Part shown: piece by piece, positions 1 to 64,000 of the stretch
Position numbering within the stretch: the first letter of the stretch is position 1
Layout: each line of letters opens with the position of its first letter
NCBI GenBank assembly: GCA_902362775.1
Contig: CABIXV010000007.1
Location: forward strand, 1-64,000
Length of the DNA: 64,000 nucleotides
DNA from: Clostridiales bacterium
GTDB lineage: Bacteria; Bacillota; Clostridia; Oscillospirales; Oscillospiraceae
Reading direction: 5' to 3'
Position numbers and translations under genes: made by a program
The notes under the pieces: model-generated
Database searches by the model: none
Told to the model about the DNA's origin: nothing
The model's input: only the letters and a program-made list of their open reading frames with translations

Positions 1-14
1 AAGGCGCACCACAC

Positions 15-89
15 GGCCCGTTGGTCAAGCGGTTAAGACGGCGGCCTCTCACGCCGCAAACATGGGTTCGATTCCCGTACGGGTCACCA
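15..89 (+). tRNA. tRNA-Glu (anticodon CTC)
   Basis: A complete cloverleaf can be folded. The seven-base acceptor stem pairs bases 15-21 with 79-85 (one G-U pair). The D arm contains GGTCAAGCGGTTAAGAC. The anticodon stem GGCGG/CCGCC-type pairing presents CTC, which reads GAG (Glu). The T arm carries GGTTCGATTCC. The discriminator base and an encoded CCA end at 89. It lies directly before a 5S gene and is probably co-transcribed with it. Confidence 0.95.
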
Positions 90-112
90 AGTTTCTCTAC
101 AATTTGATATGG

Positions 113-136
113 TTTTAGTCACTTCGGTGATTAAAA
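113..136 (+). other. UUCG-capped hairpin between tRNA and 5S
   Basis: Ten base pairs (one G-U) close a C(UUCG)G tetraloop, with arms TTTTAGTCAC and GTGATTAAAA. No T-run follows, so it is unlikely to be a terminator. Its place between two stable RNAs suggests a processing stem for separating tRNA-Glu and 5S from a shared precursor; that role is inferred. Confidence 0.55.
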
Positions 137-138
137 TA

Positions 139-253
<115 letters not shown>

Positions 254-256
254 ACA

Positions 257-290
257 AAGCAGGACAGTCTGTTGACTGTCCTGCTTTTTT
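257..290 (+). terminator. Rho-independent terminator after 5S
   Basis: Inverted repeat AAGCAGGACAGTC / GACTGTCCTGCTT with a TGTT loop, followed by a T-run. It ends the tRNA-Glu/5S transcript. Confidence 0.9.
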
Positions 291-339
291 GTTTACGGCG
301 TTTTGCCCTGTTTCAGCCGGGCAGAATGGAATTGCTCGG

Positions 340-1545
340 TTACCGGATGGATACATATCCGCTGTCCTCCACGATCTGCTGGCCCTGTTCAGAGAGGATC
401 CAATCCAGGAAGGCATTCAGCTTTGGATTGCTCTCCCTGGGATCCGGAGCGCCAATGTAAGCGGCAGTGATGGCAAAAAAGGAGTCGGAGATAGGGTAAC
501 TGCCGTCCCGGATAGACTCCTTAGTTGGGGACACGCCATCCAGGGCCAGCAGACGTATTTGGTCGTTGGCCTCCATTTCCGAGGCGTAGAAGCGGAAGGA
601 GAAGCCGATGGAGTTTTTATAGTTCCGATAGCTGGCCACCTGACGGATGATACCACCCATGCCGTCCACCCGGTCCTCTTTCTCCGGCTCTATCAGGGGA
701 AGGCCCTCCATCAGACGGAGGAGGGCTGACTGGCTGCCGCTGTTTTCCATCCGCTGGAAGGGGCGGATGGACTGATTCCTCCCGCCCACCTGGTTCCAGT
801 TGGTGATCTGGCCGGTGTAAATGTTCTGTACCTGCTCAACCGTCAGCCCCTCCACGGGATTCCTGCTGTTGACGAAAAAGACGAAGGCCTCCCGACCGAT
901 GGGGGTCAGGTAGAGCTTTTTTCCAGCCAGCCTGGCCATCTCCAGCTGGTCCTGGGAGGGGGCGGCGGCAAAGATCAGGTCAGTGCGGCCGGTGATGAGC
1001 CGCTGGTAGGCATTCACAGTGCCGCTGCAGGTGACAGAGCCATAGCCTTCCGCAGTATCGTCGTACAGGGGATATTCCCCCTGGGGATAGACCGCTTGCA
1101 CAAAGCCGGCATACACCGGATACAGGGCGGTGGCACCATCCAGGCGCAGAAGGTCCTCCTGGCAGAAGTGGAGAGTGGACTGCTCCTCCAGGCTGACAGC
1201 TTTGGTGTCCTCTGAAAAGGGCTCGTACTGCCAGAGAAGCAGGTCACGGTCGTCCACCGTGGGGACGCTGCTCTGCCAAAGGCCGAAGGCGCAGTAAGCG
1301 CCGCAGCCGATGGTAACAGCCACAAGACAGAGCGCAAGCCCCTTTCGCCACCGCCGGGGAAACAGGAAGGCAAGCACCGCGCCTGCCAGAAGGCTGGGCA
1401 GGAGGACCCAGGACGCCCGCTGGACATAGGGGGGCGCCATGAGAGAAATGTAGATCAGAAGAATCATTAAGAGGAATACAAGAAAAAGGCCGATGAATAT
1501 AGCTGCGAACATCCGGCGGATAAGCTCTTTCCAGTTGACCTTCAT
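340..1545 (-). CDS. Membrane-anchored PstS-like phosphate-binding-type protein
   Basis: The 401-aa product starts with three hydrophobic segments (about residues 11-36, 45-62 and 68-90) and continues as a periplasmic-binding-protein-like domain of the PstS/PBP-like-2 group. Family hallmarks seen are LDGATALYPVYAGF (135-148), YTGQITNW (243-250) and RPFQRMENSGSQ (261-272). PstS proteins normally have one signal peptide and sit with pstCAB; here the binding domain is tethered by a multi-span membrane module and no pst permease or ATPase is nearby. A close relative in domain type is the lipoprotein at 39673-41790. Phosphate binding is not proven; it may act as a sensor or bind another anion. Start ATG at 1545 has AGGAG upstream. 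Confidence 0.8.
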   Translation of the reverse strand: MKVNWKELIRRMFAAIFIGLFLVFLLMILLIYISLMAPPYVQRASWVLLPSLLAGAVLAFLFPRRWRKGLALCLVAVTIGCGAYCAFGLWQSSVPTVDDRDLLLWQYEPFSEDTKAVSLEEQSTLHFCQEDLLRLDGATALYPVYAGFVQAVYPQGEYPLYDDTAEGYGSVTCSGTVNAYQRLITGRTDLIFAAAPSQDQLEMARLAGKKLYLTPIGREAFVFFVNSRNPVEGLTVEQVQNIYTGQITNWNQVGGRNQSIRPFQRMENSGSQSALLRLMEGLPLIEPEKEDRVDGMGGIIRQVASYRNYKNSIGFSFRFYASEMEANDQIRLLALDGVSPTKESIRDGSYPISDSFFAITAAYIGAPDPRESNPKLNAFLDWILSEQGQQIVEDSGYVSIR

Positions 1546-1571
1546 AAGCTGCTTCTCCTTTCTGTGCCAGA

Positions 1572-2189
1572 TCAGATATGGGTTAGATAGGAATCGACAT
1601 CAAACTCCTCCAGGATACTGTCTTTTCGCAGGTACAGGGGATGGTGGGGATGCCCCTTTTTTGAGCGTTTTCCGGCAGACCACCAAGAGGCGTGATAGTC
1701 GCGGCCCAGCTGGACCATATCACGGACGCAGAGGGGCAGATAGTCCCGTTTTTCGATAATAGTCCCCCATGCGGCCCAGATATCAGGATGGCCGGAGCGG
1801 TCCAGGGACAGCACATATTCAAAGGCCCTCATATTTTCCTGATGAAGGATCTGGTTGCAGCGGCTTTCCATATGGTCCGGGTCTGTGGCCCGCTGGGCGT
1901 AAACATTGAACATAATAAAGCTGTCATACCCGTTATGATGGGCGATTCGTTCCACCGATTTCAGGGTGTTGTCCAGATCCTCCGGTGCTGCGGTGGATGG
2001 GTTGATCCCCACACAGATCAGGGGCCGTTCCCCTCTGGTTCCAAGGATGTATCGGTACTCAGAATAAAAATTGGGCACATAGAGCCAGCGGGAGGAGTCA
2101 TAGTCGGGATTGGGCTCTTGAGCCTCCTCTAAGGCCTGGTCGAAGGAGATGAGCTCCAGCTGGGTGGTCTGGCAGGCAGGTATATGCAT
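1572..2189 (-). CDS. DUF1643 family protein
   Basis: This 205-aa protein contains the hallmark of DUF1643: VGINPSTA (60-67) followed by FNVYAQRATDP (94-104). The molecular function of the family is not established; members often occur near restriction or phage-related genes, which is not evident here. There is no signal peptide or membrane segment, so it is probably cytoplasmic. The start ATG is preceded by AAGGAGG at a good distance. It lies just upstream of, and in the same direction as, the PstS-like gene with a 26-base gap, so the two could be co-transcribed. Confidence 0.75.
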   Translation of the reverse strand: MHIPACQTTQLELISFDQALEEAQEPNPDYDSSRWLYVPNFYSEYRYILGTRGERPLICVGINPSTAAPEDLDNTLKSVERIAHHNGYDSFIMFNVYAQRATDPDHMESRCNQILHQENMRAFEYVLSLDRSGHPDIWAAWGTIIEKRDYLPLCVRDMVQLGRDYHASWWSAGKRSKKGHPHHPLYLRKDSILEEFDVDSYLTHI

Positions 2190-2285
2190 GGGGTATCCTC
2201 CTTTTTCTCTCTATTTCTATTATAACAGAGAGGCAAATAGAGGACAAGGGAAGAAAAAGTCTCCCAGTCCCTGCAAATATTTTCC

Positions 2286-2314
2286 TTGACAACGGGATAA
2301 AATGTTGCTATGAT
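2286..2314 (+). promoter_or_regulatory. Sigma-A promoter for rubredoxin fusion gene
   Basis: TTGACA (2286-2291) and TATGAT (2309-2314) are separated by 17 bp, a near-consensus housekeeping promoter. Transcription would start about 2321, some 40 bases before the ATG at 2363. Confidence 0.8.
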
Positions 2315-2325
2315 AGAAATATAAA

Positions 2326-2340
2326 TAGGAATAATTCTCA
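2326..2340 (+). promoter_or_regulatory. Possible Fur/PerR-type box
   Basis: TAGGAATAATTCTCA has a 7-1-7 symmetric layout around A2333 and matches the Fur-family consensus TGATAATNATTATCA at about 10 of 14 positions; the core GAATAATTC is a perfect palindrome. It sits at the predicted transcription start, where a repressor would act. High-molecular-weight rubredoxin genes belong to peroxide regulons in some clostridia, which makes PerR control plausible but unproven. Confidence 0.35.
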
Positions 2341-2362
2341 TTAAAAGTAAGGAGGAACTCAT

Positions 2363-2986
2363 ATGAACCGCAAAGCATTCAGCCGCATCAACTATGGCCT
2401 GTTTATCGTAGGCGCCGAGTTGGACGGCAAGCCTCAGGGCTGTATCGTCAACTCTCTGCACCAGGTCACATCCTCTATGCCCTTCAAGTTTTCCCTGACA
2501 GTAAACAAGAGTAACGAGACCTTCAAAGCCATCGAGGCGAAGGGGAGCTTTGCCGCCACGGTACTGGCCAAGGATACCCCAAAGGATCTGGTCAATCTGT
2601 TTGGCTATAAGTCCGGCCGGGTAGTGAACAAGTTCGATGGCTTCGATGTAGAGCGGGATGGGGCAGGAAATCCCTATGTGAAGGATCACGCTCTAGCCCG
2701 GTTTAGCTGTAAGGTAGTGGAGAAGCTGGATCTGGGCACCTATATGCTCTATATCGCTGAAACGACGGAGGCCGAGGTGCTGGGCGAGGGGCCTGCCCTG
2801 ACCGTGGACGACTTCAAGAACGACGGGGGTTCTACTCCGCCCACCGCTACTGTGGTCCGCACCCTGGAGGGCAACGAGGGCTGGAGATGCACCATCTGCG
2901 GCTATGTGGCGGAGAAGGAAACTCTGCCCGACGGCTATCAGTGCCCTATCTGCCGGGCCAACAAAGACAAATTTGTAAAACTGTAA
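2363..2986 (+). CDS. Flavin reductase-rubredoxin fusion (high-molecular-weight rubredoxin type)
   Basis: The 207-aa protein joins an N-terminal FMN-binding flavin reductase domain (about 1-150) to a C-terminal rubredoxin domain (173-207) with CTICGY (C176, C179) and CPIC (C194, C197) as iron ligands. Such fusions (Hrb) pass electrons from NAD(P)H through FMN to the rubredoxin iron and on to flavodiiron proteins or rubrerythrins for oxygen and peroxide removal. It is cytoplasmic. The gene is monocistronic: it has its own promoter, a good AAGGAGGAA ribosome site and a terminator straight after the stop. A paralogue of the same architecture is at 25263-25883. Confidence 0.9.
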   Translation: MNRKAFSRINYGLFIVGAELDGKPQGCIVNSLHQVTSSMPFKFSLTVNKSNETFKAIEAKGSFAATVLAKDTPKDLVNLFGYKSGRVVNKFDGFDVERDGAGNPYVKDHALARFSCKVVEKLDLGTYMLYIAETTEAEVLGEGPALTVDDFKNDGGSTPPTATVVRTLEGNEGWRCTICGYVAEKETLPDGYQCPICRANKDKFVKL

Positions 2987-2993
2987 AAGGATA

Positions 2994-3026
2994 AAAAGGA
3001 GCTGTCCCAGGCGGACAGCTCCTTTT
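2994..3026 (+). terminator. Terminator after rubredoxin fusion gene
   Basis: Stem AGGAGCTGTCC / GGACAGCTCCT with loop CAGGC, flanked by A-run and T-run, so it may work in both directions and also end the convergent EamA gene. Confidence 0.85.
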
Positions 3027-3031
3027 ATTAT

Positions 3032-3904
3032 TCATTTGTGGTCCCGATTCAGTAGAAGAATGGCCAGGAAGATGGCCCCCATGCCCAGCAGTTTATAGAA
3101 GGTGACTGACTCATGGAACAGGCAGATCCCCAGCAGGGCGGCCACAAAGGGCTCTACAGTGGCAAGGATGGCGGCTTTCCCCGCCTCGGTGTACCGGAGC
3201 CCCTCAGTGTACAGCAGGTAGGGCAGGATACAGCACAGCACCCCGATGCCCAACCCGCCCAGAATGGCCCGCCAGTCCGCCAGCGCCTCCAGATGGCGGG
3301 GAAGACCAGACAGGGGCAGAGAGGCCAGGGCGGCAAAGAGAAAGGTGTAGAAAGTCACCGTAGAGGAGGCGTATTGCCTAAGGGTCAGCTTGCCAAAAAT
3401 TGAATACAGAGCGTAACCAAATCCGGCTCCTAATCCATATAGTATCGTCAGATAGGACACAGACTGCTGGCCCAGCGGGAGCAGCCCGGTGACCAGGACG
3501 CAGCCAGCAAAGGTCAACGCCAGGGCGGCCACCTTGTGGGACGTGATTCTCTCTCGAAAAAAGAGGGCGGACAGAAGGGTGACGAAGACGGGGGAGGTAT
3601 ACAGCAGCACCGCCGCCACGGACATGGAGCTGGTGGAGATGGCGGAGAAGTAGCACCAGTTGAAAAAGACCAGGGAGCAGACACCGGAGCCAAAGAAGTA
3701 GTACCAGTGCCGGGGCTGGATTTTCAGCGCTTTACGGTCCGTAGCGGCTAGAAAGAGGCCGTAGAGCAGAGCGGCTACCGCACTGCGGAGAGCCACTCCA
3801 TCCATAGAGGAGAGACCGGCGGCGGTGAGCAGCTTCAAAAAGACGCCGATACAGCCCCAGAGGGCAGCGGCGGCGATAATGTTCCAGACAGCTTTTTTCT
3901 CCAT
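3032..3904 (-). CDS. EamA/DMT-family transporter
   Basis: The 290-aa product is an integral membrane protein with about ten hydrophobic helices arranged as two EamA repeats, for example AAALWGCIGVFLKLLTAAGL near the start and SVAAVLLYTSPVFVTLLSAL in the middle. The typical PVFVTLL and VEPFVAALLG motifs ending each repeat are present. Family members export amino acids or metabolites, but the substrate cannot be read from sequence. I chose the ATG at 3904 because GAGG lies 8 bases upstream; an earlier in-frame ATG at 3928 has no ribosome site and would overlap the divergent sfsA promoter. Its 3' end converges on the rubredoxin gene terminator. Confidence 0.85.
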   Translation of the reverse strand: MEKKAVWNIIAAAALWGCIGVFLKLLTAAGLSSMDGVALRSAVAALLYGLFLAATDRKALKIQPRHWYYFFGSGVCSLVFFNWCYFSAISTSSMSVAAVLLYTSPVFVTLLSALFFRERITSHKVAALALTFAGCVLVTGLLPLGQQSVSYLTILYGLGAGFGYALYSIFGKLTLRQYASSTVTFYTFLFAALASLPLSGLPRHLEALADWRAILGGLGIGVLCCILPYLLYTEGLRYTEAGKAAILATVEPFVAALLGICLFHESVTFYKLLGMGAIFLAILLLNRDHK

Positions 3905-3909
3905 GGGAC

Positions 3910-3938
3910 TTGCCTCGATTCCTATCATTGGCTATACT
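3910..3938 (+). promoter_or_regulatory. Promoter for sfsA
   Basis: TTGCCT (3910-3915) and TATACT (3933-3938) with 17 bp spacing, 38 bases upstream of the sfsA ATG, in the short divergent gap with the EamA gene. Confidence 0.65.
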
Positions 3939-3975
3939 AGGGACATATTACCAGAACTCCGGGGGAAAAGACAAG

Positions 3976-4692
3976 ATGAAATATCCCAATATCTGCGCCG
4001 GTACTTTTCTAGCCCGGCCCAACCGCTTTGTTGCTCAGGTAGAGGTGGAGGGGAACCTCCAGGTCTGCCATGTGAAAAATACCGGCCGGTGCCGGGAGCT
4101 GCTAGTCCCTGGATGCCGAGTCTATCTGGTGGACAGTCACAATCCGGTCCGTAAGACCCGCTTTGACCTGGTAGCGGTAGAGAAGGAGGGGCCGGCAGGC
4201 CCTCTCCTGATCAATATGGACTCCCAGGCGCCCAACAGAGTATTTGGGGAGTGGGCGGCCGCCGGAGGGCTGGGGTTTGTCCCCACACTGCTTCGACCAG
4301 AGATGACATATGGGAATTCTAGAATCGATTATTACTGGGAGTTTTTGAATGGGGGAGAAAAGACCTCCGATTCTACCCGTGGGTTTGTGGAGGTGAAGGG
4401 GGTCACCTTAGAGGAGGACCGGATCGCCCGGTTCCCGGACGCCCCCACCCTGCGGGGCGTGAAGCATTTGGAGGCGCTGGTGGCGGCCCGACAGGCGGGA
4501 TATGGGGCTGCCGTCTGCTTTGTGGTCCAGATGGAGGGGATGCGCTGGATGGAGCCCAACGATGCCACTCACCCCGACTTTGGGGAGGCTCTGCGCCGGG
4601 CGGCCCGGGCGGGGGTGGAGGTGATAGCGCTGGAATGTGGAGTGACTCCGGATACCCTTCGGATCCTGCGGCCTATTCCGGTAAAGCTGTAA
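3976..4692 (+). CDS. sfsA: SfsA family DNA/RNA nuclease-like protein
   Basis: The 238-aa protein matches SfsA along its full usual length. Recognisable segments are the N-terminal OB-like part with HVKNTGRCRELLVPG, the motif SRIDYYW, FVEVKGVTL, and the C-terminal HPDFGEALRRAARAGVEV. E. coli SfsA was named for sugar fermentation stimulation and has a restriction-endonuclease-like catalytic core (D, E-x-K: here the FVEVKG segment). The physiological role remains uncertain. The start at 3976 fits the conserved MKYPNI-type N-terminus; an earlier in-frame ATG at 3910 would run through the promoter. Monocistronic with its own promoter and terminator. Confidence 0.92.
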   Translation: MKYPNICAGTFLARPNRFVAQVEVEGNLQVCHVKNTGRCRELLVPGCRVYLVDSHNPVRKTRFDLVAVEKEGPAGPLLINMDSQAPNRVFGEWAAAGGLGFVPTLLRPEMTYGNSRIDYYWEFLNGGEKTSDSTRGFVEVKGVTLEEDRIARFPDAPTLRGVKHLEALVAARQAGYGAAVCFVVQMEGMRWMEPNDATHPDFGEALRRAARAGVEVIALECGVTPDTLRILRPIPVKL

Positions 4693-4699
4693 AAAACAG

Positions 4700-4728
4700 G
4701 CTGTGGAGTGTCCTCTCCACAGCTTTTT
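4700..4728 (+). terminator. Terminator after sfsA
   Basis: Stem GCTGTGGAG / CTCCACAGC followed by TTTTT. Confidence 0.85.
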
Positions 4729-4772
4729 GTATGCTCATTTGAAACAATGGGGGACGTGAGGTGAGGGAGGAT

Positions 4773-5375
4773 TCAGATTTCCCGCCGACCCTCCAGGGCC
4801 CGCATTAAAGTCGCGTCGTCCGCATACTCCAGATGGCTGCCCACAGGGATGCCATAGGCCAGCCGGGTCACCTTTACCTGGAACGGCTTGAGCAGACGGG
4901 ATAGATACATAGCGGTGGCCTCTCCTTCTGTGTCGGGGTTGGTGGCCATGATGACCTCAGCCACACCGCCGGCGGCTACCCGCTCCACCAGGGAGCGGAT
5001 ATGCAGGTCGTCAGGGCCCACCCGGTTCATGGGAGATATGACCCCGTGGAGCACATGATAGACGCCGCCGTACTCCCGGCTGCGCTCCATGGCCACCACG
5101 TCCTTGGGATCGGCTACCACGCAGACGGTGGACCGGTCCCGCTTCTGGCTGGCACAGATGGCGCAGGGGCCCTCCCCCTCGGTGAGATTCTGGCATACGG
5201 GGCAGCAGTGGATCACCTTTTTGGCCTCCAGGATGGCCTGGGCGAAGGCAGACGCCTCCTCTTCAGGCAGGGACAGGACATGGAAGGCCAGCCGCTGGGC
5301 CGACTTTAGACCAATGCCGGGCAGCTTGGCGAAGTGTTCTACTAGATTTTCAAGGGCGGGGGGAAAATACTGCAT
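4773..5375 (-). CDS. recR: Recombination protein RecR
   Basis: The 200-aa product is full-length RecR. It shows the N-terminal helix-hairpin-helix LPGIGLKSAQRLAF (18-31), a four-cysteine zinc finger (C57/C58, C61, C71, C74), the Toprim domain beginning TVCVVADPKDVVAME (about 83-97) and the C-terminal ATNPDTEGEATA and YGIPVGSHLEYADD motifs. RecR works with RecF and RecO in loading RecA on gapped DNA. In many Firmicutes it follows dnaX and ybaB; here it instead ends a leftward operon rpe-DUF4177-recR. No frameshift or missing motif seen. Confidence 0.96.
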   Translation of the reverse strand: MQYFPPALENLVEHFAKLPGIGLKSAQRLAFHVLSLPEEEASAFAQAILEAKKVIHCCPVCQNLTEGEGPCAICASQKRDRSTVCVVADPKDVVAMERSREYGGVYHVLHGVISPMNRVGPDDLHIRSLVERVAAGGVAEVIMATNPDTEGEATAMYLSRLLKPFQVKVTRLAYGIPVGSHLEYADDATLMRALEGRREI

Positions 5376-5408
5376 GACGGAGACCTCCAGGAGAGATAGG
5401 GAGCGGGA

Positions 5409-5564
5409 TTAAATTTCTTTTTCAAAGGTGATGACCAGCCGGTAAGCCATAGCGGTTTCCCAGAAGGTGACGGCCTTGACAGTCCAGCCCTCCCGAGCCA
5501 TCTCATTCATCTGGGCTTCAGCGTCCTCTGGGGTCTTAGCGGTATGGACAGCGTAGGATTTCAT
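5409..5564 (-). CDS. Small DUF4177-like protein
   Basis: A 51-aa protein beginning MKSYAVHTAKTPEDAE. The pattern of a short beta-strand, a helix rich in acidic residues and the GWTVKAVTFWE segment resembles DUF4177, a small domain of unknown function. The start at 5564 follows GAGGAGCCC at proper spacing; longer readings of the frame run into the end of rpe. It sits between rpe (13-base gap) and recR (33-base gap) and is presumably translated from the same mRNA. Confidence 0.65.
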   Translation of the reverse strand: MKSYAVHTAKTPEDAEAQMNEMAREGWTVKAVTFWETAMAYRLVITFEKEI

Positions 5565-5577
5565 AAAAGGGCTCCTC

Positions 5578-6222
5578 TCATATCCGCAAGGCGGAGATAG
5601 CGGCGGGGATATCCTCCTTGCCATAGACGGCGGAGCCGGCTACCAGTACATTGGCGCCCGCCTCCACTACCAGAGGGGCGGTCTTGGGGGCAATGCCGCC
5701 GTCCACCTCTAGCTCACAGGTGGGATGATACTTCTCGATGATGGCCCGGACCTGGCGGATGGTCTCCAACTGGGACTCCATAAAGGACTGGCCGCCGAAG
5801 CCGGGCTCCACAGTCATGACCAGCACCATATCCAACTCTTCAATATAGGGCAGGATGGCGTTGGCAGAGGTGATGGGCCGCAGGGCCACCGCCTTTTTTA
5901 CCCCACATTCGCCCATGACCTTCAGGGCCTGGGCGATTTGGGTGGGGTGGTCGGCCTCCAAATGGACGGACAACAGGTCGGCTCCGGCCTTGGCGAAGTC
6001 CTCGATGTACCGCACCGGCTTGTCGATCATCAGATGGACGTCCAAAAACATGTCTGTACACTGGCGGATGGACTTTACCACCGGGATGCCAATGGTAAGG
6101 TTGGGGACAAAGCAGCCGTCCATCACATCCACATGGAGATAGTCCGCGGACGACACTTTTTTGATGTCCCGCTCCAGATTGACAAAATCGGCGGACAGAA
6201 TAGAGGGAGCAATCTTTACCAT
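5578..6222 (-). CDS. rpe: Ribulose-phosphate 3-epimerase
   Basis: The 214-aa TIM-barrel enzyme interconverts ribulose 5-phosphate and xylulose 5-phosphate in the pentose phosphate pathway. Characteristic motifs present are PSILSADF (strand 1), HVDVMDG with catalytic Asp, HLMI, MTVEPGFGGQ (phosphate-binding and metal-ligand region) and the C-terminal VDGGI and AGSAVYG. The start MVKIAPS at 6222 is preceded by GAGG; an in-frame ATG seven codons earlier lacks a ribosome site. It is the first gene of the rpe-DUF4177-recR group. Confidence 0.96.
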   Translation of the reverse strand: MVKIAPSILSADFVNLERDIKKVSSADYLHVDVMDGCFVPNLTIGIPVVKSIRQCTDMFLDVHLMIDKPVRYIEDFAKAGADLLSVHLEADHPTQIAQALKVMGECGVKKAVALRPITSANAILPYIEELDMVLVMTVEPGFGGQSFMESQLETIRQVRAIIEKYHPTCELEVDGGIAPKTAPLVVEAGANVLVAGSAVYGKEDIPAAISALRI

Positions 6223-6433
6223 GGTTGATGACCTCACTTTCAAACTTCGACGGAGAGACGGGATAGGAGCGGCTGGCGCGATGGGGCAGTTTGTGGCCCG
6301 AGCGCATAGGATACAGGGCGGAGAAGGGAGGCCTATGGCTCTCCCAGGTGCCCCGGGGGAGGCGGATCGCTCCAGGCCGATCCCACGGCCAAAACCGTCC
6401 GGTTCAGCCCGCTGGCCCGCCGCTTTTCAGATA

Positions 6434-6467
6434 GCCGCCCGCCGGAGGCCCGCCTCCGGCGGGCGGC
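6434..6467. repeat. Perfect 15-bp inverted repeat in rpe-ilvA gap
   Basis: Arms GCCGCCCGCCGGAGG and CCTCCGGCGGGCGGC are exact reverse complements with a 4-base loop. It lies 10 bases after the ilvA stop on the transcribed minus strand. No T-run follows, so it would be an unusual terminator; it could act as an mRNA 3' stabiliser. The rest of the 250-base gap shows no gene. Confidence 0.6.
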
Positions 6468-6476
6468 AGAGAAGAC

Positions 6477-7697
6477 TCAGGTATAGAAGTCGCCGGTATC
6501 CACCTCAGACACCTGATAGCCGGCCTGCCGCAGAGCATCCAGGATCTGGGCCTTGTGATCGTGCCCGAAGGCCTCCAGGGTGACACGCAGCTCCACACCG
6601 GACTGGCGGTTGATGTTGACGAACTGGTTGTGCTCCAGCTTAATGATATTGCCGTTGTTTTGGGACAGTACACCGGCCACCCGCATCAGCTCGCCGGGGC
6701 GGTCGGGAAGCTGGACGGCAAAGGTGAAGATACGGCCCCGGCAGATGAGCCCGTGCTGGACCAGAGAGGCCATGGTGATGACATCCATGTTGCCCCCGGA
6801 CAGGACGGACACTACATTTTTCTCCTTGCAGTCCAGGTGGCGCAGAGCGGCGACGGTGAGCAGCCCCGCGTTCTCCACCACCATCTTGTGCCGCTCCATC
6901 ACATCCAAAAAGGCCTCCACCAGCTCGCCGTCGTCGATGGTGAGGATGCGGTCCACATTTTGCTGGATATAGGGGAACACCTTGTCCCCCGGAGTTTTGA
7001 CGGCCACGCCGTCCGCAATGGTGGTAGCGGAGGGGAGGGTGACGATGTGACCAGCCTCCAGACTGGCCTTCATGGAGGCGGCCCCAGTGGGCTCAACCCC
7101 CACGACCTCAACCTGGGGGTTGAGCAGCTTGGCTAGCGTGGCCACGCCGGCGGCCAGCCCTCCGCCGCCGATGGGGACCAGGATCACGTCCACGTCGGGC
7201 AGGTCCTGGAAGATCTCATAGGCGATGGTGCCCTGACCAGTGGCCAGTGTCAGATCGTTGAAGGGATGGACATAGGTTAATCCCTGCTCCTCTGCCATCC
7301 GGGCGGCCAGCTCGGCTGCGTCGTCAAATACCTCGCCATGGAGGATGACCTGGGCGCCGTAGTCCTTGGTGTTGTTTACCTTTACCAGAGGAGTAGTGGT
7401 GGGCATGACGATAGTGGCGGCCACGCCGGCCGCCTGGGCGGCGTAGGCCACGCCCTGAGCATGGTTGCCGGCGGAGGCGGTGACAAGACCACGGGCCTTC
7501 TCCTCATCCGTCAGAGTGCTGATTTTAAAATAGGCCCCTCGAAGCTTGTAGGCCCCGGTGACCTGCATATTTTCCGGCTTGAGATAGACGTAGTTGCCGC
7601 AGGTCTTGGACAAGTAGGGGGAGTAGATCAGAGGGGTGGGCCGAAGAACACCCTGGAGTGTGCTCCGGGCGTTTTTAAACTGTTCCAGGGTAAGCAT
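6477..7697 (-). CDS. ilvA: Threonine ammonia-lyase with ACT domain
   Basis: The 406-aa PLP enzyme has the fold-type II core with the Schiff-base lysine in GAYKLRGA (K51), SAGNHAQG, and the phosphate-cradling GGGGLAAG (about 177), then a single C-terminal ACT domain (about 330-406, FAVQLPDRPGELMRVAGVL). It deaminates L-threonine to 2-oxobutanoate. The one-ACT, about 400-residue form is the TdcB/clostridial type rather than the long E. coli IlvA with two ACT-like domains, so it may be biosynthetic or catabolic. No ilv genes adjoin it. ATG preceded by AAAGGAG. Confidence 0.93.
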   Translation of the reverse strand: MLTLEQFKNARSTLQGVLRPTPLIYSPYLSKTCGNYVYLKPENMQVTGAYKLRGAYFKISTLTDEEKARGLVTASAGNHAQGVAYAAQAAGVAATIVMPTTTPLVKVNNTKDYGAQVILHGEVFDDAAELAARMAEEQGLTYVHPFNDLTLATGQGTIAYEIFQDLPDVDVILVPIGGGGLAAGVATLAKLLNPQVEVVGVEPTGAASMKASLEAGHIVTLPSATTIADGVAVKTPGDKVFPYIQQNVDRILTIDDGELVEAFLDVMERHKMVVENAGLLTVAALRHLDCKEKNVVSVLSGGNMDVITMASLVQHGLICRGRIFTFAVQLPDRPGELMRVAGVLSQNNGNIIKLEHNQFVNINRQSGVELRVTLEAFGHDHKAQILDALRQAGYQVSEVDTGDFYT

Positions 7698-7812
7698 AGG
7701 AGGTTCTCCTTTTTATCAAATCAATTCTTTAAAATCATACTCAATCTTGGGGGAGAAGTCAATGAGATAGGGAAAAAAAGGAGGGCGATTTTGGGAGAAA
7801 GTGCCCTTCGCC

Positions 7813-7842
7813 TTGACACTGCTCCACTCCCGGTTGTACAAT
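7813..7842 (+). promoter_or_regulatory. Promoter for the xpaC-telA cluster
   Basis: TTGACA (7813-7818) and TACAAT (7837-7842), 18-bp spacing, about 50 bases before the xpaC start. Confidence 0.7.
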
Positions 7843-7894
7843 AAGACTATCTATATCCGAGTTTTGCTGCCCTGCCGGGGCGATGGAGGAAATT

Positions 7895-8599
7895 ATGGCC
7901 AAGCATATCAAACCCTCGGTACTGCCCATTTATCTGGTGGGCGTGGTCTGGCTGGGCTATGCCCTGCTGTTTCCGCTGAAGTCGGCGGCTTCCTATGGGA
8001 TCTGCGCGGTCCTCTCTCTGGTCGCCTTTATCGCTGGGAAGGCCGTCTTTCCCGACAAGGCCTTTGAGCTGGCCGGTGAGAAAGAGGACAGGCCCAAGGA
8101 GGAGCCTAAAAAGGAGAAGACCACCGGCGACCCGGCTATTGACGCGCTCATCCGGGAGAGGGACAGAGCGCTGTCAGAGATGCGCCGCCTTAACGATGCC
8201 ATTGTGGACGAAAAGATATCCGCTCAGATCGACCATTTGGAGGATGTCACCGGAAAGATCATCGACCAGGTGGTGTCGCAGCCCAAAAAACTGCCCCAGA
8301 TCCGCCGATTTATGGACTACTACCTGCCCACGACACTGAAGATCCTGAACGCTTATGATCGGATGGACTCCACCGGCATCGCTGGGGACAATATCAGCAC
8401 CACCAAAGCCAAGGTGGAGCGCATGATGGACACCATTACCCAGGCCTTTGACAAGCAGCTGGACGCCCTGTTCGGTGAGGAGGCCCTGGACATCTCCACC
8501 GATATCACTGTGATGGAGAACCTGCTGGCCCAGGAGGGGCTGGGGGGAATGACTATGGGGGGCTCATCCAAGGAGGACGGTCCCAAGCTGGAGCTGTGA
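7895..8599 (+). CDS. XpaC-like membrane protein
   Basis: The 234-aa product has two hydrophobic helices at the N-terminus (about 8-27 and 31-52), then a charged cytoplasmic helical region with KLPQIRRFMDYYLPTTLKILNAYDRM, the signature of the XpaC family (annotated '5-bromo-4-chloroindolyl phosphate hydrolysis' from an old B. subtilis phenotype). In B. subtilis xpaC is paired with the TelA homologue yaaN; here telA lies 500 bases downstream in the same direction, which supports the call. The start at 7895 follows GGAGGAAATT; an in-frame ATG at 7883 overlaps that ribosome site. Function probably lies in envelope stress or toxic-anion tolerance, but is not settled. Confidence 0.85.
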   Translation: MAKHIKPSVLPIYLVGVVWLGYALLFPLKSAASYGICAVLSLVAFIAGKAVFPDKAFELAGEKEDRPKEEPKKEKTTGDPAIDALIRERDRALSEMRRLNDAIVDEKISAQIDHLEDVTGKIIDQVVSQPKKLPQIRRFMDYYLPTTLKILNAYDRMDSTGIAGDNISTTKAKVERMMDTITQAFDKQLDALFGEEALDISTDITVMENLLAQEGLGGMTMGGSSKEDGPKLEL

Positions 8600-8609
8600 G
8601 GAGGAGAAT

Positions 8610-8828
8610 ATGAGTGCGGATACCAAGCAGTCCAGGATGAACCGGGCCCTGATTTGGACCTTTCTGTGGGTTTTGTGGCTGGGGGGCGGGCTGCAGAACC
8701 GGATGCTGGTCCCCGGCGCCCCCTACTTCTGGCTCAATCTGATCATCACACTGGCTGGGGTGGTTTTCGTCGGGTTTCACTGGTACCGTTATTTCACCTT
8801 CAAGGAGGACAAAACGGGCGGCAAATGA
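8610..8828 (+). CDS. Small two-helix membrane protein
   Basis: A 72-aa protein, unrecognised by family. A short charged N-terminus is followed by ALIWTFLWVLWLGGGLQ (about 13-29) and FWLNLIITLAGVVFVGFHWY (about 40-59), two likely membrane spans, and a lysine-rich tail. The start has GAGGAGAAT just upstream and lies 10 bases after the xpaC stop, so it is translated from the same message. Size and topology resemble the next gene, and both may be membrane partners of XpaC. Confidence 0.75.
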   Translation: MSADTKQSRMNRALIWTFLWVLWLGGGLQNRMLVPGAPYFWLNLIITLAGVVFVGFHWYRYFTFKEDKTGGK

Positions 8829-8840
8829 AAGGAGAGCAGC

Positions 8841-9065
8841 ATGGCCAATTACCGCGAATTTATAAGCAAGCGCGAATGTTTGGCTAACGCTGTACTCTGG
8901 TCTGTGATCCCGGCCTTGCAGATCGGGCTTCTGCTGTTTTTTCCTGATAGACTCAGCGGAAACATGTTCTGGTGGTATGTAGCCCTGCTTCTGCTCCAGA
9001 GCTTGAGTTGCGCCTTCCATTGGCGGCGCTGGCTGGCCTATGATAAGAGCCCCAGGAACGATTGA
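8841..9065 (+). CDS. Small two-helix membrane protein
   Basis: A 74-aa protein with two predicted spans (about LANAVLWSVIPALQIGLLLF and MFWWYVALLLLQSLSCAFHW) and a short basic tail. It starts 12 bases after the previous gene with AAAGGAGAGCAGC as ribosome site. The tail pattern FHWRRW parallels FHWYRY in the preceding protein, hinting at an old duplication. No family recognised. Confidence 0.75.
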   Translation: MANYREFISKRECLANAVLWSVIPALQIGLLLFFPDRLSGNMFWWYVALLLLQSLSCAFHWRRWLAYDKSPRND

Positions 9066-9099
9066 GGTATGACTACTTTCATTTTAGGAGGAACCCAAT

Positions 9100-10305
9100 A
9101 TGAGTGACGAACTGAACCTGACCCCCAAGCTGACCCTTGACCCCAGCGGGGCGGCCGCTGCCCAGCCGCCCGCCGCCCCGGAACTGACCTTGGACCCTGC
9201 CCCCGCCCCCGGCACTGCCGCTCAACAGGAGGAGCAGGCGGCCCTCCAGGCTCAACGGGACGCCAACGCCGTCAAGCTGGATGAGTCCATGCTCACCGAG
9301 GCGGAGCGGAAGATGGTGGATGAGTTCTCCCAGAAGATCGACGTCACCGATTCCAACCTGGTCCTCCAGTACGGGGCCGCGGCCCAGAAGAACATCGCCG
9401 CCTTTTCCGAGAGCGCCCTGAACAATGTAAAGACCAAGGACCTGGGCGAGGTGGGCGAGGCGCTGTCCTCCCTGGTGGTGGAGCTTAAGACCTTTGGCGA
9501 GCCGGAGAAAAAGGGCATTGCCGGATTCTTCCAGAAGCGGAAGAATGAGCTGGAGGCCATGAAGGCCAGCTACTCCAAGGCGGAGACCAACGTGAACAAG
9601 ATCGTCAAGGTGCTGGAGAATCACCAGGTGGTCCTGATGAAGGACATCGCCATGTTTGACCAGATGTATGAGCTGAACACCAAATATTACAAAGAGCTGA
9701 CCATGTATATCATTGCCGGCAAGAAGCGGCTGGAGTATCTTCGGACCCACGACCTGGCCGATTTGAAGAAAAAGGCGGAGGAGAGCGGCGCCCAGGAGGA
9801 TGCCCAGGCCTACAATGACCTGGCTAACCTGTGTTCCCGCTTTGAAAAGAAGCTCCATGACCTGGAGCTGACACGGATGATCTCCATACAGATGGGACCC
9901 CAGACTAGACTGCTCCAGAACAACGACACGTTGATGCTGGAGAAGATCCAGTCCTCTCTGGTCAATACCATCCCCCTGTGGAAGAGCCAGATGGTGCTGG
10001 CTCTGGGCTTGGAACACGGGCGACAGGCCACGGCTGCCCAGACAGCTGTCACCGACATGACCAATCAACTGCTCCAGAAAAACGCCGATCTGCTGAAGAT
10101 GGGCACCATAGAAACCGCCAAGGAGGCGGAGCGGTCTGTGGTTTCCATCGAAACACTGCAGCATACCAACCAGCAGCTTATCTCTACCTTGGATGAGGTG
10201 ATGAGGATTCAGACCGAGGGCAGCCAGAAGCGGAAAGAGGCGGAGGCGGAGCTGGGCAGGATCGAAGGGGAGCTAAAGCAGAAGCTTCTTGAGCTAAGGG
10301 GCTAA
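9100..10305 (+). CDS. telA: TelA family toxic anion resistance protein
   Basis: The 401-aa soluble, mostly helical protein matches TelA/YaaN/KlaA (PF05816): a low-complexity Ala/Pro-rich start (1-50), then QYGAAAQKNIAAFSESAL, a long coiled-coil centre with KVLENHQVVLMKDIAMFDQMYE, and SLVNTIPLWKSQMVLALGL with Q-rich C-terminal helices. Family members are linked to tellurite tolerance and, with XpaC or TerD-type proteins, to membrane stress responses. Its place downstream of xpaC and two tiny membrane proteins suggests one membrane-associated complex. AGGAGG precedes the ATG. Confidence 0.92.
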   Translation: MSDELNLTPKLTLDPSGAAAAQPPAAPELTLDPAPAPGTAAQQEEQAALQAQRDANAVKLDESMLTEAERKMVDEFSQKIDVTDSNLVLQYGAAAQKNIAAFSESALNNVKTKDLGEVGEALSSLVVELKTFGEPEKKGIAGFFQKRKNELEAMKASYSKAETNVNKIVKVLENHQVVLMKDIAMFDQMYELNTKYYKELTMYIIAGKKRLEYLRTHDLADLKKKAEESGAQEDAQAYNDLANLCSRFEKKLHDLELTRMISIQMGPQTRLLQNNDTLMLEKIQSSLVNTIPLWKSQMVLALGLEHGRQATAAQTAVTDMTNQLLQKNADLLKMGTIETAKEAERSVVSIETLQHTNQQLISTLDEVMRIQTEGSQKRKEAEAELGRIEGELKQKLLELRG

Positions 10306-10406
10306 GAGGTCCTGACGGCACAAAGAGCGGAGGCGCCGAAGGATCGCGCAGTTTCTGTGGGGCGGATCTCGAATGCGCCCCTACATAAATGACAAGGGGT
10401 TCCTAT

Positions 10407-11441
10407 ATGAAATTTTTTCAAAAGACCTGGGTAGCCTGGTTGTGCACAGCCGCAATGATCGGGGCGGCGGTGGTCATCGGCCTGAACAAGGAGAGCGCTG
10501 CAGTCCCGGAGCCGGGAGAGGTGGGGCTGGATACCAGCCTGTCCACCGCCCAGTTTGCGGATTATATCTGGGACCAGGCCGGCGTGCTCTCCGATAGCCA
10601 GGAGCGGGACATCTGCCTGTATAATGCCAACTGGGTCCAGCGATATGACAGCCTCATCGCGCTGGCGGTGGTGGACGGGGTGTCCGGCGATATTGGCGAT
10701 TACGCCTATTCCTTGGGGGAGGAAATCGAGCTGGCCAGCAGCGACGGCATCCTGGTCATCGATGTGAAAAATACCAATGGCTATTTGGCCGTGGGGCCGG
10801 ACTATCCCATGACAGACCAGCAGGTCACCAACTATATGGACCAGTCCCTCTATGAGTATGTGGCGGCGGGAGAGTACGGAGAAGGGGTGCTCAACCTCTT
10901 TGCCGATGTCAACCAATTTTATGTGGACAACTACGGCCTGGGCTATCTGGACAACGCCAATCACTATGGCGGCACCCAGAGGACCGGGGGGCTGGTAATG
11001 ATGCTGGTCATTCTTCTGGCCATCGCGCTGGTGGCGGCCACCTTGATTGACAGCGCGCGCTATACCGCTTATCGTCAGCGATATTACGGAGTGATCAATC
11101 CGCCCTATGTGTTCCGGCCTATTCTGTTCTGGCACGGCCCCTCTTACGGCTGGTACCGCCGGCGGTGGCGTCAGCCGCCCCCTCCTCCTCCGCCAAGGGG
11201 ACCTAGAGGGCCCGGCGGTGGAGGCTTCAGCGGCTTTTCGGGTCCGGGCGGCGGCTCCAGAGGGAGCGGTTTTTCCAGTGGACCGAGAGGCGGCGGCTTC
11301 TCCGGTGGTTCCCGCGGCGGCGGCTTCTCCTCCGGCTCTTTCCGTGGAGGTGGCTTCGGTGGCTCCCGGGGCGGAGGATTTTCTGGTGGCCGCGGTGGAG
11401 GCTTTGGCGGAGGCCGCGGCGGCGGGTTCGGCCGTCGATAG
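10407..11441 (+). CDS. TPM-domain (YgcG-type) membrane protein with Gly-rich tail
   Basis: The 344-aa product has an N-terminal signal or anchor helix (about 5-28), an extracytoplasmic TPM domain (about 45-165: TAQFADYIWDQAGVLSDSQ at its start, then VIDVKNTNGYLAVGPDYPMT), a second membrane helix (about 200-220) and a tail of roughly 90 residues made of Gly-Phe-Ser/Arg repeats. TPM domains occur in YgcG and the plant photosystem-repair phosphatase TLP18.3; role in bacteria is mostly unknown. It follows telA by 100 bases in the same direction. ATG at 10407 has AAGGGG upstream. Confidence 0.8.
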   Translation: MKFFQKTWVAWLCTAAMIGAAVVIGLNKESAAVPEPGEVGLDTSLSTAQFADYIWDQAGVLSDSQERDICLYNANWVQRYDSLIALAVVDGVSGDIGDYAYSLGEEIELASSDGILVIDVKNTNGYLAVGPDYPMTDQQVTNYMDQSLYEYVAAGEYGEGVLNLFADVNQFYVDNYGLGYLDNANHYGGTQRTGGLVMMLVILLAIALVAATLIDSARYTAYRQRYYGVINPPYVFRPILFWHGPSYGWYRRRWRQPPPPPPPRGPRGPGGGGFSGFSGPGGGSRGSGFSSGPRGGGFSGGSRGGGFSSGSFRGGGFGGSRGGGFSGGRGGGFGGGRGGGFGRR

Positions 11442-11448
11442 AAAATAG

Positions 11449-11481
11449 GGGCGTGTCCGTGGGGGTGGACACGCCCTTTTT
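11449..11481 (+). terminator. Terminator after TPM gene
   Basis: Stem GGGCGTGTCC / GGACACGCCC with GT-rich loop and TTTTT. It closes the xpaC-telA-TPM transcription unit. Confidence 0.85.
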
Positions 11482-11570
11482 GTCGCCCCCTGGGGAACGG
11501 CTTGGGACATACCTGGCGTTTGGACTTCATATACATCAGAGGAACAAACGATTCAGGAGAGTGATGGTCC

Positions 11571-12212
11571 ATGAGAAAGTGCTCCGCCGACGTCAACCAT
11601 ATCCGCCTCCATGGCGCGGTAGGGGAGGCCCCAGTCTATTCCCATCTCAACCACGGCGTGGAGTTCTATACCTTCCCACTGGTGGTCCGGCGCCTGTCAG
11701 GCGCGGAGGATCAGGTGAACGTAGTGGCTCCGTTGGAGCTGCTGGAGTGCTGCGGACCGCTGGAGCGGGAGAGTGAGCTGACGGTGTTGGGGGAAGTACG
11801 GACCTTCAACAACCGAACTGGGGTAGGCAGTAGGCTGGTCATCAGTGCCTTTGCCAGAGAGCTGCGGCAGGAGCCGGGAGAGGATGAAAACCGGCTGGAG
11901 CTCTCCGGCACCCTATGTAAGACACCAAGCCTGCGGGCCACCCCCCTGGGGCGGACCATCTGTGATATGATCCTGGCGGTCAACCGCCGGTACGGACGAG
12001 CGGACTATCTGCCCTGCATCGCCTGGGGCAGTTTAGCCCACCGGTGCGGAGGCATGGAGGTGGGGGACCAGCTTCGGCTGACTGGACGACTTCAGAGCCG
12101 AACCTATACCAAGGTCAGCGGAGACCGCTCCGAGGAGCGGGTGGCCTTCGAGGTGTCCATTATGTCGCTGGCGGCGGAGGTGCCCACAGAAAAAGAGGAA
12201 CATACGGGATAA
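11571..12212 (+). CDS. Two-OB-fold single-stranded DNA-binding-like protein
   Basis: The 213-aa protein appears to contain two SSB-type OB folds. The first (about 9-95) starts HIRLHGAVGEAPVYSH; the second (about 107-205) starts NRLELSGTLCKTPSLRATPLG and continues DYLPCIAWGSLAHRCGGMEVGDQLRLTGR, closely following the SSB pattern of strand, 'W-G-x-x-A', and 'G-x-x-x-x-x-x-G-R'. There is no acidic SSB C-terminal tip, so it is probably not the housekeeping SSB. Similar two-domain SSB-like proteins occur in Clostridia. Own ATG with AGGAGAGTG upstream. Confidence 0.75.
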   Translation: MRKCSADVNHIRLHGAVGEAPVYSHLNHGVEFYTFPLVVRRLSGAEDQVNVVAPLELLECCGPLERESELTVLGEVRTFNNRTGVGSRLVISAFARELRQEPGEDENRLELSGTLCKTPSLRATPLGRTICDMILAVNRRYGRADYLPCIAWGSLAHRCGGMEVGDQLRLTGRLQSRTYTKVSGDRSEERVAFEVSIMSLAAEVPTEKEEHTG

Positions 12213-12216
12213 GGGA

Positions 12217-12249
12217 AGAGGGCCGCTGCCTGTTTGACAGCGGCCCTCT
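12217..12249 (+). terminator. Hairpin between SSB-like gene and livF (convergent)
   Basis: Twelve-bp perfect stem AGAGGGCCGCTG / CAGCGGCCCTCT. T-run is weak on either strand, but its position between two convergent stops suggests a shared terminator. Confidence 0.6.
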
Positions 12250-12260
12250 GATTCATGTAA

Positions 12261-12956
12261 TTATCCCAGATAGGCTTTCTTCACAGCCTCATTGCTCAAC
12301 AACTCCCTGCCGGAGCCGGAGATAGTCAAGCGGCCAGTCTCCAAAACATAGGCGGTATCCGCAATGTGCAGCGCCATGTTGGCGTTCTGCTCGATGAGAA
12401 GGATAGTGACGCCCTGCTTGTTGATCTCCTTGATGATCTCAAAAATCCCCTTGACCACCAGAGGAGCCAGACCCAGGGAGGGCTCATCCATCATCATGAT
12501 CTTAGGCCGGGACATGAGGGCACGGCCTACGGCCAGCATCTGCTGCTCGCCGCCGGACAGAGTGCCCGCCGCCTGCCAGGAACGCTCCTTCAACCGGGGG
12601 AACAGGTCATAGACCCACTTGATGTCGTCCTCCAGGTCGTCATGGCGCAGATAGGCGCCGATTTTCAGATTTTCCAGTACCGTCAAATCGGGAAATACAT
12701 GGCGCCCCTCTGGGACTAAGGTGATGCCTTTGGACACGATCCGGTCGGGAGAGAGGGCGGTGATATCGTCCCCCTGGAGATGGATGCGGCCCGCCGCTGG
12801 CTTTACCAGTCCGGCGATAGCCCGAAGGGTGGTGGATTTCCCGGCCCCGTTCGCGCCGATCAGTGTGACGATCTCTCGCTCTGGCACTTGAAAGGTGATT
12901 CCCTTCACGGCCTCGATGCCGCCGTAGTTTACCTGCAATTCGTCAATTTTCAGCAT
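12261..12956 (-). CDS. livF: Branched-chain amino acid ABC transporter ATPase LivF
   Basis: The 231-aa ATPase has Walker A GANGAGKST, signature LSGGEQQ, Walker B MMMDEPSLGLAP and the switch histidine region IEQNANMAL, all typical of LivF. It forms a heterodimer with LivG on the LivH/LivM membrane pair. The start at 12956 overlaps the end of livG by 14 bases. It is the last gene of the leftward livK-H-M-G-F operon. Confidence 0.95.
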   Translation of the reverse strand: MLKIDELQVNYGGIEAVKGITFQVPEREIVTLIGANGAGKSTTLRAIAGLVKPAAGRIHLQGDDITALSPDRIVSKGITLVPEGRHVFPDLTVLENLKIGAYLRHDDLEDDIKWVYDLFPRLKERSWQAAGTLSGGEQQMLAVGRALMSRPKIMMMDEPSLGLAPLVVKGIFEIIKEINKQGVTILLIEQNANMALHIADTAYVLETGRLTISGSGRELLSNEAVKKAYLG

Positions 12957-13791
12957 CGTCCGCCACCCCCAAATATGCCTCAATCACCCGAGGATTGTTT
13001 TGGATCTCCTCCGGTGTGCCCTGGGCGATTAGCTTGCCGAAGTCCAAGACATAGATGCGGTCGGAGATCCGCATGACCAGATCCATGTGATGCTCGATCA
13101 GCAATACGGTCAAATCATACCTTGTGTGGATTTGCCGGATAAAGTCTGTCAGTTCGTGGGTCTCCTGAGGATTCATGCCCGCGGCCGGCTCGTCCAGAAG
13201 CAGGAGCTTGGGTTCGGTGGCCAAGGCCCGGGCGATCTCTAGCCGCCGTTGTAGTCCATAGGGCAGGGAGCCAGCCACCTCGTCCTGAAGGTGATCCAGA
13301 TTCTGCTCCTCCAGCAGAGCTATGGCCTCCCGCCGCATCCGTGCCTCCTCCCGCCTGCTCAGACGGAAGGTGGAGGAAAACACGTTGTGCTTGGCCCGCA
13401 TATGCTTGGCGATCAGCACGTTGTCCAGCACAGAAAGAGAGGAAAACAGCCGGATATTTTGAAATGTCCGGGCCATCCCCATATGGGTGATCTGATCTGG
13501 GGTGGGGGCCAGTTTGTGGGTGAACATCCCCTGGTTCTCCCCCTGGTAGGTCTTTTTCATCTTGCCCTGGGGAAAATTCTCCACCATAGGCTGCCCCAGA
13601 AAAGAGATCCTTCCGTTGGTGGGCTCGTAGACCCCAGTGATGCAGTTGAAGGCCGTGGTCTTGCCCGCGCCATTGGGGCCGATCAGCGCCACGATTTCCC
13701 CCTTGTTTACCTCCAGGGACAGGTCATTGACCGCTACCACGCCTCCAAACTGCATAGTGACGTGCTCTAAATTGAGGATACTCTCACTCAT
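12943..13791 (-). CDS. livG: Branched-chain amino acid ABC transporter ATPase LivG
   Basis: The 282-aa ATPase has Walker A GPNGAGKTT, the LivG-type insert after it, degenerate signature LPYGLQRRLEIARA, Walker B LLLLDEPAAGMNP and IEHHMDLVM. LivG carries a longer helical insert than LivF, seen here between about residues 70 and 140. Its start overlaps the livM stop (ATGA type). Confidence 0.95.
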   Translation of the reverse strand: MSESILNLEHVTMQFGGVVAVNDLSLEVNKGEIVALIGPNGAGKTTAFNCITGVYEPTNGRISFLGQPMVENFPQGKMKKTYQGENQGMFTHKLAPTPDQITHMGMARTFQNIRLFSSLSVLDNVLIAKHMRAKHNVFSSTFRLSRREEARMRREAIALLEEQNLDHLQDEVAGSLPYGLQRRLEIARALATEPKLLLLDEPAAGMNPQETHELTDFIRQIHTRYDLTVLLIEHHMDLVMRISDRIYVLDFGKLIAQGTPEEIQNNPRVIEAYLGVADDAEN

Positions 13792-14939
13792 TTCGCCACC
13801 CCCTTGGCTTTCTTCCGGCGCTTAAACAGATCTGGCAGTTCTTTGTCCCCCATGATGCCTTTCCGGAAGAAGAGGACCACCACCATAATGATGACGGAGA
13901 ACACCACCAGCCGGAAGCCGTTGCGGAAGATGCCTGGGGCCTCGATGCCCAGGAAAGCGCCGTTGTCTAAGCCGCGCAGCCACCACTCGGAGGCAGCGAT
14001 GAATAGGGTGGCCCCAATGACCGAGCCGGAGATGGAGCCGATGCCGCCCAGCACCACCATGAGCAGGATTTCATAGGTCATGGCGGACTTGAAGTTATTG
14101 GCTTGGGCGATGCCCAGCACCATGGCCATCCCCGCTCCGGCCACGCCGGCGAAGAAGGAGGAGATACAGAAGGAGAGCATCTTGTGGCGGGCCAGGTTGA
14201 TGCCCATAGCCTCCGCCGCGATCTCATTTTCCCGGATGGCTTTAAAGGCCCGCCCGTAGGAGGAGTTGATAAGCAGGACGATGATCCCGATACACACTGT
14301 GGACATCAGGACAGGGATGAAGGTGGACAGGCTGATGGTCACGTCGCCCGCCTGGATCTTAAAGTCCGCAATCCGTATAAAGCTCTTTAGAGGGTTGGAG
14401 CCATTGGTCACCGGCCCCAGCTTTCCCCACTGAAAGACCGCGCGGATGACCTCCGCAAAGCCCAATGTGGCGATGGCCAGGTAATCGCTTTTCAGACGCA
14501 GCACCGGCAGACCGATCAGCCAGGCCACCAGGGCGGCCCCCAGGCCGGCCAGCAGGACGGCCACGATTACCCCCAGAACGGTGCCGAAGGGGCCCAGAGC
14601 GCCGCTCAACGCCTCCGGGATGGAGAAGCGAACCGCCGCGTCATAGTACTGGTACACCGCGTCCCGGCTGTCAGAGGAGATGGTAAAGATGGCGTAAATA
14701 TAGGTCCCGATGAGCATAAAGCCCGCATGTCCCAGGGAAAACAGGCCCGTAAAGCCGGTCAGCAGGTTTAGGGACACAGCCGCCAGGGCATAGACCGAAG
14801 CCTTTTGCAGCACCTTGAGGAGCATTGACATGTAGTCAGTGGGCTGGATCACCTGGTCCAGAACCAGCACTACCGCCAGCATCAATGCCACCAGCGCCAG
14901 GGAGATCAGGGTTTGTCTGTTATTTTTTTGCTGTATCAT
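13788..14939 (-). CDS. livM: Branched-chain amino acid ABC transporter permease LivM
   Basis: The 383-aa permease has about ten membrane helices and the family's cytoplasmic coupling segment (AIRENEIAAEAMGINLARHK) that docks on the ATPases. It is longer than LivH, as usual. Its gene starts 18 bases after the livH stop in the leftward operon. Confidence 0.94.
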   Translation of the reverse strand: MIQQKNNRQTLISLALVALMLAVVLVLDQVIQPTDYMSMLLKVLQKASVYALAAVSLNLLTGFTGLFSLGHAGFMLIGTYIYAIFTISSDSRDAVYQYYDAAVRFSIPEALSGALGPFGTVLGVIVAVLLAGLGAALVAWLIGLPVLRLKSDYLAIATLGFAEVIRAVFQWGKLGPVTNGSNPLKSFIRIADFKIQAGDVTISLSTFIPVLMSTVCIGIIVLLINSSYGRAFKAIRENEIAAEAMGINLARHKMLSFCISSFFAGVAGAGMAMVLGIAQANNFKSAMTYEILLMVVLGGIGSISGSVIGATLFIAASEWWLRGLDNGAFLGIEAPGIFRNGFRLVVFSVIIMVVVLFFRKGIMGDKELPDLFKRRKKAKGVAK

Positions 14940-14957
14940 TTAACCCACTCCCTCCCG

Positions 14958-15887
14958 TTAAACCTTGTCCGTGGCCTTCTCGCCAAACAGGCCTGTCGGC
15001 TTGAAGACCAGGATCACGATCAGCAGCACGAAGGTAAAGGCGTCGGAGAAGGTGGACAGCTCCAGAGGGGACTGGATGATGTGAAAGGTGGTCAGAATGG
15101 TATCCAGCCCCTTGATCAGAGACTCAAACACGCCGATGATGAATGCGCCGATCACCGCCCCTGGGATAGAGCCGATCCCGCCGAACACTGCGGCTACAAA
15201 GGCTTTCAGGCCGGGCATGGCTCCAGAGGTAGGTACCACACCGGGATAGTTGGAGAAATAGAGCATGGACCCGACTGCCGCTAAAAAGGAGCCGATGATA
15301 AAGGTGACGGAGATGACATTGTTAATTTTAATCCCCATCAACTGGCTGGTTTCAAAGTCCTTGGCTACCGCCCGCATAGCCATTCCAACCTTGGTGTGGT
15401 TGATCAGCTGTACCAGCAGGATGACCAGTATGATAGTCAGCACCGGGGTGATCAGAGTGACCCGCTTGGTGGTAGCCCCGAACAGATCCACCTGGTCGGA
15501 GATCCAGGGGATGGTGGGATAGGTTTTATTCAGACCACCGGTGACATATAGGGCCAGGTTCTGCAGCAGATAGCTGACCCCGATGGCGGAGATCATCACG
15601 CTCATGCGGGGAGCGGAGCGCAGAGGCTTGTAGGCGATTTTCTCGATGACAAAGCCTAGAGCCACCGTCAGCAGCGCTACCACCGGCACCGCCAGATATA
15701 AGGGCAGGGCCGCCGAGAGATAGACCATCATCAGACCCGCCACCATAAACACGTCGCCGTGGGCGAAGTTAATCAGGCGCAGGATACCATACACCATGGT
15801 ATAGCCGATGGCAATTAATGCGTACTGGCCGCCTACGGAGATGCCAGACAAAATATAGGGCAGTATAACCGTTGTGAATTGTTCCAT
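14958..15887 (-). CDS. livH: Branched-chain amino acid ABC transporter permease LivH
   Basis: The 309-aa permease has the LivH start SGISVGGQYALIAIGYTMVY, the INFAHGD motif, and the coupling helix MRAVAKDFETSQLMGI. I use the ATG at 15887, which is preceded by GGGAGGAA; a reading eight codons longer lacks a ribosome site. A strong hairpin separates it from the binding-protein gene upstream. Confidence 0.94.
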   Translation of the reverse strand: MEQFTTVILPYILSGISVGGQYALIAIGYTMVYGILRLINFAHGDVFMVAGLMMVYLSAALPLYLAVPVVALLTVALGFVIEKIAYKPLRSAPRMSVMISAIGVSYLLQNLALYVTGGLNKTYPTIPWISDQVDLFGATTKRVTLITPVLTIILVILLVQLINHTKVGMAMRAVAKDFETSQLMGIKINNVISVTFIIGSFLAAVGSMLYFSNYPGVVPTSGAMPGLKAFVAAVFGGIGSIPGAVIGAFIIGVFESLIKGLDTILTTFHIIQSPLELSTFSDAFTFVLLIVILVFKPTGLFGEKATDKV

Positions 15888-15986
15888 GGGATTCCTCCCT
15901 CTCCGTATCAAAATGATCCCTCAGGCCGCCGAGAAAGAGGCAAGAGATCTCCCGACCTTTCCGCAGCGACCCAAAGCCTTGTGAAA

Positions 15987-16024
15987 CCGCGCCCGGCGGG
16001 GGTTTACTGTCCCGCCGGGCGCGG
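15987..16024 (-). terminator. Intercistronic hairpin between livK and livH
   Basis: Arms CCGCGCCCGGCGGG / CCCGCCGGGCGCGG are exact complements (14 bp) around a 10-base loop. No T-run follows on the minus strand. It probably stabilises or partly terminates the livK message so that binding protein is made in excess over the permease. Confidence 0.6.
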
Positions 16025-16058
16025 TGTACGATCTGAAAGGATAAGTCGAGCGTTGACT

Positions 16059-17282
16059 TTACACGCCCTGCTCGCCTACCAGATCCCAGGCGCCGGTTTC
16101 TGTATTGCAGTGCTTCACATAGGCCAGATCCCGCACCGCATCGCCGTTTTCATCGTCGAAAGCGATGTGTCCGGTGATGCCGTCATAGGTCACATCCCAC
16201 AGCGCCGTCATCACATCGGCAGGATTGGTGGAGCCAGCGGCCTTCAGGGCCTCCAGAGCTACATAGTAGGCGTCGTAGCCCATGACGGAAACGGCGGCGA
16301 TCATGTCGTTGCCGTTGTTATTGGTCAGGTTGGTGGAGTCGGAGTTGATCCACTCCTTAAAAGCTGCGTCAAACTCCGCGTTGCCGCCCTCCTGATAGAA
16401 GGTGGTGACGTAGAGATCGATATTGCTTTTGCCCTTGGCGGCCTCGGTGATTACGTTGGAATCCCAGGTGTCGCCGGCCAGCATGGGCATCCCCAGGTCC
16501 TGGGTAGCGGCCTGATCCAGAATCAGCGCCGCCGCCTCAATGGAAACAGGGGCGAAGAATACATCGGCGCCAGAGTTCTTGGCACTGGTCACATAGGAGC
16601 TGTAGTCAGAGGTACCCTCGGGGAAAACCTCATACACACAATTTTCCTCACCAAAGGCCTTCATGAAGTAGTTGCACAGACCCACGGAGTAGTCGTCCCC
16701 CTGCTTGGCCAGGCAGTAAGCCTTGGTGGCGGAAAACTGGTCCTTGGCGAAGTTAGCCAGGACTGTGCCCTGGAAGGGATCGATGAAGCAGATGCGGAAG
16801 TAGTGGTCGTTGCCAATGGTGATCTGGGGGTTGGTGCAGGTCACGCCGATGGCGGGCACACCCGCGTCCCCAAAGGTGTCGGAAGCGGCGATGGACACAC
16901 CGGAGCCATAGGAGCCCAGCACCACCGAGCAGCCGGCGGAAACCAGAGTCTGGGCGGCGGAGGGCGCCTTGTCGTTAGCGGACTGGTTATCGGCATAGAC
17001 CAACTCCACAGTATAGGTCTCGCCGCCGATCTCCACAGTGGGAGTCAGGGAGTGGGCGTACTGCATTCCCAGGATTTCCTGCTTTCCGCCGGCGCCGTTG
17101 TCGCCGGATTGGGGCTCAAACACACCGATCTTAACCACCTTGTCACCGGAGCTGGTGTTGGAGGCGGAAGAAGTCCCAGTGTTGGAAGAACCGTTGTTGG
17201 AGGAATTGTTGTTTCCGCCACAGCCGGCCAGCATGGTCAGCAGAAGGGCGGCGGACAGGGCGCTGGCAAGGATTCTTTTCAT
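16059..17282 (-). CDS. livK: Branched-chain amino acid substrate-binding lipoprotein
   Basis: The 407-aa protein has a lipoprotein signal with lipobox LAGC near residue 20, a Ser/Asn-rich linker (about 21-50) and a type I periplasmic-binding fold: VVKIGVFEPQSGDNGAGG at the start, SAGCSVVLGSYGSGVSIAA, and MGYDAYYVALEAL. It captures leucine/isoleucine/valine-type ligands (exact ligand not readable) for LivHMGF. First gene of the operon; own promoter just upstream. ATG at 17282 follows AAGGAG. Confidence 0.93.
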   Translation of the reverse strand: MKRILASALSAALLLTMLAGCGGNNNSSNNGSSNTGTSSASNTSSGDKVVKIGVFEPQSGDNGAGGKQEILGMQYAHSLTPTVEIGGETYTVELVYADNQSANDKAPSAAQTLVSAGCSVVLGSYGSGVSIAASDTFGDAGVPAIGVTCTNPQITIGNDHYFRICFIDPFQGTVLANFAKDQFSATKAYCLAKQGDDYSVGLCNYFMKAFGEENCVYEVFPEGTSDYSSYVTSAKNSGADVFFAPVSIEAAALILDQAATQDLGMPMLAGDTWDSNVITEAAKGKSNIDLYVTTFYQEGGNAEFDAAFKEWINSDSTNLTNNNGNDMIAAVSVMGYDAYYVALEALKAAGSTNPADVMTALWDVTYDGITGHIAFDDENGDAVRDLAYVKHCNTETGAWDLVGEQGV

Positions 17283-17366
17283 GTTCACTACTCCTTTTCA
17301 TTCCGGGATCAAGCGTTTTACAGATTGTCTGCTCTATAAAAACACTTGTACGCAGGATATGATGGC

Positions 17367-17395
17367 ATTATACCTTGTCACACAGAAAAAAGCAA
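17367..17395 (-). promoter_or_regulatory. Promoter for livK operon
   Basis: On the minus strand TTGCTT (17395-17390) and a perfect TATAAT (17372-17367) lie 17 bp apart, about 80 bases before the livK start. Confidence 0.75.
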
Positions 17396-17471
17396 TATGG
17401 AATGCAGATTATTTTTGAAAAAATTGCAAAAATAGGACGAGCCATTTTCGTTGATAAGGAAAATAGGAGAA

Positions 17472-17500
17472 GTATGTTCCGACAGCGGGGCGCATATAGA
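17472..17500 (+). promoter_or_regulatory. Possible sporulation sigma-E-type promoter
   Basis: GTATGTT (17472-17478), 14 bp, then CATATAGA (17493-17500) resembles the sigma-E pattern (GHATATT-14-CATACAHT). It would start transcription about 10 bases before the ribosome site of the PdaB-like gene, whose family is sporulation-linked. Tentative. Confidence 0.35.
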
Positions 17501-17533
17501 TGAAGGGATCAGACTGATGTGGGAGATGATGAT

Positions 17534-18310
17534 ATGAAGGAGAAAAAGTGTAGACCAAAGATATTTTTTGTTCCAAAGAGGTGGGGGATCGGAATGGTCT
17601 GCCTCTGTCTAGCGGCGGTAATGTTCTATGTGGTCAATTATCCGGCAGCCGTTGGGACCGCGGCGACTACGCGGCAGTTGCCTATATACTGTGTTCAGAG
17701 GGACCAGAAGCTGGTGTCCATCAGCTTTGACGCGGCCTGGGGCAACGAGGACACCCAACAGCTGATTGATATTTTGGAGAAATATAAGGTGAAGGCCACT
17801 TTTTTTGTAGTGGGGGAGTGGGTGGATAAATACCCTGAGTCGGTAAAAGCTTTGGCTGATGCTGGACATGAAGTGATGAACCACTCCAATACCCATGCTC
17901 ACTATCCGCAGTTGTCCGCCGATCAAGTGGTGACAGATTTGAATGCCTGCAACGATAAAATTGAGGCGGTCACCGGAGTCCGGCCCACCTTGGTACGATT
18001 GCCCTATGGGGACTATGATGACAACTCCATCAACGCCGTCCGGTCAATCGGTATGGAGCCTATCCAGTGGGATGTGGACAGCCTGGACTGGAAGGACTTG
18101 TCAGCCGCCGATATCACGCAGCGGGTGGTTAGTAAGGTACAGCCGGGCTCCATCGTGCTGTTCCACAACGCGGCCCTTCATACCCCGGAGGCCCTGCCTG
18201 GTATCCTGGAAACCCTGATACAGGACGGCTACACCTTTGTCCCGATCTCCCAGATTATTCTGGAGGGGGACTACACCATCGATCACACTGGGCGGCAGTG
18301 CCCAGCGTAA
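17534..18310 (+). CDS. PdaB-like polysaccharide deacetylase
   Basis: The 258-aa protein has an N-terminal membrane helix (about 20-38) and an extracytoplasmic NodB-type deacetylase domain: SFDAAWGNEDT (metal-site Asp), HEVMNHSNTHAHY (metal-binding H-x-x-x-H), RLPYGDYDDN and LFHNAALHTPEALPG. PdaB of B. subtilis acts in spore cortex maintenance, removing acetyl groups from peptidoglycan. Note SFDAAW replaces the usual TFDDG, as in PdaB proteins, where the second Asp is altered. Start at 17534 has GGGAG 8 bases upstream. Monocistronic. Confidence 0.85.
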   Translation: MKEKKCRPKIFFVPKRWGIGMVCLCLAAVMFYVVNYPAAVGTAATTRQLPIYCVQRDQKLVSISFDAAWGNEDTQQLIDILEKYKVKATFFVVGEWVDKYPESVKALADAGHEVMNHSNTHAHYPQLSADQVVTDLNACNDKIEAVTGVRPTLVRLPYGDYDDNSINAVRSIGMEPIQWDVDSLDWKDLSAADITQRVVSKVQPGSIVLFHNAALHTPEALPGILETLIQDGYTFVPISQIILEGDYTIDHTGRQCPA

Positions 18311-18314
18311 AAGA

Positions 18315-18349
18315 GGCCCGCCCGGCTTTTGACCGGGCGGGCCTTGTGT
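18315..18349 (+). terminator. Terminator after PdaB-like gene
   Basis: Stem GGCCCGCCCGG / CCGGGCGGGCC with loop CTTTTGA and a short T-rich tail. Confidence 0.75.
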
Positions 18350-18373
18350 TTGCCTTTATGGGCAGAGTTTAGT

Positions 18374-18881
18374 CTTTCAGCTCGATGAGCAGCTCAATCT
18401 CTACGGGGATATTGCCATGCCCAGTTCCTTCAAACCCTCATAAACATCCATGGTAAGATTATTCCTTCCCAAATATGGTGAAATCAAAAGCCTGAAGTCA
18501 ACACAGATCTGTATATATACCTCGGCTACCTTAGCCAGTCCTCTGATGGTGCGTTCCGTAGCAGGCGTATCCATACCCTCTATCGGTAACAGATCACGGT
18601 AATTCTACGCGAGGGAAATGCAACTGCCCCAGCAACATCACGGTAGTAGCTGGCATTGGAAGTTAGATCGAGCTCTAGCCTCGAAAAGTTCCGCAGCTTT
18701 CGCAGATATAGGGCCCAGTTTCCGGTGCAAAGGAGTTGCCGCATACCAAACGATATCTTATGAGAAAAGTAATACTTTAGCTGTTTATCTATTTCAGACA
18801 AAGCTGGGGTACCGGACCAAGAAAATCCATTTTTGGAATCATTACACACCTGGGAGGAAAAGTTCCTCCCAGGAAAACGCT
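18374..18881. other. Gene-poor stretch with possible gene relics
   Basis: About 500 bases without a convincing gene. On the minus strand, bases 18421-18374 read as a protein-like C-terminus GHGNIPVEIELLIELKD then TAA, but the frame is broken by stops just upstream and no start or ribosome site remains. Other frames are interrupted and have unusual composition (lower GC) for this window. It looks like decayed coding DNA; identity of the former gene is unknown. Confidence 0.4.
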
Positions 18882-19658
18882 TTATAGAGCTGTACAGCCC
18901 ATCATACGGCTGATATCGCGGGTCAACCGGAGCAGTTTGGGCAGCAACTGCTCCATAAACTTATCGGTCATTCGGAAAACAGGAGCAGAGATACTGACTG
19001 CGGCTACAGGGTGGTCAGACCAGTTGAAAATTGGGGCGGCTACACAGCGTACACCTGGCTCGTGCTCCTCGTCATCCACGGCATAGCCCAACCTACGGAC
19101 CCGCTCTAGACTGGAGCGGAGTGTGTCCAGATCTGTGATGGTCTTTTCTGTGTAGGTGTGGATCTCGGAGCTGTCCCATACCTTGATGACTTCCTCATCG
19201 GGGAGATAGGCCAGTATGCTCTTGCCCACTCCGGTGCAGTACATGGGATTGCGGCAGCCGACATAGGAGGCCATTCGAACCAGAGGGCGGGCGGGCTCCG
19301 CCTTATAGATGTAGATCACGTCGCTGTTATCCCGCTCTACCAAATGGACCACTTCCTGGCAGTCGGCGGCCAGCTCGTCCAGCATGGGCTTGGCGGCGGT
19401 GAGCAGATTCAACGCAGTGGAAACGCGGCTGCCTACCTCAAACAAGCGGAGTGTCAGCCGGTATTTGCCGCTCTCCTGGTCTTTGCACGCATAGCCGCGC
19501 TCAACCAACACGCCCAGCAGCCGGTGGGTCGTGCTGATATGCAGACCAGTGGTGGCAGCCAGGTCGGACAGGGACATCCCCTGTGGTGCAGTGGAGAGCG
19601 CCTCCGTGATATCTAACACACGGGCCACAGACTGGACCGAGCCAGAGGATCCATTCAT
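18882..19658 (-). CDS. IclR/KdgR-family transcriptional regulator
   Basis: The 258-aa protein has an N-terminal winged helix (about 8-75: SVARVLDITEALS, MSLSDLAATTGLHISTTHRLL) and the IclR effector domain (about 85-258: MYCTGVGKSILAYLP, DDEEHEPGVRCVAAPIF, AAVSISAP). It is divergent from the KDPG aldolase/KDG kinase operon, which fits the KdgR role of repressing 2-keto-3-deoxygluconate genes until KDG binds. Start at 19658 follows AAGGGGGCGG; an in-frame ATG 17 codons upstream has no ribosome site. Confidence 0.9.
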   Translation of the reverse strand: MNGSSGSVQSVARVLDITEALSTAPQGMSLSDLAATTGLHISTTHRLLGVLVERGYACKDQESGKYRLTLRLFEVGSRVSTALNLLTAAKPMLDELAADCQEVVHLVERDNSDVIYIYKAEPARPLVRMASYVGCRNPMYCTGVGKSILAYLPDEEVIKVWDSSEIHTYTEKTITDLDTLRSSLERVRRLGYAVDDEEHEPGVRCVAAPIFNWSDHPVAAVSISAPVFRMTDKFMEQLLPKLLRLTRDISRMMGCTAL

Positions 19659-19689
19659 GTGATCCGCCCCCTTTACAATTATTTTTTCC

Positions 19690-19719
19690 AGCATAACACA
19701 ATTTGTCATAGGTCAGCAA
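19690..19719 (-). promoter_or_regulatory. Possible promoter for the IclR gene
   Basis: Minus strand TTGCTG (19719-19714) and TATGCT (19695-19690), 18-bp spacing, about 30 bases before the start codon. Confidence 0.45.
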
Positions 19720-19765
19720 TAGTTTTTACACAAAATAGAGACAAAAATTTTATGAAAAGAGAGGA

Positions 19766-19794
19766 TTGACATGAGAGGAAAAAAGAGATATAAA
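19766..19794 (+). promoter_or_regulatory. Promoter for KDG/KDPG operon
   Basis: TTGACA (19766-19771) and TATAAA (19789-19794) with 17-bp spacing, about 60 bases upstream of the first aldolase. Confidence 0.75.
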
Positions 19795-19823
19795 TGTGTT
19801 TGGATATCATAATACGATAAAAA

Positions 19824-19840
19824 TTTTCATAATATGAAAA
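19824..19840 (+). promoter_or_regulatory. Palindromic operator, probably for the IclR/KdgR regulator
   Basis: TTTTCATAATATGAAAA is a perfect 7-3-7 inverted repeat located about 25-40 bases after the predicted transcription start, ideal for a roadblock repressor. A matching half ATGAAAA occurs at 19752-19758, just before the -35 box. AT-rich ATGAAA/TTTCAT arms resemble known KdgR-type operators. Confidence 0.6.
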
Positions 19841-19852
19841 ATGGAGGCCGCT

Positions 19853-20509
19853 ATGAGAGAACAAGTTATCCAGATGGTAGAAGAGGAGAAGATCATCGCC
19901 ATCGTCCGCGGCATCGATGCGGAAAAGTGTATGAAGGTGGCGGACGCCCTGTATGAAGGTGGAATCCGGCTGATGGAGATCACTTTCGATCAAAAGAATC
20001 CAGACTCCTTCCCAGTGACGGCCAACGCCATAGCCGAAATCGGAGCCAAATACCAGGGACGGATGCTGGTAGGCGCCGGTACGGTCACCACACCGGAATT
20101 GGTGGAGCTGGCTGCCAAGGCTGGCGCCAAGTACATCATCTCTCCTGACGTCAACGTGGAGGTCATCCGCCGCACACGGGAGTTGGGGCTGGTGTCTATG
20201 CCCGGTGCTATGACGCCCAGCGAAGTCATGACGGCGCATAACGCTGGAGCTGACTATGTTAAGCTGTTCCCGGCAGGCGAACTAGGCACCTCCTATGTAA
20301 AGGCTATCCGGGCTCCCATCAGCCATGTAAAGCTGCTGGCAGTGGGCGGCATCAATGAAAAGAACGTGGCCGACTATATGGCAGCGGGGATGTGCGGCGC
20401 CGGTGTGGGCGGCAATCTGGCCAACAAGAAATGGATCGAGGCCGGAGAGTTTCACAAAATTACCGAAACAGCCCGTGAGCTATTAGCTGCCGCAAAAAGC
20501 GTCAAGTGA
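19853..20509 (+). CDS. eda: KDPG/KHG aldolase
   Basis: The 218-aa class I aldolase cleaves 2-keto-3-deoxy-6-phosphogluconate to pyruvate and glyceraldehyde 3-phosphate. Seen are IRLMEITF (catalytic Glu region), LVGAGTV, and DYVKLFPAGELG holding the Schiff-base lysine. Length fits the family. The ATG at 19853 follows GGAGG by 6 bases; an in-frame ATG at 19841 overlaps that site. First gene of the operon after the operator; a second, fused aldolase lies two genes downstream. Confidence 0.93.
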   Translation: MREQVIQMVEEEKIIAIVRGIDAEKCMKVADALYEGGIRLMEITFDQKNPDSFPVTANAIAEIGAKYQGRMLVGAGTVTTPELVELAAKAGAKYIISPDVNVEVIRRTRELGLVSMPGAMTPSEVMTAHNAGADYVKLFPAGELGTSYVKAIRAPISHVKLLAVGGINEKNVADYMAAGMCGAGVGGNLANKKWIEAGEFHKITETARELLAAAKSVK

Positions 20510-20573
20510 GCAAGCGAAGAACGTGAATATCGCGGAGCCAATGAAATATCATCACAACGAGGAGGAAACTACA

Positions 20574-21596
20574 ATGAAAAGAATTATCACCTTTGGCGAG
20601 ATTATGATGCGCCTGAATCCGGAGGGGTACCTCCGTTTTGTCCAGGCGGACAAGTTCGAGGCCACCTATGCTGGCGGTGAGGCCAACGTTGCCGTGTCCT
20701 TGTGCAACTATGGCATGGACGCCGCCTTTGTCTCCAAGGTTCCGGCCCATGAGATTGGTCAGGCTGCGGTCAACGAGCTGCGCCGTTACGGTGTGGACAC
20801 CAGCCTGATGATCCGGGGCGGCGACCGCTTGGGCATCTACTTTGCCGAAAAGGGCGCCTCCCAGCGGGCCTCCAAGGTGATCTATGACCGGGCCAACTCC
20901 GCCATTTCTCTGGCTAAGGCCTCTGAGTTTGACTGGGAAAAGATTTTTGCTGGTGCTGACTGGTTCCATTGGACCGGCATCACCCCGGCTCTGGGCGGCG
21001 AGCTGCCCGCCATCTGCCTGGAGGCTTGTAAGGCCGCCAAAAAGTTGGGCCTGACCATCAGCTGTGACCTGAACTACCGTAAGAAGCTGTGGACCCGCGA
21101 GGAGGCCGGCAAGGTCATGGCTGAACTGGTCCCCTATGTGGACGTGTGCATCGCCAACGAGGAGGACGCTAAGGATGTGTTTGGTATCGCTGCCACTGAT
21201 ACCGACCTGAATACCGGGAAGCTAAGTCACGAAGGCTACATCAGTGTGGCCAAGCAGCTGACCGAGCGTTTTGGCTGTAAGAAGGTGGCTATTACCCTCC
21301 GGGGCAGCATCTCCGCCTCTGACAATGATTGGGCCGGTATGCTGTACAGCGACGGAAAGGCATCCTTCTCTCCCACCTACCGGGTTCATATCGTGGATCG
21401 TGTGGGCGGCGGCGACAGCTTCGGCGGCGGCCTGATCTATGCCCTTCTGTCCGGTTATGACGACCAGAAAGCGATCAACTTCGCCGTGGCCGCCTCCTGC
21501 CTGAAGCACAGCATCGACCACGACTTCAATATGATGTCTGTCAGTGAAGTGGAGTCTCTGGCCGCTGGCAACACCTCTGGCCGTGTCCAGAGATAA
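20574..21596 (+). CDS. kdgK: 2-keto-3-deoxygluconate kinase (PfkB family)
   Basis: The 340-aa sugar kinase shows the PfkB pattern: ITFGEIMMRLNPEG, AGGEANVAVSLCNYG (substrate site), and VDRVGGGDSFGGGLIYALL (anion hole and catalytic Asp). Lodged between two KDPG aldolases and under a KdgR-like regulator, it most likely phosphorylates KDG to KDPG in uronate or pectin-derived sugar breakdown. GAGGAGGAA ribosome site precedes the ATG at 20574. Confidence 0.92.
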   Translation: MKRIITFGEIMMRLNPEGYLRFVQADKFEATYAGGEANVAVSLCNYGMDAAFVSKVPAHEIGQAAVNELRRYGVDTSLMIRGGDRLGIYFAEKGASQRASKVIYDRANSAISLAKASEFDWEKIFAGADWFHWTGITPALGGELPAICLEACKAAKKLGLTISCDLNYRKKLWTREEAGKVMAELVPYVDVCIANEEDAKDVFGIAATDTDLNTGKLSHEGYISVAKQLTERFGCKKVAITLRGSISASDNDWAGMLYSDGKASFSPTYRVHIVDRVGGGDSFGGGLIYALLSGYDDQKAINFAVAASCLKHSIDHDFNMMSVSEVESLAAGNTSGRVQR

Positions 21597-21609
21597 GGGG
21601 GACATTTCT

Positions 21610-22566
21610 ATGGATATTGTTGAAAAACTGGGTAACGCGGGCGTCGTGCCCGTAGTGGTGTTGGATAAGGCAGAGGACGCGGTTCCCACTGCCAAGGCCC
21701 TGCTGGCTGGCGGCGTGGATGTGATGGAGATTACCTTCCGCACCGCCGCTGCCGCGGATTCCATCGCCGCCGTAGCCAAGGAGTGCCCCGAGATGGTAGT
21801 GGGCGCCGGCACCGTTATTACTCTGGAGCAGTGCGAAAAGGCCGTGGAGTGCGGTTCCAAGTTCATCGTCTCCCCCGGCTATAGCGACGAAGTGGTAGCC
21901 TGGTGTGTGGAAAACGGCGTGGCCATCACTCCCGGCTGTGTCACCCCTACGGAGATCATGGCCGCCATGTCCCATGGCCTGAAAGTGGTCAAATTTTTCC
22001 CGGCCAACGTCTACGGCGGCCTGAGCGCCATGAAGGCGCTGTCCGGCCCCTTTGGCTCTATGAAGTTTATCCCCACCGGTGGGGTCAATGGGCAGAATCT
22101 GGGCGAGTATATTGCCGCTCCCTTTATCCATGCTGTGGGTGGGAGCTGGCTGTGTTCCAAGGGCGACATCGCTGCCCATGCGTTTGACAAGATCACCCGC
22201 CTGTGCCAGGAGGCCCGCCAAGCCGTTCTGGGATTTGAGGTGGCCCATATCGGCATCAATACCGCCAGTGACGAGGCATCCATGGATGTGTGCCAGGGGC
22301 TGAAGGACGCTTTTGGCTTTGAGATTAAGACGGGCAACAGCTCCAACTTTGCCAGCAGTGCTGTTGAGGTTATGAAGAGTATGTACCTGGGCCAAAACGG
22401 TCATATTGCCGTAAAGACCAACAGCATTGCCAGGGCCGCTGTGGAGCTGGAGAAGCATGGCTTCCAACTGGATGAATCCACCGCCAAATATAAGGGTGAA
22501 AAGATGATTGCTGTCTATCTGAAGCAGGAGTTTGGTGGCTTTGCTGTCCATCTGCTCCAGAAGTGA
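21610..22566 (+). CDS. KDPG aldolase fused to a VOC/glyoxalase-like domain
   Basis: The 318-aa protein has an N-terminal KDPG/KHG aldolase domain (1 to about 205) with DVMEITFRTAAAADSI, VVGAGTV, KVVKFFPANVYGG (Schiff-base Lys) and FIPTGGVN, then a second domain (about 210-318) starting VAHIGINTASDEASMDVC and containing GHIAVKTNSIARAAVELEKHG, which matches the beta-alpha-beta-beta-beta pattern of VOC proteins. The ATG at 21610 lies 13 bases after the kdgK stop. Such fusions occur in Clostridia; the job of the VOC half is unknown. It is only a distant relative of the aldolase at 19853. Confidence 0.85.
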   Translation: MDIVEKLGNAGVVPVVVLDKAEDAVPTAKALLAGGVDVMEITFRTAAAADSIAAVAKECPEMVVGAGTVITLEQCEKAVECGSKFIVSPGYSDEVVAWCVENGVAITPGCVTPTEIMAAMSHGLKVVKFFPANVYGGLSAMKALSGPFGSMKFIPTGGVNGQNLGEYIAAPFIHAVGGSWLCSKGDIAAHAFDKITRLCQEARQAVLGFEVAHIGINTASDEASMDVCQGLKDAFGFEIKTGNSSNFASSAVEVMKSMYLGQNGHIAVKTNSIARAAVELEKHGFQLDESTAKYKGEKMIAVYLKQEFGGFAVHLLQK

Positions 22567-22604
22567 CCTTCTGAACAAGATGTTTCCCATTCCTTTCTTC
22601 ATGT

Positions 22605-22646
22605 GGAAGGCCCCCGCTCGATTGCCATTTCGAGCGGGGGCCTTCC
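22605..22646 (+). terminator. Hairpin ending the KDG operon
   Basis: Perfect 16-bp stem GGAAGGCCCCCGCTCG / CGAGCGGGGGCCTTCC. T-run absent, so termination may be partial. Confidence 0.6.
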
Positions 22647-22688
22647 GTATACTATATTAAGAGCTTACGGGTGCCTAGCAGGACCGCC

Positions 22689-22796
22689 TTACTTAACCAA
22701 GTAGCCGCCGTCCACAGGAATGACGGCCCCGTTGAGGTAGTCAGAGGCCCGGGAGGCCAGAAATACCACTGTCCCCTTCATATCCTCCGGGGTGCC
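22689..22796 (-). pseudogene. C-terminal remnant of a KduD-like short-chain dehydrogenase
   Basis: The minus strand reads [20 protein letters not shown], then [15 protein letters not shown] and a stop. This is the unmistakable end of an SDR such as KduD (2-dehydro-3-deoxygluconate 5-dehydrogenase). Everything upstream of the Gly is missing: the sequence beyond 22797 has no related coding. KduD would belong to the same sugar-acid pathway as the adjacent kinase and aldolases, so the locus has lost part of a larger pathway cluster. Confidence 0.85.
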
Positions 22797-22990
22797 CCTG
22801 TGCGAACATCTTAATAAGTCAAACCCTACCGGCTAGTGCTCTTGTTCTGCCAGACACAGTCTAGCTCTGTCCGCATAGGATGCGATGGACAGTAGCGCCA
22901 CTGAGTATGGTAGCGCCGTGGAGTTGCCGGACCCCCATCATTGATGATACCACAGAAAAGAACATATACGGGCTATATTTCCCGCCTGTA
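22797..22990. other. Non-coding junction upstream of thrS leader
   Basis: About 190 bases between the truncated SDR and the thrS promoter. I see no gene, RNA or repeat. Probably the product of a deletion. Confidence 0.4.
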
Positions 22991-22995
22991 CGCTC

Positions 22996-23024
22996 TTGAC
23001 AATCGGCTGAGGGGGTGATATAGT
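22996..23024 (+). promoter_or_regulatory. Promoter for thrS
   Basis: TTGACA (22996-23001) and TATAGT (23019-23024), 17-bp spacing, upstream of the T-box leader. Confidence 0.75.
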
Positions 23025-23031
23025 ACCTGTG

Positions 23032-23364
23032 TTAAAACGGCTGAGAAGGAGAAGAAGCCTGAATCGACCACCCAGAGAGGGGCGCCCTGTGCTGAAAGTG
23101 CTCTGTGGAAGCGATGGCTGGTACCACTCCAGAGCTGCCCGGGACGACCGGGCCGGGGCTTTCCCGTTACAGGAGGTCACAAGCGGCAAGTTGTCCCGCT
23201 TTGCCTGTTCACGACGCGCAGGACTGGCGGCCTACGGCTGCCTCCCTCCGGTCCGCCCGCGTTGATTGAGACGGCGCGGTGATTCTTGCAAGCAGGGTGG
23301 AACCGTGGTGCGTATCAATACGCTTCACCCCTGACACATATCAGGGGCGGAGCGTATTTTTTTG
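23032..23364 (+). promoter_or_regulatory. T-box riboswitch, threonine-specific, with terminator
   Basis: A leader of about 330 bases precedes thrS. It carries the AGAGAGGGG-type early motif, a Stem I region (CTCTG...CAGAG) with probable specifier codon ACC (Thr) at 23123-23125, and the conserved T-box core AGGGTGGAACCG (23294-23305). This is followed by a terminator, ATACGC...GCGTAT stem around CACCCCTG/CAGGGGCG (23318-23357) and a T-run. Uncharged tRNA-Thr would pair with the specifier and T-box, favour the antiterminator and switch thrS on. Confidence 0.9.
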
Positions 23365-23400
23365 TTCCTTCCCCTAAACGCGAGAAAGGAGCGACTGAAA

Positions 23401-25158
23401 ATGTCCGAAGAAAACATCTATACCTTTGAAAATCCCGAATACCGCCAAACCTACTGGCATACCTGTTCCCATGTGATGGCCCAGGCGGTCAAGCGTCTGT
23501 GGCCCGAGGTAAAGCTGGCCATCGGACCCTCCATTGACGAGGGCTGGTACTACGACATGGACGCCCCCTTCGCCTTTACTCCGGAGCACCTGGAGCAGAT
23601 CGAGGCAGAGATGCGGAAGATCTGCAAGGAGAAGCTGAAGCTGGAGCGGTTTGAGCTGCCCCGGTCGGAGGCGATTCAATTCATGGAGGAGAAGGGCGAG
23701 CCATACAAGGTAGAGCTCATCCATGACCTGCCCGAGGATGCGGTCATCTCCTTCTATAAGCAGGGGGAGTTTACCGACCTGTGCGCCGGCCCCCACCTAG
23801 ACTCCACCGGCCGCATTAAGGGCAACGCCTTGAAGCTTACCGCCTGCAACGCCGCTTACTGGCGGGGGGACTCCAACCGGGAGACTCTCCAGCGCATCTA
23901 CGGCATCGCCTTCCCCAAAAAGGACGAGTTGGACGAATATCTGGCCCGGATTGAGGAGGCCAAAAAGCGGGACCACCGGAAGCTGGGCAAGGAGCTGGGC
24001 TTGTTCATGCTCCGGGACGAGGGCCCCGGCTTCCCCTTCTTCCTGCCCAAGGGCATGACCTTGAAGAATACCCTGCTGGACTACTGGCGGCAGGTCCACA
24101 AGAAGTACGGCTATGTGGAGATCTCCACCCCTATCATGCTCAACCGTCAGCTGTGGGAGAGATCCGGTCACTGGGACCACTACAAGAATAATATGTACAC
24201 CACGGTCATCGATGACGTGGACTTTGCCGTCAAGCCCATGAACTGCCCCGGCGGTATGCTGGTCTATGCCAGCGAGCCCCATTCCTATCGGGAGCTGCCC
24301 CTGCGGGTGGGGGAGATCGGCCTGGTCCACCGCCACGAACTATCCGGCGCCCTTCACGGCCTGTTCCGCGTCCGCTGCTTCAACCAGGACGACGCCCATG
24401 TGTTTATGACCAGGGACCAGATGCAGGACGTGATTCAGGAGACGGTCCGCCTGTTTGACGAGGTCTACTCTGTCTTTGGATTGAGCTATACCATTGAGCT
24501 GTCCACTATGCCGGAGGACCACATCGGCACCGTGGAGGAGTGGGAGCGCAACCAGGAGATTTTGAAAAACGCTATCACCGACATGGGCAAGGACTTTGTT
24601 ATCAACGAGGGGGATGGAGCCTTCTACGGCCCCAAGCTGGACTTCCACCTGGCTGACTCCCTGGGCCGAACCTGGCAGTGCGGCACCATTCAACTGGACA
24701 GCCAGCTCCCTGAACGCTTCGAGCTGGAGTATACCGGCGAGGACGGCCAGAAGCACCGCCCTGTCATGATCCACCGAGTGGTGCTGGGCTCTATTGAGCG
24801 ATTCATCGGCGTTATCACCGAGCACTTTGCCGGGGCGTTCCCCGCCTGGCTCAACCCCGTCCAGGTGAAGGTTCTCCCTGTCACCGACCGGGCCGCACAG
24901 TACGCCAATCAGGTGTGCAAGGCCCTAGACCAAGCCGGCTTCCGGGTGGAGGTGGACCACCGCAACGAGAAGATCGGAAAGAAGATTCGGGAGGCCACTA
25001 TGGAGAAGGTGCCCTATATGCTGGTGGTAGGCGACCGGGACGTGGAGAACAATACCGTGTCTGTCCGGCACCGCACCGGCGAGGACCTGGGGGCCATGTC
25101 CCTGACAGATTTCTCTGCTCTGCTGGCCAACGAAGTGGACAACAAGATTATCAAATAA
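23401..25158 (+). CDS. thrS: Threonine-tRNA ligase lacking the TGS domain
   Basis: The 585-aa class II synthetase attaches threonine to tRNA-Thr. The protein begins directly at the editing (SAD) domain: HTCSHVMAQAVKRLWP, CAGPHLDSTG. Core motifs follow: RSGHWDHY, VKPMNCPGGM, RHELSGALHGLFRVRCFNQD (motif 2), VLGSIERFIGVITEH (motif 3), then the anticodon-binding domain. Usual ThrS is about 640 aa with an N-terminal TGS domain; about 60 residues are absent here. ATG at 23401 has GAAAGGAG upstream, and no coding for TGS precedes it (T-box terminator there). Confidence 0.95.
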   Translation: MSEENIYTFENPEYRQTYWHTCSHVMAQAVKRLWPEVKLAIGPSIDEGWYYDMDAPFAFTPEHLEQIEAEMRKICKEKLKLERFELPRSEAIQFMEEKGEPYKVELIHDLPEDAVISFYKQGEFTDLCAGPHLDSTGRIKGNALKLTACNAAYWRGDSNRETLQRIYGIAFPKKDELDEYLARIEEAKKRDHRKLGKELGLFMLRDEGPGFPFFLPKGMTLKNTLLDYWRQVHKKYGYVEISTPIMLNRQLWERSGHWDHYKNNMYTTVIDDVDFAVKPMNCPGGMLVYASEPHSYRELPLRVGEIGLVHRHELSGALHGLFRVRCFNQDDAHVFMTRDQMQDVIQETVRLFDEVYSVFGLSYTIELSTMPEDHIGTVEEWERNQEILKNAITDMGKDFVINEGDGAFYGPKLDFHLADSLGRTWQCGTIQLDSQLPERFELEYTGEDGQKHRPVMIHRVVLGSIERFIGVITEHFAGAFPAWLNPVQVKVLPVTDRAAQYANQVCKALDQAGFRVEVDHRNEKIGKKIREATMEKVPYMLVVGDRDVENNTVSVRHRTGEDLGAMSLTDFSALLANEVDNKIIK

Positions 25159-25164
25159 ATCGCG

Positions 25165-25205
25165 CAAAAAACCGCCGGAAACCCGTTTCCGGCGGTTTTT
25201 TTGCG
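25165..25205 (+). terminator. Terminator after thrS
   Basis: Stem AACCGCCGGAAA / TTTCCGGCGGTT flanked by A-run and T-run. Confidence 0.88.
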
Positions 25206-25262
25206 CTTTGCGGGACATACTGGAAGGAGAAAAAGCCGGCCTGGCCGCCAAGGAGGAACGCC

Positions 25263-25883
25263 ATGAAAAACGAAAGAGCTATGTATGCTATAAGCTACGG
25301 CCTGTTTGTTCTCACCGCCCGTCAGGGGGAGCGGGACAACGGCTGTATCATTAACACCGCCGTCCAGGTGACGGCCCAGCCCAACCGCGTTACCATAGCC
25401 GTCAACAAGGGAAACCTAACCCACGACATGATTCAGGAGACCGGAAAATTTAACCTGTCAGTCCTGTCTGAAGAGGCGGACTTCCAGTTGTTCAAGCGAT
25501 TTGGCTTTCAGTCCGGCCGGGATAGCGACAAATTTGCCGGGACCGAGGACCAGGTCCGGCGGGGGGAGAACGGCCTGCTCTATCTGACACGGGGAACCAA
25601 CGCCTGGCTGTCCTGCCGGGTCGTGTCCCATCTTGACCTGGGCAGCCACACCCTGTTTTTGGCGGATGTGGAGGATGGAGACCTGCTCAACGACCAGGCC
25701 AGCGCCACCTATGCCTATTACCAGGGCCACATCAAGCCTGGTGATTTTACCCACGCCACCGGGGACAAGAAGCGGTGGGTGTGTAGGATATGCGGTTATG
25801 TATACGAGGGGGACGAGCTGCCGGCGGACTATATTTGTCCCTGGTGCAAGCACCCAGCCTCGGATTTTGAGCAAGTAAAATAA
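25263..25883 (+). CDS. Second flavin reductase-rubredoxin fusion
   Basis: The 206-aa protein has the same layout as the one at 2363-2986: flavin reductase domain (about 1-155; YAISYGLFVLTAR, NGCIINTAVQVTAQPNRV) plus rubredoxin (about 170-206) with CRICGY and CPWC ligands. The sequences are clearly diverged, so this is an old duplication or separate acquisition. Likely role is NAD(P)H- or flavin-dependent electron delivery to oxygen- or peroxide-reducing enzymes. AAGGAGG-like site before the ATG; monocistronic with own terminator. No Fur-like box is visible upstream, unlike its paralogue. Confidence 0.9.
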   Translation: MKNERAMYAISYGLFVLTARQGERDNGCIINTAVQVTAQPNRVTIAVNKGNLTHDMIQETGKFNLSVLSEEADFQLFKRFGFQSGRDSDKFAGTEDQVRRGENGLLYLTRGTNAWLSCRVVSHLDLGSHTLFLADVEDGDLLNDQASATYAYYQGHIKPGDFTHATGDKKRWVCRICGYVYEGDELPADYICPWCKHPASDFEQVK

Positions 25884-25884
25884 A

Positions 25885-25922
25885 AAACCAGGGCCGGAGG
25901 GAAACCTCCGGCCCTGGTTTTC
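25885..25922 (+). terminator. Terminator after second rubredoxin fusion
   Basis: Perfect 16-bp stem AAACCAGGGCCGGAGG / CCTCCGGCCCTGGTTT with GAAA loop and T-rich end. Confidence 0.88.
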
Positions 25923-26018
25923 GTCTTGAGAAATAAGATGGTTGCGGCAAGACGGATTTCCGGCTAAAATACCTTTAGAGGATTGATTCTTTTGCCGCGT
26001 CCAAAAAGGAGGAGCGCC

Positions 26019-26579
26019 ATGGAGGACCATAAGATCATCGACCTGTACTGGGCCCGGTCCCAGCAGGCTATTGTGGAGAGTGACCAGAAATACGGGCCCT
26101 ACTGCCGCGCCATCGCCCTTGGGATACTGGCCATGCGGGAGGACGCTGAGGAGTGCGTCAACGACACCTGGCTCCGGGCGTGGAACGCTATGCCGCCCCA
26201 GCGCCCCTCGGTGCTGTCTGCCTTCTTCGGCAAGCTGACCCGCAACCTGTCCCTGGACCGGTGGCGGCGGGAGCGGGCGGCCAAGCGGGGCGGCGGTCAG
26301 GTGGAGGTGGCTCTCCAGGAGCTGGAGGACTGCCTGCCGGACTGTAGGGTGCCAGACCAGGAGCTGGATGCCAGGGAGACAGCCGACCTGATCTCCACCT
26401 TTTTGCGGACCCAGCCGGAGCTGGACCGCCGGCTTTTTGTCCGTCGATACTTCCATCTGGAGGCATTGTCTTCGCTGGGAAAGCGGTTTGGACTGACGGA
26501 GAGCCAGGTGAAGTCCCGGCTCTACCGGACCCGCCAAAAGCTGAAGCTGTTGTTGGAGCATGAGGGGGTGGCCATATGA
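26019..26579 (+). CDS. ECF-type RNA polymerase sigma factor
   Basis: The 186-aa protein has region 2 (about 25-85: CRAIALGILAMREDAEECVNDTWLRAW, then SVLSAFFGKLTRNLSLDRWRRERA) and region 4 (about 128-180: RLFVRRYFHLEALSSLGKRFGLTESQVKSRLYRTRQKL). No region 1 or 3, as in the extracytoplasmic-function group. It has a strong AAAAAGGAGGAGC site. Its stop overlaps the start of the next gene (ATGA), a small membrane protein that is the obvious candidate regulator. Confidence 0.88.
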   Translation: MEDHKIIDLYWARSQQAIVESDQKYGPYCRAIALGILAMREDAEECVNDTWLRAWNAMPPQRPSVLSAFFGKLTRNLSLDRWRRERAAKRGGGQVEVALQELEDCLPDCRVPDQELDARETADLISTFLRTQPELDRRLFVRRYFHLEALSSLGKRFGLTESQVKSRLYRTRQKLKLLLEHEGVAI

Positions 26580-27097
26580 CATCGGAGTATTTGCTGGACG
26601 CCATAGGGCTGCTGGACGACGACATGATCCAGGACGCGGAGGAGGGGGCCAAGCCGGCCTTCCACTGGCGGAGATGGGGGGCGTGGGCCGCCTGTCTGAC
26701 TCTGGTAGTGGCTCTTGGTTATGGCGCCTCTCAGTTAGGAGCAGGCCAAGATGGAAGCAGCGCTGATACTGCTGGAGGTATTCCCTCCTCCTCTTCTGGA
26801 GAGGCCGGCGCTGCAAACAGTGACAGCACTGCTACCGCACCGGGGGAGAACTGTCAGCAGGGAGAGGGCGCTATCCTGGTATACCGGGATGGCCAGACTT
26901 ACCATATCGTCCGCTCTGTGGAGAAGCTGCCGGAGGACAGCGAGCTTTTGGGCCGGCTGGAGCGGAACGACGGAGCGTCCCTGTACACGGACAGTGAGGA
27001 ATATGCGGGCTGTGAAGTCTGGGAGGACGGTAGCGGATTCCTCTATGTCCAGATGCCGGACGGCACCTTCGCCCAGGCGGAGCTGGTACAGCCGTAG
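26576..27097 (+). CDS. Membrane protein, putative anti-sigma partner
   Basis: The 173-aa product begins with a short cytoplasmic part rich in acidic residues (SEYLLDAIGLLDDDMIQDAE), has one membrane helix (about 34-55), a Ser/Gly/Ala-rich linker (about 58-95) and an extracytoplasmic domain (about 96-173) of unknown family. Translational overlap with the upstream sigma gene and single-pass topology fit an anti-sigma factor, and the N-terminal segment resembles that in clostridial sigma-linked membrane proteins. No zinc-binding anti-sigma motif is present, so the role is inferred from context. Confidence 0.65.
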   Translation: MTSEYLLDAIGLLDDDMIQDAEEGAKPAFHWRRWGAWAACLTLVVALGYGASQLGAGQDGSSADTAGGIPSSSSGEAGAANSDSTATAPGENCQQGEGAILVYRDGQTYHIVRSVEKLPEDSELLGRLERNDGASLYTDSEEYAGCEVWEDGSGFLYVQMPDGTFAQAELVQP

Positions 27098-27113
27098 ATA
27101 CAGGCAGAACAGT

Positions 27114-27142
27114 GGGGAGGATTTCGTTTCGAAGTCCTCCCC
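27114..27142 (+). terminator. Hairpin after sigma/anti-sigma pair
   Basis: Stem GGGGAGGA / TCCTCCCC with inner TTCG/CGAA pairing; only a short T-rich tail. The following 200 bases to 27350 show no gene. Confidence 0.6.
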
Positions 27143-27350
27143 ATAGTTGTTTCATGACAGATGAGACAGTGGATGGGAAAGAAGGGGCTCTTTTGGGCTG
27201 CCACCATATCGTCTCCGCCCCAAAGAGCAGAGACGAATGATTTTAAGGAGAGTGAAAGAGAACGGTCTGTTTAGCTGATATAGGAAAAGTATACCGAATG
27301 CTGCGTCACGTTCTTTTTATCCTCCTCATTTTTATTGTATCAAGATAGAT

Positions 27351-28040
27351 TTACTGGCCGCTGATCTTCCCTAGAAGATTGGCATAGCTCACAGCGGCCT
27401 CTTCCCGCGTCAGGAAGGACTTGGGGCGGGCAATAGAGCCGCCCACCTCGCTCATGACGCCCGCAGCGACGGTCCGACGGATTTGACCGGCATACCCTGG
27501 CTCTGCCTTCTGCTGGGACAGGTCGTCCAGATAGCGGTCCATATACTTTTTCCAGTCCTCGTAAGACATCTGCTCCCCCTCCTGATAGTTGGGGCGGTAA
27601 GCGCCCACGATGTATGTTTTGTCCCGCTTCCGCCGCATGACGGAGCCGCCGTTGGCCTCGCTGCCGGAGCCAGTGTTGCCGTCGATGGTGGTGATATACT
27701 GTCCGTCCCAGTCCTCGCAGAGGCCCACGTGCTGGGCATTTTTCTTCCCATCAAAGTTGAAGAAAATGACGTCGCCAGGGCGATAGTCGGACACGGCCTG
27801 CGCCCTGTGGTAGGACAGGAGAGTGGGACAGTAGGCCGTTTTTCCCCCGCCGTAGTATAGTTCGGACGCCCCGGCTTCCCGGAAGCACCACCACAGAAAG
27901 ACGGCGCACCAGGCATAGCTGCCGCCGGACACCTCTCGGCCGTAGTAGGCTGTGTTGTATTTGACCCGGTTGCTGTCGGCTGGCTGCTCCTTGGTGCCCA
28001 GCTCTTTCCGGGCAGTGGATAGGAGCCGTTCCACAGTCAT
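27351..28040 (-). CDS. CHAP-domain amidase/endopeptidase (endolysin-like) with SLH-like tail
   Basis: The 229-aa protein has a CHAP-type catalytic domain (about 1-150) with Cys45 in SYAWCAVFLW, His104 in NAQHVGL and Asn122 in IDGNTG as the probable triad; such domains cut peptidoglycan. No signal peptide is present, so release would need the adjacent holin-like proteins. Residues about 185-229 (VAAGVMSEVGG...SFLTREEAAVSYANLLGKI) resemble one SLH repeat, which would bind the cell wall polymer. Last gene of a leftward lysis cassette; its ATG overlaps the stop of the holin-like gene. Confidence 0.8.
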   Translation of the reverse strand: MTVERLLSTARKELGTKEQPADSNRVKYNTAYYGREVSGGSYAWCAVFLWWCFREAGASELYYGGGKTAYCPTLLSYHRAQAVSDYRPGDVIFFNFDGKKNAQHVGLCEDWDGQYITTIDGNTGSGSEANGGSVMRRKRDKTYIVGAYRPNYQEGEQMSYEDWKKYMDRYLDDLSQQKAEPGYAGQIRRTVAAGVMSEVGGSIARPKSFLTREEAAVSYANLLGKISGQ

Positions 28041-28243
28041 TCTTCTGTACCTCCATCCACCGCGTCCTGGAGCTTCTGACTCTGGGTGCCGAAGTAAAAG
28101 GCAATGATAACTGCATAGATGGTCATGAAATCCTGGTCGATACGGGAGGAAATCGCCAGATAGGCAAATACGCCAGTTAGAACCAGGGTGACGATACTTT
28201 TGACGGAAAAGAGCACGGACAGACGTTTATAAATGTTGTTCAA
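28037..28243 (-). CDS. Holin-like small membrane protein
   Basis: The 68-aa protein has two hydrophobic stretches (VKSIVTLVLTGVFAYLAI, about 14-31, and FMTIYAVIIAFYFGTQ, about 39-54) and a charged acidic tail, the usual small holin layout in clostridial and streptococcal phages. It would form membrane holes for the neighbouring endolysin. Start overlaps the preceding gene by 17 bases and its stop overlaps the amidase start. Confidence 0.75.
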   Translation of the reverse strand: MNNIYKRLSVLFSVKSIVTLVLTGVFAYLAISSRIDQDFMTIYAVIIAFYFGTQSQKLQDAVDGGTEE

Positions 28244-28472
28244 GGTTATCTTCCTTCCTGTTTGTCAATATCGTTTTAAGGGACAGGAGCAGCAGCTCGC
28301 CGCCGAAAAAACCGAGGATGACGCCTAGGAGCGCCGCGGGATCACTGCCGGTCCTAGACAGGATGCGAAGGGCCCACAGGCTGCTCAGACTGCCGAAGGC
28401 GACGCAGTATACCACAGTGACCTTGGCAAACAGATGCGGTACATCCCGGAGCCACTGAAACAGTCCTCTCAT
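28227..28472 (-). CDS. Small membrane protein of lysis cassette
   Basis: An 81-aa protein with two hydrophobic segments (about 15-37 and 47-68: ALLGVILGFFGGELLLLSL) and basic C-terminus. Topology resembles a second holin or antiholin. The ATG at 28472 follows GGGAGGACGGCC and overlaps the stop of the gene before it. Family not recognised. Confidence 0.7.
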   Translation of the reverse strand: MRGLFQWLRDVPHLFAKVTVVYCVAFGSLSSLWALRILSRTGSDPAALLGVILGFFGGELLLLSLKTILTNRKEDNLEQHL

Positions 28473-28696
28473 GGCCGTCCTCCCTTCAAATCCCGGATAT
28501 CGTGTTCCGCCTCGGTCATCCGACCCTCCAACTGGTAGGTGCGCTCGACAAGCTTGTTGTGCTCGGCTACCTTGAGTTCCAGCTGTTCGATGCGGTAGTT
28601 GGTCAGCTTGTTGGCCACCAGGATGCCGCCAAAGGTACCCACCAGAGTGCCAATCAGGGACATGGACGCGGCAGCTAGGGCTGTATAGTCTATCAT
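28469..28696 (-). CDS. Small membrane/coiled-coil protein of lysis cassette
   Basis: A 75-aa protein with one N-terminal membrane helix (about 8-30, rich in Gly/Leu) and a coiled-coil tail (about 34-70: YRIEQLELKVAEHNKLVERT). This layout is common for phage proteins encoded just before holins (XhlA-like). AGGAGGTGGCGCC precedes the start, which overlaps the preceding short reading frame. Confidence 0.7.
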   Translation of the reverse strand: MIDYTALAAASMSLIGTLVGTFGGILVANKLTNYRIEQLELKVAEHNKLVERTYQLEGRMTEAEHDIRDLKGGRP

Positions 28697-28836
28697 GGCG
28701 CCACCTCCTGGGACAGCTTTGGGTCCGTAGGTAAAAAGAGGGTGGGATGCCGGATGTGCTGCCAGCGGGGCGATTTTTCCGCTGTCCTGCCTTCCCTGGC
28801 CTCTGACCAGCCGGGCCTGTTGTCAATATGTTTGAT
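28693..28836 (-). CDS. Candidate 47-aa gene with ATC start, head of the lysis cassette
   Basis: The frame (I/M)KHIDNRPGWSEAREGR, then a 30-residue remainder ending SQEVAP, stops with a TGA inside the ATGA overlap with the next gene, the same linkage used by all later genes of the cassette. A perfect GGAGGTGATC ribosome site (28849-28840) is 8 bases before codon ATC at 28836, exactly where an ATG would be expected. No other usable start fits. Either a non-standard start or an ATG-to-ATC mutation has silenced it. Confidence 0.5.
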   Translation of the reverse strand: MKHIDNRPGWSEAREGRTAEKSPRWQHIRHPTLFLPTDPKLSQEVAP

Positions 28837-28849
28837 AGAGATCACCTCC

Positions 28850-29113
28850 AATCTAACAGGGCACAGGTCCGTTGGAGGACGTTTTGGGACAACTAGACAG
28901 GAAAAGTTTTGTGGGAGTGCCAGGAGAGACTAAGAGATTCGGATGGTAAAAATAGGGACACACACAAGGGGCGGAAAATGGAGCTGAAGATGTACGGCAA
29001 GCCGGGAGAAAATGAAGCGGGATAGGGGTAACCTCTGTGGGATAATTCATCATTTTTTTGTGAAGAAACCGTAAAAATTGGGGATGATATTGACAAACAA
29101 CGAGAAGATGTAT
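28850..29113. other. Intergenic region, nothing clear
   Basis: About 260 bases between the lysis cassette and the promoter of the CorC-like gene. No gene, repeat or strong promoter for the cassette was found. Confidence 0.4.
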
Positions 29114-29142
29114 TTGCATTGTAAGGGAAATCATGGTATACT
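29114..29142 (+). promoter_or_regulatory. Promoter for CorC/HlyC-like gene
   Basis: TTGCAT (29114-29119) and TATACT (29137-29142), 17 bp apart. The 5' UTR then holds a small stem-loop, TATGGG / CCCATA at 29153-29172. Confidence 0.7.
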
Positions 29143-29206
29143 AACAAACTAATATGGGACCCGTGGCCCATAATTTTATCAGGAAAGCAGAGTTGATACA
29201 TTTCCA

Positions 29207-30460
29207 ATGTTAGACAGTGCCAGTATCGGGATGATTATTGCGCTAATCATTCTGATCGCCATGTCAGCCTATTTCTCCGCGACGGAGACCGCATTTACCT
29301 CACTGAACCGCATCCGCCTAAAAAATAAGGCGGACAACGGCAGCCGCCGGGCCGTCAAGGCCCTTGAGCTGTCAGAGGAGTACGACAAGCTGTTGTCTAC
29401 TATCCTCATCGGCAACAATATTGTCAACAACGTAGCGACCACCATCGGCGCGGTATTGTTTATCAAGCTGCTTAATGAAGAGAGCGGCCCCGCGGTATCC
29501 GCTGCGGTACTGACCATCGTGATCCTCATCTTTGGCGAGGTCACCCCCAAGAGCCTGGCAAAGGAAAATCCGGAGGGCTTTGCCATGTTTTCCGTCTCCC
29601 TGCTCCAAATCTTCGTGGTAGTCCTGACTCCTTTGAATTTCCTGTTTACCCAATGGAAACGCCTGATGTCCAAGATCTTTCGCAGCAGACGGGACGACGG
29701 CATCACAGAGGAGGAACTGGTGGGCATGGTAGAGCAGGCCAGGACCGAGGGCGGCCTGGACGAGCATGAGGGAGACCTAATTCGTAACGCCATCGAGTTC
29801 AATGACCTGGAGGTGTCCGAGATCCTTACCCCCCGGGTAGATTTAGTGGCTGCTGAGGAGGGAAGCACCATGGAGGAGGTGGCCTCCCTCTTCGTGGAGA
29901 GCGGCTACTCCCGCATCCCTATCTATCATGAGACTATCGACAACATCGTGGGCGTCGTCCATGAGAAGGACTTTTACGCGGCCCGATACCGGGGAGAAAC
30001 TATGCTGTCTCACCTCAAATCCCCTGTGTTTTATACCACTGGAAACACCAAAATATCAGAGCTGCTCCGTATCCTGCAGAAGAACAAAGCCCATATGGCC
30101 ATAGTGGTGGACGAGTACGGCGGGACAGAGGGTATCGCCACATTGGAGGACATCCTGGAGGAACTAGTGGGTGAGATCTGGGATGAGCATGACGAGGTTA
30201 TTGAGATATTCCAGAAGCAGCCGGACGGCAGCTATCTTATCGCCTGCTCCGCCGATCTGGATGATATGTACGATTTGTTCCAGGTCAAAGGAGCCTGTGA
30301 AGCGGCTACCGTGTCCGGCTGGGTCATGGAGCAGGTGGGCCGGGTTCCCGAGGAGGGAGACCACTTTGAGGCTGAGGGCCTGGATGTAACCGTCACCCGG
30401 GTTGAGCACCGGCGGGTGCTGGAGATCCAGGTCCGGATGATTGACTCCGGGGAAGAATGA
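29207..30460 (+). CDS. CNNM/CorC (HlyC) family transporter
   Basis: The 417-aa protein has an N-terminal CNNM (DUF21) membrane domain (about 5-180, starting [28 protein letters not shown] without its full length written), two CBS domains (about 205-330: [34 protein letters not shown]) and a C-terminal CorC/HlyC domain. These proteins are linked to magnesium or cobalt efflux; the old name 'hemolysin' is misleading. The annotated ATG has only a distant AGGAAAG (about 20 bases), so the true start may be slightly different. Own promoter and strong terminator. Confidence 0.9.
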
Positions 30461-30462
30461 GC

Positions 30463-30501
30463 AAAAAGGGTGCCGATACCTCTGGTATCGGCACCCTTTT
30501 T
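30463..30501 (+). terminator. Terminator after CorC-like gene
   Basis: Stem GGGTGCCGATACC / GGTATCGGCACCC, A-run before and T-run after. Confidence 0.9.
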
Positions 30502-30545
30502 ACATTACCGCTGTCTAGATACAGGGAAAGAGGGAACAAGGCGTT

Positions 30546-31316
30546 TTATCCGTTTCCGGCGCAGCCGTGCTTGTCCTCCCCGCAGGAATGGCTATGGCAG
30601 TTATGTTCCCCATCATGATGGTGGCTGCACATGGTGTCCGGATCATACTCCAACCGGCCGGCCAGCAGGTCGGCCGCCGCTTGGTCAGAGTCACCGGTGA
30701 CGCCGGGATAGAGCTGAATGCCAGCCTGGGCCAGAGCGGTCCTGGCCCCACCACCAATGCCTCCACAGATCAGGGTGTCCACCCCAAGATTTTGAAGGAA
30801 TCCAGCCAGGGCTCCGTGGCCGCTGCCAGCGGCGCTGACCACCTGGGATGAGCGGACGGATCCCTCCTCCACAGAGTACACCTTGAACTGTTCACAGTGG
30901 CCGAAGTGCTGGAATACTTGGCCGTTTTCGTAAGTGACTGCGAGTTTCATCTTATTGACCTCCCAAGATTTCGCGGAGAGGGGAGTGGGAAAGGCGTTGG
31001 CCTCTCGGCAGCCGGGGCGGCCGTCCGGACCGCAGTCCCCGCAAAGGAGCGGCGATGCCTGGGCCAGAGCTGCCAGGGCAGAGGAGACGGCCATCAGGTC
31101 CGTTCCTGCTGTCCGATAGTGGGTAAAATAGCCTCGCTTCTCACTGGAGACCAGACCGGCCTGCCTCAATACCTTTAGGTGCTGAGAAACCGCGGCCTGT
31201 GAGATGCCCAGCTGACGGGCCAGGGCGCGGACGCAGTAGTCCCGGCGGCCAAGCAGCCGAAGGATCAGCAGCCGGTTGTCGTCGGCCAGAGCCTTCAGCG
31301 CGGTGGTCAGTTCCAC
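30546..31316 (-). CDS. ArsR-type HTH fused to NifX/NifB-like domain with His/Cys tail
   Basis: The 256-aa frame encodes an ArsR winged helix (about 1-85: LADDNRLLILRLLGRRDYCV, ISQAAVSQHLKVLRQAGLV), a Cys-containing linker (CGDCGPDGRPGC), a dinitrogenase Fe-Mo cofactor type domain (about 123-230: GQVFQHFGHCEQFKVY, DTLICGGIGGGARTALAQAGI) and a metal-binding-looking tail rich in His and Cys (CSHHHDGEHNCHSHSC). An internal ATG at 30950 has GGGAGG 8 bases upstream, so the NifX-like part could also be made alone (134 aa). Likely a metal- or Fe-S-responsive regulator; target unknown. Confidence 0.85.
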   Translation of the reverse strand: MELTTALKALADDNRLLILRLLGRRDYCVRALARQLGISQAAVSQHLKVLRQAGLVSSEKRGYFTHYRTAGTDLMAVSSALAALAQASPLLCGDCGPDGRPGCREANAFPTPLSAKSWEVNKMKLAVTYENGQVFQHFGHCEQFKVYSVEEGSVRSSQVVSAAGSGHGALAGFLQNLGVDTLICGGIGGGARTALAQAGIQLYPGVTGDSDQAAADLLAGRLEYDPDTMCSHHHDGEHNCHSHSCGEDKHGCAGNG

Positions 31317-31386
31317 ATCCCGCCCTCCTCTCTGTTCTGTGATGCCCCTATCATAGCACGTTTTTTAAATAAGTCAATACTTAATT

Positions 31387-31425
31387 AAAAAAGAAAAAAG
31401 AGAAACCGCCAAGAGGCGGTTTCTC
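31387..31425 (-). terminator. Terminator for UPF0210 gene
   Basis: Stem GAGAAACCGCC / GGCGGTTTCTC with AAGA loop; on the minus strand it is followed by a long T-rich run. Confidence 0.88.
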
Positions 31426-31436
31426 CCGTAAAATAA

Positions 31437-32795
31437 TCAGTTTTTCAAGCTCTGCATGGGAGCGGGGATACGGCCGCCACGGGCCACGAAGGCGTCAGCG
31501 GAGAAGGGGTGGACGGGCTGCACTGGGGCGGACCCCAGCAGCCCGCCGAACTCCACAGTATCCCCAACCCCGCAGCCAGGAGCGGGGATGATGCGGACGG
31601 CGGTAGTCTTGGAGTTGACCATACCGATGGCCGCTTCGTCAGCGATAATGGCGGAGATGGTCTGGGCCGAGGTATCCCCAGGGACGGCGATCATGTCCAG
31701 CCCCACGGAGCACACACAGGTCATGGCTTCCAGCTTGTCCAGTGTCAGGGCGCCGGACCGGGCGGCGGCAATCATCCCCTCATCCTCGCTGACCGGGATG
31801 AAAGCGCCGGACAGACCGCCCACAGAGGAGGAGGCCATGACGCCCCCCTTTTTGACTGCGTCGTTGAGCAGGGCCAGGGCGGCGGTAGTGCCGTGGGTTC
31901 CACATACCTCCAGGCCCATCTCCTCCAGGATACGGGCCACAGAGTCGCCCACTGCCGGTGTGGGGGCCAGAGACAGGTCCACAATGCCGAAGGGAGTGTC
32001 CAGCCGGCGGCTGGCCTCCTGGGCCACCAACTGACCCATGCGGGTGATGCGGAAGGCGGTCTTTTTGATGGTTTCCGCCACCACGTCGAAGGGCTGACCC
32101 CTGACCGACTGAAGGGCGTGATGGACCACGCCTGGGCCGGAAACGCCCACATTGATGACCCTTTCCGGCTCGCCCACCCCATGGAAGGCGCCGGCCATGA
32201 AGGGATTGTCCTCTACTGCGTTGCAGAACACCACCAGCTTGGCGCAGCCAAAGCCGCCCCGGTCAGCGGTGCGCTCGGCCAGCTCCTTGATGGTCCGGCC
32301 CATCATGGCCACTGCGTCCATGTCGATGCCAGCCTTGGTGGAGCCCACATTGACAGAGGAGCAGACGATGTCGGTGGTAGACAGGGCCTCTGGGATGGAG
32401 CGGATTAGGATACGGTCCGCTTCTGTCATCCCCTTTTGGACCAGGGCGGAAAAACCGCCGATAAAGTTGACTCCCGTAGCCTTAGCGGCCCGGTCCAGAG
32501 CAGCGGCGAAGGGGGCGTAATTGTCTGTCCGGGCGGCGGCAGCTACCAGGGCAATGGGAGTGACGGAGATGCGCTTGTTGACGATGGGGATACCGAACTC
32601 CTTTTCGATGGCCTCCCCTGTGGTTACCAGCTTTTCGGCATAACGGGTGATCTTGTCATAGATGTTGTCACAGGCCGCCTTCACCTCGCTGTGGGCGCAG
32701 GAGAGCAGGGAGATGCCCATGGTAATGGTACGCACATCCAGATGCTGCTGGTCGATCATCTGGATGGTCTGCATAATTTCATGTTGATTGAGCAT
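31437..32795 (-). CDS. UPF0210 (PFL family) protein
   Basis: The 452-aa protein belongs to the PFL-like UPF0210 family, recognised by [38 protein letters not shown] and [13 protein letters not shown]. It has the fold of pyruvate formate-lyase-like barrels but no glycyl-radical motif, and its reaction is unknown. It is encoded with a UPF0237 ACT-domain protein just upstream, a pairing kept across Firmicutes, archaea and others, so the ACT protein probably senses an amino acid for it. Terminator right after the stop. Confidence 0.9.
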
Positions 32796-32966
32796 AGTTG
32801 AACTCCTTTTATGGTCCAGCTTGGACCTTTCAATAAAATCACGCCCCGCCTTCGCGCGGATTTCCTCTAGGGCAGACCTGGAGCGAAAAGGGGTCCTACA
32901 TTCGTTCCGGTCCGTCCGCGCCGCGCCGCCGAACTCTGTTCGGCGCGGAAAGGACAGCGCAGGCCA

Positions 32967-33236
32967 TTAGATCCGATGCATCGCGTTAAAAATATCCTCT
33001 CGCTGGATGCGGATGGACAGGCCCTGCCCCTGGCCGGCCTGGTCCAGAAGGTCGGACATCTCACCGATAGAGGCGCTACAGGCGGAGGTGTCCACCAGCA
33101 TGACCATGGTGAAATATTCCTGGAGTACGGTCTGGGAGATGTCCAGAATGTTGATGCTGTGTTGGGCCAGCAGGGAGCAGACGGAGGCGGTGATGCCCAC
33201 CCGGTCCTTGCCGATGACAGTGACGATAGCCTTCAT
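32967..33236 (-). CDS. UPF0237 ACT-domain protein
   Basis: The 89-aa product is a single ACT domain: AIVTVIGKDRVGITASVCSL then INILDISQTVLQEYFTMVML. ACT domains bind amino acids as dimers. Linked with the UPF0210 gene 170 bases downstream; the gap contains a GC-rich hairpin (32915-32949) but no gene. Confidence 0.9.
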   Translation of the reverse strand: MKAIVTVIGKDRVGITASVCSLLAQHSINILDISQTVLQEYFTMVMLVDTSACSASIGEMSDLLDQAGQGQGLSIRIQREDIFNAMHRI

Positions 33237-33320
33237 GACGAATACTTCCTTTCATAGATACTATGTACGCGGAGAGAGGAGCGATTAGAGTGGAGATGTT
33301 TGATCTTCATGTACAACGCC

Positions 33321-33902
33321 TTACTCTTCACTCAGTTCATCGAGGGTCAACTCAAACCCATCTAAAAAGCGATCCATGAAGTACCGGAGAGCGGGGATCT
33401 GGTTTTGGCACAGGGCGGCGTAGGTCTGTTCCTTGGCCTTTTTGAACTCGTTGTTGCCCGCCTTGACCTCCTCCACACATTTGAGGTAGGCGGACAGCTT
33501 GTCCGCCGCCTTGACCAGGGCACGAACCTGGGGATCGGGGATGGTGAGGGCCTCGTCATAGGCGGGGCGCAGGTCCTCCGGAAGCATGTTCAGCAGCTTC
33601 TGCTCCGCCACCGCCTCCACCTGCTTATAGGCGGACTGGATGTCGGGGTTGTCGTACTTGATGGGGGTGGGCATATCGCCGGTGAGGATCTCGCTGGCGT
33701 CGTGGTACAGAGCGGCCACCGCCACCTGCCCCGGATCGATCTGGCCCCCAAAGTAGCGGTTTTGGATCACCGCCAGGGCATGTGCCAGGACGGCTACCTG
33801 GTGGGAGTGCTCCTGGATGTTTTCCAGACGGGTATTGCGCATGAGCCCCCAGCGGTTAATGTACCGCATCCGGGAGATCATGGGAAAGAAGTGATGGGAC
33901 AC
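33321..33902 (-). CDS. yfbR: HD-domain 5'-nucleotidase, YfbR type
   Basis: The 193-aa protein matches YfbR: RYINRWGLMRNTRLENIQEHSHQVAVLAH with metal-binding His, LYHDASEILTGD (the HD pair) and LVKAADKLSAYLKC. E. coli YfbR dephosphorylates deoxyribonucleoside 5'-monophosphates. It lies upstream of the ACT/UPF0210 pair by 84 bases, same direction. The start codon context on the minus strand is a GAGGCCC-type site. Confidence 0.88.
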   Translation of the reverse strand: MSHHFFPMISRMRYINRWGLMRNTRLENIQEHSHQVAVLAHALAVIQNRYFGGQIDPGQVAVAALYHDASEILTGDMPTPIKYDNPDIQSAYKQVEAVAEQKLLNMLPEDLRPAYDEALTIPDPQVRALVKAADKLSAYLKCVEEVKAGNNEFKKAKEQTYAALCQNQIPALRYFMDRFLDGFELTLDELSEE

Positions 33903-33989
33903 ATCTGGGCCTCCTTAATCAGCGATTTGAAACAAAATTGATTGTAACATAGGCGCCTGGAGATGTAAACTGCTCTTTGAGGGAGAAAG

Positions 33990-34017
33990 GAAAAAAGAGG
34001 CGGCTGCCGCCGCCTCT
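33990..34017 (-). terminator. Terminator for XRE-membrane gene
   Basis: Stem AGAGGCGG / CCGCCTCT; on the minus strand a TTTTTT run follows. Confidence 0.8.
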
Positions 34018-34027
34018 GCTTAGAGAT

Positions 34028-34666
34028 TTATGGTTCTGCGCCCGAGCCCCTTCGCCGGGCACGGATCCCCAGGAAAATCAGGAGAAGGATCAGCGAGCCC
34101 CGGAGTATCCCGATAGCGGCGGCAAAATAACTGGCGTAGTAACGAAGCTCCGGATTTGTGAGGATCCAATACAGATAGCGCATTCCTCCAAACAGCCCCC
34201 AGGGGGATACAGAGGTGTGAGGGTTGAATACCAGCAGACTGATGGCCACCGCGGTCCACCCCATCCACAGCCAGGGATGCTTTTTACAAAGCAGCAGAGG
34301 CAGGCCCAGTAGCATGAGCCCCGCCCCAATCAGGGATACGAGCCCCATACCGCCCAGCACCAGGCCCAGCAGGCCCACGACCTCCAGGGCAGCTCCCGCC
34401 TTCTGGACAGGGGAGAACCCTCTCTGTTCCGCCACATAAACCACCTGTGGCTCCGGGGGAGCGGGGCGTTCCCCCTCCCGTACCAGCTCGTCCACGCTGA
34501 TCCCGAACAGATCGGCCAGCCGGATCAGCTTGTCCAGATCAGGTACCGCCTGTCCCGTTTCCCACTTGCTGACGCTCTGCCGGGATACGCCCAACTTCTC
34601 CGCCAGGTCCAGCTGGGACAGCCCACTGCCTGTGCGCAGCTCATAAATCTTTTGAGATAGCTCCAT
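34028..34666 (-). CDS. XRE-family HTH protein with membrane domain
   Basis: The 212-aa protein has a lambda-repressor-type HTH (about 5-60: GLSQLDLAEKLGVSRQSVSKWETG, then DELVREGE) followed by a Pro/Glu linker and four hydrophobic helices (about 90-200). This HTH-plus-TM layout is common in Clostridia as membrane-tethered regulators. Target genes are not evident; it is divergent from a TetR regulator at 34817. Confidence 0.82.
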   Translation of the reverse strand: MELSQKIYELRTGSGLSQLDLAEKLGVSRQSVSKWETGQAVPDLDKLIRLADLFGISVDELVREGERPAPPEPQVVYVAEQRGFSPVQKAGAALEVVGLLGLVLGGMGLVSLIGAGLMLLGLPLLLCKKHPWLWMGWTAVAISLLVFNPHTSVSPWGLFGGMRYLYWILTNPELRYYASYFAAAIGILRGSLILLLIFLGIRARRRGSGAEP

Positions 34667-34693
34667 CCTGGTTTGCTCCTTCTGATTTTAGGT

Positions 34694-34721
34694 TTGATAC
34701 AGGCCTGTTTTATGGTATGAT
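34694..34721 (+). promoter_or_regulatory. Promoter for TetR gene
   Basis: TTGATA (34694-34699) and TATGAT (34716-34721), 16-bp spacing. Confidence 0.55.
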
Positions 34722-34766
34722 TATAGAGGAACGAGGGACAAACGGCAACCAATCTCCCTTGGAAAT

Positions 34767-34789
34767 TCGCGCAACCGGCGGTTGCGCGA
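34767..34789 (+). promoter_or_regulatory. Palindromic operator upstream of TetR regulator
   Basis: TCGCGCAACC-GGC-GGTTGCGCGA is a perfect 10-3-10 inverted repeat in the 5' UTR, 27 bases before the tetR-type ATG. Size and symmetry suit a TetR dimer pair, suggesting autoregulation. Confidence 0.6.
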
Positions 34790-34816
34790 CTGGATTTTTT
34801 CGAAAGGAGCCCCATT

Positions 34817-35416
34817 ATGGCCAAGAAAAACACCCGAAATACCAAGGGACGAATCATCGAAGCGGCCTGGCGTCTGTTTTACCGCCAGGGCTATGACGAC
34901 ACCACCGTGGAGGAGATCATTGCCGAGTCAGGCACCTCCCGGGGGTCCTTCTACCATTATTTTGAAGGGAAGGACGCCTTACTGTCCACGGTATCCTACC
35001 TCTTTGACCAGAAGTATGAGGAACTGATGGCTACCCTGGACCCGGATGGAAACCGCTTTGACCAGCTTATGTACCTGAACCGGGAGCTGTTTGCCATGAT
35101 TGAAAATTCTGTCTCCCTAGACCTGCTGGCACGGTTATACTCCTCCCAGCTGATCACCCGGGGGGATAAGCATCTGCTGGACCACAACCGTACATATTAC
35201 AGGCTGCTGCGGCAGATCGTCCTCCAGGGCCAGGAACGCGGGGAGCTGCGGGGAGATGTGACAGTGAACGAGATGGTACGGGTGTACGCCCTGTGCGAGC
35301 GGGCCCTGATTTATGACTGGTGCCTGTCAGGTGGGGACTACTCCCTGCTTCAGTATGGAAAGACCATGATGCCCCGTTTTTTCCGGGACTTTCGTGCGGA
35401 GGAAGAAAATTTGTAG
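34817..35416 (+). CDS. TetR/AcrR family transcriptional regulator
   Basis: The 199-aa protein has a TetR N-terminal HTH (about 8-55: GRIIEAAWRLFYRQGYDDTT, IAESGTSRGSFYHYFEGKDAL) and a helical ligand domain of the usual size. GAAAGGAGCCCC precedes the ATG. The next gene in the same direction is a PutP-like symporter 240 bases away with its own upstream region, so control of it is possible but not shown. A perfect palindrome in its leader points to self-regulation. Confidence 0.88.
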   Translation: MAKKNTRNTKGRIIEAAWRLFYRQGYDDTTVEEIIAESGTSRGSFYHYFEGKDALLSTVSYLFDQKYEELMATLDPDGNRFDQLMYLNRELFAMIENSVSLDLLARLYSSQLITRGDKHLLDHNRTYYRLLRQIVLQGQERGELRGDVTVNEMVRVYALCERALIYDWCLSGGDYSLLQYGKTMMPRFFRDFRAEEENL

Positions 35417-35656
35417 AATTGTATAAAATTTTAATTCATAAAATGTATAGTAGATAAATAAAGCAATACCAAAGCTTTTATGAAATTCTATGGAAGCATA
35501 TTCCGGAGTTTATTCTATACTCTGTTCTGTATTTTATTCTGTTCTGACTTATGGTAGAATACCCATACTGCCCCCATGGGGGACATCGCCTTTCTGGGGG
35601 GAGCCGGAAGGACGGCTGTGTGTAGTAAGGGCGTAACTGCCAAAAGGAGAGAGCGT

Positions 35657-37186
35657 ATGACCACTGAACAGATCTGTATTATGGCCACCATCATCGCGTA
35701 CCTGTGTTTTGTCATCTTTACCGGGGTGATGATCGGCCGACGTTCCAAAAAGAGTGCCGAGGGCTTCTACTTAGGAGGCCGGGGCATTGGCCCTCTGGTC
35801 ACCGCAATGAGCGCCGAGGCCAGCGACATGAGCAGCTATCTGCTGATGGGCATCCCAGGCCTGGCCTACTTGTCTGGTGTAGCCGATGCCAGCTGGACCG
35901 CGATTGGATTGGCTTTCGGTACTTATTTGAACTTCCTTCTGGTGGCGAAGCGGCTGCGCCGGTACAGCGTCCGCTTGGATGCCATCACCATTCCCAGCTT
36001 CATCTCCAAGCGGTATGGGGAGAAGAAGCCCGTCATCATGTGCATCTCTGCTCTTGTTATCCTCATTTTCTTTGTCCCCTATGTGGCCTCCGGCCTGGCG
36101 GCCATCGGAAAGCTGTTTAACAGCTTGTTTGGCTGGGACTATATGGTGGCCGTGGTCATCGGTGCCATCGTCATTATCAGCTATACCTCTGTAGGTGGCT
36201 TCAGCGCCGTGGCCACCATGGACTTGATTCAGTCCATCATCATGACCATAGCCCTGTGCATTATCGTCATCTTTGGCGTGGTCCAGGCGGGCGGTTTTGA
36301 CGCCGTTATAGACCATGCCAAGACACTGCCCGGCTTCCTGAGCTTTGGCCAGACCTATAACGAGGCCACCGGTCAGGCCGAGCCTTACGGCCTGCTCCGT
36401 ATCGTATCCATGATGGCCTGGGGCCTGGGCTATTTCGGGATGCCCCATATTCTGGTGCGTTTTATGGCGATCCGGGATGAAAACGAGCTGAAGCTGTCCC
36501 GCCGAATCGCCTCCACCTGGGTGGTCATCTCCATGGCTGTGGCTGTGTTCATTGGTATTGTGGGCCACGCCGTCTCCTCCGCCGGGCGTATCCCCTTCCT
36601 GGAGGGCAGCGCCACGGAGACCGTCATCGTCCAGTTGTCTAACCTGCTGTCCAAGTATGGCATCTTCCCCGCTGTCGTGGCCGGGTGTATCCTGGCCGGC
36701 ATCCTGGCGGCCACCATGTCCACAGCCGACAGCCAGCTTCTGGCCGCCTCCTCCGCCTTTTCGGAGAACATCGTCCAGAATGTCTTTGGCGTCAAGCTGA
36801 CCAATAAGCAGAACATGCTGATTGCCCGGCTCACTGTGGTGGTCATCGCCGTCATCGCCATCTTCCTGGCCGCTGACCCGGACAGCAACGTGTTTAAGAT
36901 CGTATCCTTTGCCTGGGCCGGCTTCGGCGCCACCTTCGGCCCCGCTATGCTGTGCGCCCTGTTCTGGAGGCGGAGCAACCGGCAGGGCATCATGGCCGGT
37001 CTGGTGGTGGGCGCTGTGATGATTTTTGTATGGAAATTCCTCATTGCCCCCATCGGCGGCATCTTCAATATTTATGAGCTGCTGCCCGCCTTTGTCTGTG
37101 CTACCATTGCCATCGTGGTGGTATCCCTGTTGACGCCCGCCCCGGAGAAAGCGGTGCTGGACGCCTTCGATGACTATAATCAGTAA
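35657..37186 (+). CDS. putP: Sodium:solute symporter, PutP-like
   Basis: The 509-aa membrane protein has about 13 helices and matches the SSS family, PutP branch: GRRSKKSAEGFYLGGRGIGP, SAEASDMSSYLLMGIPG, and SYTSVGGFSAVATMDLIQS (sodium/proline site region), plus MSTADSQLLAASSAFSEN. It probably takes up proline with Na+. ATG at 35657 follows AAAAGGAGAG; a longer in-frame reading from 35576 lacks a ribosome site. The 240-base upstream gap is AT-rich with repeated TATTCTGTTCTG-like words but no clear operator. Confidence 0.9.
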   Translation: MTTEQICIMATIIAYLCFVIFTGVMIGRRSKKSAEGFYLGGRGIGPLVTAMSAEASDMSSYLLMGIPGLAYLSGVADASWTAIGLAFGTYLNFLLVAKRLRRYSVRLDAITIPSFISKRYGEKKPVIMCISALVILIFFVPYVASGLAAIGKLFNSLFGWDYMVAVVIGAIVIISYTSVGGFSAVATMDLIQSIIMTIALCIIVIFGVVQAGGFDAVIDHAKTLPGFLSFGQTYNEATGQAEPYGLLRIVSMMAWGLGYFGMPHILVRFMAIRDENELKLSRRIASTWVVISMAVAVFIGIVGHAVSSAGRIPFLEGSATETVIVQLSNLLSKYGIFPAVVAGCILAGILAATMSTADSQLLAASSAFSENIVQNVFGVKLTNKQNMLIARLTVVVIAVIAIFLAADPDSNVFKIVSFAWAGFGATFGPAMLCALFWRRSNRQGIMAGLVVGAVMIFVWKFLIAPIGGIFNIYELLPAFVCATIAIVVVSLLTPAPEKAVLDAFDDYNQ

Positions 37187-37190
37187 CTAT

Positions 37191-37227
37191 AATAAAACTT
37201 CCCGCTGCCAAGCAGCGGGAAGTTTTT
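37191..37227 (+). terminator. Terminator after putP
   Basis: Stem CTTCCCGCTG / CAGCGGGAAG with TTTTT; A-run on the other side makes it potentially bidirectional with the convergent small membrane gene. Confidence 0.88.
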
Positions 37228-37230
37228 ATG

Positions 37231-37512
37231 TCAGTTTTCCTGTTCTTTGGGCTCCCCCTCGATTTCCTCTCCCTCCTCGTCCCGCTTTCGCAACCAGGCG
37301 GATACCAGCAGGGTGATGGGGATGGCGGCGCCGAATAGGATAATCTGAAGGGAGCGTGTGAAGTCCCTGCCCACGAACATCCAGGCGACGGCTCCGCCGT
37401 AGACCAGGGGAACAATGCAGCCCAAATACCAGTTGGAGGAGCCTCTGCCCCTTACCCAGGCCTGGATGACTACGGCGGCAAAGGCGAGGGTAAAAATGGC
37501 CCAGGAATTCAC
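37231..37512 (-). CDS. Small membrane protein, unknown
   Basis: The 93-aa protein has three hydrophobic helices (about 3-20, 30-48 and 55-72) and an acidic Glu-rich tail. No family recognised. It lies 29 bases after the ABC permease gene in the same direction and may be the last member of the YtrA-type operon. Confidence 0.6.
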   Translation of the reverse strand: MNSWAIFTLAFAAVVIQAWVRGRGSSNWYLGCIVPLVYGGAVAWMFVGRDFTRSLQIILFGAAIPITLLVSAWLRKRDEEGEEIEGEPKEQEN

Positions 37513-37541
37513 GACAAAACGCTCCTTTCAGCAGTAAAGAG

Positions 37542-38327
37542 TTACTCCAGATTCAGCTTGTTTTTCAAGATATAGCTGGTGCCCAGAAACATGAGGACGG
37601 TGGGGATTAGCAGCAGAGCGATGCCGGCCCATAGGGATAGGTGGCCGTCCAGATTTAGAGCCCAGTTCATCGGATACAGGGATAGGCGGTCCAGCACGTT
37701 CAGAATAAGGCTGCCCACGATGTCCAGTCCCATATAAGCAACCACGCTCATCAGTACCCGGTGGCGATGAAACAGGTGGCCAATCGCCATGGATAGATAG
37801 ACCGAGGTGAATACCATGGCGAAAAATACCAAGATCATGACTAGAAATTCCACTAGGTAGAGAATGGAGTCAGGCTGTTCCATCAGCCCCTGGACGATCA
37901 TCTTCCAAAAATCGAGATCAAAGAGATCGCTCCACTTTAAGGGCATCATCAAGAACAGGGCTAGCACTGCCACGACGGTATTGACTACGGTGACCACTAA
38001 AGCACACAACAACTTAGACAGTACAAGCTGCCATGGGTGGACTGGTAGGGTGTGCATCAGATACCCCTCGTCCCCCAGCAGACCACGGTAAAATCGGGTG
38101 AGTACGAACACGACGGAAGCAACAAACATGGAGAACATTACACCAAAAAATAGGGTGATGGAGATGATGGACATCCACTCCTGAGACACCACCCAGTTGG
38201 CCCCGCTATCGCTTGAGAAGGGTAGAGTGAAGCGGTTGATCAGGCCAATGATGAGAGCCGCTGGCCAGATGATGGAAAACTGTTTCCACATGGAGCGAAA
38301 GTCATATTTCAAAAGTTTGAACAGCAT
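37542..38327 (-). CDS. ABC transporter permease
   Basis: The 261-aa integral membrane protein has six hydrophobic helices and starts with a cytoplasmic MLFKLLKYDFRSMWK segment typical of ABC-2-like exporter permeases. Its start codon overlaps the ATPase stop by one base (TGATG), so the two are coupled. Substrate unknown; in related ytr operons such transporters answer to cell-wall antibiotics. Confidence 0.85.
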   Translation of the reverse strand: MLFKLLKYDFRSMWKQFSIIWPAALIIGLINRFTLPFSSDSGANWVVSQEWMSIISITLFFGVMFSMFVASVVFVLTRFYRGLLGDEGYLMHTLPVHPWQLVLSKLLCALVVTVVNTVVAVLALFLMMPLKWSDLFDLDFWKMIVQGLMEQPDSILYLVEFLVMILVFFAMVFTSVYLSMAIGHLFHRHRVLMSVVAYMGLDIVGSLILNVLDRLSLYPMNWALNLDGHLSLWAGIALLLIPTVLMFLGTSYILKNKLNLE

Positions 38328-39052
38328 CAGTACAGGCCTCCTTCCATGGGTTGGGTCCGAAAGATTTCACGGAACAGGGCGTCCACGCTCTTGCCCTGCC
38401 GCTCCCGGATGTCGTCCACTGTGCTGTGGAGCATAATCCTGCCACTTTTCAGAAAGATCACCTCATCCAGCACCTTCTCAATATCGGCGATTAGGTGGGT
38501 GGAGATCAGGACAGTGCCATCCTCGTTGTAGTTGGTCAAAATGGTGTGCAGGATAAAGTCACGGGCAGCCGGGTCTACCCCGGCGATGGGCTCATCCAGC
38601 AGATAGAGTCGGGCTTTCCGGGCCATGACCAGCACCAACTGGACCTTTTCCTTGGTGCCCTTAGACATGGACTTCAGCTTATCCTTCGGCTCCACGCCTA
38701 GACTGCGGCACATGGCAAGGGCCTTGTCATAGTCGAAGTTTTGGTAGAAATCTCGGAACAGGTCGAAAAGATCCACCGCACGCATCCAGTTGGCAAAATA
38801 CATCCGGTCGGGTAGATAGCTAACCATGGCCTTGGTCTCTGGCCCAGGGGCCTGACCGTCGATGGTCAGCCCACCGGTGGTGGGCTGGATCAAGCCGCAC
38901 AGCAGCTTGATTAGAGTAGTTTTGCCACTGCCGTTGGGGCCAAGCAGGCCCACGATTCTCCCCTGGCCTACCTCCAGGTCCACACCGGACAGGGCGACCT
39001 TTGGACCGTAGGCTTTCGAAAGCCCCCGGCAGACGATCAAATGTTCACTCAT
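38327..39052 (-). CDS. ABC transporter ATP-binding protein
   Basis: The 241-aa ATPase has Walker A LLGPNGSGKTTLIK, a signature region MSKGTKEKVQLVLVMA, Walker B LYLLDEPIAGVDP and the switch His in STHLIADIE. Start at 39052 overlaps the GntR regulator stop (ATGA). Part of the GntR(YtrA)-ATPase-permease unit. Confidence 0.92.
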   Translation of the reverse strand: MSEHLIVCRGLSKAYGPKVALSGVDLEVGQGRIVGLLGPNGSGKTTLIKLLCGLIQPTTGGLTIDGQAPGPETKAMVSYLPDRMYFANWMRAVDLFDLFRDFYQNFDYDKALAMCRSLGVEPKDKLKSMSKGTKEKVQLVLVMARKARLYLLDEPIAGVDPAARDFILHTILTNYNEDGTVLISTHLIADIEKVLDEVIFLKSGRIMLHSTVDDIRERQGKSVDALFREIFRTQPMEGGLY

Positions 39053-39408
39053 GTATGCTCCTCCTTCAGCATCGCCGTGGCCTCTTGCTGGGAGTAGCCC
39101 AGCTCTGCCATGGCGTGATAGTATTGGTTGACGACCACATGGGCCTCCGCCCTCCGTACCGCATCCAGTATAGCGGTGTCTTGGGTGACCAGCCGCCCCG
39201 CCGTCCGGTCCGCCTTGGCCAGACCGTCCTGCTCCAGCTGGGCCAGGGCCCGCTGCATAGTGTTGGGGTTGACCCCCGCCTCCGCCGCCAGCTCCCGCAC
39301 TGGGGGCAGCTTGCTCCCAGGGGGATAGACCCCGGTGATGATGCGCCGGGTCATTTGCTCGGCCAGCTGGAGCCAGATGGGCCGGTCGTCGTTGAGTTTC
39401 CATTCCAT
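39049..39408 (-). CDS. GntR-family regulator, YtrA subfamily
   Basis: The 119-aa protein has a GntR winged helix (about 10-75: QMTRRIITGVYPPGSKLPPV, AGVNPNTMQRALAQLEQDGL) and a short C-terminal dimerisation tail, the YtrA layout. YtrA represses its own ABC-transporter operon, and here the operator at 39422-39451 covers its own promoter. Confidence 0.92.
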   Translation of the reverse strand: MEWKLNDDRPIWLQLAEQMTRRIITGVYPPGSKLPPVRELAAEAGVNPNTMQRALAQLEQDGLAKADRTAGRLVTQDTAILDAVRRAEAHVVVNQYYHAMAELGYSQQEATAMLKEEHT

Positions 39409-39421
39409 AGAGGCTCCCTCC

Positions 39422-39451
39422 TTGTACTATTGTATTAAGTGATTAGTACAA
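39422..39451 (-). promoter_or_regulatory. YtrA-type operator
   Basis: Inverted repeat TTGTACTA (39422-39429) / TAGTACAA (39444-39451). It overlaps the -10 box of the operon promoter and lies 14 bases before the GntR start codon. Confidence 0.65.
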
Positions 39452-39476
39452 TAATACATCCTGAGGGATTTGTCAA
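39448..39476 (-). promoter_or_regulatory. Promoter for YtrA-type operon
   Basis: On the minus strand TTGACA (39476-39471) and TATTGT (39453-39448), 17-bp spacing. Confidence 0.7.
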
Positions 39477-39672
39477 GCCCAAAATAAAAAATTTGTGTCT
39501 GTTCTGATTTGTTACCTATGTAACGGGTTTGTAGCCGCTTTGAAAGGAAATAGAGATGTTTTTCTGGGAGTAGGCGGTATAATAGTGTATCATGCCTGCA
39601 TTTTCCCTTAGTCGAGGGCCTGGAAAAAGAGGTTCCAAACAGGACACGCCTTGTTTGATAAGGAGGATTACA

Positions 39673-41790
39673 ATGAAACAATGGAAAAAACTGCTGCCCG
39701 CCCTGCTGTCGCTGGCCCTGCTGGTTTCCTGCGGACCGAAAAGGCCGGGCACCGACACCTCGGTCGGGGATGTGTCCGCCCCTGGCACGGCGGACCCCTT
39801 TGTATTCACCAGAGACAGCCTGCCCCGGCTGGATGGCTCCACCTCCACAGCGCCCATGGCCCAGGCCATGTGCGCGGTGCTGCTGGGGGAGGGGCGGGAG
39901 CAGGTGGCCGACCTGGTCCAGTTCTCCCGGACCACCCAGTCGTACCGAAATTTGATGGCAGGCGCCGCTGATTTGCTGTTGGCCGCCGAGCCGGCCCCAG
40001 AGGTGGCCCAGGAGTTGAAACAGGAGGGGGAGTGGCTGCTGACTCCCTTTGCCACGGACGCGCTGGTGTTTGTGGTCAACGAGGACAATCCGGTGGACAG
40101 CCTGACTACCGAGCAGGTGAGAAAGATATACACCGGCCAGATCACCAACTGGAAGGAGGTGGGAGGAGAGGACCTGGACATTATCCCCTTCCAGCGCAAC
40201 AGCGAGGCTGGGAGCCAGACTCTGATGGAGAAGCTGGTTATGGGCGGTCTGGAGATGATGGACGCCCCGGAAGCCTGGGTGCCCGACTCCATGATGGGGC
40301 TTCTGGAGGCGGTGCGGGAATATGACAACTCACCCTCCGCCATCGGCTACACCGTGTACTACTACGCCAATGATATGGAGATGGCCAAGGGGCTGAAGGT
40401 GCTGACCATCGACGGGGTGTCCCCCTCGGCCGAGGCCATTCAGGCTGGGGAGTACCCATTTTTAAACCCCTACTATGTGGCCATGGCCAAGGACCGGCCC
40501 CAGGACGACCCCACCCATATACTGTATGACTGGCTGCTGGGGCCAGATGGCCGGCGGCTGGCGGAGGAGCTGGGCTATGTCCCCGCCTCTGACGCTGGGG
40601 AGCCCCTTATCCCGGTAGAGGTGGACTGGTCAAAGCTGGATGAGCAGGAAAAGCCTCTGCCTGATATTGGCGGCCGCTGGTATCAGGAGCGTGTGGAGCA
40701 GCTTCGCCCCAGCCAGGAGTATGGTCAGCTCGTCCCCTTTGAGGGGGCGGCGGGCTACTTCTCCTGGCAGGCGGACAACTGGCCGGAAACGCTGATAGGG
40801 CTGATGACCACTGGCGGCAAGGTGGTCATGGACCCGGTGTGTAGCGAGATCAGCCGGCTGTATTATACAGATGACGCCGGGGACAGCCAGACCCTTCCAG
40901 TGTGGGAGCTGGAGAAGGGGGACCCGGAGCGGGGCAGCCCCGGTAACGGCGCCCTTATCGCCCTGGCAGCGCAGGACGGGAGCTGGGTCACTGAATTTAG
41001 GTACTGGGGTGTTAAGGGAACTCCGGTGGGTATTTTCGCGGGGGATGGGCACAAGCTCTATCTGCTGCGTCAGGAGGATGGAACAGAGAAGGCCTCCTGG
41101 TCATGGGACCAGCTTGGCATCGCCCGCCCGGAGAGCTTCCCCTGGTTTACCGGCGATGCATATGAAACCGCCCAGTGGTACGATGGCGGATTTTTCCTGG
41201 GTTGCTGGGGAGAGAACTGGGATAAAGCCCTTTTTTTGGACCCGGAAACGGGAGAAGTGACCGCTCTGGCTGCTCAGGATTGGTATGATAGGATACAGAA
41301 GCGATATCAGGACACTCTCTGGTGGGACAGCAAAACAGACGGCCAGGGCCAGGTCACTCTCACCTATGGGACGGACAGCTTTACCTTCCCCTCCCCCCTG
41401 CCGGAGGAGGAATTTCCCTATGTGACCGGCGGGGACCGGGTGATCTTCAACGATACCCAGGGGGACCGGTGCGCTGTGTCCCTGCTGAACGGACAGGAGG
41501 TCCTGCCCGCCCAGGACGGCCAGGTAGAGGCCCTCCAGGGGGATGAGGCCAGCTGGCTGGCGGTGCGGAAGGACCAGGGCAGACAGTGGAACATCTACGA
41601 CTGGAAAGGAGAGCTGTCCTGCACCCTGGAGGGGGAGGAGGACAGCTGGCTCTCCCTGTCCGGTCCCCTGCTGGAGCTGCGCTGCCGGAACTATACGGCC
41701 TATTATGAGCCGGAGAGCGGTACCTGTGTGTTCCGTACCTGGTTCTCCCTGGGGGACCGAGGCGGAGAGGCCCAAGAGCCCGCCGGCTGA
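39673..41790 (+). CDS. PstS-like substrate-binding lipoprotein with unknown C-terminal half
   Basis: The 705-aa product starts with a lipoprotein signal (lipobox LVSC, Cys about 20), then a PstS-type binding domain (about 50-325: LDGSTSTAPMAQAMCAVLLG, VRKIYTGQITNWKEVGGEDL, IPFQRNSEAGSQTLM) and a second half (about 330-705) rich in Trp, Asp and Gly, perhaps a beta-propeller-like fold, that I do not recognise. No pst transporter genes adjoin. ATG at 39673 follows AAGGAGG. It shares the binding-domain signature with the protein at 340-1545, but the accessory part differs. Confidence 0.82.
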   Translation: MKQWKKLLPALLSLALLVSCGPKRPGTDTSVGDVSAPGTADPFVFTRDSLPRLDGSTSTAPMAQAMCAVLLGEGREQVADLVQFSRTTQSYRNLMAGAADLLLAAEPAPEVAQELKQEGEWLLTPFATDALVFVVNEDNPVDSLTTEQVRKIYTGQITNWKEVGGEDLDIIPFQRNSEAGSQTLMEKLVMGGLEMMDAPEAWVPDSMMGLLEAVREYDNSPSAIGYTVYYYANDMEMAKGLKVLTIDGVSPSAEAIQAGEYPFLNPYYVAMAKDRPQDDPTHILYDWLLGPDGRRLAEELGYVPASDAGEPLIPVEVDWSKLDEQEKPLPDIGGRWYQERVEQLRPSQEYGQLVPFEGAAGYFSWQADNWPETLIGLMTTGGKVVMDPVCSEISRLYYTDDAGDSQTLPVWELEKGDPERGSPGNGALIALAAQDGSWVTEFRYWGVKGTPVGIFAGDGHKLYLLRQEDGTEKASWSWDQLGIARPESFPWFTGDAYETAQWYDGGFFLGCWGENWDKALFLDPETGEVTALAAQDWYDRIQKRYQDTLWWDSKTDGQGQVTLTYGTDSFTFPSPLPEEEFPYVTGGDRVIFNDTQGDRCAVSLLNGQEVLPAQDGQVEALQGDEASWLAVRKDQGRQWNIYDWKGELSCTLEGEEDSWLSLSGPLLELRCRNYTAYYEPESGTCVFRTWFSLGDRGGEAQEPAG

Positions 41791-41816
41791 GAATTGTAAA
41801 TAATTTTTGAACCCTA

Positions 41817-41845
41817 TTGCATTTTCCGCCTGACTGCGCTATCAT
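41817..41845 (+). promoter_or_regulatory. Promoter for htpG
   Basis: TTGCAT (41817-41822) and TATCAT (41840-41845), 17 bp spacing; transcription would begin at the CIRCE element. Confidence 0.75.
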
Positions 41846-41849
41846 ATGG

Positions 41850-41875
41850 TTAGCACTCGGATATAACGAGTGCTA
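41850..41875 (+). promoter_or_regulatory. CIRCE element (HrcA operator) upstream of htpG
   Basis: TTAGCACTC, 9 bases, GAGTGCTAA: an exact match to the CIRCE consensus TTAGCACTC-N9-GAGTGCTAA, with arms extended by GG/CC. It spans the predicted transcription start. HrcA would repress htpG until heat shock. Confidence 0.93.
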
Positions 41876-41921
41876 ACCATTTTGTTTTCAAAAAATTTTT
41901 CATATACGGAGGCAGAAAATC

Positions 41922-43838
41922 ATGGCAAAGAAGCAGTTTAAGGCCGAATCCAAGCGGCTGCTGGACCTGATGGTCAACTCCATCTATACCCATAAGGAGA
42001 TCTTTCTCCGGGAGCTGATCTCCAACGCCAGCGACGCCGAGGACAAGCTGGCTTACAAATCGCTGACTGACGACACAGTAGAAGTAAAGCGGAAGGACCT
42101 GAAAATTACCATCGTCCCGGACAAGCAGATGCGCACCCTGACCATTTCGGACAACGGCATCGGGATGTCCAAGGAGGATTTGGAATCCAACCTGGGCACC
42201 ATCGCCCGCAGCGGCTCCGGCCAGTTCAAGGCCGGACTGGCCGAAGACGACAAGGCCGCGGACAAGATCGACGTTATCGGCCAGTTCGGCGTGGGCTTTT
42301 ACTCTGCCTTCATGGTGGCCGACCAGGTCACCGTTATCTCCCGTGCCTGGGGGAGCGAGGAGGCCTGGATGTGGCAGTCTGACGGGGCCGACGGCTATAC
42401 TGTGACCCAGTGCGAGAAGGACGCCCCCGGTACAGATATCATCATGCATATCAAGGCCAGCGGCGAGGATGAGAACTACGATCAGTATTTGGAAACTTAT
42501 AAATTACAGGAGCTTATCAAGAAATACTCCGACTATATCCGCTATCCCATTGTCATGGAGGTAGAGGACTATAGGAGGAAGGACAAGCCCGCTGACGCCC
42601 CCGAGGACTACAAACCGGAATGGGAGACCGTCAAGGAGTGGAAGACCCTCAACTCCATGGTCCCCCTGTGGCAGCGGCAGAAGTCCAAGGTGAAGCCGGA
42701 GGAGTACAACGCCTTCTATAAGGAGAAATTCGGAGATTGGCAGGATCCCCTGGCCGTCATCCACACCAGTGCTGAGGGGGCCGTGACCTATAAGGCCATG
42801 CTCTATATCCCCGCCCAGACGCCCTACGACTTCTATACAAGGGAGTATCAGAAGGGGCTCCAGCTCTATTCCTCCGGCGTGCTCATCATGGACAAGTGCG
42901 CCGACCTGCTGCCCGACCACTTCCGCTTCGTGCGGGGCGTAGTGGACTCCGCCGATTTTTCCCTGAACATCAGCCGGGAGGTGCTGCAGCACACCCGTCA
43001 GCTAAAGGTTATCGCCACCGCCCTGGAGAAAAAGATTAAGTCCGAGCTGCTGAAGATGCAAAAGGAAGACCGGGAGAAGTATGAGAAGTTCTGGGCCGCC
43101 TTCGGCCCCCAGCTAAAATACGGCGTGGTGGCGGAATACGGCGCTCACAAGGAGATGCTTCAGGATCTGCTGCTGTTCTGGTCCTCCAAGGAGGGGAAGA
43201 ACACCACCCTGGCCGCCTATCAGGACCGCATGCCTGAGGACCAGCCTTACTACTACTACGCCTGCGGCGAGAGCGTGGACAAGATCGCCAAGCTGCCCCA
43301 GGTGGAGCGTATCCTGGACAAGGGTTATGAGATCCTGTACTGCACCGAGGACGTGGATGACTTTGTCATGAAGGCCCTGGGTGAGGTGAACGGCAAGCAG
43401 TTCAAATCTGTCAGCGATGAGGACGCCCTCCCCCAGACGGAGGAGGAGAAGAAGGCGGCCGAAGAGAAGGCCGAAGCGGGTAAGGATGTGCTGGAGGCGG
43501 TGAAGGAGGCCCTGGGCGACCAGGTGAAGAACGTCCGCGTCTCCTCTATCTTGAAGTCTGGCGCCTGCTGTCTGTCGGCCGACGGCCCTGTTTCTTTGGA
43601 GATGGAAAAGTATATGAGCAAGCTGGAGGGGAGCGACCACCCCAAGGCCGACCGGGTGCTGGAGCTCAACCCCGATGCCGCCCCCTTCGCCGCCATCAAG
43701 AAGGCGGTGGACGCTGGGGATAAGGATACTGTGACCAAGTATGCCAAGCTGCTCTACGGCCAGTCCCTGCTGATGGCGGGCCTGCCTCTGGAGGACCCGG
43801 CGGAGTATGCCCAGATGGTCTGCTCTCTGATGGTCTAA
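41922..43838 (+). CDS. htpG: Chaperone HtpG (Hsp90)
   Basis: The 638-aa chaperone has the GHKL ATPase domain (about 1-230: SIYTHKEIFLRELISNASDA, ISDNGIGMSKEDLESNLGTIA, GQFGVGFYSAFMVAD), the middle domain (VVDSADFSLNISREVLQ) and the C-terminal dimerisation region. Length is typical. AGGCAG-type ribosome site; own promoter with CIRCE; terminator just after the stop. Confidence 0.97.
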   Translation: MAKKQFKAESKRLLDLMVNSIYTHKEIFLRELISNASDAEDKLAYKSLTDDTVEVKRKDLKITIVPDKQMRTLTISDNGIGMSKEDLESNLGTIARSGSGQFKAGLAEDDKAADKIDVIGQFGVGFYSAFMVADQVTVISRAWGSEEAWMWQSDGADGYTVTQCEKDAPGTDIIMHIKASGEDENYDQYLETYKLQELIKKYSDYIRYPIVMEVEDYRRKDKPADAPEDYKPEWETVKEWKTLNSMVPLWQRQKSKVKPEEYNAFYKEKFGDWQDPLAVIHTSAEGAVTYKAMLYIPAQTPYDFYTREYQKGLQLYSSGVLIMDKCADLLPDHFRFVRGVVDSADFSLNISREVLQHTRQLKVIATALEKKIKSELLKMQKEDREKYEKFWAAFGPQLKYGVVAEYGAHKEMLQDLLLFWSSKEGKNTTLAAYQDRMPEDQPYYYYACGESVDKIAKLPQVERILDKGYEILYCTEDVDDFVMKALGEVNGKQFKSVSDEDALPQTEEEKKAAEEKAEAGKDVLEAVKEALGDQVKNVRVSSILKSGACCLSADGPVSLEMEKYMSKLEGSDHPKADRVLELNPDAAPFAAIKKAVDAGDKDTVTKYAKLLYGQSLLMAGLPLEDPAEYAQMVCSLMV

Positions 43839-43857
43839 GGACGAAACGATAAGAAAA

Positions 43858-43892
43858 AGCCAGCCATGGAGGTTTGCTCCATGGCTGGCTTT
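43858..43892 (+). terminator. Terminator after htpG
   Basis: Perfect 14-bp stem AGCCAGCCATGGAG / CTCCATGGCTGGCT with T-rich end; may also serve the convergent SLH protein gene. Confidence 0.85.
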
Positions 43893-43911
43893 CTGCTGTT
43901 TGGAGGGCCCG

Positions 43912-46794
43912 TCAATTCACAGTCAAGTAGTCAGCGGACACATAGCCGATGGCGGCCTGTCCGGCCCGGTTGAGATAGAGGACCTGATACCACCCGGCCT
44001 CCTGGCCCAGAATTACCACACAGGTCCCGTTGTCCAGCCCGCCGATGACGGGCCGGTCGGAGCCTGGGCCAGAGCGGACGTTAAGACCCAGCTCCGCGTC
44101 AGTGACCGTGCCGGTCTGGGCGGCCTGCTGGCAGAGAACGGTACATCTGGCGGACAGGCCGTTCCAGCTGGCCGTGATGGTGACAGAGGCGGTGCCTGTC
44201 CCAGTGTAAAGGTTGGTCACCGCGCCTTTGGAGGAGACAGGAGCGGCGGAGGGATCGCTGCTGGTCCAGGAGATCTCCGCTCCCTCCCAGGCCGGGGCGA
44301 GGGAGGCAGTGAGCGGGACGCTCTCACCGGACTTTAGAGTGACCTCGTTGTGGTCCAGGGTCAGCGTATACTGGCTGGGGTCGGGGAGCTGGGGCTCTAT
44401 GGGCTCCTCAGGATCGACGGGGCCCTCTGGGTCCACCGGCTCCTCAGGCTCCACGGGATCTACCGGCTCCTCCGGGCCGGTGGGCACATCCTGAATGGGG
44501 GTGTAGGTGAGGGCCTTATAGAGTAGGGCGGCCATCTCGGCACGGGTCAGATAGCCCTGGGGATCGATGCCGTCGCCCTTGCCGCTGATCACGCCCTGGG
44601 CGACCAGAGTGGCGGTATGTCCCTTGGCGTAGTCGGCGATCCGGTCACGGTCGGCGAACTGGTCCAGAACAGACAAGCTGGCGTCTGGGCAGTCCTTGCC
44701 CAGCAGAGGAAGGACCTGGCGCAAGATGGTAAAAGCCTGCTCCCGGGTAATGGGGGCGCCTGGAGAATAGGCGCCGTCCCCGGTGCCGGAGGCTAGGCCT
44801 ACGCTCTGGCCCCAGGACAGGGCGGTATAGTAGTAATCAGTGGGAGCTACATCGGTGAAGGTGCAGTCCTGGGTGACGGCAGGCTTGCCCATGGCATTGT
44901 ACAGCATCAGCATGAAATCGCCTCGGCGGATCTGGAGGTCACGGCCAAACTCAGTAGCGGAGATGCCGCCCACGATGCCGTGGGTGTAGCAGTAATCCAC
45001 GGCGGTATAGGCCCAGTGGTCCTCCGTCACATCGGTATGGACATTGGTCATGGAAATTGCGATGGTCTGGGTCTTTCCGCCAGCAGAGGCGGTGATGGAG
45101 CCGGTGCCCCCAGTCTTGGAGGCGGTGAACAGACCGTTCTCATCCACGGTCCCCACGTCCCCCTCTGTGGTCCAGGTGACGGCGGTCCAGTCCCGGAGGG
45201 CGGTGCGGCCCCAGTAGCTGCCGGTGACGGCCAGTTGGACCTGTTCTCCAGGCTCAACAGACAGAGAAGTGATGGGAGAGGCGCTGCCCTCCTTGGAAAT
45301 GACCAGTTCAGTCAGGTGGTCCACCACATGGATCTGGGCCTCTCCCTCTACATCCAGGTCCCTGGAGCGCAGACGGAGGGTGTCGGTGCCGGCCCTGTCG
45401 CCGGCGGTGTATATCCCGTCCTCTACTTCGCCCAGGTCCTCCCTGGAGGTGATGGTCAGGTCACGGAGCTCTCGGTCCAGAAGGTTCAGCCCTTCGTCCA
45501 GCACAGCGGCATCCGGCAGGGTGAGGGAGGTGCCCGTCAGAAGGGTGAGGCCGTTTTGCGTCAGGGCCAGCCTGCCCGGCCGGCCGTCCCCCTCCTGGTC
45601 TGTGACCAGCAGCAGATAGGTGGCGCAGCTTCGGGGCTTGCCGTCAGAGGGCAGGTTGAGAACAGCGGGCCCCGTTTGTCCCGGCAGCCAGAGGGAGATG
45701 GCGGTGGAGCCGCCCCCATCCAGATTGACGGCCCAGACGTAGCCCCGCCGGATCATCTCCTCCGCCAGATCCTTCTGGGACAGGCCGGAGGAGTAGCCGG
45801 ACTGGCGGCCATCCACGGCGTAGACCAGCAGAGTGCCGTCCTCCTTCATGCCCAGGGCGGTCCTGGGCTGACGGCCGTCCTTGGCATAGGTCCACTGGGA
45901 TGAGTCGGTAAGCTGGCCGTCCCACACCATAATGTCCCCCACACCTCCGGCCCACTGGGCATGAGATAGGGCCTCGTCCTCGCAGGAGGTGGTCAGGGTG
46001 ATCCGGTCGCCCACCTGGAAGGACTGAAAGACGGACAGATAGCCGGAGGCATCGGCGGCGGTAAGGATGTACTCCCCATCGCCAATGGCGAGAGGCTGGT
46101 CAGACTGGAGCAGCTCCGTCACCTCCAGCTCCAGGGTGCTATTGACCGTGAGGGGCTCGTCCTCCTCCATCAGAGCCATCCGTACATACCAGCCGGGGGT
46201 GGAGGTACGGGTGGACACAGCGGAGAAGTCCTGGTTGAGCAGGTAGATGCCCCCTGACTCGCTGCGCCATTTGTTCAGGTGGGAGGGCTTCACCGTGCTG
46301 TTGTCCCGCTGGTTGACCAGAGTGAGGGATACCGACGGCCCATCTACCAGGGAGACTTGACCATCGGTGATGATCATGGCGTCCTCGTGCTCCGGGCTGG
46401 ACTTGTAGACACCGTCCTCGATGACGATGCCGATGGGCACGCCGGAGGCGGTGGAGAAGAAGTCGGTGTTTACCGCGCCTAGTACGTGGTAACCCAGCTC
46501 CTGGGCATAGGTGACAGCTCGGTTGATGGTGGCGGCGCCGTAAACAGTGCCAGCAGCCTGAAGCAGGATGGGGTAGGCGTCGCTGTCCTTCTCCAGCTCC
46601 AGGGAAAAGCTCTCCACCCGGCGCTCGCTGTTGTCGGTGATGGTGTTGCGGTAAGTCAGACCATCCACCAGGTCGATGGAGGTCTGCAGCTTCTGTTCCC
46701 CAGCGTGGGCATAGACGGTGGGGAGGGCCAGCGCCAGGGCTAGGACCAGGGCGGCCGCCCGGCGGGATAGGGATCTGACGGTATGTTTTTTCAT
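43912..46794 (-). CDS. SLH-anchored phosphodiester glycosidase (NAGPA-like) with Big2 and SH3b domains
   Basis: The 960-aa protein has a signal peptide (1-29), a phosphodiester glycosidase/NAGPA (DUF2233) domain (about 80-400: LGAVNTDFFSTASGVPIGIV, ALGMKEDGTLLVYAVDGRQ, WAVNLDGGGSTAISLW), an Ig-like region (about 490-620), three SLH repeats (about 620-775), a Pro/Glu/Val/Asp repeat linker (about 778-812), a Big2-type domain (about 815-890) and a C-terminal SH3b domain (GLNVRSGPGSDRPVIGG). NAGPA domains remove terminal sugar phosphodiesters. It would be anchored to pyruvylated wall polymer made by the divergent cluster. Strong own promoter. Confidence 0.9.
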   Translation of the reverse strand: MKKHTVRSLSRRAAALVLALALALPTVYAHAGEQKLQTSIDLVDGLTYRNTITDNSERRVESFSLELEKDSDAYPILLQAAGTVYGAATINRAVTYAQELGYHVLGAVNTDFFSTASGVPIGIVIEDGVYKSSPEHEDAMIITDGQVSLVDGPSVSLTLVNQRDNSTVKPSHLNKWRSESGGIYLLNQDFSAVSTRTSTPGWYVRMALMEEDEPLTVNSTLELEVTELLQSDQPLAIGDGEYILTAADASGYLSVFQSFQVGDRITLTTSCEDEALSHAQWAGGVGDIMVWDGQLTDSSQWTYAKDGRQPRTALGMKEDGTLLVYAVDGRQSGYSSGLSQKDLAEEMIRRGYVWAVNLDGGGSTAISLWLPGQTGPAVLNLPSDGKPRSCATYLLLVTDQEGDGRPGRLALTQNGLTLLTGTSLTLPDAAVLDEGLNLLDRELRDLTITSREDLGEVEDGIYTAGDRAGTDTLRLRSRDLDVEGEAQIHVVDHLTELVISKEGSASPITSLSVEPGEQVQLAVTGSYWGRTALRDWTAVTWTTEGDVGTVDENGLFTASKTGGTGSITASAGGKTQTIAISMTNVHTDVTEDHWAYTAVDYCYTHGIVGGISATEFGRDLQIRRGDFMLMLYNAMGKPAVTQDCTFTDVAPTDYYYTALSWGQSVGLASGTGDGAYSPGAPITREQAFTILRQVLPLLGKDCPDASLSVLDQFADRDRIADYAKGHTATLVAQGVISGKGDGIDPQGYLTRAEMAALLYKALTYTPIQDVPTGPEEPVDPVEPEEPVDPEGPVDPEEPIEPQLPDPSQYTLTLDHNEVTLKSGESVPLTASLAPAWEGAEISWTSSDPSAAPVSSKGAVTNLYTGTGTASVTITASWNGLSARCTVLCQQAAQTGTVTDAELGLNVRSGPGSDRPVIGGLDNGTCVVILGQEAGWYQVLYLNRAGQAAIGYVSADYLTVN

Positions 46795-46835
46795 GGGTAC
46801 TCCTTTGTAATATGTAAACCGATTGAATATGGCCT

Positions 46836-46864
46836 ATTATAGCAGACACAAAAATCGGATTCAA
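46836..46864 (-). promoter_or_regulatory. Promoter for SLH glycosidase gene
   Basis: On the minus strand TTGAAT (46864-46859) and perfect TATAAT (46841-46836), 17 bp apart. Confidence 0.8.
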
Positions 46865-46924
46865 TGGAAAAAGAAAGAAAGTTGCGGGAAAGGAGATGTT
46901 TACAAATCGTTCAGGATCAGATGG

Positions 46925-46953
46925 TTGAAAAAGGGATATTCTTGGTGTACAAT
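46925..46953 (+). promoter_or_regulatory. Promoter for murJ-led wall polymer operon
   Basis: TTGAAA (46925-46930) and TACAAT (46948-46953), 17-bp spacing, 45 bases before the murJ start; divergent from the SLH protein promoter. Confidence 0.7.
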
Positions 46954-46997
46954 AAATCAGTTGTACTAATATTGCGCAGGGAACGGAGGAAGAAGCC

Positions 46998-48557
46998 TTG
47001 GAGGATCGGCACAGCGCCACAAGGACGATCAGCGCCGTCATGGCCATCACTCTGCTGGGAAAAGTGATGGGACTGTACCGGGACCACCTGCTGGCCGTGC
47101 ATTACGGTATGGGTATGGAGGCCAACGCCTTCTATACTGCCAGCCGCATCCCACGGGTATTCTTTGACGCGGTATTCGCCTCGGCTATCGCCGCTTGCTT
47201 TATCCCGGTGTTCAGCGAGTATCTGGAACAGAAGGGAAAGAAGGAGGCCTACCGCTTCGCGGGTTGCTTTATTACCATCATCGCCCTGCTCACCGGCGTT
47301 CTTACCTTGGCGGGGATGGCCTTTCCCCAGCCGTTGGTGGCCCTCTTTGCCGACTATGAGGACCCACAGACTACGGCCTTGGCAATTTCTTTGACTAGGA
47401 CCATGTTTCCCACGGTTCTGTTTTCCGGCGTGGCCTTCTCCTTGGTCGGAGTGCTCCAGGCCCAGGACCACTTCACCGCCCCCGCCCTCATGTCCGCCCT
47501 GTCCAACCTGGTTATTATCGCCTACTTTCTGTTTCTGGACCAGTCTATGGGCATCTATGGTCTGGCGCTGGCCTATCTGTTGGGCTGGTTCCTCCAGGGG
47601 CTGATCCAGGTCCCGCCGCTTAGGCGGCTGGGCTACCAGTATCGGCCGGGATTGGACTTCCGGTCTCCGGGGATGAAAAAGGTGTTTGCGCTGATGGGGC
47701 CGGTGATGGTGTCCACCTGGGTCCAGCCCATCAATCTGGTCATCAATTCCCGATTCGGTTCCCGGCTATACGGGGGGGCGGGTGTGTCCGCTATGGAGTA
47801 TTCCACCAACCTGTATCTGGTTATTGCCGGTACCTTTATCCTGTCGATCACCAATGTGATCTTCCCTAAGCTGTCCCGGCTCACCGCCGGCGGACAGCAG
47901 GGGGATTTCCGGGATACCCTCCGCCAGACCGTCCACAGCAGTTTGTTTTTCGTACTGCCCATGGCCGCAGGGCTGATGGCGGTAGCCAGACCCCTGGTGT
48001 CCTTCCTCTACGGAGGGGGGGAGTTTGGGCAGCGGGCAGTGGAAGTCACCGCCAGCGCCCTGTCCTGGATATCCCTGGGCATGGCGGGCTATGCGCTTCA
48101 GAATATTCTAAGCCGGGCCTACTTCGCTCGGCAGCAGGGGAGAGGGCCCCTGGTAGCGGGCACCCTGTCCATCGGGGTGAATCTCCTGCTGTGCATGGCC
48201 CTGGTCGGCCCGCTGGAGGTCCGGGGGCTGGCCATCGCCTCCGCGGTCTCCTCCACGGTGTACGCACTGCTGCTGATCGTTCCCATGGAGCGGGAAGGTC
48301 AGGGATTCCTGGACCGGGCCCTGTGCCTGGACTTCTTCAAAATGCTGGCTTCCGCCGCGGTTACGGGGCTGACCGCTTGGCTGCTTTTGGGATGGCTTGG
48401 ATCGGTCCTGCCTGCCGGAAAGATGGGGGAGCTGCTCTCCCTGGCCCTGTGCGCCGGAGGCGGCGTGGCCGTCTATTTCGGCGTTACCCTGTCCATGGGC
48501 ATGGAGGAGGCCGCCATGACGGCGGCCCTGATCAAACGTCTATTAAAGAGAGGATAA
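46998..48557 (+). CDS. murJ: MurJ/MviN-type lipid flippase (TTG start)
   Basis: The 519-aa membrane protein has about 14 helices and the MurJ family marks: GLYRDHLLAVHYGMGMEANAF near the start, SRIPRVFFDAVFASAIAACFIP, and the ALSWISLGMAGYALQNILSRAYFARQ segment. MurJ flips lipid II; MOP-family relatives flip other undecaprenyl-linked glycans. Its place at the head of a wall-polysaccharide operon leaves both options open. It uses TTG at 46998 after CGGAGGAAG; no ATG lies near. Confidence 0.88.
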   Translation: MEDRHSATRTISAVMAITLLGKVMGLYRDHLLAVHYGMGMEANAFYTASRIPRVFFDAVFASAIAACFIPVFSEYLEQKGKKEAYRFAGCFITIIALLTGVLTLAGMAFPQPLVALFADYEDPQTTALAISLTRTMFPTVLFSGVAFSLVGVLQAQDHFTAPALMSALSNLVIIAYFLFLDQSMGIYGLALAYLLGWFLQGLIQVPPLRRLGYQYRPGLDFRSPGMKKVFALMGPVMVSTWVQPINLVINSRFGSRLYGGAGVSAMEYSTNLYLVIAGTFILSITNVIFPKLSRLTAGGQQGDFRDTLRQTVHSSLFFVLPMAAGLMAVARPLVSFLYGGGEFGQRAVEVTASALSWISLGMAGYALQNILSRAYFARQQGRGPLVAGTLSIGVNLLLCMALVGPLEVRGLAIASAVSSTVYALLLIVPMEREGQGFLDRALCLDFFKMLASAAVTGLTAWLLLGWLGSVLPAGKMGELLSLALCAGGGVAVYFGVTLSMGMEEAAMTAALIKRLLKRG

Positions 48558-48560
48558 GGG

Positions 48561-50021
48561 ATGGAACAGATGAAGCAAGTGTTGTCCGCCAGCCTGGTCT
48601 GGCGGTGGCTGACGGCGGTATGCCTGTGGTTTAGCCGCCAATGGGAGCGGAGCGGACTGGTCCAGTGGTTCCTCCACCCGGCGGGGTGGAACAGAGCCTC
48701 GTCCGAGCGGAGCGTCTTTTTCAAGCTCTGGTCCCTGGTGCGGAGGGGCCTGTGCTGGCTCTATGATAAGCTGAGGCTGGAAAAGCTCTTTGCCGGGAGC
48801 ATCTTTACCAGAACCTGGCTGTGGTGCGCGATCCCGGTGGTGCTGGCCCCGATGCTGGCCGTGTCCCGCCCCTCTCTGATAACCATGGGGCTGGCGGCCA
48901 TCGGCTATGCCTCTCTGCTGCTCAATTTGGTCCGGGACAGGGAGCGTCAGTTGGCCTGGTCCCCAGTCAACAAGTATATCATCCTCTACGCCGGCGTTTA
49001 TCTGGCGGGCACTCTTTTCTCGGTGGACCTTGAGAGCAGCCTTCAGCCCGGCCTGCTGTCGGTGGCCTTCATTCTGTTCTCTATCGTGCTGTACAACGGG
49101 GTGACCAACCGAAACCAGTTGGACACGCTGGTGGCCCTGATGGTGCTGGCTGGGGCCATCGTGTCCGCTTACGGCATCCTCCAGTATATCTTCCGCTGGG
49201 GCTACCAGTCCGCCGCCTGGGTGGACAGCGATATGTTCTCCAGCATCCAGTTCCGGGTGCCCTCCACTTTGGAGAATCCCAATATGCTGGGGCAGTATCT
49301 GATCCTGCTTATCCCACTGGGGGGAGCCAAGCTGCTGGGGGCCAAGGACTGGCTGAACCGGGTCTTTTACCTCGCCTGCTGCTCTGTCATGTGCGTTTGC
49401 ATGATCCTCACCTTCTCCAGAGGGGCCTGGCTGGGGCTCCTGTTTGCGGGGCTGGTCTTTGTCCTGCTCCTCAATCCCAGACTGCTCCTGCTGGCCCCCT
49501 TTGTCATGGTAGCCCTCTATTTCGTCCTACCGGATACGGTGATCTCCCGGTTTACCAGTATCGGAAACCTCACTGATAACTCCACCTCCTACCGGGTGTA
49601 TATCTGGATAGGTGTACTGGCCATGCTGAAGGATTACTGGCTGTGTGGTATTGGGCCGGGGGACGGGGCCTTCAACATGGTCTATCCCGCTTACAGCTAT
49701 AACACCATTGTGGCCCCCCACTCCCATAACCTATTCCTCCAGATGGTGTGCGACGCGGGTATCTGTGCCCTGGTGGTCTTTCTTCTGCTGCTGTTCAACT
49801 TCTTCCGGGATATGTGCTCTGCCATCGGCAAGGAAAAGAACTGGACCAGCCGGGTTCTTCAAATCGGCATTACGGCCGGAGTATGCGGCTTTATGGTCCA
49901 GGCCATGACGGATTACTCCTTCTATAACTACCGAGTCATGTTCCTGTTTTGGGCCTATCTGGCCCTGGGCGGTCTGGCTGCCCGGCGGGGGCAGCTCCCG
50001 GAGGGGAGGCTGCTGGTATGA
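48561..50021 (+). CDS. O-antigen ligase/polymerase family (WaaL/Wzy-like) membrane protein
   Basis: The 486-aa protein has about 12 helices with a Wzy_C-type centre: PSTLENPNMLGQYLILLIPLGG, FSRGAWLGLLFAGLVF, and the large external loop with PAYSYNTIVAPHSHNLFLQMVCDAG holding the conserved His pair. Such enzymes polymerise or ligate glycan repeat units at the outer face of the membrane. It starts 3 bases after murJ and overlaps the following glycosyltransferase (ATGA). Confidence 0.87.
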   Translation: MEQMKQVLSASLVWRWLTAVCLWFSRQWERSGLVQWFLHPAGWNRASSERSVFFKLWSLVRRGLCWLYDKLRLEKLFAGSIFTRTWLWCAIPVVLAPMLAVSRPSLITMGLAAIGYASLLLNLVRDRERQLAWSPVNKYIILYAGVYLAGTLFSVDLESSLQPGLLSVAFILFSIVLYNGVTNRNQLDTLVALMVLAGAIVSAYGILQYIFRWGYQSAAWVDSDMFSSIQFRVPSTLENPNMLGQYLILLIPLGGAKLLGAKDWLNRVFYLACCSVMCVCMILTFSRGAWLGLLFAGLVFVLLLNPRLLLLAPFVMVALYFVLPDTVISRFTSIGNLTDNSTSYRVYIWIGVLAMLKDYWLCGIGPGDGAFNMVYPAYSYNTIVAPHSHNLFLQMVCDAGICALVVFLLLLFNFFRDMCSAIGKEKNWTSRVLQIGITAGVCGFMVQAMTDYSFYNYRVMFLFWAYLALGGLAARRGQLPEGRLLV

Positions 50022-51151
50022 TCCGTGTGCTGAACATCATCAGTGATACCAATATCGGCGGGGCGGGCCGGGTCATCCTGAACTATTTGAGCTATGCCGA
50101 CCGCTCCCAATATGAAACGATAGTGGCCATCCCCAGGGGAAGCTTGCTAAAGGAGCCCTTGGAACAGGCGGGTGCCCAGGTCTACGAGGTGGACGGCATG
50201 GCGGACCGCTCTTACCACAGGGACGATGTGAAGGTGCTCAAAGAGCTGATCAGGCGGATCAAGCCCGATCTGGTCCACACCCATGGGGCCCTGTCGGGCC
50301 GCATCGCCGCCAAGGGCCTCCATGTACCTGTGGTGTACAGCCGGCACTCTGCCTTCCCGGTCCCGGCCAAGATAAAGTATCCGCCCGGCCGTTGGGTCAA
50401 CAAGCTGGTCAACGAGCACTTTGCCGACCATATCATCGCCGTCAGCCCGGCTACCCGGGACAACCTGACCGAGGGGGGGATTTCCCCCAAAAAGATCACC
50501 GTGGTGATGAACGGCGTGGCCCCGGTGGAGGAGACCGGGCCAGAGGACCGCGCCAAGCTCCGGCAGGCGCTTTCCATCCCTCCGGACACGGTGGTATTCG
50601 GCATCCTGGCCCGGATCGAGGACTATAAGGGCCACCTGTATTTGGTTCACGCCGCAAAGCTGTTAAAGGAGCAAGGGCGCAGCGGCTTCCGGGTCCTCAT
50701 CGCCGGTACTGGCTCCTTTGAGGAAGATGTGGCCCGGGCTGTGGTGGAGATGGGCGTGGAAGACGTGGTCCAGATGCTGGGCTTCCGCGCCGACGTGGCC
50801 GCCCTGCTGAATATCCTGGACGTGCAGCTCAACGCCTCCTACGGCACCGAGGCCACCAGCCTGGCCCTGCTGGAGGGGATGAGCCTGGGCCTGCCTACCA
50901 TTGCCAGCGACTACGGGGGAAACCCCTGGCTGGTGACCGATGGGGAGAACGGCCTGCTATTTCCAAGCCGAGACAGCCAGAGCATGGCCAAGGCCATGGC
51001 CTATCTGATGGATAGGCCGGAGGAGCGCCGGGAGATGGGCCGTCAGGCCAGAGAGCGGTTCCAAACCAGCTTTACCGGTCAGGTGTTTGCCAAAAATATT
51101 GAGAACGTCTACCAAGGCGTGCTGAAAGGAGATCCTCATGGAAGAAAATAA
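50018..51151 (+). CDS. Glycosyltransferase family 4 protein
   Basis: The 377-aa GT-B enzyme begins IRVLNIISDTNIGGAGRVIL, has the nucleotide-sugar region FGILARIEDYKGHLYLVHAA and the acidic E-x7-E motif NASYGTEATSLALLEGMSLGLP. It transfers a sugar from a nucleotide donor, probably to the lipid-linked polymer precursor. Start at 50018 overlaps the ligase stop. Confidence 0.9.
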   Translation: MIRVLNIISDTNIGGAGRVILNYLSYADRSQYETIVAIPRGSLLKEPLEQAGAQVYEVDGMADRSYHRDDVKVLKELIRRIKPDLVHTHGALSGRIAAKGLHVPVVYSRHSAFPVPAKIKYPPGRWVNKLVNEHFADHIIAVSPATRDNLTEGGISPKKITVVMNGVAPVEETGPEDRAKLRQALSIPPDTVVFGILARIEDYKGHLYLVHAAKLLKEQGRSGFRVLIAGTGSFEEDVARAVVEMGVEDVVQMLGFRADVAALLNILDVQLNASYGTEATSLALLEGMSLGLPTIASDYGGNPWLVTDGENGLLFPSRDSQSMAKAMAYLMDRPEERREMGRQARERFQTSFTGQVFAKNIENVYQGVLKGDPHGRK

Positions 51152-51644
51152 GTACAAATTCCGTCTGCGGCTCAATCTGTTTGATGGCATCATTTTGGTG
51201 GTGGCCCTGGCGGTGGCCGCGGTCCTGCTGTGGATGGCCGTAAAGCCCCAGGCCGTTTCCAACGAGTCGTCAACTGCCGCCGCTACGGTCCGGTACACTA
51301 TCCGCTTTCAGCGATGGATCGAAGGGACCGGCTCCATCATTCAGCCGGGGGACAAGCTGGTAGACAACATCAAGAACAACGAACTGGGCCAGGTGGTGTC
51401 CACCCAGGCGGTCCCCGCCCAGACACAGCTTCTGGACCAGGAGAGCCACAGCTATGTACTGGCCGCCGTGCCGGGCTATGAGGATATCCTTGTAACGGTA
51501 GAGGCCCCCTGTACAGTCAGCGAGGAGGCGGTCATCCTGGGCAGCAATTTCCAACTGCTGGTGGGGTCCACCGCCTATATCCGGGGCGAGGGCTATATGG
51601 CCAGCGGCCCCATTATCTCCATTGAACGGGAGGGACAGGAATGA
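51138..51644 (+). CDS. DUF4330-like membrane protein (first of pair)
   Basis: The 168-aa protein has a short cytoplasmic start, one membrane helix (about 14-34: DGIILVVALAVAAVLLWMAV) and an outer domain with beta-rich pattern (VRYTIRFQRWIEGTGSIIQP, GEGYMASGPIISIE). It resembles DUF4330 proteins of clostridia. Function unknown. Overlaps the end of the glycosyltransferase (14 bases) and the start of the next gene, so it belongs tightly to this operon. Confidence 0.75.
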   Translation: MEENKYKFRLRLNLFDGIILVVALAVAAVLLWMAVKPQAVSNESSTAAATVRYTIRFQRWIEGTGSIIQPGDKLVDNIKNNELGQVVSTQAVPAQTQLLDQESHSYVLAAVPGYEDILVTVEAPCTVSEEAVILGSNFQLLVGSTAYIRGEGYMASGPIISIEREGQE

Positions 51645-52135
51645 AGCTCATTGACCGGGAGGGCCGGCTGTTCGGCAAGATCAGTATTATCGACGTGCTG
51701 GTCCTGGCCGTCGTTATCGTGATGGCTGTGGCCCTGTATGTAAAGACGAATCACCGTGAGATCACCAGCACCACCACCTCGGACACCCCCTTTACTTACC
51801 AGATCCTGGTCAGCGGGGTCCGGGGCTATGTGGCCGACGCCATCCGGGAGAAGGACATGCTGTATGACGTGGACAACAGCAGCGGCGGTGCCCTGGGAGA
51901 AATCACTGACATTCAGGTGATGGAGGGGGCCAAGCTGGCCGAATATGACGACGGCACCATGGAGATGACTCCCGTGGAGGACGGCGTCAACCTGCTGCTT
52001 ACCGTAGAGGGCAGGGGCATCATCAGCGACGGCCGCTATCTAGTCAACCGGGTGTACGACCTTGGTGTCAACTCCGCCCGCAACTACCACACGCCCTATG
52101 CCCAGTTCACCGGAACAGTGGTAGCCATCGATTGA
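51641..52135 (+). CDS. DUF4330 family membrane protein (second of pair)
   Basis: The 164-aa protein starts KLIDREGRLFGKISIIDVLV, the DUF4330 signature, followed by one membrane helix and an extracytoplasmic domain (TYQILVSGVRGYVADAI, VNLLLTVEGRGIISDGRYLV). Topology matches the preceding gene, suggesting a heterodimer. Family function is unknown; DUF4330 genes recur beside csaB-like genes, as here. Confidence 0.82.
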   Translation: MKLIDREGRLFGKISIIDVLVLAVVIVMAVALYVKTNHREITSTTTSDTPFTYQILVSGVRGYVADAIREKDMLYDVDNSSGGALGEITDIQVMEGAKLAEYDDGTMEMTPVEDGVNLLLTVEGRGIISDGRYLVNRVYDLGVNSARNYHTPYAQFTGTVVAID

Positions 52136-52160
52136 ATATGACCTGGAGAGGAGGGACCCA

Positions 52161-54374
52161 ATGAAGATCCTCATGGCCACCATGGGCATGAACATAGGTG
52201 GGGCGGAGACACATATCCTGGAGCTGTCCAAGGAGCTGAAGCACCAGGGGCACGATGTTATCATCGTATCCAATGGAGGTGTCTATGTGCCGGAGATCGA
52301 GGCGGCCGGCATCCGCCACTACCAGGCGCCCATGCACCGCCGGGGCTTTCGGGAGATGCGCCGTTCCCGGACCATTCTCCGTGACATCATTAGCAGGGAG
52401 AGGCCGGACGTGGTCCATGCCCATGCCCGGATCCCGGCGTTCCTGTGCGGCAGCCTGCAAAAACGGATGGGGTTCCCCTTTGTGACCACTGCTCACTGGG
52501 TCTTTGATACCAGCGGCATCCTGCGCTATCTGACCAACTGGGGCCAGCGGACCGTGGCGGTGTCCGAGGATATCAAGGAGTACCTGATCCGGGAGTACGG
52601 TCTGCCCCCGGAGCATATCTCTGTGACCATCAACGGCATCGATACAGAGAAGTTCTCCCCCGCTGTTTCGGGGGAGCGGGTCATCCGGGAGTTCAGGCTG
52701 GACGCCTCCCGGCCCATCCTCTCTTATGTCAGCCGGATGGATGCCGACCGGGCTCTGGTGGCCCGGCAGCTCATCCAGATCGCTCCGGAGCTGGATCGGG
52801 CTATCCCCGGCATCCAGCTGCTCATCGCCGGGGGCGGCAACGTCTTTGACGAGCTGAAGGCGCTGGCCAATCAGACCAACCAAAGGCTGGGCCGCAACTG
52901 TATTACCATGACAGGCCCCCGGACAGACATCAACGAGATCGTGGCCGCCGGCGACCTTTTTGTGGGGGTATCCCGGGCGGCGCTGGAGGCCATGTCCGCC
53001 GCCAAGCCTGTCATCGTGGCGGGCAACGAGGGTTATCACGGCCTGTTTGGCCCGGACAAGCTGACCGAGGCACAGGCGGGCAACTTCTGCTGCCGAGGCC
53101 TGCCTGTGTCGAGACCGGAGACCTTGCTGGCCGACGTGTCTGCGGCGTTCTCCCTGACGTGGGAGGAGCGGGAGCGGTTGGGGGCCTATGGCCGCCAGGT
53201 CATCTTTGACCACTATTCCGTCCGCCGCATGGCCAGCGACTGTCTAACCATGTATGAGCAGGTCCGCCGCCGGAAATATCGGGTAGTTATGAGCGGCTAC
53301 TACGGCTTTTCCAACGCTGGGGACGACGCTATTTTGGAGTCCATCCAGCAGGCCATCCATGAGGCCAGCGACGAGGTGGCCGTCACCGTCCTGTCCAATG
53401 ACCCGGACCTGACCCGGCGGCAGTACGGGCTGGATGCCATTCCCAGATTTCGAATGTGGCGGGTATTCTCCGCTCTGCGCCGCAGTGACGCCCTGCTGTC
53501 CGGGGGAGGAAGTCTGCTCCAGGACACCACCTCCACCCGGTCCCTGTTTTACTATCTATCTGTCATCCGCTGCGCCGAGCTGCTGGGCAAGCCGGTGATG
53601 CTGTACGCCAACGGTATCGGTCCGGTCCATAAGCCGGCCAACCGCCGGAGGGTGAAGCGGGTGGTGGAGCGGGCCGCCCTGGTCACCCTAAGAGACCACA
53701 GCTCCGCCAGGGAGTTGCGGGACATGGGCGTGACGCGGGACGATATCAGAGTTACCGCCGACCCGGTGTTCCACCTGGCTCCTGCGGGGGAGGCGCGGTG
53801 CGCCCAGCTTCTGTCCGGCACCGGCATTCCAAACGGCAGGACTTTTGTGGCGGTGTCCGTCCGTGGCTGGCCCGGTACGGGAGAGTTTCCCAGGGAGCTG
53901 GCCCGGCTGTGCGACCACCTGCACCAGGCCCATGGTCTGGAGATGCTCTTTTTGCTCATGCAGCCCGATAAGGACCGGGAGGCCACCCGGCAGGTGAGAG
54001 AGCGGATGAGCACTCCCTCCTATGTGCTGGATGCCCCCTGTACCCCACGGGAGCTGATGGGGGTGCTGGGGAAGGCGAAGCTCTGTCTGGCCATGCGCCT
54101 GCACACCCTGATCTTCGCCGCCCGGATGGCGGTACCTTCCATGGGACTGGTCTACGACCCCAAGGTGGACAGCTACCTGCGGGAGCTGGACCTGCCGGCG
54201 GCCGGAAATGTAGACCAATTTGACGGAGGAGAGGCCATCCGCCGGGCGGACCAGATGCTGGCCGACTACGACGGGGTACTGTACCGGCTGAAGATACGAT
54301 CCGGGGAGCTGGCACAAGAGGCCAGAGAGAATGAGCGGCTGCTGCTGAAGCTGCTGGAAGAGAGTAAGCGGTAA
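52161..54374 (+). CDS. Fusion: glycosyltransferase (GT4) + CsaB-type polysaccharide pyruvyl transferase
   Basis: The 737-aa protein joins two full enzymes. Residues 1 to about 372 form a GT-B glycosyltransferase (KILMATMGMNIGGAETHILE; PDVVHAHARIPAF; AAGDLFVGVSRAALEAMSA). Residues about 374-737 are CsaB-like (VVMSGYYGFSNAGDDAILES, DALLSGGGSLLQD, ANGIGPV, VTLRDHSSARELRDMGV, AMRLHTLIFAARM). CsaB adds a ketal pyruvate to secondary wall polysaccharide, the group that SLH domains bind. Usual CsaB is a stand-alone protein of about 370 aa. It ends the murJ operon and is followed by a terminator. Confidence 0.9.
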   Translation: MKILMATMGMNIGGAETHILELSKELKHQGHDVIIVSNGGVYVPEIEAAGIRHYQAPMHRRGFREMRRSRTILRDIISRERPDVVHAHARIPAFLCGSLQKRMGFPFVTTAHWVFDTSGILRYLTNWGQRTVAVSEDIKEYLIREYGLPPEHISVTINGIDTEKFSPAVSGERVIREFRLDASRPILSYVSRMDADRALVARQLIQIAPELDRAIPGIQLLIAGGGNVFDELKALANQTNQRLGRNCITMTGPRTDINEIVAAGDLFVGVSRAALEAMSAAKPVIVAGNEGYHGLFGPDKLTEAQAGNFCCRGLPVSRPETLLADVSAAFSLTWEERERLGAYGRQVIFDHYSVRRMASDCLTMYEQVRRRKYRVVMSGYYGFSNAGDDAILESIQQAIHEASDEVAVTVLSNDPDLTRRQYGLDAIPRFRMWRVFSALRRSDALLSGGGSLLQDTTSTRSLFYYLSVIRCAELLGKPVMLYANGIGPVHKPANRRRVKRVVERAALVTLRDHSSARELRDMGVTRDDIRVTADPVFHLAPAGEARCAQLLSGTGIPNGRTFVAVSVRGWPGTGEFPRELARLCDHLHQAHGLEMLFLLMQPDKDREATRQVRERMSTPSYVLDAPCTPRELMGVLGKAKLCLAMRLHTLIFAARMAVPSMGLVYDPKVDSYLRELDLPAAGNVDQFDGGEAIRRADQMLADYDGVLYRLKIRSGELAQEARENERLLLKLLEESKR

Positions 54375-54379
54375 AGACA

Positions 54380-54415
54380 GCGGGGGTCGGGCCTGTGTCC
54401 CAGCCCCCGCTTTTT
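54380..54415 (+). terminator. Terminator after CsaB fusion gene
   Basis: Stem GCGGGGG / CCCCCGC extended by partial pairing, then TTTTT. Confidence 0.8.
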
Positions 54416-54427
54416 GAAGGGAACGCT

Positions 54428-55381
54428 ATGGAATACTACTTTGCCCCTATGGAGGGGATCACCGGCGGGGAGTTCCGCCGGGTCCACCACCGACACTTTT
54501 TCGGGGTGGACAAATACTATATGCCCTTTATCAGTCCCACCAGGGAGCACCTGTTCACCCAGCGGGAGCGGCGGAATATAGACCCGGAGGTCAACCGGGG
54601 CATCCCGGCAGTCCCTCAGCTTCTGACCAAAAGCGCCGAAGACTTCCTCTGGGCGGCTAATGCTCTGGGAGAGATGGGATATGAGGAGGTCAACTTGAAC
54701 CTGGGCTGCCCCTCCGGCACCGTGGTAGCGAAAGGAAAAGGGGCGGGGATGCTGGCCCATCCTGAGGAGCTGGACCGATTTTTAGATCAGGTATTTGGCG
54801 GCGTCCGGGTGAAGGTGTCGGTCAAGACAAGGCTGGGTCTGGAGTCGCCGGAGGAGTTTGGACCTCTCCTGGAGATATTCGAAAAATACCCCCTCCATCT
54901 GCTCATCATTCATCCCCGTGTGCGGAAAGATTTTTATTCCGAGCCTGTTCGGATCGAGGCATTTTCCAGGGCGCTGGAGATGTACAGCGGGCCTGTGTGC
55001 TACAATGGCGGGCTGGTGACGGCGGAGGGATGCTGCCGTTTTCAGGAGCGATTCCCCCAGGTGGATCGGGTAATGATCGGACAGGGGCTGCTGGCTGACC
55101 CGGCCCTGGCGGCCAAGGCCAAGGGGGAACCGCCGCCGGACAGGAAAGTTCTGCGGGCCTTCCACGACGGGCTGTATCAGACCTATTTGGAGGCCTTCGG
55201 CAGCCAGCGCAATACGGTGTTCCACATGAAGGAGCTGTGGAGCTACCTGTGTCGTCTGTTCGAGGGCGGGGACAGACTGTTCAAGGACATCAGAAAGGCC
55301 CAGGACAGCAGGGACTATGAAGGGGCCGTGGCCCGTGTCTTTGGGGAACTGCCCATGCGCAAGGACGCGCTATGGGAATAA
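54428..55381 (+). CDS. tRNA-dihydrouridine synthase family protein
   Basis: The 317-aa FMN TIM-barrel reduces uridine in tRNA. Motifs include YYFAPMEGITGGEFR, VPQLLTKSAEDFLWAA, the catalytic Cys in NLNLGCPSGTVVAKGKGAG, HPRVRKDFY and NGGLVT. The start at 54428 follows GAAGGGAA; a GTG 11 codons earlier lies inside the terminator. It is read from unclear promoter, as a terminator precedes it by 12 bases. Confidence 0.9.
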   Translation: MEYYFAPMEGITGGEFRRVHHRHFFGVDKYYMPFISPTREHLFTQRERRNIDPEVNRGIPAVPQLLTKSAEDFLWAANALGEMGYEEVNLNLGCPSGTVVAKGKGAGMLAHPEELDRFLDQVFGGVRVKVSVKTRLGLESPEEFGPLLEIFEKYPLHLLIIHPRVRKDFYSEPVRIEAFSRALEMYSGPVCYNGGLVTAEGCCRFQERFPQVDRVMIGQGLLADPALAAKAKGEPPPDRKVLRAFHDGLYQTYLEAFGSQRNTVFHMKELWSYLCRLFEGGDRLFKDIRKAQDSRDYEGAVARVFGELPMRKDALWE

Positions 55382-55420
55382 AAGGGGACCGCGCAACCTT
55401 AGCGCGGCCCCCTTTTTGTC
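55382..55420 (+). terminator. Terminator between dus and convergent GntR gene
   Basis: Stem AAGGGGaCCGCGC / GCGCGGcCCCCTT with one mismatch, then a T-run; A-run on the other side suggests use in both directions. Confidence 0.8.
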
Positions 55421-55425
55421 TTTTT

Positions 55426-56133
55426 TCACAAAAGGGATAAGACACTGCTGTCCCCGAATTCTAGGACCCGGATGGTCCTGCGCAGGTGGGACTCCATGGC
55501 CAGCCGGGTGCCCTGGGGGTCCCGATTCCGGAGAAAACTGGTAATCAGGGCGTTGTCCTGGATCACCATATCGGGCAGAGAGGGGTAGGAGCCCACCATC
55601 CGCCAGGTGGAGGTGACCGCCCGGTTGAGGATGGGCACGAGTTGCTCCATGAACTGGTTGTGGGAGGCCGCCACAAAGGCGTGGTGGAAGTCCACGTCGG
55701 CGCTGTCCCAGTCCCTGCCGGAGCGGATCCGCCGGGCAACCTCGTCAGCACAATGGAAGATGTGGTCCAGCTCCTCCTGAGTGCCCCGATGGCAGGCCAG
55801 CATGGCGGTAGTGGGCTCGATCATCAAACGAATCTCGAACAGATCCTGGAGGCGAACCTGGACCGTTTCCAACTGGGGCAGGCCAATATCCTGACTGATG
55901 GTGGTCCGTGGTGCTACAAAGGTGCCCAGCCCCCGCCGTACCTCCACATAGCCCTGAGCGGCCAGGAAACGCACCGCCTCCCGGACAGTGGTGCGGCTGA
56001 CCCCGAACAGGGCGCACAGCTCCGTTTCGTTGGGAAGCTTGGATCCAGGGCAAAGCTCCGGGTCGGAAATAATCATCTGGAACAGACGGTCAGCGGTCTG
56101 ATCGGTCAGTTTTTTTGATGTAATCCTAGCCAT
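55426..56133 (-). CDS. GntR/FadR-family transcriptional regulator
   Basis: The 235-aa protein has a GntR winged helix (about 8-75: QTADRLFQMIISDPELCPGSKLP, FGVSRTTVREAVRFLAAQGYV) and an FCD ligand domain (about 95-225) with the metal-ligand pattern D-x3-H (SADVDFHHAFVAAS) and H-x-x-x (MESHLRRTI). It is divergent from the oxidoreductase operon at 56278 and probably controls it in response to a carboxylic acid. Confidence 0.88.
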   Translation of the reverse strand: MARITSKKLTDQTADRLFQMIISDPELCPGSKLPNETELCALFGVSRTTVREAVRFLAAQGYVEVRRGLGTFVAPRTTISQDIGLPQLETVQVRLQDLFEIRLMIEPTTAMLACHRGTQEELDHIFHCADEVARRIRSGRDWDSADVDFHHAFVAASHNQFMEQLVPILNRAVTSTWRMVGSYPSLPDMVIQDNALITSFLRNRDPQGTRLAMESHLRRTIRVLEFGDSSVLSLL

Positions 56134-56197
56134 AGACCCACTCCCCCGTTAAAATATACAATGATTATGCCACAGATGTAGAATTTTTGCAAGCCTC

Positions 56198-56226
56198 TTG
56201 ACATACTACATCTTAAGATATATTAT
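56198..56226 (+). promoter_or_regulatory. Promoter for 2-oxoacid oxidoreductase operon
   Basis: TTGACA (56198-56203) and TATTAT (56221-56226), 17-bp spacing. The spacer holds the perfect palindrome ATCTTAAGAT (56210-56219), a possible operator for the divergent GntR regulator. Confidence 0.7.
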
Positions 56227-56277
56227 GACATCATACAATAAGTAATAAAATAATATGTCTAAAGGGAGGGGGCAACA

Positions 56278-56970
56278 ATGGACAGAATGGAGTGGCTGGA
56301 GCAGAGCCGCTTGACCGTAGTCGTGGGATACAGTGGCAGCGGAAAGACAGAGTTCTCCGTCAATCTGGCCCTGGCCCTGGCCCGGCAGGGAAAGCGGACT
56401 GCCCTGGCCGACCTGGATGTGGTCAACCCTTACTTCCGCTCCAGGGAGCGGAGAGATCTGCTCTCCCACGAGGGGGTGCGGCTCATTGCTACCTCCCAGG
56501 CATGTGTGGACGCCGACGTGCCGGCCATGCCGGCGGAGGTGAACGTTCTGTTCCAGGATCAGGACCTCTGGGGTGTGCTGGATATCGGCGGGGGCGGCGT
56601 AGGGGCACGGGTACTGGCCCGATATCGGCCGCAACTGCTGGGGTCCCAATGCCGGGTCCTATTTGTCCTCAACGCCCGCCGGCCTCAGACACGAGACGTG
56701 GAAGGAGCTCTGGCCAGTCTGGAGGAGATCCAGGCGGTCACCGGATTGAGAGTGACCGGACTGGTAGACAACACCCACCTGTGCCGGGAAACAGAGCTGG
56801 CCGACCTAGAGGCGGGAGCGGCCCTGGCCCGAGCGGTTTCCAGCCAGACCGGCCTGCCGGTGGTATGCCATGTGGTCCAGGAGGAACTGATCGACCAGGC
56901 AGAGGGGATGCCGGGCCCCCTGTTCCCCGTCCGGCTGTATATGAATAGACCATGGGAAATGGATGAATAA
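56278..56970 (+). CDS. P-loop ATPase (MinD/CobQ-like) heading the oxidoreductase operon
   Basis: The 230-aa soluble ATPase has a Walker A VVVGYSGSGKTEFSVNLALAL, Walker A' region with LADLDVVNPYFRSRE, and the switch segment GVLDIGGGGVG. The overall pattern is that of SIMIBI-class deviant-Walker ATPases. Role unknown; being first in an operon for a Fe-S/TPP oxidoreductase, it may act in cofactor insertion or assembly. Start has AAAGGGAGGGGG upstream, and the gene ends 17 bases before the ferredoxin gene. Confidence 0.75.
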   Translation: MDRMEWLEQSRLTVVVGYSGSGKTEFSVNLALALARQGKRTALADLDVVNPYFRSRERRDLLSHEGVRLIATSQACVDADVPAMPAEVNVLFQDQDLWGVLDIGGGGVGARVLARYRPQLLGSQCRVLFVLNARRPQTRDVEGALASLEEIQAVTGLRVTGLVDNTHLCRETELADLEAGAALARAVSSQTGLPVVCHVVQEELIDQAEGMPGPLFPVRLYMNRPWEMDE

Positions 56971-56987
56971 AAAGGAGGAGTGTCCCT

Positions 56988-57200
56988 ATGCAAGCAAGAT
57001 TGACCTTTGACCGGGACCGGTGTAAGGGCTGCGAGCTGTGTATTTCCGTCTGTCCCAAGCACATTTTAGCCCTGGATATGACCTCGGCCAATGTGAAGGG
57101 CTATCACCCGGCCGGAGTCACCGACCTGAGCCAGTGCATCGCCTGCGCCAGCTGCGCCAGGATCTGTCCAGACTCGGTGATTACTGTGGAAAAAGAGTAA
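56988..57200 (+). CDS. 2[4Fe-4S] ferredoxin subunit (delta) of 2-oxoacid oxidoreductase
   Basis: The 70-aa protein has two clusters of cysteines: CKGCELCISVCP (about 11-22) and CIACASCARICP (about 46-57), each the C-x2-C-x2-C-x3-C-P ligand set. It passes electrons from the TPP-containing subunit to free ferredoxin. AGGAG ribosome site; 14 bases before the alpha subunit gene. Confidence 0.93.
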   Translation: MQARLTFDRDRCKGCELCISVCPKHILALDMTSANVKGYHPAGVTDLSQCIACASCARICPDSVITVEKE

Positions 57201-57214
57201 GGGGGAAGAAGAAA

Positions 57215-58282
57215 ATGGCAAAAGAACTTTGGAAGGGGAACGAGGCCATCGCTCAGGCGGCTATCCGAGCCGGCTGCGACTGCTTCTTCGGATACCCCAT
57301 CACACCCCAGAATGAGATACCGGAATATATGTCCCTCCATATGCCCAAACTGGGCCGGGTCTTTGTCCAGTCTGAGTCAGAGGTAGCCGCCATCAACATG
57401 GTGTACGGCGCCGCCTCCTCCGGTAAGCGGGCCATGACCTCATCCTCCTCTCCGGGCGTCAGCCTGAAGCAGGAGGGCATCAGCTACCTGGCCGGCGCGG
57501 AGCTGCCCGCCGTGATCGTTAACGTGATGCGGGGCGGCCCCGGCTTGGGGTCCATCCAGCCCTCCCAGGCCGACTACTACCAGGCCACCCGTGGCGGCGG
57601 GAATGGCGACTACCGCACCATCGTTCTGGCTCCCTGCAACATCCAGGAGGCTGTGGATTTGACACAAGAGGCATTTGACTTGGCCGACTGCTACCGCAAT
57701 CCAGTGGTGGTGCTGGCTGACGGTATGATCGGCCAGATGATGGAGCCCATCGAATGGCACGATATCCCCAAGCGGGAACTGCCCCCCAAGGACTGGGCGG
57801 CAAGCGGACGAAACGGAAGGGCCCACAACAACTTCGTTACCTCCCTGTTCATCGAGGCCCAGGCCTGCGAGGAGCACGACCTGGCCATCCAGGCCAAGTA
57901 TGACTTGATTGAGGAGCGGGAGATCCGCTGGGAGGAGAAGAACACCCAGGACTGCCAGGTGCTGCTGGTGGCCTATGGCACGCCCTCCCGCATCACCATG
58001 TCCGCCATCGAGCAACTGGCGGAGCGGGGCGTCAAAGCCGGTCTGTTCCGACCCATTACCCTGTGGCCCTTCCCCTATGCGGCGCTGAAAAAGGCAGCCA
58101 GTCAGGCCAGCGTCCAGGCTGTGCTGACCGTGGAGATGAGCCTGGGGCAGATGGTAGACGATGTTCGTCTGGCTGTCGAGGGGGAAAAGCCTGTTTATTT
58201 CGAGGGCCGTGCCGGCGGCAGCATTCCCACGCTGACCCAAATCGTGGACGCGGCCGAACGGGCGCTGAAGGGAGGCAAGTGA
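57215..58282 (+). CDS. vorB: 2-oxoacid:ferredoxin oxidoreductase alpha subunit (VorB/KorA type)
   Basis: The 355-aa subunit shows the pyrimidine-binding domain of the PFOR superfamily: KGNEAIAQAAIRAGCDCFFG, YPITPQNEIPEYMS, SESEVAAINMVYGAASSGKR, and the transketolase C-terminal part. Subunit count and motifs match valine/2-ketoisovalerate or 2-oxoglutarate enzymes (four-subunit form) rather than pyruvate enzyme; the precise substrate cannot be fixed here. GGGGGAAGAAG precedes ATG 57215. Confidence 0.92.
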   Translation: MAKELWKGNEAIAQAAIRAGCDCFFGYPITPQNEIPEYMSLHMPKLGRVFVQSESEVAAINMVYGAASSGKRAMTSSSSPGVSLKQEGISYLAGAELPAVIVNVMRGGPGLGSIQPSQADYYQATRGGGNGDYRTIVLAPCNIQEAVDLTQEAFDLADCYRNPVVVLADGMIGQMMEPIEWHDIPKRELPPKDWAASGRNGRAHNNFVTSLFIEAQACEEHDLAIQAKYDLIEEREIRWEEKNTQDCQVLLVAYGTPSRITMSAIEQLAERGVKAGLFRPITLWPFPYAALKKAASQASVQAVLTVEMSLGQMVDDVRLAVEGEKPVYFEGRAGGSIPTLTQIVDAAERALKGGK

Positions 58283-58283
58283 G

Positions 58284-59027
58284 ATGACGACTGTATATAA
58301 AAAGACTGCCGGCCTCCAGGATACGGAGCTGCACTACTGCCCTGGATGCAGCCATGGCATTGTACATAAGCTGATTGGTGAGGTCATGGAGGAGCTGGGC
58401 ATTATCGACAGCACCATCTGTGTGTGCCCTGTTGGCTGTTCTGTCTTTGCGGGCAGTTACTTCGCCTGCGACGCTGTCGAGGCCGCCCACGGCCGGGCTC
58501 CCGCTGCCGCCACCGGCATCAAGCGGACCCACCCGGACCAGCCTGTGTTCACCTATCAGGGGGACGGCGACCTGGCCTCTATCGGCGCCGCTGAAATCGT
58601 CCACGCCGCTATGCGGGGCGAGAAATTCACTACCATCTTTATCAACAACGCCATCTATGGCATGACGGGTGGCCAGATGGCGCCCACTACCCTGATCGGA
58701 CAGCGGGCCACCACCGCGCCCATGGGCCGGACAGAGGAACTCCACGGCAAGCCCATACGGGTGGCTGAGATGCTGTCCACTCTGGACGGCCTGGTATACG
58801 CGGAGCGGGTGTGCGTGGCCGATATCCCCAACATTGTCAAGGCCAAAAAGGCCATCAAGAAGGCATTTACCAAGCAGATGAACAACGAGGGATTCACCTT
58901 CGTGGAAGTGCTGTGTGCCTGCCCCACCAACTGGGGCATGACCACCCTGGATGCTAACCGCTGGGTGCTGGATAAGATGGCGGAGTATTATCCTTTGGGC
59001 GTCATCAAGGAGGTGGCTGACCAGTGA
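58284..59027 (+). CDS. vorA: 2-oxoacid:ferredoxin oxidoreductase beta subunit (TPP-binding)
   Basis: The 247-aa subunit has the TPP motif GDGDLASIGAAEIVHAA with the NNAIYGMTGGQMAPTT end, and the Fe-S ligand cysteines CPGCSHG and CVCPVGCS. It binds thiamine diphosphate and decarboxylates the 2-oxoacid together with alpha. One base separates it from the alpha stop; it overlaps the gamma start. Confidence 0.93.
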   Translation: MTTVYKKTAGLQDTELHYCPGCSHGIVHKLIGEVMEELGIIDSTICVCPVGCSVFAGSYFACDAVEAAHGRAPAAATGIKRTHPDQPVFTYQGDGDLASIGAAEIVHAAMRGEKFTTIFINNAIYGMTGGQMAPTTLIGQRATTAPMGRTEELHGKPIRVAEMLSTLDGLVYAERVCVADIPNIVKAKKAIKKAFTKQMNNEGFTFVEVLCACPTNWGMTTLDANRWVLDKMAEYYPLGVIKEVADQ

Positions 59028-59557
59028 AAAAGGAGATCGTGATTGCCGGCTTCGGCGGTCAGGGCGTTATGTCCATCGGCAAATCTTTGGTAGAGGCCGG
59101 ATTGGAGGAGGGGCTGGAGGTCTCCTGGGTCCCGTCCTACGGCCCGGAGATGCGGGGCGGTACCGCAAACTGTTCTGTCATCATGTCCGATGAGCCTGTG
59201 GGCTCCCCCATCGTCTATCACCCCACGGAGCTGATTGCCATGAACGGCCCTTCTTTGAAGAAGTTTGAGGACGAGGTGGTCCCCGGCGGCACCGTCTTTT
59301 TGAACAGTTCCATTATCAAGGAAAAGGTGGACCGGGAAGACCTGCGTGTTATCCAGGTCCCCTGCGACACCATTGCCAACGAGCTGGGCAACGGAAAGGT
59401 GGCCAACATGGTTATGCTAGGCGCCTATATCGCCGCCACCGGCGCCCTGAAGGCGGATACTCTGCGGGAGATGATCCGGCAGATGTTCACTGGGCCTAAG
59501 GCCAAGCTGGTGGACCTGAACATGACCGCTTTGGCCAGGGGCATGGAGTGCGTCTGA
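59024..59557 (+). CDS. 2-oxoacid:ferredoxin oxidoreductase gamma subunit
   Basis: The 177-aa subunit begins KEIVIAGFGGQGVMSIGKSL and contains PSYGPEMRGGTANCSVIMS, typical of the CoA-binding gamma domain (POR_N-like). It completes the alpha-beta-gamma-delta set, making acyl-CoA plus CO2 and reduced ferredoxin, the electron donor for Rnf encoded at the right edge. Confidence 0.93.
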   Translation: MKKEIVIAGFGGQGVMSIGKSLVEAGLEEGLEVSWVPSYGPEMRGGTANCSVIMSDEPVGSPIVYHPTELIAMNGPSLKKFEDEVVPGGTVFLNSSIIKEKVDREDLRVIQVPCDTIANELGNGKVANMVMLGAYIAATGALKADTLREMIRQMFTGPKAKLVDLNMTALARGMECV

Positions 59558-59573
59558 ACTGCGAAAATCGAAG

Positions 59574-59612
59574 AGAGGAGCGGGACCTCATCAGAGGTCC
59601 CGCTCCTCTTTT
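59574..59612 (+). terminator. Terminator after oxidoreductase operon
   Basis: Perfect 15-bp stem AGAGGAGCGGGACCT / AGGTCCCGCTCCTCT with T-run. Confidence 0.9.
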
Positions 59613-59628
59613 AATGTTAGGGGAGGGC

Positions 59629-61845
59629 TTAGAACTTGTCGTACAGGGCGCGAATCAGGATGATGGCCTCCTCCACGGTGGTGTTGGCCACAGGAGCGAC
59701 GCCGTCGCCCTTGCCGCTCATCAGACCATTATTGGTCAGCTTGGCCACAGCGGGCTTGGCCCAGTCGGCAATCTGGTCCACATCGTTGAACCGGCTGGCA
59801 TCCACCTGGGTGCTGGTGTCGGTCAGGGTGGTAGAGTCATTGGCCTGGTCCACATACTCAATGACCTTGTTCAGCATGACACAGATCTCCTGGCGGGTGA
59901 TCTTATCGCTGGGGGCGAAGATACCCTCGCCCTTGCCGGAGGTGACGCCAGCGGCCACAGCCTTCAGTACCATGGGATCGCTGGTGTCGGTGAAGGACTG
60001 GGTAGAGGGGGTGATCTCCTTGCCGGTGGCCTCTTCAATCAGGTTGACAGCCAGCTCGGCAAACTGCAGGCGGGTGATCTGGTCCTGATACAGGCCCTCG
60101 GTGCGGTCGGTGATTAGCTTCTTGTCCTTGGCGTCGGCGATGAGCTCGGCAGCCCAGGCGGAGGGCTGTTGTGTGCCGGGCGTGGGGTCGGCAGGCTGGG
60201 TGGAGGTGCCGGGTACATTCAGGGTGTAGGTCTTGCTGGAGCGGGAGAACTGGCCGCCGCTGGCCTCTGCCTTGACGGTGTGGCTGCCGCCGCCCAGAGC
60301 GGCCAGGTCGAGCTCATAGTAGTAAGGGGCCTGGGTGCTGGTGTGGACCAGCTTATCGTCCACATAGTATTTGACTGTGTTGGTCTTCTTGCCGGGGAAG
60401 CTGACATAGGAGGCCAGCTTCAGTGTGCTGTCGCCAGCGGAAAGGGCGGTCTTGTCCAGCGTTTCCCAGCCGGTGGCGGAGCCGTCCACCTCATCCAGAT
60501 AGGCGCCGTTGTTGCGGATGGCGTTCTGATAGGTGGAGGACACGGAGGAATTGCCGTTGAGCATATACTTAAATCCGCTGTCGGGGTCGGCGTTGAAGTA
60601 GAACACAGCCTTTACCTGGGGATAGACCATGTTGATATAGGAATAGAACCAGTTAAGCTGCTCCACGGCGAAGGAGGTCAGGTCGGTGCCGGAGCTGTTG
60701 CGATAGGCAAAGCCGCACTCGCTGACCATAACGGGCTTGTTGTGGGACACGGCCAGGTCGATGATAGGCTTGATGGTGACCATGGGGTCATGGTCATAGA
60801 TGCCAAGGCCGTAGTAGGCGTCATTGCCGTAGCCGGTATAGTCAAAGCTGTAAGAGGAGGTGCCGCTGTAACCGGCATAGTTGGTGTTGTGATAGGTGGA
60901 CATACCGACCCAATCCACATACTGGTCTCCGGGATAGAAATCGGCAATGGTCCGGTTCCGGTTGCTGATATTGTCCGGGGAGAAAACCATCTGGATGTTG
61001 CTGTACCGGCTGGCGGCGTCGGCCACCTTGCGGAAGGCCTGGATATAGGTAGCGGGGTCACAGTCGGACCAGTTGTTCATCTCGGCGCCCACCCGGAGCA
61101 AGACAGTGGCATCCAAGCTGCCCAGAGCCCGTAAGCTTTCCTCAATATAGCTGTCAGCGGACAGAACGGCCTGGGCTCCGGCGGTGCCCTCAGGGCTGAA
61201 GTTCCAGGCAAACTCGATGACGCCGCCGTTTGCCGCCTCCCGGAAAGCGGGCGAGCAGTCCATGTAGTAGTCGATCCAGTAGTCCACAGAGTAGCTGTCA
61301 CCGAAGGTGACATAGATCAGAGAGGCGGAGCCGCCGGTGGTGGAGCTGTCCGCCGGGGTGCCATACCAAGTCCCGGTCTTGGGGCCTACCGCATAGGGGG
61401 AGGCGCTGTCGTCGCTCTGGGCGTAGATGGTGACATTCTGGGCGGCTTTCAGGTAAGCCATCCGAGCGTCCACGTTGAGCAAGGTATCCTTGTAACTGCG
61501 AATGTTCTGGTCCAGCCAGCTGGCAAAGGTGCGCTGCCGTTCCAGCCACAGGATAGCGCCATCGATGTCGCCCTTCATCTCACAGGCCCAGGAGGCCCGG
61601 CCAGCCTTGGGCTCTAGGTTGTAGCACACATCCTCGCCCAGGCCCAGGGGCATCAGCAGGTCATAAGTCTGCTGGGCTACGGAGATGACTTGTTCAGGGC
61701 TCTTGGCAGCCACAGCCTCATCCCAGGCGGAATGGAGCTTCCAATAGGCGGAAGGGTAGGTGAAGGCAGAGGCGGTGAAGCACATGCCCGTCACCATGAC
61801 TGCCGCCAGAGCGGCGGACAGCAGTCTGCGCATGTTTTTTTTCAT
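59629..61845 (-). CDS. SLH-anchored GH26-like glycoside hydrolase
   Basis: The 738-aa protein has a signal peptide (about 1-27), an N-terminal helical region (about 28-130), a GH26-like barrel (about 150-455) with a probable acid/base Glu in LLRVGAEMNNWSDCD (about 255) and nucleophile Glu in VMVSECGFAYRN (about 374), an Ig-like domain (about 465-545) and three C-terminal SLH repeats (about 565-738, each with 'F-x-D' and 'R-x-E' patterns such as LQFAELAVNLIEEAT and TRQEICVMLNKVIE). GH26 enzymes cut mannans or related polymers. Surface-anchored to pyruvylated wall polymer. Own promoter. Confidence 0.85.
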   Translation of the reverse strand: MKKNMRRLLSAALAAVMVTGMCFTASAFTYPSAYWKLHSAWDEAVAAKSPEQVISVAQQTYDLLMPLGLGEDVCYNLEPKAGRASWACEMKGDIDGAILWLERQRTFASWLDQNIRSYKDTLLNVDARMAYLKAAQNVTIYAQSDDSASPYAVGPKTGTWYGTPADSSTTGGSASLIYVTFGDSYSVDYWIDYYMDCSPAFREAANGGVIEFAWNFSPEGTAGAQAVLSADSYIEESLRALGSLDATVLLRVGAEMNNWSDCDPATYIQAFRKVADAASRYSNIQMVFSPDNISNRNRTIADFYPGDQYVDWVGMSTYHNTNYAGYSGTSSYSFDYTGYGNDAYYGLGIYDHDPMVTIKPIIDLAVSHNKPVMVSECGFAYRNSSGTDLTSFAVEQLNWFYSYINMVYPQVKAVFYFNADPDSGFKYMLNGNSSVSSTYQNAIRNNGAYLDEVDGSATGWETLDKTALSAGDSTLKLASYVSFPGKKTNTVKYYVDDKLVHTSTQAPYYYELDLAALGGGSHTVKAEASGGQFSRSSKTYTLNVPGTSTQPADPTPGTQQPSAWAAELIADAKDKKLITDRTEGLYQDQITRLQFAELAVNLIEEATGKEITPSTQSFTDTSDPMVLKAVAAGVTSGKGEGIFAPSDKITRQEICVMLNKVIEYVDQANDSTTLTDTSTQVDASRFNDVDQIADWAKPAVAKLTNNGLMSGKGDGVAPVANTTVEEAIILIRALYDKF

Positions 61846-61902
61846 CTAAAATTCCTCCCTTATCCATTTTTACCGCGCGCAAGGCGGCGCAGATATACTT
61901 AA

Positions 61903-61931
61903 ATTATAATGTAAAAAATATTTTTAGACAA
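61903..61931 (-). promoter_or_regulatory. Promoter for GH26-like SLH gene
   Basis: On the minus strand TTGTCT (61931-61926) and TATAAT (61908-61903), 17 bp apart. Confidence 0.75.
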
Positions 61932-62015
61932 TAGGGCTGGCCGCATAGGGAGAAAATCCTCCCTATTGCGGAAGAAAAACACGGGGATCGGATTGTGAAC
62001 TTTTCGTGAAAAGGC

Positions 62016-62044
62016 TGGACAGAAAAGCTGGGTTGGATTATGAT
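62016..62044 (+). promoter_or_regulatory. Promoter for rnf operon
   Basis: TGGACA (62016-62021) and TATGAT (62039-62044), 17-bp spacing, about 70 bases before rnfC. Confidence 0.6.
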
Positions 62045-62115
62045 ATATTCTGCTACAAAATGGAGTTTTACCACGTATTTTCTCCAAAAGAGGGAAAATA
62101 CAGGGAGGTTAGTCA

Positions 62116-63444
62116 ATGCGAGGTTCCTTTTTCGGGGGAGTACACCCCGTTACAAGAAAAGAGCTTACCCGCCGCAAGCACCTGACCCAGCTGGACCGGC
62201 CGCCGGAGCAGGTGGCTATCCCGCTGCGTATGAGTGCTGGAGAGGAATCTGTCCCTCTGGTCAAGCCTGGGGACCTGGTGGAGGTGGGACAGCCAATCGC
62301 CGGCCCGGGACCGGGCGGCGCGGCTGTCCATGCCAGCGTATCCGGCCGGGTTTCGGCGATCCGGGAACAGCCCCACCCCTGGGGCGGACAGTCGGTGGCG
62401 GTGGTGATCCGTAACGACGGACAGGATACCCCCTGGTCTGGCCGGCCAGAGCCGGTCATTTTGGAGGAGGTCACGCTAGATCTGCTGCTGGACCGGGTGC
62501 GGGAGGCTGGCGTCGTGGGCATGGGGGGCGGCGCGGTCCCCACAGTCCAAAAGCTGGAACAGGCGGCCGGAAAAGTGGACACTGTGATCATCAATGGGGC
62601 GGAGTGCGAGCCCTATGTCACCGCGGATCACCGGCTGCTGCTGGAGCGCAGTGACCAGATCTTACAGGTCACTCAGGTCCTGGCCCGCTGCCTGGGGGCC
62701 CATCGGGCGGTGGTGGTTACCGAGGGTGACAAGCTTAACGCCGCCGAGGTCATTGAGCGCCGCCTTCGAAAACGGGGCGGCAAGGTGGAACTACGTACCC
62801 TTCGGACCCGCTATCCCCTGGGGGGAGAGAAGCAGATCATCCAGACCGTCACCGGCCGCGAGGTCCCACTGGGGAAGGCGGCCTGGGAGGAGAAATGTCT
62901 GGTGCTGAATGTGGCCACGGTCTTTGCCATTCAGGAGGCCCTGGTGAAAGGAAAGGCCCTGACCCACCGGGCTGTGACGGTCACCGGCGGAGCGGTGGTC
63001 CGGCCCCGGAATCTCTGGGTGCCGATCGGCACACCACTGCGCGTTCTGCTGGAGTCCGCGGGGGGGCTGCGGGAGCGGCCTGAGCTGATCCTTACCGGCG
63101 GCCCTATGATGGGGGTAGCCCAAGAGGACCTGGAGGCCCCCGTTGTAAAAAATACCAACTGCGTCGTCTGTCTGACGCAGGAGGAGCGAAGACGGGATGG
63201 GCCAGAAGGGGTATGTATCCGCTGTGGGAAATGCGTGGCCGCCTGCCCCATGCACCTGGCGCCTATGTTTATTGCCCGTGCCCTCCGTCAGCGGGAGTGG
63301 AGGCAGCTGGACCGCCTCCATGTAGAGGACTGTATCTCCTGCGGCTGCTGCTCCTATATCTGCCCGGCCCAGATCCCGCTGGTGGATCTGGTACGACAGG
63401 CGGCGAAGCACGTGGGAAAGGGGGTGGACAGCCATGGGGCCTGA
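62116..63444 (+). CDS. rnfC: Electron transport complex subunit RnfC
   Basis: The 442-aa subunit has the N-terminal RnfC barrel (VHPVTRKELTRRKHLTQLDR start, PLRMSAGEESVPLVKPGDLV), the FMN/NADH region VVGMGGGAVPTVQKLEQ, the SLBB part, and two [4Fe-4S] motifs: CIRCGKCVAACP and CISCGCCSYICP. It is the NADH-binding entry or exit point of the ferredoxin:NAD+ Rnf complex that pumps Na+ or H+. GGGAGG ribosome site. Overlaps rnfD. Confidence 0.96.
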   Translation: MRGSFFGGVHPVTRKELTRRKHLTQLDRPPEQVAIPLRMSAGEESVPLVKPGDLVEVGQPIAGPGPGGAAVHASVSGRVSAIREQPHPWGGQSVAVVIRNDGQDTPWSGRPEPVILEEVTLDLLLDRVREAGVVGMGGGAVPTVQKLEQAAGKVDTVIINGAECEPYVTADHRLLLERSDQILQVTQVLARCLGAHRAVVVTEGDKLNAAEVIERRLRKRGGKVELRTLRTRYPLGGEKQIIQTVTGREVPLGKAAWEEKCLVLNVATVFAIQEALVKGKALTHRAVTVTGGAVVRPRNLWVPIGTPLRVLLESAGGLRERPELILTGGPMMGVAQEDLEAPVVKNTNCVVCLTQEERRRDGPEGVCIRCGKCVAACPMHLAPMFIARALRQREWRQLDRLHVEDCISCGCCSYICPAQIPLVDLVRQAAKHVGKGVDSHGA

Positions 63445-64000
63445 TTTGATGCCGGTCCGGCGGATGTCCCCCCAGCTGCGGCAGCCGGCCAATACGCGGG
63501 CCATGATGGTCGATGTGATGGTGGCTCTGGTGCCGGCGCTGGCTATGGGAGTCTTTATGTTTGGCGTCCGGGTGCTGGTGCTGGCTGCAATCTCTGTGGC
63601 CTCCTGTGTCCTGTTTGAGTTTCTGTACCGCCGGATGGTGGGGGAAAGCGACTCCGTCCGGGATCTGTCCGCCTGTGTCACCGGGCTGCTGCTGGCCATG
63701 AGCCTGCCGGCCACCGCCTCTTACTGGGTGCCAGTGCTGGGCGGGGCCTTCGCCATTGTGGTGGTCAAACAGTTTTACGGCGGCCTGGGCAAGAACTTTA
63801 TGAACCCGGCCCTGGGGGGACGGATGCTGCTGGCCACCTTCCCCATGCTGATGACCAACTGGTCGGAGGCTATGGACCGCCTCCCCCTGCTGGGAGTGGA
63901 CGCGGTGTCTGCCGCCACGCCTATGTCTTACCTCCACCAAGGAGTCCTGCCTCCTCAGGAGCTGTCCCAGCTTCTGCTGGGCCAAAGGGGGGGCTGCATG
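63434..64000 (+). CDS. rnfD: Electron transport complex subunit RnfD (partial, runs off window)
   Basis: The frame opens at ATG 63434, overlapping the rnfC end, and stays open to the last base (189 codons seen). It reads MPVRRMSPQLRQPANTRAMM then a run of membrane helices, KNFMNPALGGRML, and DAVSAATPMSYLHQG, where the Thr after Ser-Ala-Ala matches the covalent-FMN site of RnfD/NqrB. A second ATG at 63449 is also possible. The downstream part is outside the window. Confidence 0.92.
   Translation, partial: MGPDLMPVRRMSPQLRQPANTRAMMVDVMVALVPALAMGVFMFGVRVLVLAAISVASCVLFEFLYRRMVGESDSVRDLSACVTGLLLAMSLPATASYWVPVLGGAFAIVVVKQFYGGLGKNFMNPALGGRMLLATFPMLMTNWSEAMDRLPLLGVDAVSAATPMSYLHQGVLPPQELSQLLLGQRGGCM

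Follow-up and report, generated by a model that had tools for sequence, protein, structure and literature searches.

The gene at 52161..54374 of the window (the whole 64,000-nt stretch of DNA that was analysed) encodes a glycosyltransferase (GT) joined to a CsaB-type ketal-pyruvyltransferase in one polypeptide of 737 amino acids. This fusion is real, conserved, and ordinary within its own family, and GT-CsaB fusions are common, not rare, in Clostridia. The parts of the gene are given below, gtA and gtB being our own labels for the two GT4 subfamilies found fused to CsaB.

52161..54374, + strand: gtA-CsaB fusion gene, 737 aa (ORF, Pfam, NCBIfam, relatives)
52161..53276, + strand: N-terminal glycosyltransferase half, residues 1-372, GT-B fold, GT4 clan, subfamily gtA
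53277..54371, + strand: C-terminal CsaB ketal-pyruvyltransferase half, residues 373-737, second GT-B fold (Pfam, TIGR03609, predicted structure)

The frame runs from ATG to stop without an internal stop, and the two halves abut without a linker. The window protein (P0001) matched six Pfam families at E ≤ 0.001, each above its cut-off. Glyco_transf_4 lies at residues 12-164 (124 bits), Glycos_transf_1 at 179-346 (35 bits, cut-off 26.4), and PS_pyruv_trans at 385-667 (149 bits, cut-off 25.3). The NCBIfam family TIGR03609 (CsaB) was matched at 374-685 with 280.4 bits, above the equivalog cut-off of 213.1. The domain search of each half called for by an earlier sequence-only reading of this DNA therefore recovered GT4-clan domains together with a GT-B fold in the first half and CsaB in the second. 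The predicted structure of the CsaB half (model m8e4492e8928a) had a mean pLDDT of 92.4 and a pTM of 0.91, and the full-length model had a pTM of 0.67, at which the placement of the two domains relative to each other is uncertain. Pvg1p (5ax7) was not among the best 50 fold matches listed for the CsaB half, which is no evidence of a difference between the two.

A read error joining two ORFs was ruled out. One stop-free frame spanning more than 90% of the query is kept in 77 of 80 related loci on genome contigs, so the fusion is neither a read error nor a product of chance, and its existence as a single 737-aa protein with two complete domains, as claimed by the earlier reading, is confirmed. 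Two of the other three loci (L035 and L079) have a frame that ends at the contig end, and in the third, L072 of Candidatus Avimonoglobus, the same frame is divided between two neighbouring genes by a stop and a new start with a ribosome-site-like stretch. Free CsaB may also arise from an internal start at M377; no clear Shine-Dalgarno sequence was seen in the DNA ahead of its ATG, and the residue is Met in 58 of 78 aligned fusions.

Two glycosyltransferase subfamilies fused to CsaB in Clostridia

A protein database search with the window protein returned 3936 proteins at E ≤ 0.001 among 7997 scored, the best 120 of which are 719-746 aa in length. Among these 120 matches listed, 119 have 71-81% identity and one has 99%; P0002, a 737-aa protein 99% identical to the window protein, comes from three contigs, possibly including the window's own. 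Five of the 120 carry a source name, in every case 'polysaccharide pyruvyl transferase CsaB', and among such entries, which are about 735 aa long and come from Oscillospiraceae, Lawsonibacter, and Pseudoflavonifractor, the window protein is unremarkable. Related loci occur in Flavonifractor, Pseudoflavonifractor, Flintibacter, Lawsonibacter, Sporobacter, Anaerotignum, Chakrabartyella, and Ructibacterium.

A profile built from 32 fusions and run on 118 genomes of the class Clostridia was matched in 95 of them. A full GT-CsaB fusion was present in 40 of the 118, comprising 21 gtA fusions (full profile match in one open frame with no stops) and 19 gtB fusions (read from the DNA). The statement of the sequence-only reading that CsaB normally stands alone is thus wrong for Clostridia, although the characterised enzymes, that of P. 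alvei in the passages on it, are stand-alone. Beyond the 21 full gtA fusions, two are cut (G440 and G507). Stops were found inside the fusion match in three genomes, namely G429, which has a gene pair, G415, and G464; the latter two, as well as G461 (787-aa frame) and G438 (659-aa frame), are outside both fusion counts. In all 12 fusion genomes searched for PF04230, the fusion is the sole protein of that family. No gtA-half match below 1e-10 was found within about 1.4 kb on either side of the 30 top-scoring stand-alone CsaB loci of the phylum.

The gtB fusions came to light as another group of long frames that match the fusion profile across the CsaB half alone. All 19 loci of this group whose DNA was read (L145-L163; 740-814 aa) carry an N-terminal gtB domain fused to CsaB. 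The gtB domains score 47-90 bits against the gtA profile and 560-600 bits against the gtB profile (three fusions). The order of domains is the same as in the gtA fusions, with the GT4-clan domain N-terminal and CsaB C-terminal, but the GT belongs to a different GT4 subfamily, in which both Glu residues of the EX7E motif are kept (20 of 20 gtB sequences, one unfused copy among them), while gtA lacks the first. Unfused adjacent pairs, GT followed by CsaB, were found at nine gtA loci and one gtB locus; eight of these ten pairs are in different frames, and the genes of those eight are therefore truly separate. The functional coupling of GT and CsaB that had been proposed from the window is supported by both the fusions and these gene pairs, and with two GT subfamilies. 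At one locus (L172), gtA, gtB, and CsaB are each separate, and gtA and gtB can therefore coexist. Some gtA fusions (L074, the same gene as L096 and L138, and L142-L144) have linkers of 26-28 residues against about 0 in the others, which is in line with separate fusion events.

Trees were built from the CsaB halves (79 of 106 rows, with 27 near-copies and long branches, including L184, L163, L172, and L115, taken out) and from the gtA halves (43 of 48 rows). The CsaB-half tree needs 5 changes for gtA fusions, 5 to 6 for gtB fusions, 8 to 9 for fused versus unfused, and 5 for GT partner type, where the lower counts omit L164, a locus labelled 'alone' that reaches the end of its contig and is possibly a truncated fusion. 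In AU tests on the CsaB halves, a single clade was rejected for gtA fusions (p 6.4e-8), for gtB fusions (p 0.001), for all gtA-partnered CsaB (p 1.5e-5), and for all gtB-partnered CsaB (p 1.6e-4); on the gtA halves, a single clade of gtA fusions was likewise rejected (p 4.6e-4). The phylogeny suggested beforehand thus speaks against one undivided clade of fusions, which both sets of halves rule out for the gtA fusions.

One group of CsaB halves (support 94/86, inner forks weaker) mixes L140, L166, L167, L169, and L170, which lie beside unfused gtA, with L145 and L146, which are fused to gtB. The presence of both partner types in one group suggests partner exchange. As the trees are unrooted, they do not tell fusions from later splits, and one old fusion followed by several splits would likewise break the clade. 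Two GT subfamilies nevertheless require either no fewer than two joinings or an exchange of domains, and the GT domain of a fusion already in place may have been swapped. As part of the explanation that we favour overall, CsaB probably came to be joined to both GT4 subfamilies, and neighbouring genes fused or split on further occasions in the tree.

The polymer cluster and its DUF4330 genes

The fusion gene of the window lies in a cluster with the conserved order MurJ-Wzy-GT4up-DUF4330-DUF4330-gtA-CsaB, and genes for two SLH-domain proteins are found in the same window.

43912..46794, - strand: SLH-domain protein, 3 SLH + NAGPA (phosphodiester-glycosidase-like), presumed client of the pyruvylated polymer
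46998..48557, + strand: MurJ/Wzx-like flippase (PF03023, 296 bits)
48561..50021, + strand: O-antigen ligase/polymerase-like (Wzy_C) membrane protein (PF04932, 84 bits)
49949..51151, + strand: separate GT4 gene (GT4up), E-x7-E readable (gtB profile 168 bits, gtA profile 71 bits)
51138..51644, + strand: DUF4330 protein a (PF14221, 67.8 bits)
51641..52135, + strand: DUF4330 protein b, directly upstream of the fusion (PF14221, 94 bits)
59629..61845, - strand: SLH-domain protein, 2 SLH, GH26-like, presumed client of the pyruvylated polymer

The MurJ-family flippase, standing in a polymer cluster, is probably a Wzx-type exporter rather than a protein with a lipid II role. Most labelled clusters have GT4up, a relative of gtB, placed after the Wzy-like gene and ahead of the two DUF4330 genes. 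All 12 fusion genomes searched encode SLH domains, versus 3 of 20 Clostridia genomes without a fusion-profile match, and with the two SLH proteins of the window this bears out the SLH context that had been assigned to CsaB. These 20 control genomes were drawn from the 23 (of 118) that lack a profile match, and G154 among them matches TIGR03609 weakly (6.6e-12).

DUF4330 genes track gtA and gtB. The nearest labelled upstream gene is DUF4330 in 70 of 80 gtA-CsaB loci, the window included; among the other ten, L079 has no upstream sequence and L068 has only about 950 bases. PF14221 (DUF4330) was above its cut-off in 51 of 52 genomes with gtA or gtB (including G423, G458, and G468, where the GT does not adjoin CsaB), in 6 of 45 genomes with stand-alone CsaB (a seventh was below the cut-off), and in none of the 20 genomes without a fusion-profile match. 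Four of the six stand-alone-CsaB genomes with DUF4330 contain a free gtB (G428, G491, G038, and G471), which is absent from G360 and G386. The number of copies differs with the GT: at least two in 30 of 31 gtA genomes and one in 18 of 21 gtB-only genomes (Fisher p 5e-10, from a post hoc test that ignores kinship). No mention of DUF4330 was found in the literature searched, a collection with most subscription journals outside its coverage. Its company with gtA and gtB links this uncharacterised family to SLH-type surface display.

A proposed role in secondary cell wall polymer synthesis

PMC10435577 tested or docked the following residues of P. alvei CsaB: Y13, Y14, F16, R66, S88, T94, R148, R207, R306, H308, and K328. 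Mapped by motif and spacing rather than by alignment to the P. alvei sequence, the first six of these correspond to Y380, Y381, F383, R429, S451, and T457 of the fusion, and the last five to R511, R568, R646, H648, and K668. Y380, R429, T457, R511, R568, R646, H648, and K668 are present in 78 of 78 aligned fusions, Y381 in 76, F383 in 73, and S451 in 75. Together with the equivalog-level TIGR03609 match, which is the likeness of this half to P. alvei CsaB, these residues uphold the full CsaB domain of the sequence-only reading. From the family match and the kept PEP-site residues, the CsaB half is predicted to be a working ketal-pyruvyltransferase.

The one reconstituted pathway is that of P. 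alvei (PMC6030368), in which a GT26 enzyme, TagA, adds ManNAc to GlcNAc-PP-lipid in vitro and CsaB pyruvylates the TagA-added ManNAc at the lipid-linked stage, on ManNAc-GlcNAc-PP-lipid. There, csaB is a single gene beside tagA and tagO, whereas the CsaB of the window carries a GT at its N-terminus. TagA (PF03808) is a separate gene in 50 of 52 gtA/gtB genomes (12 of 12 plus 38 of 40) and occurs in 6 of 20 genomes without a fusion-profile match. Given that gtA/gtB genomes encode TagA separately, the simplest reading of the fused GT is that of a second transferase, for another sugar of the repeat, although the presence of TagA does not prove that it serves the fusion polymer.

We therefore think it fairly probable that the fusion unites two enzymes for the synthesis of a secondary cell wall polymer (SCWP), in which CsaB pyruvylates the ManNAc placed by TagA, and gtA adds a neighbouring sugar. 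The separate TagA would place ManNAc on the lipid-linked repeat, and the CsaB half, with PEP as its pyruvate donor, would pyruvylate this ManNAc at the 4,6 position. The gtA half, as an active but atypical GT4-clan enzyme, would add a neighbouring sugar of the same repeat, its acceptor most likely being the pyruvylated disaccharide, onto which the next sugar would go. Export by the MurJ/Wzx-like flippase of the cluster and then polymerisation by the Wzy-like protein would follow, and the fusion would keep two consecutive steps on one membrane-bound intermediate. Both activities, the acceptor, and the order of steps are inferred. The order is modelled on one organism with a stand-alone CsaB, and action of gtA after pyruvylation is preferred because, in the P. 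alvei text, CsaB accepts the TagA product directly.

The sequence-only reading had instead proposed that the sugar pyruvylated by CsaB is the one just added by the fused GT, the SLH epitope thereby being assured by the fusion. It would be natural for two enzymes that act one after the other on a single sugar to be fused, and the GT is N-terminal to CsaB in 40 of 40 fusions. On the other hand, in the P. alvei text (PMC6030368) the pyruvylated ManNAc is the one added by TagA, and this known ManNAc transferase is separately encoded in nearly all the gtA/gtB genomes. In 11 of 80 gtA loci it is the labelled gene that comes next, and in 9 of 19 gtB loci it lies within the locus. PF03808 (the TagA / GT26 family) is absent from the Pfam matches of P0001 at E ≤ 0.001. 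In addition, one shared acceptor sugar would not predict that two quite different GT4 enzymes are fused to CsaB. The fused GT is thus probably not the enzyme that adds the pyruvylated sugar, and the one-sugar proposal, which these data do not favour, is a live option but the less likely one, to which we give a low probability.

In retaining GT4 enzymes, EX7E consists of two Glu residues eight positions apart.

52962..52988, + strand: residues 268-276 (VGVSRAALE), place of EX7E; E276 kept, first Glu absent

No E-x7-E is present in residues 1-372 of the window protein, and in 78 of 78 gtA fusions position 268 is V, I, A, or L and never Glu. The loop is 6-7 residues shorter than in 2jjm and 7mi0 in alignments, and in these two respects gtA differs from the retaining GT4 enzymes BshA, MshA, PimA, HepE, and PglA. 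The Lys usual in the GT4 donor site is absent as well. As gtA lacks both this Lys and the first EX7E Glu, its catalytic activity is putative. The 'full GT4-like enzyme' of the sequence-only reading therefore stands as regards the complete GT4-clan domains but not as regards the motif, and of the missing catalytic residues it had named as refuting, none is lost from the CsaB half, while the GT half is without one throughout.

The loss of the first Glu and its loop could mean that the GT half has no catalytic activity and that its GT-B fold, by binding a partner or the lipid-linked acceptor, only provides a scaffold for CsaB, and the same motif without the first Glu in 72 of 72 relatives of the GT half (those of 355-400 aa among the 120 matches listed, some perhaps truncated fusions) fits such a role. 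Nevertheless, E276, H112, and R192 are invariant in 78 of 78 gtA fusions, as are G-rich and other pocket positions, and in 2603 of 3003 pairs of the 78 rows the GT half is the better conserved of the two. This conservation speaks against a pseudo-GT half, as do the free-standing gtA genes (L172 and L173) and the gtB domains in the same place, which keep EX7E. We regard the scaffold as improbable and retain the second transferase.

It is very improbable that pyruvylation caps the chain, with the fused GT making the capping unit or competing with the cap and so setting chain length or epitope exposure, since, although the P. alvei SLH domain binds terminal but not internal Pyr-ManNAc in solution (text of PMC6081394) and addition of the Klebsiella pyruvyltransferase WbbZ shortened the polymer in vitro, which its authors read as premature termination (text of PMC10629545), PMC6030368 describes the P. 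alvei polymer as made up of disaccharide repeats that bear pyruvate, not as one capped only at its end.

Given the terminal binding of Pyr-ManNAc described in PMC6081394, extension by the fused GT as second transferase would change the exposure of the epitope. A bolder and rather doubtful extension is that CsaB acts as a hub and has captured the GT4 encoded in its locus on repeated occasions, that the fused GT extends pyruvylated ManNAc so that one protein both makes the SLH epitope and decides whether it is terminal, where SLH proteins would grip it, or internal, and that DUF4330 is a dedicated, undescribed membrane component, with one copy accompanying gtB and two accompanying gtA. Should a second GT be tied to CsaB in many gut Clostridia, the wall polymer repeat of these bacteria may differ from those studied, and the repeat made by a given locus would be told from its GT partner.

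A GT-CsaB fusion was not described in the titles or abstract openings of the best-ranked literature matches, a search with most subscription journals outside its coverage. The 'CsaB' database entries and the pyruvyltransferases that CAZy lists in GT4 are not called fusions in the passages on them. The latter are putative enzymes of Clostridium stercorarium and C. thermosuccinogenes (text of PMC6801904), whose GT4 listing is as expected of a GT4-CsaB fusion, a state that we infer for them, and such a fusion would explain why pyruvyltransferases are filed among GT4 enzymes.
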